A stretch of DNA of 25,281 nt, taken from positions 1 to 25,281 of the forward strand of contig JAOZRC010000003.1 in the NCBI GenBank assembly GCA_029940345.1, given 5' to 3'. Source of the stretch: Desulfobacterales bacterium (GTDB taxonomy: Bacteria > Desulfobacterota > Desulfobacteria > Desulfobacterales > JAUCGF01). Position numbers and translations under genes: made by a program. Of this stretch, positions 1 through 25,281 are shown in pieces. The notes beneath the pieces are model-generated. The model was not told where the DNA came from. It was given only the letters and a program-made list of their open reading frames with translations, and searched no databases. Position 1 is the first letter of the stretch, and every line of letters begins with the position of its first letter.

Positions 1-27
1 GAATGGGGAAGTTATTTCGTCCCCGTT
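1..27. repeat. End of a dispersed palindromic repeat, second copy at 22296-22322
   Basis: The first 27 bases of the window are an exact reverse complement of 22296-22322, the left arm of a larger palindromic element in front of the PocR kinase gene. The core contains GGGGAC and TTCCCC. The copy here is cut by the window edge, so its full size cannot be seen. It lies just downstream of the AsmA-family stop codon. Short repeats of this look in related bacteria are often mobilised by REP-associated tyrosine transposases; that link is inference, and no transposase is in the window. Confidence 0.7.
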
Positions 28-48
28 CCTTATAGGTAAGCAGAAGAA

Positions 49-3000
49 TCAGTTTTTATTTTCGGGTTTTACCTTTTCTTCCGTTTCTTTTGCCATGCTT
101 TTTTCTATCTTTTCCAAAATTCTGGCGCAGACATCACTGTTAGATTTGATTTTGCTCCACAACAAATCCACCAACATAGTAATTCCACCGGTGGCCAACG
201 CAGCCGCAATTTTCCCGGACTTTATGGCCAAGTCCTTTGGGTCTAATTTGATTCTCGGTTCAGCCAATGTCCCGCCGACATGCACCAGCTTCGCAAGACT
301 TCCAAGACTGATTCCCAAACCTTTACGGGGCTTGGGGATCATCCCGAAGTCGATCTCTTCTGTTTTGAGGTCTATCTCACCGCTGCCGAACCAGGTAACG
401 TCTGTCATTTGGGCGGCAATTTTCCGGTGGGCGTCAGCGATCCCGTCCTTAATGTTGAAAAAGATAATCGCACAGATAAGTTCGGTGGTTTCTTCATTCT
501 TCTTAAAGGGATTGAGAGAATCGAGCAGCCCCGCTCCGAATCCGGTCATAAACGATTTTTTCAATTTCGCATCGCGGATCTCAAGCTTAAGCAGGCCGTT
601 CAGGTCCGCCATGATGGCTGCCACAGAATCGCCGCGGCCCTCTATATCAGCCAGGAAACGGATTTTTCCGCCAAAATTGCGAAACGTGGCGTCTGTCATC
701 TTCACATCGGCAGTTAAGGTTGCCGGCGAATTTCCGGCGTCAAGGGTGACGTGGCCGTCAAACTCACCATTGCCTACTTTGGCCTTTATGGGCTTTATGT
801 TGAGCAGCCCATTATGCAGAGTCAGACTGGCGACCAGGTCTTCAAGCTGTAGTTGGAGAGTCGTCAGGCTGGCGACGGTCACTTCTATGTCGGCATCCAC
901 GGACCTTAAAGGGCCAAAGGGAAGCGGCTCGGAAGAAAAAATATTGTTCTTTTTGACCTTCTTTTCCTCCACTGCCTCTTTTTCTTTCTTGCTTTCGGGA
1001 CTGCTGTCCGTGTCAGCAGCAGTTTCTGCTCTCTCTTGATGTTTGCTCAGGTCCAGTTCGCCGATGTGGAGCTTTCCACTGACCTGCGGTCTCCCGCCGG
1101 TTTCCGCCGGCTGCTTAAAGGCGGCTTGCCCTTTGATATCAAGTTCACCGATTTGCAAGTGTAAGCCGGCCAGTTCGTAAGCATTTTCCCCGGTGGTAAT
1201 TTTGCTTTCCAGCTTCATCGGTTCCTGGCTCTGAAAAGGTATCCCTGTCAGTTTGCCCATTTTCCGCATGGAATCGGCTTCGGCGACGAGTGCCATAGCG
1301 ATTCCCTCAGCCGCCAAAGGCTCCGCGATATTACCGGAGACATTCACAGTTACGCCTTCACTTTTCAAAATAGCAGTGATGCTGACAGGGGCCTTCAGGC
1401 CACCCTCACCGGAAATTTTGCCCACCAGCGTGGCCGGACCTGAAACAGGCAATTTTTGTTTCACTATCGGATCCAATGATGCCAGCGAATCAACGGCAAG
1501 ATTGATATCTGCGTTGATTCCGGTCAATTTCAAAACGTCTTTGACCGACCCCGCGACTTTTGCCTGGATTTTTTCACCAGCGAGATTCGCCTTGATCCCT
1601 TTGACCTCGAAGGTCTCGCCTTTGGAGGCGATTCCGGCCGATACGCTCAACGGGCCCAACGAGGGTAGCTCTGTTTTAGCAATCTTCGAAAGAATTGCGA
1701 GAGATTCAAGATCAATATCAATATTGGCATTTATCTCTTTCAATTTGATCATATCTCCCATGGACCCGGATACTGTCGCCTTAACCCCTTCACCGGCAAT
1801 ATCCGCCTTGAGATTCCTGATCTCGAAGCGATCTCCTTTGGAAACGATACCGGCAGAGGCTTTCAGCGAATTTAAAGGGGAAAGCTCTGTTTTGAGATAA
1901 TCCGACACCCAGGCGAGGGATTCGATACCAAGTTCGATATCGGCATTGATCGTTTTTGTTTTGAACGGGTCTTGAACAGACCCGGTAACATTGGCATGGA
2001 CCATTTTCCCGGTAATATTCGCGGTGATCTCCATAAGATTCATTTCAGGGCCTTTGGAGACAACACTGGCAGTCACCTTTAGCGGAGCCAATGGGGGGAG
2101 TTGTGTTTTCGTGATCTCCGAAATGATAGCCAACGACTCGGTTTCCAGCGAAACATCCGCCCGCACACCTTCCAAAGCAATGATGTTTTGCACCACTCCG
2201 CTTGCAGTGGCATTCAATCCCTGTCCTCGGATTTTTGCCTGAAACTGTTTTATAGCCAAATCCTTAAGGCTGCCTTCCGCCACAACCATGACATTTAGCG
2301 AATCCGGCAGCTTATACCCCGGTTGATAACCGATTCCCTTCAAAAATTCCGTCAGGTGATCAGTGTCTGCCCTGGCCTCCAGGTTGAGGCCGTCTAACGT
2401 TGCCAAATCCGCAACGGATCCTTTTACTTCAGCGGTTAAGATTTTGTGGTCCAGGGTGATGCGCATAGCGCTGACGGCGTATTTTCCCTCCTTGCCGGTC
2501 AGTTTGGCCGATACCGCAAGCGGCCCGATGTCCGGCAGTTCCCGACCTGCCAGCGGCGAAAGGGCTGCCACGGTTGGGGTGTCCATATCCACAGTGACAT
2601 CCAGATCGAATGTGGGCGCCAAAGGGCCGGCCGTTCCCCGCACTGCCAGTTTGGCGTCACCGAAATGCCCATCCAATTTGACATTGGCAGGCTGATTATC
2701 GATAATAAATTCGGAATTATCGCACCTGCCGGAAAGCGCCAACGGGATACCATTGAATTTGCCCGCTGCCTCAATGATCAATCCATCTTTGGTGATTCCG
2801 ACGAGCAGTTTCTCAATGTCAATATCGATTTGATTGCCGCTTTTGCCGTCAATATAGGCGATACGAGTCAGGTTAAATTGAAGTTTACGAATCCGTGGGC
2901 GCAGGGTGCCTCCCTTACCACTTTGGGCCTTCTTTTGCGCTTCCGCCACTTTTCCGGCAACTTTCGCGGCTTCGGCGATTTCTTCTGCCAATTCGCCAAA

Positions 3001-3384
3001 CTGCCAGTTCCCCTGACCCGATCCATGAGTCTCGATCAGCAAATCCGGGCTGTCAATCACCAGGCTTACATCCAGGATACCTTTCAGCAGCGGGAACAAC
3101 GCAAACTCTCCGGCCATCTGCTTGACGGTCATCATGTGCGGCCGGGAGCCCCAATTGGCGTTGGTGAATTTGACATGCGACGCCTTGAACGTAAATGTGG
3201 ATAAAATCTTTATATCCAGATCTCCCTCTATCGCCAATTCCCGGCCGGTCGCGGATTTAACCAAGGAGGCAATCAGGCTTTTATAGTGCTTGCCGGGAAT
3301 CAGATTCGCCGTTATCACTGCGAGGATCAAGAGCCCTGCTAAAGCGGCTGCTACAATCCCAACAATTTTCATAATTTTAGCCAT
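49..3384 (-). CDS. AsmA family protein (large inner-membrane-anchored periplasmic protein)
   Basis: The product is 1111 aa with one N-terminal membrane helix (about residues 6-28, rich in I, V, A and L) followed by a long beta-rich periplasmic part, the layout of AsmA, TamB and YhdP relatives. Members of this superfamily form elongated grooves that carry phospholipid between inner and outer membrane, or influence outer-membrane assembly. The C-terminal region (about 860-1080) carries the conserved AsmA signature area with GFGAGLLDSLNPF. Residues about 410-650 hold four degenerate repeats of about 72-77 aa, recognisable by KTELP, SKG and NADI blocks. A charged low-complexity linker rich in E, K and S lies near 785-815. 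The start is supported by GAGGTGA 3 bases upstream of ATG. A 334-bp gap full of inverted repeats separates it from hisA, so it may have its own promoter. The substrate is unknown. Confidence 0.85.
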   Translation of the reverse strand: MAKIMKIVGIVAAALAGLLILAVITANLIPGKHYKSLIASLVKSATGRELAIEGDLDIKILSTFTFKASHVKFTNANWGSRPHMMTVKQMAGEFALFPLLKGILDVSLVIDSPDLLIETHGSGQGNWQFGELAEEIAEAAKVAGKVAEAQKKAQSGKGGTLRPRIRKLQFNLTRIAYIDGKSGNQIDIDIEKLLVGITKDGLIIEAAGKFNGIPLALSGRCDNSEFIIDNQPANVKLDGHFGDAKLAVRGTAGPLAPTFDLDVTVDMDTPTVAALSPLAGRELPDIGPLAVSAKLTGKEGKYAVSAMRITLDHKILTAEVKGSVADLATLDGLNLEARADTDHLTEFLKGIGYQPGYKLPDSLNVMVVAEGSLKDLAIKQFQAKIRGQGLNATASGVVQNIIALEGVRADVSLETESLAIISEITKTQLPPLAPLKVTASVVSKGPEMNLMEITANITGKMVHANVTGSVQDPFKTKTINADIELGIESLAWVSDYLKTELSPLNSLKASAGIVSKGDRFEIRNLKADIAGEGVKATVSGSMGDMIKLKEINANIDIDLESLAILSKIAKTELPSLGPLSVSAGIASKGETFEVKGIKANLAGEKIQAKVAGSVKDVLKLTGINADINLAVDSLASLDPIVKQKLPVSGPATLVGKISGEGGLKAPVSITAILKSEGVTVNVSGNIAEPLAAEGIAMALVAEADSMRKMGKLTGIPFQSQEPMKLESKITTGENAYELAGLHLQIGELDIKGQAAFKQPAETGGRPQVSGKLHIGELDLSKHQERAETAADTDSSPESKKEKEAVEEKKVKKNNIFSSEPLPFGPLRSVDADIEVTVASLTTLQLQLEDLVASLTLHNGLLNIKPIKAKVGNGEFDGHVTLDAGNSPATLTADVKMTDATFRNFGGKIRFLADIEGRGDSVAAIMADLNGLLKLEIRDAKLKKSFMTGFGAGLLDSLNPFKKNEETTELICAIIFFNIKDGIADAHRKIAAQMTDVTWFGSGEIDLKTEEIDFGMIPKPRKGLGISLGSLAKLVHVGGTLAEPRIKLDPKDLAIKSGKIAAALATGGITMLVDLLWSKIKSNSDVCARILEKIEKSMAKETEEKVKPENKN

Positions 3385-3430
3385 ATCATCACCTCTATTA
3401 AATTGTTTAATGAGAATTTTGGGAACCTCC

Positions 3431-3558
3431 TAAGTACTTGGACATAAGTTTTCCGGTATTTTACGAACCGCTCAAGGTGGGTTTGCAACCTGCCATATAA
3501 TGACGCCGGGTTACAAACCCGGCGCGAGCGATGCTGGAAACTTATGTCCAAGTGCTTA
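3431..3558. repeat. Nested palindromic element A (MITE/REP-like)
   Basis: Terminal inverted repeats of 23 bp (3431-3453 against 3536-3558) match at 21 positions and share the core ACTTGGACATAAG. Inside lie further nested arms: CGCTC/GAGCG (3469-3473/3526-3530), and GGGTTTG-type arms near 3479-3493 against 3508-3520. It could fold into a long cruciform or an RNA hairpin. It has no coding capacity and is probably a non-autonomous element. Confidence 0.75.
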
Positions 3559-3561
3559 CTG

Positions 3562-3681
3562 CTACTTTGGTAAATTAAATATTAACAGCCATTTTTGTAC
3601 CTGCAATAGCCAAAATCAGGCGGCCATATTGGTGGGTTCCGCTAGGCTCCACCCACCCAACATATCAATTTACCAAAGTAG
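3562..3681. repeat. Palindromic element B with perfect 15-bp terminal inverted repeats
   Basis: CTACTTTGGTAAATT (3562-3576) is perfectly inverted at 3667-3681. An inner perfect 7-bp hairpin, GGTGGGT/ACCCACC, lies at 3631-3637 and 3651-3657. The inner GGTGGG-TCCGCT-CCACCC type of hairpin is a widespread short repeat motif in Proteobacteria. It is 3 bp from element A but its arms are unrelated. Together they fill the 3385-3718 gap between AsmA and HisA, which holds no gene and no clear classical terminator. Confidence 0.75.
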
Positions 3682-3718
3682 AATTACTTGCCCCTTTTTA
3701 TAATTGTAAGTTTCGGCG

Positions 3719-4498
3719 TTAGCTATTCTGCTGGATGAGGTTGTTTTCAGACCATGCCACCACATCCTTGTACGGCACCCTCCCCCCAAAAATATCCAAA
3801 GCGCTGCCGATGGTCAGGTCAACACGCCCTTTCCCAAGGGTGTTCACTCGGTCGAAATCAGCCAGTTCTTTGACACCGCCCGCATAAGTGACGGGAATCG
3901 GAGAGTATTCACCCAAAAGCGTTACAAGCGCCGATTCAATACCGGCGCATTGCCCTTCAACATCCACCCCGTGAACCAGAAATTCATCACAATGATCGCT
4001 CAGTTTGGCAAGGGTTTCCTGATTCACCCGTACATCTGTGTATTTTTGCCAGCGGTCAGTGACAACCTGATAATCATGGCGACTTTTGCGGCAACTTAAA
4101 TCAAGCACCAGCCTCTGCTTGCCAACCGCCTTCTCCAACGCCCGGAGTCGCGCCATGTCGATGCGGCCATTTTTAAATACATAGGAAGTGACAATAATAT
4201 GACTGGCTCCGGCATCCAGATATAAAGCGGCATTTACAGGTGTGACACCGCCGCCGATATGCAAACCGCCGGGATAAGCACGCAGTGCATTTAAGGCAGC
4301 TTGAGTGTTTCCCGGTCCGAGAGATATCACATGACCGCCCGACAAATTATCGGCCCGGTACATACAGGCATATTCGGCCGACGACCGGTCCGCTTGAAAA
4401 TTAATGATAGTTTTTTCGTTTTTATTATCTGTTAAAGAACTGCCGACGATCTGAACAACGCGTCCGTTATGTAAGTCAATACAGGGTCGAAATCGCAT
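3719..4498 (-). CDS. hisA: Eukaryotic-type HisA (ProFAR isomerase)
   Basis: The 259-aa product should be the TIM-barrel enzyme of histidine synthesis that converts ProFAR (5'-phosphoribosylformimino-AICAR ribotide) to PRFAR, in the cytosol. It resembles the yeast HIS6/plant type rather than ordinary bacterial HisA. Visible hallmarks are [18 protein letters not shown] at the N-terminus, IGGGV near 77, VLDLSCRK near 131-138, [15 protein letters not shown] near 173-187, YAGGV near 205 and [14 protein letters not shown] near 226-239. The Asp in CIDLHNG and the Asp in HGVDVEG occupy the expected positions of the two catalytic acids. The start is supported by AAAGGTGA upstream of ATG. It lies 76 nt beyond the selenocysteine-form stop of arsS, probably in the same transcript. 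No other his gene is visible. A role outside histidine synthesis is possible but unsupported. Confidence 0.85.
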
Positions 4499-4561
4499 TT
4501 TTTAATCACCTTTCCATGCTTTCTTAGCTGACTGCGATGCATTGTCTATCGCTGCCAGGAG

Positions 4562-4598
4562 AGCGTACCTGAACTCAGGTCTTAATTGCACCGCTTCA
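4562..4598 (-). promoter_or_regulatory. Candidate bacterial SECIS element just after the ArsS UGA
   Basis: Reading the minus strand, the UGA at 4598-4596 is followed by AGCG (4595-4592), 11 unpaired bases, then ACCUG (4580-4576), loop AGUU (4575-4572), CAGGU (4571-4567), one base, and CGCU (4565-4562), which can pair with the AGCG. The G of the loop GU is about 21 nt after the UGA, close to the spacing in E. coli fdhF, and the loop has G within its first two bases, as the bacterial SECIS consensus expects. The stem is perfect but only 5 bp, plus a 4-bp lower clamp. No structure prediction was run. Confidence 0.6.
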
Positions 4599-5585
4599 GG
4601 TAAAACCGGCACCGGCGGTGCAAGTATAGCAATGATCCGCCGTAACGATCGCTATCCCTTCTTGCGGTGGCCCGGCCATTTGGGAAATATGGGCAGGCCG
4701 TCCGCCCATGTCCAGTCCCCGGGCAAGATTAAAATCACAATCGTAAAGAAATCCGTCCCAGGAAACGGACATAAGGGTGCGGCACATCACGCTTTCTACG
4801 GCGCAAGGATTAAATGCATCCGCCAACTTTTTAAGGTAGGCGTCATAGTTGCCGGATTTGATCAGCCATTTATGAAATCTTCCCAAAGGGACATTGGCAA
4901 AACTGAAAAACTGATTGAAAACAATACCCCATTTTTTCTTCAAAACCTGGCGAAATCTTTTTTCCGTCTGGGATTGGGAAGCAGGAAGGAACGCACCGGT
5001 GGGATTGGAGACCAGATTGAGTTCCAGTCCTGTTCCGCTTTGCCCGTATCCCAGGGCGTTTAATTTCCGGAGGGCGTCGACAGAAGCGCCAAAGATGCCT
5101 TCACCCCGCTGGGAAGCGGTTTGTGCCTCATTTAAAGATGGAAAAGATGCAACGATAACAGCTTTCACGGATTTCAACAAATCCATGAGAAAGTCTCTTG
5201 TGCCGTCATTTAAGGCGGATAAGTTGGATCGAAACATTATCCGGGGCGCTTTATGGGAGATTCCCTTGATCAAATCTGTGATATGGGGATTCAGCTCAGG
5301 AGCGCCACCGGTAATGTCAATGGTGTCAAACCGGCTCCTTTCAGCATACGAAATCACCTGGTTTACGATTTCTTTCCCCATATTCTCCGTGCGGCCCGGC
5401 CCGGCGTTGAGATGGCAGTGCTTGCAAATCTGATTGCAGCGCAATCCCACATTTACCTGGAGTGTGTGGGTGCGATTCCTGACTAATTTCATATCATGCC
5501 GCAACAGCGCCGCTTGAAACGGCTCTGTCCGCCCGGATTTTTTGTCGTCCGGTTCTGCTTTTTTATCGAGTGATCGGGTACACAT
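4575..5585 (-). CDS. arsS: Arsenosugar biosynthesis radical SAM selenoprotein ArsS (UGA at 4596-4598 read as Sec)
   Basis: This radical SAM enzyme carries CNQICKHC (Cys 50, 54 and 57) for the 4Fe-4S cluster, a GGAPE motif near 93-97 for SAM binding and a Cys-rich C-terminal half (Cys 261, 268, 283, 319 and 322). ArsS is thought to use its adenosyl radical to join dimethylarsenic to 5'-deoxyadenosine in arsenosugar synthesis. Ordinary translation stops at UGA 4596 right after CYTCTAGAGFT. Family members continue with a Cys and a few small residues at this place, and some carry selenocysteine. Reading through gives Sec-330 then SGAIKT and a second UGA, 336 aa in all. The start is supported by CGGAG 6 bases before ATG, 23 bp after the peroxidase-like gene. 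If the UGA is not recoded, the protein is 329 aa ending at 4596 and lacks the final redox residue. Confidence 0.85.
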
Positions 5586-5608
5586 GTTATCTCCGATTAT
5601 CTTATTTT

Positions 5609-5941
5609 TTACATGGACAGCTTTTCATTGACATTGCGCATTTGAATTCCGTGAACCAGGGAGGCACCGCCTCGTATGGCCGTTGCCACATGAATCGCCT
5701 CCGTCATTTCGCCCGGATCAGAGCCTTTCTCAAGACACGTCTGGGTGTAGGCGTCGATACAATAAGGACATTGGATGGCATGTGCTACAGCCAGGGCAAT
5801 AAGCGCTTTTTCTCTTTCTGTGAGTTCGCCTTCGGCAAATACCGCAGCATAATAATCAAAAAATTTACGGGCCAATTCCGGTGCTTCTTTTCCAATTTCT
5901 TCAAATTTATTCAGGTCTTGCGGTTTGTAATAGGTTTCCAT
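5609..5941 (-). CDS. Arsenosugar-associated peroxidase-like protein (AhpD/carboxymuconolactone decarboxylase fold)
   Basis: The 110-aa single-domain protein has the AhpD signature: CPYCIDAYTQTCLEKG near residues 58-73, with a CxxC redox pair followed by a conserved region containing His (EAIHVATAIRGGASLVHG). AhpD-type proteins reduce peroxides or disulfides through CxxC. A subfamily of this size is commonly encoded directly upstream of arsS, and some members carry selenocysteine in the CxxC. Here both positions are Cys. The start is supported by AAAGGAG 7 bases before ATG. The 23-bp gap to arsS argues for one transcript and a functional pair, perhaps supplying thiol reduction for the ArsS reaction. 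The exact substrate is unknown. Confidence 0.85.
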   Translation of the reverse strand: METYYKPQDLNKFEEIGKEAPELARKFFDYYAAVFAEGELTEREKALIALAVAHAIQCPYCIDAYTQTCLEKGSDPGEMTEAIHVATAIRGGASLVHGIQMRNVNEKLSM

Positions 5942-5976
5942 CGTTTTGCTCCTTTATCTATGTCATTAAGCTATAA

Positions 5977-6096
5977 AGGTGTCAGGGTCTGTCCAAATTT
6001 TTAAGCAACGATTCTCCGATTATACCATAAACAGCCGATTTATTGGAAATCTTCCAGCTTTTTGGGAATGCCCTTGAAACCTGAACACTGACACCT
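5977..6096. repeat. Weak inverted-repeat element between oxidoreductase and peroxidase genes
   Basis: AGGTGTCAG at 5977-5985 is inverted at 6088-6096, with partial pairing for a few bases further in (11 of 14). The right flank, read on the minus strand, repeats variants of CAGGTGTCAGTGTTCAGG. It sits in the 168-bp gap inside the presumed operon. It may be a degraded palindromic element. It shows no coding content. Confidence 0.35.
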
Positions 6097-6109
6097 GAAG
6101 CCTTACTAT

Positions 6110-8251
6110 TCATCCTCGCATCCAGACATGAAACCGTTCCATCCACTGAAGCGCTTTCTCCGGTGCATGGGTCTTTTTCCATTCACCCGCCACCGCTTTG
6201 TTGGCCTCTGCCAGGGTCGGATAGATATGAATCGTGCCTAAAATTTTATTCAGGCCGATGCCTTGTTTCATTGCCAGGATATATTCGGCGATAATATCAC
6301 TGGCGTGGGCACCGACAATGGTGACCCCAATGATTTTATCGCTCTTGGGTTTGGTTAAAATCTTTACAACACCATGGTCTTCCGAATCGCAAATGGCGCG
6401 ATCCAGATCTTCGATGTCAAAGCGGGTCACTTCATACGCAATGCCTTTTTCCTTGGCCTCCAGCTCATTTAAGCCGACTCGGGCAACTTCCGGATCCGTA
6501 TAGGTCGCCCAGGGAATAACGCGGTAATCGGCGCGGAAGGTTTTAAATTTACCGAATAATGCGTTGACGGATGCGTACCACGCCTGGTGAGAAGCGGTGT
6601 GGGTGAATTGATAGGGTCCGGCTACATCTCCGGCACAGAAAATATTGGGGAAATTAGTTTGCAGAATTTCATTCGTTTCGATTGTGCCGTTCTTATTTAA
6701 GCGCACGCCCAACTTTTCAAGACCAAATCCCTTGGCGTTGGCCGCCCGACCCACCGCAACCAGGATTTCATCAAACTCAAAGCGAATTTCCATACCATTG
6801 TGATCACAAACCAAAATTTTACGGCCATCTTCTGTAACCACCGCTTTGGCGCGATGGCCAGTAAGTACCTGGATGCCTTCCTGCTCAAACTTGTCCTTCA
6901 CCATTTGAGAAATTTCCACATCTTCGCGGCCCATGATTCGCGGCGCCATTTCGACTTGCATCACTTCGGAACCAAGCCGCGCAAAGGTCTGGGTCATTTC
7001 GCAGCCGATGGGGCCTCCCCCCAATACCATCAGGCGTTTGGGTAGTTTTTCAATATTCCAGATATTATCGGATGTAAGGTAGTCGATTTTATCCAAGCCG
7101 GGAATGGGTGGAATGAAAGGCCGGGCGCCAGTGGCAATAACAATGCTGCGTGTGGTGATAACGCGATCATTCACTGCGATCGTGTATGGCGAAATTATTT
7201 GCGCTTCTCCCCGGATGCAATCCACACCCAGTTGGGTGTAGCGCTCTATGGAATCGTGAGGCTCAACTTTTTTAATGATCTCACGAACTCTTGCCATCAC
7301 ATCCGCAAAGTCAAACTGAATGTCGCCTTTTGAAAAACCGAATTCGGAAGCTCTTTTCGCATAAGTTAAAATTTTAGCCGACCGAATTAATGCTTTACTG
7401 GGAACGCACCCGGTGTTTAAGCAATCGCCGCCCATTTTGTGTTTTTCGATGAGAGCCACCTTTGCGCGAACCGTGGCGGCAATATACGATGTGACCAGCC
7501 CGGCAGAACCTGCGCCGATAACCACCAGATTATAATCTGATTTTGCAGGCCGGGGATATTTGGCCATCACCTTGCGGGCCTTAACAAAGGTAATCAGTTT
7601 TTTAGCGACTATGGGAAAAATGCCCAACAGCGCGAATGAAAATAAAAGCCCCGGTGAAAGGATTCCTTTAAGCGAATCAATTTTGCCAAGCTGGGTGCCG
7701 GCGTTCACATAAACGAAGGTGCCTGCCAGCATACCAATCTGACTGACGATATAATAAACAGCCGTTCGTATGGGGGTAAGCCCCATTACCAGGTTGATGA
7801 TAAAAAATGGAAAAATCGGAATCAGTCGCAATGTAAAAAGGTAGAAAGCGCCCTCTTTTTCAACGCCCGCATTGATGGCCGTCAGTTTATCACCGAATTT
7901 TCTTTGTACAAAATCCCGCAGGAGAAATCGGGCAACCAGAAAGGCCAGGGTGGCGCCAATGGTGCTGGCAAAAGAGATAAGTAAAATTCCCAGCCAGAGG
8001 CCGAAAAGTGCGCCGCCGGCCAAGGTCATCACCGTGGCGCCTGGTAAAGAAAGGGCGGTTACAATAATATAGATGATCACATAAGCGGCGATGGTAAAAC
8101 CGGTGTGGTGCGCATAGTAATCCGCAAAGGCTTGCTGCTGCGCTTTTAAATAGCTGATGGTGAGATATTGCTGAAGATCAAAGGCAAAAAAAAGCAAGGC
8201 CAGAGTAGCGATAACAAGAATGATGATGATTTTCGGGAGATTCCCTTTCAT
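6110..8251 (-). CDS. VTT (TVP38/TMEM64/DedA-like) membrane domain fused to mercuric-reductase-like flavoprotein
   Basis: The 713-aa fusion has two halves. Residues 1-230 are hydrophobic with about six membrane segments and a VTT/SNARE-associated core (LSLPGATVMTLAGGALFG, RLIPIFPFFIINLVMG). Residues 238-713 are a class I pyridine nucleotide-disulfide oxidoreductase: FAD site GAGSAG (246-251), redox pair CLNTGC (277-282), NAD(P)H site GGGPIG (411-416), second FAD motif AGDVAGP near 540 and a dimer-domain HIYPT (675-679) holding the usual active-site His. MerA's N-terminal metal domain and C-terminal Cys pair are absent, so mercury reduction is unlikely; the substrate is unknown. The chosen ATG at 8251 has AGGAAAGGA upstream. 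A longer GTG start at 8296 lacks a ribosome site and lies within 11 bp of the -10 box. It is probably the first gene of the peroxidase-arsS operon and could reduce an arsenical, disulfide or quinone at the membrane. Confidence 0.9.
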   Translation of the reverse strand: MKGNLPKIIIILVIATLALLFFAFDLQQYLTISYLKAQQQAFADYYAHHTGFTIAAYVIIYIIVTALSLPGATVMTLAGGALFGLWLGILLISFASTIGATLAFLVARFLLRDFVQRKFGDKLTAINAGVEKEGAFYLFTLRLIPIFPFFIINLVMGLTPIRTAVYYIVSQIGMLAGTFVYVNAGTQLGKIDSLKGILSPGLLFSFALLGIFPIVAKKLITFVKARKVMAKYPRPAKSDYNLVVIGAGSAGLVTSYIAATVRAKVALIEKHKMGGDCLNTGCVPSKALIRSAKILTYAKRASEFGFSKGDIQFDFADVMARVREIIKKVEPHDSIERYTQLGVDCIRGEAQIISPYTIAVNDRVITTRSIVIATGARPFIPPIPGLDKIDYLTSDNIWNIEKLPKRLMVLGGGPIGCEMTQTFARLGSEVMQVEMAPRIMGREDVEISQMVKDKFEQEGIQVLTGHRAKAVVTEDGRKILVCDHNGMEIRFEFDEILVAVGRAANAKGFGLEKLGVRLNKNGTIETNEILQTNFPNIFCAGDVAGPYQFTHTASHQAWYASVNALFGKFKTFRADYRVIPWATYTDPEVARVGLNELEAKEKGIAYEVTRFDIEDLDRAICDSEDHGVVKILTKPKSDKIIGVTIVGAHASDIIAEYILAMKQGIGLNKILGTIHIYPTLAEANKAVAGEWKKTHAPEKALQWMERFHVWMRG

Positions 8252-8306
8252 GGTGTGATCCTTTCCTGATTCTAACTGAAAATCAATTGTGAACACCTAA
8301 TTATCC

Positions 8307-8336
8307 ATGATATTCACGATATGAAAAAGTTGTCAA
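8307..8336 (-). promoter_or_regulatory. Sigma-70-like promoter of the VTT-flavoprotein/arsS operon
   Basis: On the minus strand TTGACA (8336-8331) and TATCAT (8312-8307) are separated by 18 bp, matching consensus at 6/6 and 5/6 positions. The expected start of transcription is near 8300, about 50 nt upstream of the ATG at 8251. No operator (for example an ArsR-type site) is recognisable. Confidence 0.55.
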
Positions 8337-8434
8337 AGGAAATAACCGGACCTTACAAAAAAAGCGCCGCGACCGATTTTCCTTTTCCGTTTCAATCTGT
8401 ATCCTGTTCATAAATTATGGCCAAGTGCGGTTCC

Positions 8435-8545
8435 GGAGTGCGAAAATTATGTTTTTCGCATGGGTCTGAATCCGTGGAACAGCACGTTATATCAGCGAAA
8501 GACCGTTCCACTCCGTTCCTCCGCTATGCCTAACTTTCGCACTCC
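8435..8545. repeat. Palindromic element C (GGAGTGC-ended)
   Basis: GGAGTGCGAAA (8435-8445) is perfectly inverted at 8535-8545, extending to 15 of 17 matching bases (8435-8451 against 8529-8545). An inner perfect 7-bp pair, GTGGAAC/GTTCCAC, lies at 8474-8480 and 8505-8511. The same GGAGTGC/GCACTCC ends occur in element D and in the element at 22324-22376, so these appear to form one repeat family with variable cores. It lies within the 8252-9086 gap, which contains no convincing gene. Confidence 0.65.
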
Positions 8546-8653
8546 ATAATAACCATTGAATTTGAAGAAGATACATCAATATGGTGATTTGTCGCTTTCC
8601 CTTTTAAATCCTTACATGAAAATTTAAATTTATTACGGCATCTTTCATTTTTC

Positions 8654-8756
8654 GGTTTACAATTCGGGGGAGTGCCAAACAGGCTCTTACAGTTTGGCAT
8701 TCAGTATCCACCAATGCTAAACCGTAAGTTTAGCACTCCGGAGAAAAATGTAAACC
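8654..8756. repeat. Palindromic element D, two tandem hairpins
   Basis: The outer 8-bp inverted repeat GGTTTACA/TGTAAACC (8654-8661, 8749-8756) encloses two hairpins. In the first, GAGTGCCAAAC (8670-8680) pairs with GTTTGGCATTC (8692-8702). In the second, CAATGCTAAAC (8712-8722) pairs with GTTTAGCACTC (8728-8738). The left arm of the first and the right arm of the second are also related to each other, making one larger palindrome. The consensus resembles GAGTGCnAAAC...GTTTnGCACTC, as in the element at 22324-22376. Confidence 0.7.
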
Positions 8757-8785
8757 ACTTTTTATCGCAATGAAGCAACATAACA

Positions 8786-8953
8786 ATTTCTGATTCTAAC
8801 GGATTTTGTTGATACTCATATTCGATTCTGATTTGCCGCAAAGCGGCATGGTAACAGAGGCTGGGGTTGAAACCCCAGGCTCTGTCAGCATGCCGCTTCA
8901 TGGCAAATTTATATCAGATAAAGATATAAACAAAATCCGTTAGAATCAGAAAT
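8786..8953. repeat. Palindromic element E: 168-bp MITE-like element with perfect 25-bp terminal inverted repeats
   Basis: Bases 8786-8810 are an exact inverted copy of 8929-8953 (25 of 25; core TCTAACGGATTTTG). Nested inside is a second pair of 19 bp (8832-8850 against 8889-8907, 16 of 19). At the centre, 15-bp arms (8854-8868 against 8871-8885, 14 of 15) form a very tight hairpin around GGGGTTGAAACCCC. The whole element can fold end to end. No clear target-site duplication is visible. A lone CTGATTCTAAC match to its end occurs near 8267-8277, which may be chance. Confidence 0.8.
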
Positions 8954-8957
8954 ATTC

Positions 8958-8986
8958 TTGACAAAAAATGGTTTTCCGACTACCTT
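8958..8986 (+). promoter_or_regulatory. Possible promoter of the solute-binding/vWA operon
   Basis: TTGACA (8958-8963) matches the -35 consensus fully. At 17 bp the -10 candidate TACCTT (8981-8986) is poor. It begins 5 bp beyond the right end of palindromic element E, so the element abuts or supplies the -35 box. The gap from here to the ATG at 9087 is about 100 bp of AT-rich DNA. Confidence 0.35.
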
Positions 8987-9086
8987 TTTTATTGAAGATT
9001 CAGTGCCCCGTTGATCGTTCTTAATAACATATTCGTATTATTCCAATAATTTAAATGTGGCTCTAAAACCGGCCCAAGGAGGAAAA

Positions 9087-10802
9087 ATGGCACATAAAAC
9101 AAAACCCGTGTTTTGGTTCGCAGTCTTTGTGGTGGTGGCAGGTCTGGTTGGCTTGGCTATATATCGCACCAAAGGTCTGGTAGATGTTGTAAAAAACGAA
9201 CAGGCCGCCAAGGTCGTCAGCCAGTCATCAGGAGACAAATTTATTGACATTAAAATGTATTCATCCAGTGCCAAAAAGAACTGGATCAATGCAATGGTCA
9301 AAGCGTTTAATGCGTCGCGCATCCGGGTGAATGATCAGACAGTCAGGGTAAAGGCCTGGCATGTCACTTCCGGAGGCAGTTTTGATCAACTCAAAGCCGG
9401 AAAAATCCAACCGGATATTTGGTCTCCCGGCGATGAATCCTGGTTACGGATTGCGAAAGCCCACTGGCTGAACGTTAAGCAGAAACAGTTGTTTGACGAT
9501 TTTAAACCGCTTGTGAACATTCCCTTAGTTGTCGCAATATGGGAGCCCATGGCCAAAGTGTTAGGGCATCCCCAACCGATCGGATGGCAGGATTTGGCCA
9601 AAGTTGCCGCCAATCCCCAAGGTTGGGCGGCGCTAGGCCATCCCGAATGGGGTAAATTCAGATGGGGGCATGCACATCCCGATGCCAATTCAGGTTTTTT
9701 AGCGGTTATTTCCGAAATATACGCCGTGCTGCAAAAAACCGAGGGCATCACCCTTGAGGATCTTAAAAAACCGGAAGTGATCTCTTTTTTACGGGAATTT
9801 GAGGGAGCGGTGGAGCATTACGGCTTGTCCAACAGTTGGATCGACCAACTGATGCACACCAAAGGGCCGGCCTATCTTTCCGCGGCAGTGCAGTATGAAA
9901 ACACCATCATTCAAACCAATGCCAAGCATAAAAACAAGCCCTTTAAACTGACAGCCATCTATCCGCAGGAAGGCAATTTCAGAACCCAACATCCGGCTGC
10001 CGTTCTCAAAGAAGCGTGGATGACGCCGGACAAAGATAGCGCCTGCCGAAAGTTTATTGATTTCCTGATCAGCCCGGAATCCCAACGCCGGGCGATGGAA
10101 ATGGGGTTGCGTCCTATTTTGAAAAATATTGAAATGTCCAGCCCGTTTGATGCCGAACACGGTGTGAATCCCAATCTCGCCAGCGGTAAGACCTTCAAGG
10201 TTCCTTCAGAAAGTGTACTTAAACGAATACGAAGCCTTTGGGAAGAGGTGAAGACGCCGGCAACCATTATCCTGGTTTTAGACCGGTCAGGAAGTATGAA
10301 AGGCAGCCCTATGGACAATGCCAAGACCGGCGCAATTGAATTTATAAGAAGCATGAAACCCCGCGATCAATTAATGATAACGGTTTTTGGCGATGATGTG
10401 ACGGTGCTGTCCGAGTTATGTACGATCCAGCAATGCGGAGAAGATATGACCGGGCGCTTGAATAACGTTTTTGCCATTGGAAAAACCGCGTTGTATGATG
10501 CGCTTGCCCAAACCTATAAGCAATTGCAGAGCTTTAAACAGCAGGAACCTGACCGACGGTATAGCATCCTGCTTCTTTCGGATGGTAAAGATACATGCAG
10601 CAAGCTGAAGCGTCACGATTTTCTCGACCTGCTCCCCGGAGGTGAAGAGTTTGACGCCCCTAAGGTTTATACGATTGCTTACGGTTCCAAAGCTGACAAA
10701 GATTTGCTGGCCGAAATCGCCAATCGCACCAACGCACGTCTGTTCACCAGTTCGCCCGAGGAGATTCGCAAAACATATAAAGAGTTAAGCGCCAACTTCT
10801 AA
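9087..10802 (+). CDS. Membrane-anchored solute-binding and von Willebrand factor A domain protein
   Basis: The 571-aa protein has one N-terminal membrane helix (about 9-27), then a periplasmic part. Residues about 50-350 look like an extracellular solute-binding fold (SGGSFDQLKAGKIQPDIWSPG; GHAHPDANSGF; a C-terminal DFLISPESQRRAMEMGLRP typical of ABC binding proteins). Residues about 393-565 are a vWA domain with the metal-ion site intact: DRSGS (399-403), Thr-467 in GKTALYD and Asp-499 in LLSDGKD. Such domains bind partner proteins through Mg. The ATG at 9087 has AAGGAGG 4 bases upstream; a GTG at 9057 would add ten residues but has no ribosome site. The next two genes follow closely. The ligand is unknown, and no ABC permease is nearby, so it may act as a structural or sensing protein rather than in transport. 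Confidence 0.88.
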   Translation: MAHKTKPVFWFAVFVVVAGLVGLAIYRTKGLVDVVKNEQAAKVVSQSSGDKFIDIKMYSSSAKKNWINAMVKAFNASRIRVNDQTVRVKAWHVTSGGSFDQLKAGKIQPDIWSPGDESWLRIAKAHWLNVKQKQLFDDFKPLVNIPLVVAIWEPMAKVLGHPQPIGWQDLAKVAANPQGWAALGHPEWGKFRWGHAHPDANSGFLAVISEIYAVLQKTEGITLEDLKKPEVISFLREFEGAVEHYGLSNSWIDQLMHTKGPAYLSAAVQYENTIIQTNAKHKNKPFKLTAIYPQEGNFRTQHPAAVLKEAWMTPDKDSACRKFIDFLISPESQRRAMEMGLRPILKNIEMSSPFDAEHGVNPNLASGKTFKVPSESVLKRIRSLWEEVKTPATIILVLDRSGSMKGSPMDNAKTGAIEFIRSMKPRDQLMITVFGDDVTVLSELCTIQQCGEDMTGRLNNVFAIGKTALYDALAQTYKQLQSFKQQEPDRRYSILLLSDGKDTCSKLKRHDFLDLLPGGEEFDAPKVYTIAYGSKADKDLLAEIANRTNARLFTSSPEEIRKTYKELSANF

Positions 10803-10838
10803 TCGAACACCTAAACCGATTGCCGTCAAGGGAGAGGA

Positions 10839-11696
10839 ATGATGAAAGCGAGTCCCATAAAAATCAAATACTTCACCAAGGCGTTCCTTTTTCACTGGAA
10901 CCTTCTATTTGTAGGGGGCGGTGCCGTCGCGGGCTTCATTTCAGGTTATGCGGATATTATTATCCCGCTGTTAGCTGGCCTGGAGGTGCTCTACCTGGCT
11001 GTTACAGCCACCCGTCCCCGTTTTCAAGCGGCGGTTGATCGGGCCGAACACAAAAAAGTTGCAGCACCGGCGGCGTTGTCCCCCCAGGTTGAACAAATCC
11101 TAAACACCTTAGCGGTTGATGACCGCAACCGCTATCACCAATTGAGAAAACAGAGCCATAAACTGCATCATATTTCCTGGGGCGTGCAAGGCGGGGATAC
11201 GTCCGCGGATATCAGCGGCGTCACCGACGTGGAAATAGAAGGAATTAATTGTTTGCTGAGTATTTATCTTAAATTGCTCTATTCCAAAAATCGTTTGGAG
11301 CTTTTTTTTGAAACTGCCAATGCAAAGACGATTCGAGCGGACATTAAGCGCGCCAGAGTACGGCTTAAAGCTTTGGATTCGAAGAAAAGTAAAGACCTGA
11401 GCAAAGCGAAACATCGTGAATCTATAGAAGATACGCTTAAAACCTCTCATCAACGGCTGAAAAATTTTCAAAGCGCCAAGGAAAATTACGATTTTATCGA
11501 ATTGGAGATTCAACGGCTGTATTCTAAAATTGCCGGTTTGATGGAGATGGGCATCAACCGCCATCAGCCTGAACAGATCAGCAGTGAAATTGATAGTGTG
11601 GCCGCCTCGATCCGGCAAACGGAAAAGGCGATTGCAGAACTTGAGTTTATTGATGAGTTTTCAACATTAAACGAGAACGGCAACAATTATTTTTAG
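10839..11696 (+). CDS. Two-helix membrane protein with long cytoplasmic coiled coil, unknown function
   Basis: The 285-aa protein is not recognised as a named family. Residues about 18-60 form two close membrane helices separated by a short turn (GYADI). Residues 70-285 are polar and mostly helical, with heptad-like Lys/Arg/Glu/Leu patterns between about 155 and 270, suggesting coiled coil. A tandem ATGATG start follows GGGAGAGGA; 10842 is an equally good start. It is 36 bp downstream of the vWA gene and 26 bp upstream of the DsrE-like gene, so the three are probably co-transcribed. The topology suggests a membrane partner or scaffold for the vWA protein; this is inference from position only. 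Confidence 0.75.
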   Translation: MMKASPIKIKYFTKAFLFHWNLLFVGGGAVAGFISGYADIIIPLLAGLEVLYLAVTATRPRFQAAVDRAEHKKVAAPAALSPQVEQILNTLAVDDRNRYHQLRKQSHKLHHISWGVQGGDTSADISGVTDVEIEGINCLLSIYLKLLYSKNRLELFFETANAKTIRADIKRARVRLKALDSKKSKDLSKAKHRESIEDTLKTSHQRLKNFQSAKENYDFIELEIQRLYSKIAGLMEMGINRHQPEQISSEIDSVAASIRQTEKAIAELEFIDEFSTLNENGNNYF

Positions 11697-11722
11697 ACCC
11701 AAATTTGAAAGGGAAGTAATTA

Positions 11723-12067
11723 ATGAGCCCCAAAACACATCTTTATGTATTATGGACGAATGACAATCCGATTACCGCGGAAAAAATGGTATTCATGTAT
11801 ACCGTAAACGCTCTCATTCACGGTTGGTGGGAAAAAGTCACACTTATAGTTTGGGGCGCCCCCACTAAATTGGTGAGTGAAGATGAGAATATTCAGAATT
11901 TGGTTAGGGAAGCATTAGAAGCCGGCGTGCATATCACTGCTTGCAAGGCTTGCGCCGATCAGTTAGGCGTAACGGAAATTTTGGAAAAACTGAACATTGA
12001 AGTCAAATATTGGGGGCTTCCGCTGACTGAAATTTTAACCAATGAAGAAAAATTATTAACAATCTGA
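11723..12067 (+). CDS. DsrE-like small protein
   Basis: The 114-aa protein has the DsrE/DsrF-like pattern: an N-terminal beta strand (HLYVLWTND), a helix, LIVWGAP around 41-47 and the conserved cysteine region GVHITACKACADQLGV (68-83), with Cys-74 and Cys-77 as CxxC. DsrE-fold proteins commonly carry persulfide sulfur or act in sulfur relay; the Cys in this loop matches the position used for that in relatives. It has no signal peptide, so it is cytosolic. It starts 26 bp after the coiled-coil gene with AGGGAAG upstream. Its partner is unknown. Confidence 0.8.
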   Translation: MSPKTHLYVLWTNDNPITAEKMVFMYTVNALIHGWWEKVTLIVWGAPTKLVSEDENIQNLVREALEAGVHITACKACADQLGVTEILEKLNIEVKYWGLPLTEILTNEEKLLTI

Positions 12068-12150
12068 AGCTGTTATCTCAAGCAATTACCAGGTATATGG
12101 CAGTACATCAGTAAAAATAGAAATTTTCGCACATAATCAGGAAGAGAAAT

Positions 12151-14643
12151 ATGGCTTCCACACCGCCGGAAAACCATGAACTGAAGCTAGCCCGGGATTT
12201 TGTTCAATACACGGGCAGTCATATTTTTTTAACCGGTAAAGCAGGCACCGGTAAAACCACCTTCCTGCATAACCTGAGAGGCAATATAGCCAAACGAATG
12301 ATCATCACGGCCCCTACCGGGGTTGCGGCCATTAATGCCGGCGGCGTCACCCTTCACTCTTTTTTTCAACTACCCTTTGGCCCCTTTGTTCCGGGCAGTC
12401 CAGCTTATGAACAGAACAGCCAACGTTATTTCAGATTCAGCAAGGAAAAAAAACGGATAATTAAGAGCCTCGATTTATTGGTGATAGATGAAATCAGCAT
12501 GGTGCGGGCCGATTTGCTCGATTCCGTGGATACGGTGCTACGGCGACACCGCCGCAACGAGCAGCCCTTTGGCGGCGTTCAACTGCTCATGATCGGTGAC
12601 CTGCACCAGCTTTCTCCGGTGGTAAAACAGGATGAATGGCCGCTTTTACGGCAACATTACGCATCGGCTTATTTTTTCTGCAGCCATGCCCTTGCCCGGG
12701 AAAAAATGATTACCATTGAATTAAAACATATTTACCGCCAGTCCGACACCCGCTTTATCAAATTGCTTAACCAGGTTCGCGACAACCGGCTTGACGCCGC
12801 AGCTATTCAGGAACTAAACCGGCGTTATATTGAAAATTATACGCCTGAAGAAAATCAGGGCTATATCACCCTGACCACCCACAACATGAGCGCTGACAGA
12901 ATTAACAAAACCAGGCTCGCAGCATTGGCGGGCAGAGAATACGCCTTTGAAGCGGAGATTTTCGGTGATTTCCCCAAATATACTTTTCCTACCCAGGAAA
13001 TCCTGGTGCTAAAGAAGGGGGCTCAAGTGATGTTTCTGCGCAATGATGCTTCCCCTGAAAAGCGCTATTACAATGGCAAAATCGGTAAAATCAAGACCCT
13101 TTCCAGCGAACGAATCCGTATCAACTGCCCAGACGAATCCGAGGAAATTGCGGTTGAACCCGTGGAATGGGAAAATATCAAATATACGGTGAACAAAGAA
13201 AGCAAGGAAATCCAGGAGGATGTCATCGGCAAATTCAAACAATTCCCCTTGAAACTGGCCTGGGCCATCACGATCCATAAAAGCCAGGGATTGACTTTTG
13301 AAAAGGCCGTCATTGATGCCAAGTCCGCGTTTGCCCATGGTCAGGTTTATGTGGCTTTAAGCCGATGTAAAACGTTTGAGGGCATGGTACTCAGTTCACC
13401 CATCCCCCCCCGGGGCATTGACACCGATCAGGCGGTTTTATCTTTTGATGAAACGGCCAGGCAAAAACCGCCCTCTGAAAACCAGCTTAGGACAGCTAAA
13501 ATACACTACCAGCAAGGGTTGCTGCTGGATTGCTTTGATTTTCAATTGATGCAAAAACGTTTCAACTACCTTGCATGGCTTTTGCGGAGTAATGCCCGAC
13601 TGGTTCAGGTATCCGGCGTGTCCGATATGGTTCGGTTGCAGGAAATGGCCAGGGAACACATTTTTACAGTCAGTGAAAAATTCAAACAACAATTACACAA
13701 CATTTTTGCAGAGCAAAACCTGCCGGAATCCGATGCCTATATCCTGGAACGGATTGGCAAGGCATCCGTATGGTTCCAGGATAAATTTTCATTGATTTTT
13801 GATGATCTTGTCCAAAAATTTCAGGTTGAGACGGACAACAAAGAACTTGGCAAGAAGATTGGCAACACCCTGGACAATCTCAAACAGGAGATTGTGGTAA
13901 AGCGCGTCGGCATCCAGGCTTGTGAAAACGGATTTTCACCGTCGCATTATTTGCGTTCCCTCTCAAAGTCCAAGATTGACTCAGCCCCTGGAAAAGAAAA
14001 AAAGCACCAAGCTCCGGATTACACTGAATCAGACATTGAACACCCGGAATTATTCGGCGACCTTAAAGAGTGGCGATCCCGCAAGGCTGCGGAACAAAGC
14101 GTCGCCCATTTTCAGATTCTCCACCAACGCGTATTGATCCAGATAGTGGTCAACTTACCCGACAATCCGACGGATTTGAAAAAAATTAAAGGCGTCGGCA
14201 AGAAAACAGTAGAAAAATATGGTGAAGAACTGTTGGCCCTGGTTGTGGCCTATCGTAAAAAACATAGGATAGACAAGGTGATGCTGCCGGCTATCAAAGA
14301 GGCACCGGAAAATAAATCATCCCCGCAAAAAGCGAAGCCTGTTTCGGACACCAAACAGATCAGTTTTGATATGTTCGATAAGGGATTGACCGTTGCCCGC
14401 ATCGCGGAAGAAAGGGGCCTGGCTGAATCCACCATCCAGGGGCATCTGGGTTTTTTTGTCGAAACCGGTAAATTGGATATCAACGCGCTGCTCTCACCTG
14501 AAAGACAAGGCATCATTGAAGCGGCGCTCGCTCAAGTGACCGATAATTCCTTAAAAACAGTAAAAACTGAGCTGGGAGATGATTTTTCCTATGGCGACAT
14601 CAAACTGATGTTAGCCCACCAGAAATGCCAGGCATCGAAATAA
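12151..14643 (+). CDS. Pif1-like DNA helicase with HRDC and C-terminal helix-turn-helix domains
   Basis: The 830-aa superfamily 1 helicase has Walker A GKAGTGKTT (29-37), Walker B VIDEIS (111-116), GDLHQLSP (149-156), motif IV-like HIYRQSD (193-199), ITIHKSQGLTFE (373-384) and VALSRCK (401-407), the Pif1/RecD2 pattern. Residues about 640-703 look like an HRDC domain (LKKIKGVGKKTVEKYGEE), and 738-826 like the helix-turn-helix domain found at the C-terminus of some RecQ proteins (GLTVARIAEERGLAESTIQGH). Pif1 relatives unwind forks, G-quadruplexes and R-loops. The start is supported by AGGAAGAG upstream of ATG. It ends 9 bp from the convergent nfo gene. No palindromic repeat lies next to it. It is a housekeeping-type repair helicase rather than an obvious defence protein. 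Confidence 0.9.
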   Translation: MASTPPENHELKLARDFVQYTGSHIFLTGKAGTGKTTFLHNLRGNIAKRMIITAPTGVAAINAGGVTLHSFFQLPFGPFVPGSPAYEQNSQRYFRFSKEKKRIIKSLDLLVIDEISMVRADLLDSVDTVLRRHRRNEQPFGGVQLLMIGDLHQLSPVVKQDEWPLLRQHYASAYFFCSHALAREKMITIELKHIYRQSDTRFIKLLNQVRDNRLDAAAIQELNRRYIENYTPEENQGYITLTTHNMSADRINKTRLAALAGREYAFEAEIFGDFPKYTFPTQEILVLKKGAQVMFLRNDASPEKRYYNGKIGKIKTLSSERIRINCPDESEEIAVEPVEWENIKYTVNKESKEIQEDVIGKFKQFPLKLAWAITIHKSQGLTFEKAVIDAKSAFAHGQVYVALSRCKTFEGMVLSSPIPPRGIDTDQAVLSFDETARQKPPSENQLRTAKIHYQQGLLLDCFDFQLMQKRFNYLAWLLRSNARLVQVSGVSDMVRLQEMAREHIFTVSEKFKQQLHNIFAEQNLPESDAYILERIGKASVWFQDKFSLIFDDLVQKFQVETDNKELGKKIGNTLDNLKQEIVVKRVGIQACENGFSPSHYLRSLSKSKIDSAPGKEKKHQAPDYTESDIEHPELFGDLKEWRSRKAAEQSVAHFQILHQRVLIQIVVNLPDNPTDLKKIKGVGKKTVEKYGEELLALVVAYRKKHRIDKVMLPAIKEAPENKSSPQKAKPVSDTKQISFDMFDKGLTVARIAEERGLAESTIQGHLGFFVETGKLDINALLSPERQGIIEAALAQVTDNSLKTVKTELGDDFSYGDIKLMLAHQKCQASK

Positions 14644-14652
14644 ACGGACTTT

Positions 14653-15498
14653 TTACTTTTTAATCAGATCATACAACAAGCGAATTTCTTGTGCCCAAAT
14701 GGCGTTATCCACCGTTTCCAAAATCATGGGAATCTCGTCAAAACGGTCATCATTCATAAGAAAACGAAAAGGTTCCAGGCCCAGCGTCCCTTTACCGATG
14801 CTTTCATGGCGGTCCACCCGGGCTCCCAAGTCCGGTTTGGCGTCATTCAGATGAACCCCTTTTAAATAGTGAAATCCCACAATACGATCAAACAGCTTCA
14901 ATGTTTCATCGTATTTTTCAGGTGTGCGCAGGTCATATCCGGACGTAAATGAATGGCATGTATCCAGACAGACGCCCACACGCGATTTATCTTCAACCTG
15001 TTCTATAATCGCAGCCAAATGTTCAAACCGCCACCCCATATTGGTTCCCTGTCCGGCGGTGTTTTCAATCACAGCCGTAACGCCGGCAGTCTGATCCAAT
15101 GTGATGTTGATTGATTCCGCGATGCGTTTTAAACAAGCATCCTCGGATATTTTTTTCAGATGGCTGCCGGGATGAAAATTGAGCATCGTCAGCTCTAACT
15201 GTTCACAGCGCTGCATTTCATCCAAAAATGCGTTCCTGGATTTGGTTAGCCCTTCTTTTTCCGGATGGCCCAGGTTGATCAGATAGCTGTCATGGGGAAG
15301 AATCTGTTCGGCAGTATAACCGGCCTTTTGACAATTTTGCTTAAACAGGTTAATCTGTTCGCTGGTAAGCGGCTTGGCTTGCCAGCGCCTTTGATTTTTA
15401 GTGAAAAGGGCAAACGCCTTAGCGCCGATCGCCGCGGCATTCAACGGTGCCTTGGCGACACCGCCGGATGTGCTGACATGCGCTCCGATTCGTTTCAT
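14653..15498 (-). CDS. nfo: Endonuclease IV (AP endonuclease)
   Basis: The 281-aa protein is close to E. coli Nfo in length (285). It cuts DNA 5' to abasic sites in base-excision repair, using three zinc ions. Visible ligands and motifs are GAHVSTSGG (5-13), [60 protein letters not shown] and the late LETVD. The ATG at 15498 has AAGGAGG 4 bases upstream. A longer frame to 15546 adds 16 residues that are not part of the family. It lies opposite the helicase, with stop codons 9 bp apart and no visible terminator between them. Confidence 0.95.
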
Positions 15499-15552
15499 AC
15501 GACCTCCTTGTTTAACACGTAAAATTATTTTTCTTGTTGAAAACACGATGAA

Positions 15553-15581
15553 TTGATAATAACAATATTAATCATTATAAC
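15553..15581 (+). promoter_or_regulatory. Strong sigma-70-like promoter for the Cache/kinase cluster
   Basis: TTGATA (15553-15558), a 17-bp spacer and TATAAC (15576-15581) match consensus at 5/6 and 5/6. The surroundings are very AT-rich. Transcription would start near 15588, giving a leader of about 60 nt before the ATG at 15648, which has AAGGAG 6 bases upstream. Confidence 0.55.
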
Positions 15582-15600
15582 CGTGATTAAAAAATGTAAA
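15574..15600 (-). promoter_or_regulatory. Possible nfo promoter overlapping the divergent Cache promoter
   Basis: On the minus strand TTTACA (15600-15595) and TATAAT (15579-15574) have a short 15-bp spacer. The -10 box overlaps that of the divergent plus-strand promoter, so polymerase binding for the two genes would exclude each other. Confidence 0.3.
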
Positions 15601-15647
15601 CTGATAATTTCAAAGTAAATACCAATTCGGGCAATAAGGAGACGTTG

Positions 15648-16643
15648 ATGAACCACAAACCAAAAATATCCTGGTTTTTTTTCATTGCCATAGCCGCTGT
15701 AGCGTTTATTTGTCTGACAACGATCGGTTTCTTCCAGATCGGAGGTGATATCAAGCGACACCGGGAAGAGAGCCGCGTGGTTGCAAATAACCTCCTGAAC
15801 TTTAACAAACAAGTATTGGAAGATCAGGTGGACAGCGTTGTCGGGTACATCGAGTATCAGCGCTCCCAAACCGAAATTCGTTTGAAAAGGAATATCCGGG
15901 AGCGCGTCATCAGCGCCCATGCGGTCGCCATGAATATTTACCGTGAAAACAAAGGGCGCTTTGATGATGCTCTCATCCAAAAGATGATCACCGATGCGCT
16001 GCGTCCCATTCGTTTCAGCAGCGGTCGGGGCTATTATTTCAGCGGTTCATTTAACGGTGTGGTGACTCTCTTTACGGACCACCCGGAGCTGGAAGAAAAA
16101 GACCTGAGCGCCATGCAGGATACCCACGGGCGTTTTGTTATTCGGGATATGATTAAAATCGCCAGACAAAAAAAGGAGGGTTTTTATCACTATACCTGGA
16201 CAAAACCGGGCAGCGAAGCGCGTGATAATCCGAAGATCGCCTATGTCAAGCACTTCGAACCCTACAATTGGTATATCGGCACTGGCGAATATACGGCGGA
16301 TGTCGACCAGGAAATTCGCAGTGAAGTACTGGCGCGTATCGAAAAAATCCGTTTTGGCAAAGATGGATACGTGTTTGCAGGCACAAGCAACGGAATCAGT
16401 CTGTCCGGGCCTGCTAAGGGAAAGAACATGATTGACGTTACGGATGTCAACGGCGTAAAAATTGTTCAGGAGTTGATCGCGGCTGCCTGCAGTGGCGGCG
16501 GATTCGTTCAATATATTTTGCCGCCGTTCGAAGGCTACCACTCCCGCCGGAAATTGAGCTATGTAAGAGAAATCGCGGATTGGCGCTGGTATGTGGGCAG
16601 CGGAGTCGACATTACCATTTTTGAAAAGGCTATCGCTTCTTAA
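15648..16643 (+). CDS. Cache-domain membrane sensor, truncated remnant of a histidine kinase
   Basis: The 331-aa product has an N-terminal membrane helix (about 8-28) and a tandem Cache sensor (about 80-325) with GRGYYFSGSFNGVVTLF, HFEPYNWYIGTGEY and a second copy FGKDGYVFAGTSNG...DWRWYVGSGVD. Cache domains bind small extracellular ligands such as carboxylates and amino acids. An ATG at 15648 fits the ribosome site better than TTG 15645. The frame ends with TAA at 16641, but codons after it still read [19 protein letters not shown], the start of a second membrane helix, so the stop is probably a nonsense mutation (for example GAA to TAA). Kinase domains are missing; a HATPase scrap follows. 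The remaining protein could still sit in the membrane and bind ligand but cannot signal through its own kinase. Confidence 0.8.
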   Translation: MNHKPKISWFFFIAIAAVAFICLTTIGFFQIGGDIKRHREESRVVANNLLNFNKQVLEDQVDSVVGYIEYQRSQTEIRLKRNIRERVISAHAVAMNIYRENKGRFDDALIQKMITDALRPIRFSSGRGYYFSGSFNGVVTLFTDHPELEEKDLSAMQDTHGRFVIRDMIKIARQKKEGFYHYTWTKPGSEARDNPKIAYVKHFEPYNWYIGTGEYTADVDQEIRSEVLARIEKIRFGKDGYVFAGTSNGISLSGPAKGKNMIDVTDVNGVKIVQELIAAACSGGGFVQYILPPFEGYHSRRKLSYVREIADWRWYVGSGVDITIFEKAIAS

Positions 16644-16914
16644 AAGGCGGAACTGGCAAAGGGCATCCGACGGCGCATCATAATATTCCTGGGCCTGGCT
16701 ACCGGGCTTTATGGAAGAGGCCATACGTAAACGGGTGTTTGAGCCGTTCTTCACCACCAAGCCCGTTGGTGTGGGCACCGGCCTGGGGCTTTCCGTTTCC
16801 TATTTTATCATTACCGAAAACCACGGCGGAACCATGGATGTAATATCGGAACCCGGCAAGGGAGCGACATTTAGCATTCATCTTCCCCTGGAAAAAGGAA
16901 TTGCTAAATGCTAA
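16644..16914 (+). pseudogene. Kinase remnant: TM2 stub joined to HATPase C-terminal scrap by an internal deletion
   Basis: Codons 16644-16704 continue the Cache frame into a membrane helix ([15 protein letters not shown]). At about 16702-16710 (ACCGGGC) the sequence switches, in another frame, to a HATPase G1 tail ([17 protein letters not shown]), continuing to GTGLGL and TENHGG and ending at TAA 16912. An ATG at 16711 could give a 67-aa peptide. Missing are the cytoplasmic PAS part, the phospho-accepting His and the N box. The segment is very similar in DNA and protein to the end of the next kinase (near 19238-19400), suggesting paralogues. Peptide function is very unlikely. Confidence 0.75.
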
Positions 16915-19421
16915 TAAACAAGATGAGCCTGAATTTGCAAGACAATATCCGGTTCAGGATCAATTTCATTATCATCGTTGGCATCACTGGCTTGCTGGTG
17001 GTATTCGCCGTTTACGATTATCTGTCCACCCGGTCGAGAATGATGACCGAACTTTCCGATCTTGCGGAACTGGCGGTGGGCCGGATGTCGAAAAGCTTGG
17101 CCAAACCGCTGTGGAATTTGGACGAAGATCAAATTGTCGAATCCGTTAAATCGGAAATGATGGAACAACGCATTTATGCTGTCCTTATAATGAACAAAGA
17201 TGGAAAAACGATTATCAAAGGTTTCAAGAGGGACACAGACTGGCGGCTCGCCCCCGTCGAAACCGCTATTGCGGGCGATAACTTTCAAGCCGCAAGAGGC
17301 ATTCTAAAAAATGATCAAAATATCGGAAGGGTGGAGGTCTATTTCACGTTGAAGTTCATGTGGGAAACACTCCGCCACAATGCCCTTGGCATCGCCGCAG
17401 TGACGATCCTGCTGAACCTGTTTTTATTCGCGGCCCTTTACTTGCTCATGGAAAGTGAAAAATCGCTACGGGAAAGGGAGCAAAAATTCCGATCTCTTTT
17501 TGAACGCACAAATGATGCCGTGTTTTTATTTAGCCTGGATAATACCTGCCTGGACGTAAATCAGCAAGCCGCCGACATGTTGGGCTATGAAACGGACGAG
17601 CTGATCGGCATGTCCGTACAGAACGTTGTTGCCTTACGCAACTATTCGGCAACCATGCAGAGAAGGACCGCTTTGCTTGCCGGTCAGACGATACCTATTT
17701 ACGAAAGCGCTTTTCGCAAAAAAGAAGGCACTGAATTTCCGGTGGAGATCAACGTCGCCATGATCCATGATGCTCGGGGCAATCCGTTGCATATTCAGAG
17801 CGTCGTGCGTGACATTACCGAGCGCAAACAGACGGAGGAGGCACAACAAAAAGAAAAGAAAAAATTCCAGACGCTTACCGAAAACGCTCCCTTTGGGCTT
17901 GCAATGATTTCCCAGGATGGCGCCTTCACATACGTGAACAAAAAATTCATCGAAATGTTCGGATACGGCCTGAGCGAGATTTCCAACGGAGGAGATTGGT
18001 TCTATAAGATTTATCCGGATCTCCGCTATCGGCATGAGGTCATTTCCGCCTGGGTAAGCGACTTGAGGACGTTTGAGCCGGGGGAACAAAGACCTCGCAT
18101 TTTTATTGCCACATGCAAGGACGGCAGCAGGAAAACAATCCAGTTCAGGCCCGTGCAGCTCGATACCGGCGAGCACTTAATGACATGCGAAGACATCACC
18201 GAGCGCAAGCAGACGGAGGAAGCCCTCAAAAAAGCTCGGAACTACATTTCTAACATCATCGACTCCATGCCGTCCCTGCTAATTGGCGTGGAGCCGGATG
18301 GCACGATAATCCAGTGGAACCTGGAAGCCCGGCTGATCACAGGCATTTCGTCGGAAGATGCTATCGGCCAGCCTCTTGAAAAGGCAATTCCTCACCTCTC
18401 CACCGAAATGGAACGGATACGCAAGGCAATACAGACTCGTGAGGTGCAAACAGATCTCAAAAGATCCAGACTGGAAAATGGAGAAATGCGATATGAAAAT
18501 GTGACCGTATTTCCGTTAATCGCTAACGGCGTTGAAGGTGTGGTGATTCGGGTGGATGACATGACCGAGCAGGTGCGCCTGCAAGAGATGATGATGCAGA
18601 GCGAAAAAATGCTCTCAGTGGGCGGACTGGCCGCGGGCATGGCCCACGAAATCAACAATCCCCTGGCTGGGATGATGCAGACCGCGGATAATATGTCCAA
18701 CCGTTTGACGGACGTCAAGCTTCCGTCAAATCTGCGAGCTGCGCAAGCAGCCGACATAAGCATGGAAGCCATCCGCGCCTTCATGCAAAGCCGGGGTATT
18801 ATACGAATGCTCGCAACGATCAACGATTCGGGCCGGCGAGTGGCTGAGATCGTGGACAATATGCTCAGTTTTGCCCGGAAGAGCGACGCCCGCGTCACCT
18901 CCCATGATATAGCGACTCTGATTGACAAGACCCTGCAACTTGCGGCGACCGATTATGATCTTAAAAAGCATTACGACTTCAAGCGGATTGAGATCAAAAA
19001 GGAGTATGAAGATAACCTTCCCCTTGTGCCCTTTGAAGGGGCCAAGATTCAGCAAGTGTTTCTGAACATTCTTAGGAACGGCGCTCAGGCCATGTATAAT
19101 AATGATGAATACGGAATGGTAAATGCGGAGGGGAAGAAGGCTTGCTTTATTTTACGGTTGGCGCACGAGAAGACGGCTGACATGGTACGTATCGAGATTG
19201 AGGACAATGGCCCCGGTATGGATGAAGAGACCTGCAAACGTGTGTTTGAGCCGTTTTTCACCACCAAACCCGTTGGAGAAGGCACAGGCTTGGGGCTATC
19301 CGTGTCCTATTTCATCATCACCGAAAACCACGGCGGAACCATGAATGTATCATCAGAACCCGGCAATGGGGCGACTTTCATCATTCGCCTTCCGCAAAAA
19401 ACAAAAGGAGCCCAATTGTGA
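16908..19421 (+). CDS. Membrane sensor histidine kinase with three PAS domains
   Basis: The 837-aa protein has membrane helices at about 17-38 and 160-181 flanking a periplasmic domain of about 120 aa ([10 protein letters not shown]). PAS domains lie at about 190-305, 318-433 and 443-555, each ending in an [10 protein letters not shown] or DMTEQ-type linker. The kinase core has His-580 in [13 protein letters not shown] box [10 protein letters not shown] (about 721-730), G1 DNGPGMD (766-772) and G2 GTGLGL (792-797). It autophosphorylates and should pass phosphate to an external receiver, since it has none. Start ATG 16908 overlaps the stop of the kinase remnant, AGGA lies about 9 bases upstream, and ATG 16923 is an alternative. 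Its end overlaps the next response regulator by 4 bases (GTGA), so that regulator is its likely partner. Confidence 0.92.
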
Positions 19422-19813
19422 AAACCATACTGATACTTGACGACGAACAAGCTGTGCGCAACAGTTTTGCGGACTATTTTGAAGACCACCTGTGGCGGCC
19501 GGTCCAGGCGGAGAGCGCCGAAGAAGCGTTGGAACTGATTGAAACCGAATCGCCAGACGCAGCCGTGGTTGATGTGCGACTTCCCGGCATGGACGGTAAC
19601 GATTTTATTCGAAAAGCTTGCCGGCGGAATCAGAAAACAGCCTTTGTCATCTGCACTGGCTCGCCCGAGTATCTTGTGCCGATGGATTTGCAGGATTTTC
19701 CTTGCGTTTCAAATCGTTTGTTCAAAAAACCTGTGACTCGAATGATCGACCTTGAAAAAACGATCCTTCAGACGATCGAGTATATACACGAAAAGGAGAT
19801 CGACGATGAATAA
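19418..19813 (+). CDS. Single-domain response regulator (REC)
   Basis: The 131-aa stand-alone receiver has the acidic pair in LILDDEQ near residues 8-9, phospho-acceptor Asp in VVDVRLPGMDG near 52, Thr in ICTGSP near 76 and Lys in FKKP near 104. There is no DNA-binding or enzymatic output domain. It starts with GTG overlapping the stop of the preceding kinase. Its own stop overlaps the start of the hybrid kinase by 8 bases, indicating translational coupling. It is probably a phosphate shuttle or sink between the membrane kinase and the hybrid kinase, or a regulator of another protein by contact. Confidence 0.9.
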   Translation: MKTILILDDEQAVRNSFADYFEDHLWRPVQAESAEEALELIETESPDAAVVDVRLPGMDGNDFIRKACRRNQKTAFVICTGSPEYLVPMDLQDFPCVSNRLFKKPVTRMIDLEKTILQTIEYIHEKEIDDE

Positions 19814-22271
19814 CAATTCAGACCCGGCAAAGATCCTTGTAATCGATGATGAAGCGGCAATCCGGCAGAGCTTTACTGACTACCTGGAAGACCGGGAATT
19901 CGTGGCGCTGACCGCAGAAAACGGGCTCATCGGGTTGGAACTTCTGGAGCGTGAGCAGCCTCAATTAGTCCTCGTGGACCTGCGTATGCCGGAATTAGAC
20001 GGTCTTGAGGTGCTTAGGCGCGGCCGCAAGATAGCTCCGGACACGCCTAAAATCGTGGTCTCCGGGGCGAACCGCATTGATGAAGTGGTTGAAGCGTTAC
20101 GGTTAGGAGCGTGGGATTATCTCATTAAGCCGGTGAGGGACCTCTCCATGCTGGGCCACGCAGTGGACAAGGCGATGGAAAAGGCGCGATTGCTTCGGGA
20201 GAACCGTGCCTACCAAGAGAGTCTTGAGGTGCAGGTGCGTGAACGGACTGCGGAACTCGAACAGGCCAACACCCACTTGGCAAACATCAATACACGGCTT
20301 CGCAAAGTCGTCGAATCGACGCGTAAGCTTTCGGTTTGTGCGGATATAAAAGATTTCGGTTCCAGGCTGCTCGATGAATTTGCCGAACATATGATGGCAT
20401 GCGGAGGAAGTATATATCTGGTTGAAAACGAGGGGTTACGGTTGCTACATGCACTTGAATCCGGCCATCTGCCCCAGTTCATACCCTTTCCTTTGAAAGA
20501 GAGTTCGATTCTCAACCGGGTGATGGAGGAAAAGAGGACTTTTCTGATCCGAAACGTTGCCGAAGAACCCAACATCGAATCCAGTGGTTGGAGTGGATAT
20601 AAAGACGGTTCCGTCCTGGCTTTTCCTCTTCCGAACGAACAGGGGAAAATTATCGGCGTCTTGACGTTGCATAACAGGACCCGTCCGCCCTTTGTCGAAC
20701 AGGACAGGGAAATCGGCGCCATCTTAGCATCATACGGTTGTGAGACCTTGCGTGCGGTAAGAGCCTTTGAAGCGCTGCAAAAAAGTGAAAGACAATATCG
20801 GACGTTGTTCCAAAAGACCAACGATGCCATTTTTGTTGTAGATAAAAATACGGGGCGCTATATTGACGCCAATAAAGCCGCCACGGAATTGACCGGCCGT
20901 TCCCTGGAGGAATTGAAACGTCTGACCACTTGGGATGTTACGCCGGAAAAGGCGGCCGAACGACTCAAGAATATTGCCGATGACGATATATTTATGGAAC
21001 TGGGGACGGTAACCTATCACAGGCCGGACAACACCTACCGAATCGCCATGCTCAGCACAGTGCCTATGGACAATGAGTCAGTGTTCGGTATTGCAAGGGA
21101 TATCACCCATGACCTGGAAATCGAAGCGCAGTTACGCCAGTCGCAAAAAATGGAAGCCATCGGCACCCTGGCCGGCGGCATCGCCCACGACTTCAATAAT
21201 ATTCTTATGGCTATTCTAGGTTACGCCGAACTTGGCTATATGAGTCTTAGCCCAGATAATCCGGCTAGGAACAAGTTTAAAGCGATCAGCAAATCTGGAA
21301 AACGCGCCCGCAAACTGGTAGCGCAGATATTGGCGTCCAGCCGTGCTGAAGCACAAGTAACCGCACCCGTAAGAATGGATCTGATACTCGATGAGGTATT
21401 AAAACTGATCCGTCCCACCATCCCATCCACTATCGAAATTCGAAAACACATTGATACACAATCAATGGTACTTTGCGATCAAACCCGGATACACCAAGTC
21501 CTTATGAATCTATGCACCAATGCTTACCAGGCGATGATTGCAAGCGGCGGAATGCTTGGAATATCTTTGACATTTGTGAAAATTGAAGGCGAAGCGATGG
21601 TGACGACCCAACTGACGCAGGGTGAATATGTAAAACTGATTGTCTCCGACACTGGCTGCGGGATTCCGCCTGGAAACCTGACTCGCATCTTCGATCCCTA
21701 TTTCACTACCAAGGAGAAAGGTAAGGGGACCGGCCTGGGTCTGTCCGTAGTGCATGGTATTGTTAAAAGCCATAAGGGAGCGATTTCAGTAAATAGTGAG
21801 GTGGGCGCGGGTACAGAATTTATTGTGTATTTGCCGGTTGCGGCCGGGAATGACAATGTCAATCGGGAAAAATCTGAATCCAGCCCTTTAGGAGGCAATG
21901 AACGAATCTTGCTGGTGGATGACGAGCTGGATATCGTGTCGATTGAGAAGGAGATGCTTGAATTATTGGGTTATCACGTAACGGCAACTGATAAGGCGGA
22001 TGTGGCCTTATCAGTTTTTGCCGGTTCTCCTGACCAATTCGATCTGGTTATCACTGACATGACCATGCCGAAAATGACCGGCCTCCGACTGGCGGAAAAA
22101 ATGAAAGCGCTAAGAACCGGGATCAAAATTATTATCTGTTCCGGTTACAATGAAACCATTTCACTGGAAAGCAGCGGTAAACACGGCATCGATGGCTATA
22201 TCCAAAAACCGGTGACCATAAACAAACTTTCGGAAACCGTACGAAACGTTATTGATGGAAAGAGGGACTGA
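19806..22271 (+). CDS. Hybrid histidine kinase: REC-GAF-PAS-HisKA-HATPase-REC
   Basis: The 821-aa cytosolic protein has no membrane helix. Domain order: receiver (8-125; phospho-Asp-58, Lys-108), coiled coil (about 130-170), GAF (about 175-315), PAS (about 323-435), HisKA with His-461 in GGIAHDFNN, HATPase with N box near 568-576, G1 DTGCGIP (615-621) and G2 GTGLGL (641-646), and a C-terminal receiver (701-818; Asp-751, Lys-801). The ATG at 19806 has AAAGGAG upstream; an in-frame ATG at 19752 would add 18 residues but lies deep inside the preceding gene. The N-terminal receiver can be fed by the preceding kinase and the C-terminal one by its own kinase. A histidine phosphotransfer protein is not seen in the window. 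Confidence 0.92.
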   Translation: MNNNSDPAKILVIDDEAAIRQSFTDYLEDREFVALTAENGLIGLELLEREQPQLVLVDLRMPELDGLEVLRRGRKIAPDTPKIVVSGANRIDEVVEALRLGAWDYLIKPVRDLSMLGHAVDKAMEKARLLRENRAYQESLEVQVRERTAELEQANTHLANINTRLRKVVESTRKLSVCADIKDFGSRLLDEFAEHMMACGGSIYLVENEGLRLLHALESGHLPQFIPFPLKESSILNRVMEEKRTFLIRNVAEEPNIESSGWSGYKDGSVLAFPLPNEQGKIIGVLTLHNRTRPPFVEQDREIGAILASYGCETLRAVRAFEALQKSERQYRTLFQKTNDAIFVVDKNTGRYIDANKAATELTGRSLEELKRLTTWDVTPEKAAERLKNIADDDIFMELGTVTYHRPDNTYRIAMLSTVPMDNESVFGIARDITHDLEIEAQLRQSQKMEAIGTLAGGIAHDFNNILMAILGYAELGYMSLSPDNPARNKFKAISKSGKRARKLVAQILASSRAEAQVTAPVRMDLILDEVLKLIRPTIPSTIEIRKHIDTQSMVLCDQTRIHQVLMNLCTNAYQAMIASGGMLGISLTFVKIEGEAMVTTQLTQGEYVKLIVSDTGCGIPPGNLTRIFDPYFTTKEKGKGTGLGLSVVHGIVKSHKGAISVNSEVGAGTEFIVYLPVAAGNDNVNREKSESSPLGGNERILLVDDELDIVSIEKEMLELLGYHVTATDKADVALSVFAGSPDQFDLVITDMTMPKMTGLRLAEKMKALRTGIKIIICSGYNETISLESSGKHGIDGYIQKPVTINKLSETVRNVIDGKRD

Positions 22272-22295
22272 ACGGACGCTAAAGCATCTCTTGGC

Positions 22296-22413
22296 AACGG
22301 GGACGAAATAACTTCCCCATTCCGGAATGCAAACCACAGTTTGCGGTGCTGTGACGCAAACTGTAGTTTGCACTCCTCTTCTGAAAATGGGTAATTTTTT
22401 TGTCCCCATTCCT
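22296..22413. repeat. Palindromic element G with GGAGTGC-type inner hairpin
   Basis: Outer arms near 22296-22322 and 22386-22413 pair imperfectly (GGGGAC at one end, GTCCCC at the other). Inner 21-bp arms, 22324-22344 and 22356-22376, match at 19 of 21 positions around an 11-nt loop, and each contains the sub-palindrome CAAAC...GTTTG. The left arm is identical to the inverse of window bases 1-27. Related GAGTGCnAAAC arms occur in elements C and D. It fills most of the 249-bp gap between the two hybrid kinases, where no terminator or promoter is otherwise clear. Confidence 0.75.
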
Positions 22414-22520
22414 TGGTAAAAGCCCTTGGTGTTTCGCCATCATCCGCTGGAAAAACGGGGAAAGCGCATGAAGATGAAACACGGATTTCACAGAAATGAT
22501 TATCATCGGAGGAACGCATC

Positions 22521-25202
22521 ATGATTGAACCAGACAATGATCCGAAACAATTTATTATAAAAAATCCGGTGGCAGCCTTTAAACGGTGGCTAATCTCTAT
22601 CCTGAAAGCGCCCAAACTCAAGAAAAATGAGGAGGTCGAACATGTTGTATGTTCGTCCAAGGACAACACCGGTCGTAAACGACAGGGAGATGCCCTGCGA
22701 GAGAGTGAAGAGCGCTTCCGAAAGATATATCAGAATGTAGCCGTGGGGATTGCCTGTGTATCGATGGATTTCCGAATTGAACACGCCAACACAGCGTATT
22801 GCCAGATGCTGGGTTACAAAGAGGACGAATTGATTGGCAAACATTTGAGTGATATCACCGGAAAGGAGACACTGGATGACAACCTGCGTAAGCAGGAAGC
22901 GTTGGCCAGGGGTGAAATCGAACATTACCGCATGGAAAAGCGCTTTATCCACAAATCAGGTACATCCGTTTATGGAATATTGGACGCCAACCTTATTCGC
23001 GACGCAGATGCTAAACCGTCATATTTCCTTGGCAGCGTGGTGGAGATCACCGAGCTTAAACGGATTGAAAGATTGCAGGAGAAACGAATTGATGCACTGA
23101 CCTCGCCATTGGATGGTTCCGGTGGTGTCTCTTTTGAAGAACTTTTCCATTTGGACGATATCCAGCGCCTCCAGGATGACTTCGCCAATGCCACTGGCGT
23201 GGCATCTATTATCACGCGGACGGACGGGACGCCCATCACGCGGTCAAGCAATTTCTGTCGGCTATGTAACGACATCATTCGCAAGACGGAAAAGGGGCTG
23301 GCCAACTGCTACAAGTCCGACGCCCGGCTTGGCAGCTACAATACCGAAGGACCTATCATCCAACCATGCATGAGCGGCGGGCTTTGGGATGCAGGTGCGG
23401 GAATTTCGGTCGGTGGCAGACACATCGCCAACTGGCTTATAGGCCAGGTGCGAAGCGATACTCAGACCGAGGATAAAATGCGCGAATATGCCCGTGAAAT
23501 TCAAACTGATGAAGAGGCCTTCATCAAGGCCTTCCGCGAAGTACCCGCCATGTCTCGCGAACAATTCGGGCAGGTTTCCCAGGCGCTGTTCACCCTGGCC
23601 AACCAATTGTCCAACACCGCCTACCAGAATGTGCAACAGGCTCGCTTTATCACCGAACGCAAGCGGGCCGAGGAATTGCTGCGGGAAAGCGAGGAGCGCT
23701 ATAAAAATTTCTTTGACAATGCCTTGATAGGACTTTTCCGGATTCGAATATCCGATGGAACGTTTATTGAAATAAATTCCAAAGCCGCGGAACAGCAAGG
23801 TCTCCCGATTGAAGAAATTGTCGGGAAAGTGCGCGCCATTGATCTATATCGAACCCCCCGCCAGTGGAGAGAACTTGCCTCAAAACTCAGAAAGGATGGT
23901 GAAGCACACGGTTTCGAAGCAGACCTGACACTTCACGATGGCAGAGATGTCACCTTTTCTATTTCAGTGAAAGCTTATCCGGATAAAGATTATTTGGAAG
24001 GGGCTGTAATCGATATCACCGAGCGCAAACGAATGGAGAAGGAAAAAGCCCGGATCGAGGATCAATACCGCCAGGCTCAGAAGGTGGAAGCTATCGGCCG
24101 ATTGGCTGGCGGCGTAGCTCATGACCTGAACAACCTGCTCGTCCCTATCCTGGGGTATGGCGAAATGCTGATGGAGGATTTTAGCCCCAAAGATGCGCGT
24201 CGGGAATCCGTCAGCCAAATCGTGAGCGCCGGTTTTAAGGCTCGCGACCTGGTGCGTCAGCTTCTTGCCTTCGGCCGTAAACAAAGCCTGGAATACAAAA
24301 CATTGGATTTGAATAAAATCATCAGAGGATTTAAAAAATTGGTGCGACGCACCATCCGGGAAGATATCTTAATCGAGATCATCCTATCGCCTGGCATCCG
24401 AACCGTTCAGGCAGACATCGGCAATATTGAGCAGGTAATCATGAACCTGGCCGTCAACGCCCAGGACGCCATGCCCGAAGGGGGCAGGCTGACCCTGGAA
24501 ACCGCCATGGCGGAACTCGATAAAGAATACGCGGCGTCCCGTCCGGGAGTTAAGCCAGGCTTATATGTCATGCTGGCAGTCAGTGACACCGGCTGCGGTA
24601 TGAATGCCGAGACCCGCAGTCTGATTTTCGAACCGTTTTTTTCCACCAAGGGCGAGCAGGGCACCGGCATGGGACTTGCCACGATTTACGGCATCGTCAA
24701 ACAACACGGAGGCAATATCTGGGTTTACAGCGAACCTGGGAAAGGCACGACTTTTAAAATCTATCTGCCAGTCTCCGAGGACGCCCATATCGAAGTGAAA
24801 ACCAGTAAAAAAGAGGATGGAGACCTGCGCGCCTCCGAAACCGTCCTACTGGTCGAGGACAATAAGCAGGTGCGTAAGCTTGCCAATGCCATTCTCAAAC
24901 GGCGGGGATATACAGTCCTCATGGCGGAGAGCGGCACCGAAGCGTTAGCGGTTTTGGCGTCGCACCACGGCCCGGTGCATCTTCTGCTTACCGACGTGGT
25001 CATGCCCGAAATGAACGGCACGGAGTTGTTCATCCAGGCTGCCGTGAAGCGACCGCATTTAAAGGCGCTCTACATGTCCGGTTACACCGGTAAAGTGATC
25101 GCTCATCACGGTGTGATTGAAGAGGGCCTTAACTTTATTCAGAAACCATTTTCCGCAAAGATACTGGCCGCTAAGTTGCGTGAAGTCTTGGACAATGATT
25201 AA
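22521..25202 (+). CDS. Soluble hybrid histidine kinase: PAS-PocR-PAS-HisKA-HATPase-REC
   Basis: The 893-aa protein lacks membrane helices. PAS1 lies at about 62-180, a PocR domain at about 203-375 and PAS2 at about 388-502. HisKA has His-534 in GGVAHDLNN; HATPase has N box near 640-649 (MNLAVNAQDA), G1 DTGCGM and G2 GTGMGL; the C-terminal receiver at about 775-890 has phospho-Asp-825 and Lys-875. PocR domains are predicted to bind small hydrocarbon derivatives such as diols; this one keeps Cys 246, 249 (CRLC), 263 and 283, a cluster that could hold metal or sense redox state. The start is supported by GGAGGA 7 bases before ATG. It is separated from the upstream cluster by a repeat element and may be a separate unit. 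No response regulator follows within the window. Confidence 0.92.
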   Translation: MIEPDNDPKQFIIKNPVAAFKRWLISILKAPKLKKNEEVEHVVCSSKDNTGRKRQGDALRESEERFRKIYQNVAVGIACVSMDFRIEHANTAYCQMLGYKEDELIGKHLSDITGKETLDDNLRKQEALARGEIEHYRMEKRFIHKSGTSVYGILDANLIRDADAKPSYFLGSVVEITELKRIERLQEKRIDALTSPLDGSGGVSFEELFHLDDIQRLQDDFANATGVASIITRTDGTPITRSSNFCRLCNDIIRKTEKGLANCYKSDARLGSYNTEGPIIQPCMSGGLWDAGAGISVGGRHIANWLIGQVRSDTQTEDKMREYAREIQTDEEAFIKAFREVPAMSREQFGQVSQALFTLANQLSNTAYQNVQQARFITERKRAEELLRESEERYKNFFDNALIGLFRIRISDGTFIEINSKAAEQQGLPIEEIVGKVRAIDLYRTPRQWRELASKLRKDGEAHGFEADLTLHDGRDVTFSISVKAYPDKDYLEGAVIDITERKRMEKEKARIEDQYRQAQKVEAIGRLAGGVAHDLNNLLVPILGYGEMLMEDFSPKDARRESVSQIVSAGFKARDLVRQLLAFGRKQSLEYKTLDLNKIIRGFKKLVRRTIREDILIEIILSPGIRTVQADIGNIEQVIMNLAVNAQDAMPEGGRLTLETAMAELDKEYAASRPGVKPGLYVMLAVSDTGCGMNAETRSLIFEPFFSTKGEQGTGMGLATIYGIVKQHGGNIWVYSEPGKGTTFKIYLPVSEDAHIEVKTSKKEDGDLRASETVLLVEDNKQVRKLANAILKRRGYTVLMAESGTEALAVLASHHGPVHLLLTDVVMPEMNGTELFIQAAVKRPHLKALYMSGYTGKVIAHHGVIEEGLNFIQKPFSAKILAAKLREVLDND

Positions 25203-25281
25203 CTATCTGAACGGACGAGATAAAAGGTAAACATGTGTGTGTGTAACCGTTCACGCCCTGCCTTTTTCGCAGCAGTTGTAG

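Follow-up and report, generated by a model that had tools for sequence, protein, structure and literature searches.

A predicted selenocysteine-containing ArsS in Desulfobacterales and a SECIS-like hairpin that encloses its stop codon

Based on our comparisons, we propose that the arsS-like gene of the window (the whole 25,281-nucleotide stretch of Desulfobacterales DNA analyzed here) very probably makes a selenocysteine (Sec)-containing ArsS, in which SelB would direct the insertion of Sec at codon 330 and translation would stop at codon 337. The Sec reading itself was put forward in an initial annotation made from the letters of the window; it remains a prediction, now supported by the codons found at the same column in relatives, by the Sec machinery of the host genome and by a conserved SECIS-like hairpin downstream of the UGA. 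The features concerned are collected in Table 1.

Table 1. Features at and around the arsS-like gene (positions in the window).
Feature	Position	Strand	Basis and remarks
arsS-like radical SAM (seleno)protein gene	4575..5585	-	TIGR04167, PF04055 and PF12345 matches; 336 aa + UGA stop if the internal UGA is Sec
Predicted Sec-UGA, codon 330	4596..4598	-	Frame translation; UGA/Cys at the column in relatives
Second UGA, read as stop, inside the SECIS-like hairpin	4575..4577	-	Frame translation; 11/76 UGA-type genes have TAG or TAA instead
Bacterial SECIS-like apical hairpin, ACCUG-AGUU-CAGGU	4567..4580	-	Fold and cross-species pairing tests
Arsenosugar-biosynthesis-associated peroxidase-like gene (AhpD/CMD family, CPYC motif, no Sec)	5609..5941	-	TIGR04169, 195 bits; upstream partner
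VTT domain fused to FAD/NAD(P) disulfide oxidoreductase	6110..8296	-	Profile matches; upstream, same strand as arsS

The minus-strand reading frame begins with the ATG at 5585 and runs for 329 residues to HCYTCTAGAGFT, followed by UGA (4598-4596), SGAIKT and a second UGA (4577-4575), and this translation confirms the placing of the two UGAs and the 6 residues between them in the initial annotation. When the first UGA is taken as a residue (U being scored as C), the protein reaches 374.4 bits against the NCBIfam model TIGR04167 (cut-off 300) over model positions 2-303 of 303; when the protein is cut at the UGA, it scores 365.0 bits and the match ends at position 297. Reading through the UGA thus completes the model to its last position with a gain of 9 bits, and the 336-residue product that had been described agrees with both the translation and this match to the model end. 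Besides PF04055 and PF12345, the protein has a Cys-rich C-terminal part, and among solved structures 5 match it weakly, over the radical SAM core, for example YydG. Cysteines were counted in 78 UGA-clade rows (the window among them, locus L087 left out) and 30 rows of Cys-type genes. In the CxxxCxxC radical SAM motif, Cys 50 and Cys 54 are present in 78/78 and 30/30 rows and Cys 57 in 78/78 and 29/30; Cys 268 and Cys 283 are invariant over both sets, while Cys 319 and Cys 322 each miss one row. On these profile and motif matches, the window gene is an ArsS, that is, a member of TIGR04167.

The column of the first UGA was compared in two samples. For the UGA clade, genome contigs were scanned and the best 80 of 299 relatives were taken; two of them (L084 and L085) end before the tail, leaving 78 that reach the column. 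The codon there is TGA in 75, TGT in 2 and TGC in 1, and with the window added there are 76 TGA genes. For the Cys-type genes, we took the 30 highest-scoring loci of a search in 395 genomes of the phylum (L105-L134), all without an internal stop; all 30 have Cys at the aligned column, although the contrast is sharpened by the two samples having come from different searches, and related genes are not independent. The tail reads GFTU in the UGA clade (GFSU in L048), whereas it is GSSC in 29 of the 30 Cys-type genes. ArsS was found in 121 of the 395 genomes, and in 38 of these 121 an internal TGA interrupts one or more copies, as counted from the search table irrespective of where in the copy the TGA lies. 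Among the 83 other ArsS genomes, Cys was seen in the 30 fetched loci, one genome (G289) has an internal TAG, and in two (G005 and G319) the matches end before the column. UGA thus takes the place of Cys, as the initial annotation had supposed. Homologues stopping at the same point, which it had named as the outcome that would speak against Sec, were not what we found, since 78 of the 80 relatives reach the column with UGA or Cys. Among the criteria for a bacterial selenoprotein, an in-frame UGA aligned with the Cys of homologues is therefore present.

Downstream of the UGA, a hairpin with a 5-bp stem and a 4-nt loop can be drawn: counting the U of UGA as 0, ACCUG at offsets 18-22 pairs with CAGGU at offsets 27-31 around the loop AGUU, with G at loop position 2 and 20 nt between UGA and loop. 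The bSECIS rules given in an excerpt of PMC13188914 are a loop of 3-9 nt, a stem of 4-16 bp, G in the first two loop positions, a spacing of 16-37 nt from UGA to loop and an energy of at most -7.5 kcal/mol. The window hairpin is alike in loop, stem, G and spacing, and it satisfies the energy rule when 48 nt (-8.5 kcal/mol) or 54 nt (-11.9) are folded; the first 42 nt give -7.4, just above the limit, and the hairpin alone (a 27-nt piece) gives -6.2. Taken singly, it is not beyond chance when compared with shuffles (z = -1.85 for 27 nt, -0.47 for 43 nt and 0.23 for 58 nt), and an Rfam search of positions 4300-4800 gave no match up to E = 5. The hairpin counts as evidence only through cross-species comparison.

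In that comparison, with the position kept fixed, the stem reaches 5 pairs or more in 63 of the 76 UGA genes (window included), in 7.5% of mononucleotide shuffles, and in 1 of the 30 Cys-type genes, which have the same invariant Cys positions. Shuffles of the Cys-type genes themselves give 7.0%, so that 1/30 is at chance level; the row of L130 is shifted by one codon in the hairpin and stop-codon counts. When loop length is left free, all five inner pairs are found in 64/76 UGA genes (12/76 lack them), against 13.8% of shuffles treated alike and 1/30 Cys-type genes. G occupies one of the first two loop positions in 75/76 UGA genes versus 15/30 Cys-type genes. The two arms of the same gene pair at a mean of 5.47 of 6 positions, compared with 4.35 when arms were dealt among genes (maximum 4.58 in 1000 deals) and 4.10 in shuffles treated alike; since the arms were picked per gene for best pairing, these tests favour own arms. 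Some stems have changed and yet remain paired, such as GGCCCC/GGGGTC (L086), GTCCCC/GGGGAC (L099) and CGTCTG/CAGACT (L079, 5/6 pairs).

Other treatments of the same region gave mixed results. In the ungapped alignment, paired cells, both-side changes and covariation were above all 500 shuffles, while two of the five pair measures were not (195 and 87 of the 500 shuffles reach them), and sliding the alignment by one column gave more both-side changes (30 versus 25). RNAalifold predicted no structure on this alignment because the loop lengths differ, and the loop-length-aware count with its controls was used instead. A loose search, in which 5 pairs sufficed and the spacing could vary from 16 to 37 nt, was rejected: it found hairpins in 64/76 UGA genes and 12/30 Cys-type genes, and dinucleotide shuffles also passed it often (40% and 38%, respectively), therefore the fixed-position test was adopted. 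Despite the Rfam, single-fold, RNAalifold and ungapped-alignment results, a downstream bSECIS hairpin conserved in position and pairing, which is another of the selenoprotein criteria, is found.

A search of the genome for selA, selB, selC and selD had also been proposed, and all four are present in the host genome (6.05 Mb, 93% complete): selA at 595 bits, selB at 366 bits, selD at 376 bits, and selC as a tRNA-Sec with anticodon tca (UCA) at 73.9 bits. The selD gene (L010, G000:C204:280-1203) itself contains one in-frame UGA, in the motif GUASK, at what we take to be the known Sec/Cys site of SelD. In the phylum sample, 33 of the 38 internal-TGA ArsS genomes have selA (E up to 1e-60), which proves nothing because selA is so common in the phylum (355/395). 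The 5 internal-TGA genomes without a selA match, G078, G164, G200, G300 and G355, are 62, 73, 81, 90 and 82% complete.

If the first UGA were instead an ordinary stop, the protein would end at residue 329. This is how the database has it: the 120 listed best of 8000 scored proteins, the window's own included, all end just before the UGA, and even without read-through the TIGR04167 score stays well above its cut-off, at 365 bits. These entries, however, probably reflect gene callers that do not recode UGA, and they agree with the expectation of the initial annotation that a simple ORF caller would truncate the gene. Moreover, wherever the column is reached (78 of 80 relatives), the codon is UGA or Cys and never UAA or UAG, conservation runs past the UGA (offsets 6, 7 and 13 are invariant in 76/76 UGA genes), the hairpin falls to chance level in the Cys-type genes, and the host genome has the Sec machinery. 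We consider an ordinary stop at this codon very unlikely.

The second UGA lies at offsets 21-23, within the hairpin. The stop of the 76 UGA-type genes is TGA in 65, TAG in 9 and TAA in 2, and 69 of them end exactly six codons past the Sec-UGA. The proportion with a stop UGA is higher than in the Cys-type genes (16/30; Fisher p 0.0008, with kinship making the genes not independent), and the residues that would be translated next (VQV) are alike in many relatives. Both observations could be explained if both UGAs were read as Sec and the protein continued past 4575. But 11 of the 76 genes end on TAG or TAA. Further, the sequence likeness past the stop ceases at offset 30, close to where the 3' arm ends, with values of at most 0.46 beyond, and it is thus explained by RNA pairing. 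In addition, the second UGA is inside the hairpin rather than 16-37 nt before a loop. A double Sec reading is thus even less probable than an ordinary stop at the first UGA, and by comparison among the relatives, the second UGA is the stop of the predicted frame. That the hairpin overlaps this codon is absent from the initial annotation. According to an excerpt of PMC13188914, bSECIS elements typically lie within the coding region; the window hairpin differs in that it encloses the stop of the gene and its 3' arm is untranslated.

It is hardly credible that the UGA arose by point mutation or assembly error or that it marks a pseudogene, for although the window belongs to a 1024-contig draft assembly, UGA is found in 75 of the 78 relatives reaching the column, including the complete genome of Desulfosarcina alkanivorans PL12 (L054). 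Another complete genome, that of Desulfonema magnum (L087), has the UGA too, with an upstream frame open for 62 residues only; this copy may be frameshifted.

The Cys genes within the UGA clade bear on the history of the codon. A tree was built without the tail columns and with L087 left out for its short open frame (midpoint root; bootstrap not settled). One side of a fully supported branch holds 75 UGA rows (window included) and the three Cys rows, which are scattered within it; the tree needs four label changes, three of them forced by well-supported branches. None of the three Cys genes keeps the five inner pairs: the script finds a weak hairpin in L095 and none that qualifies in L052 or L083, and by eye L083 has a partial remnant of the CCTGAG...GG motif. 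These genes fit a replacement of Sec by Cys, a direction that we infer. Sec-to-Cys conversions, some with remnant SECIS-like structures, are described in an excerpt of PMC1794560. The ArsS locus thus offers a natural comparison, in which Cys codons accompany weakened or lost hairpins.

As for the neighboring genes, a relative of the TIGR04169-like gene is present in 74 of the best 80 of 299 ArsS loci and lies upstream of ArsS in 73. A match to the VTT-oxidoreductase fusion was found in 39 of the 80 loci (flanks up to 1.5 kb), upstream in 22 of the 39, with 36.7-38.7% identity in the ten rows printed. Its oxidoreductase part is nearest to lipoamide dehydrogenase and mercuric reductase models, below their cut-offs, and the fusion adjoins the ArsS pair. 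The gene after arsS (3719-4498, minus strand) is a HisA of eukaryote type (TIGR02129 hisA_euk, 356 bits, cut-off 229), and a tblastn search of the 80 ArsS loci and their flanks (up to 1.5 kb) gave no relative of it. Of additional note, an 830-residue protein encoded at 12151-14643 on the plus strand weakly matches RecD-type helicases over its first half and a RecQ C-terminal part farther along, in both cases below the cut-off.

With regard to arsenic, no gene of the host genome scored as ArsM above the cut-off. In the phylum sample, ArsM-like genes (E up to 1e-50) are present in 17/38 genomes with an internal-TGA ArsS, 39/83 with other ArsS and 106/274 without ArsS, showing no association (Fisher p 0.48 and 0.20 for the two ArsS groups versus those without ArsS, and 0.85 between the ArsS groups). 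Because of this lack of association, the label "arsenosugar biosynthesis" may be wrong for some members of the family. Arsenosugar synthesis, with formation of a C-As bond, by the UGA clade is putative, and gene co-occurrence lends it no support. Cheng and colleagues (2021) on ArsS are cited, in an excerpt of PMC12159101, with a sentence on arsenic adenosylation.

TIGR04167 is listed as a predicted selenoprotein, with AAR34688.1 as an example, in excerpts of PMC9312934 and PMC13188914, the latter giving the motif GxxU. Since the family is already listed, the window locus is a well-supported added member and not a new phenomenon. TIGR04167 ArsS is like the window gene in the match to the model end, the CxxxCxxC motif, the Cys-rich C-terminal part, the Cys/Sec tail and the TIGR04169 peroxidase-like gene directly upstream, and nothing fundamental is different. 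Our literature search found no paper joining ArsS, arsenosugar and selenoprotein.

We suggest the following scheme for the Sec-containing ArsS. Sequence comparison supplies four of its parts: the column shared by Sec and Cys, the hairpin, the machinery genes in the genome and termination at the second codon. SelB carrying Sec-tRNA-Sec would bind the hairpin, which starts 15 nt past UGA 330 (its loop 20 nt past), and Sec would be inserted at that UGA. Translation would then open the hairpin and stop at the second UGA, seven codons on, which is part of the hairpin and would be too near the loop for recoding. The product would have a tail CxxC...U where Cys-type ArsS has CxxC...C. As a Cys equivalent close to a conserved CxxC, the Sec would most likely serve as a soft-metalloid or redox ligand within the C-terminal part. 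More tentatively, a selenolate near Cys 268, 283, 319 and 322 might form a soft-metalloid (arsenic) or redox site or be a ligand of an auxiliary cluster.

Expression or modeling from the truncated database entries would leave out the residue at a column occupied by Cys or Sec in every examined relative that reaches it. The locus also presents a case of a stop codon sitting inside a SECIS hairpin; a literature search of titles and abstracts found no account of such an arrangement, which may still have been published. We lean toward the idea, with some reserve, that the ArsS genes of this clade combine recoding signal and terminator in a single element, a SECIS hairpin built around the gene's own stop. 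If this is true, two UGAs 21 nt apart, one before and one inside a single hairpin, would be read as Sec and as stop, and the pairing would keep the stop codon a UGA and set how long the tail is. Such a gene would then let one ask, in a small natural setting, how the placing of SelB determines whether a UGA is read as Sec or as stop.
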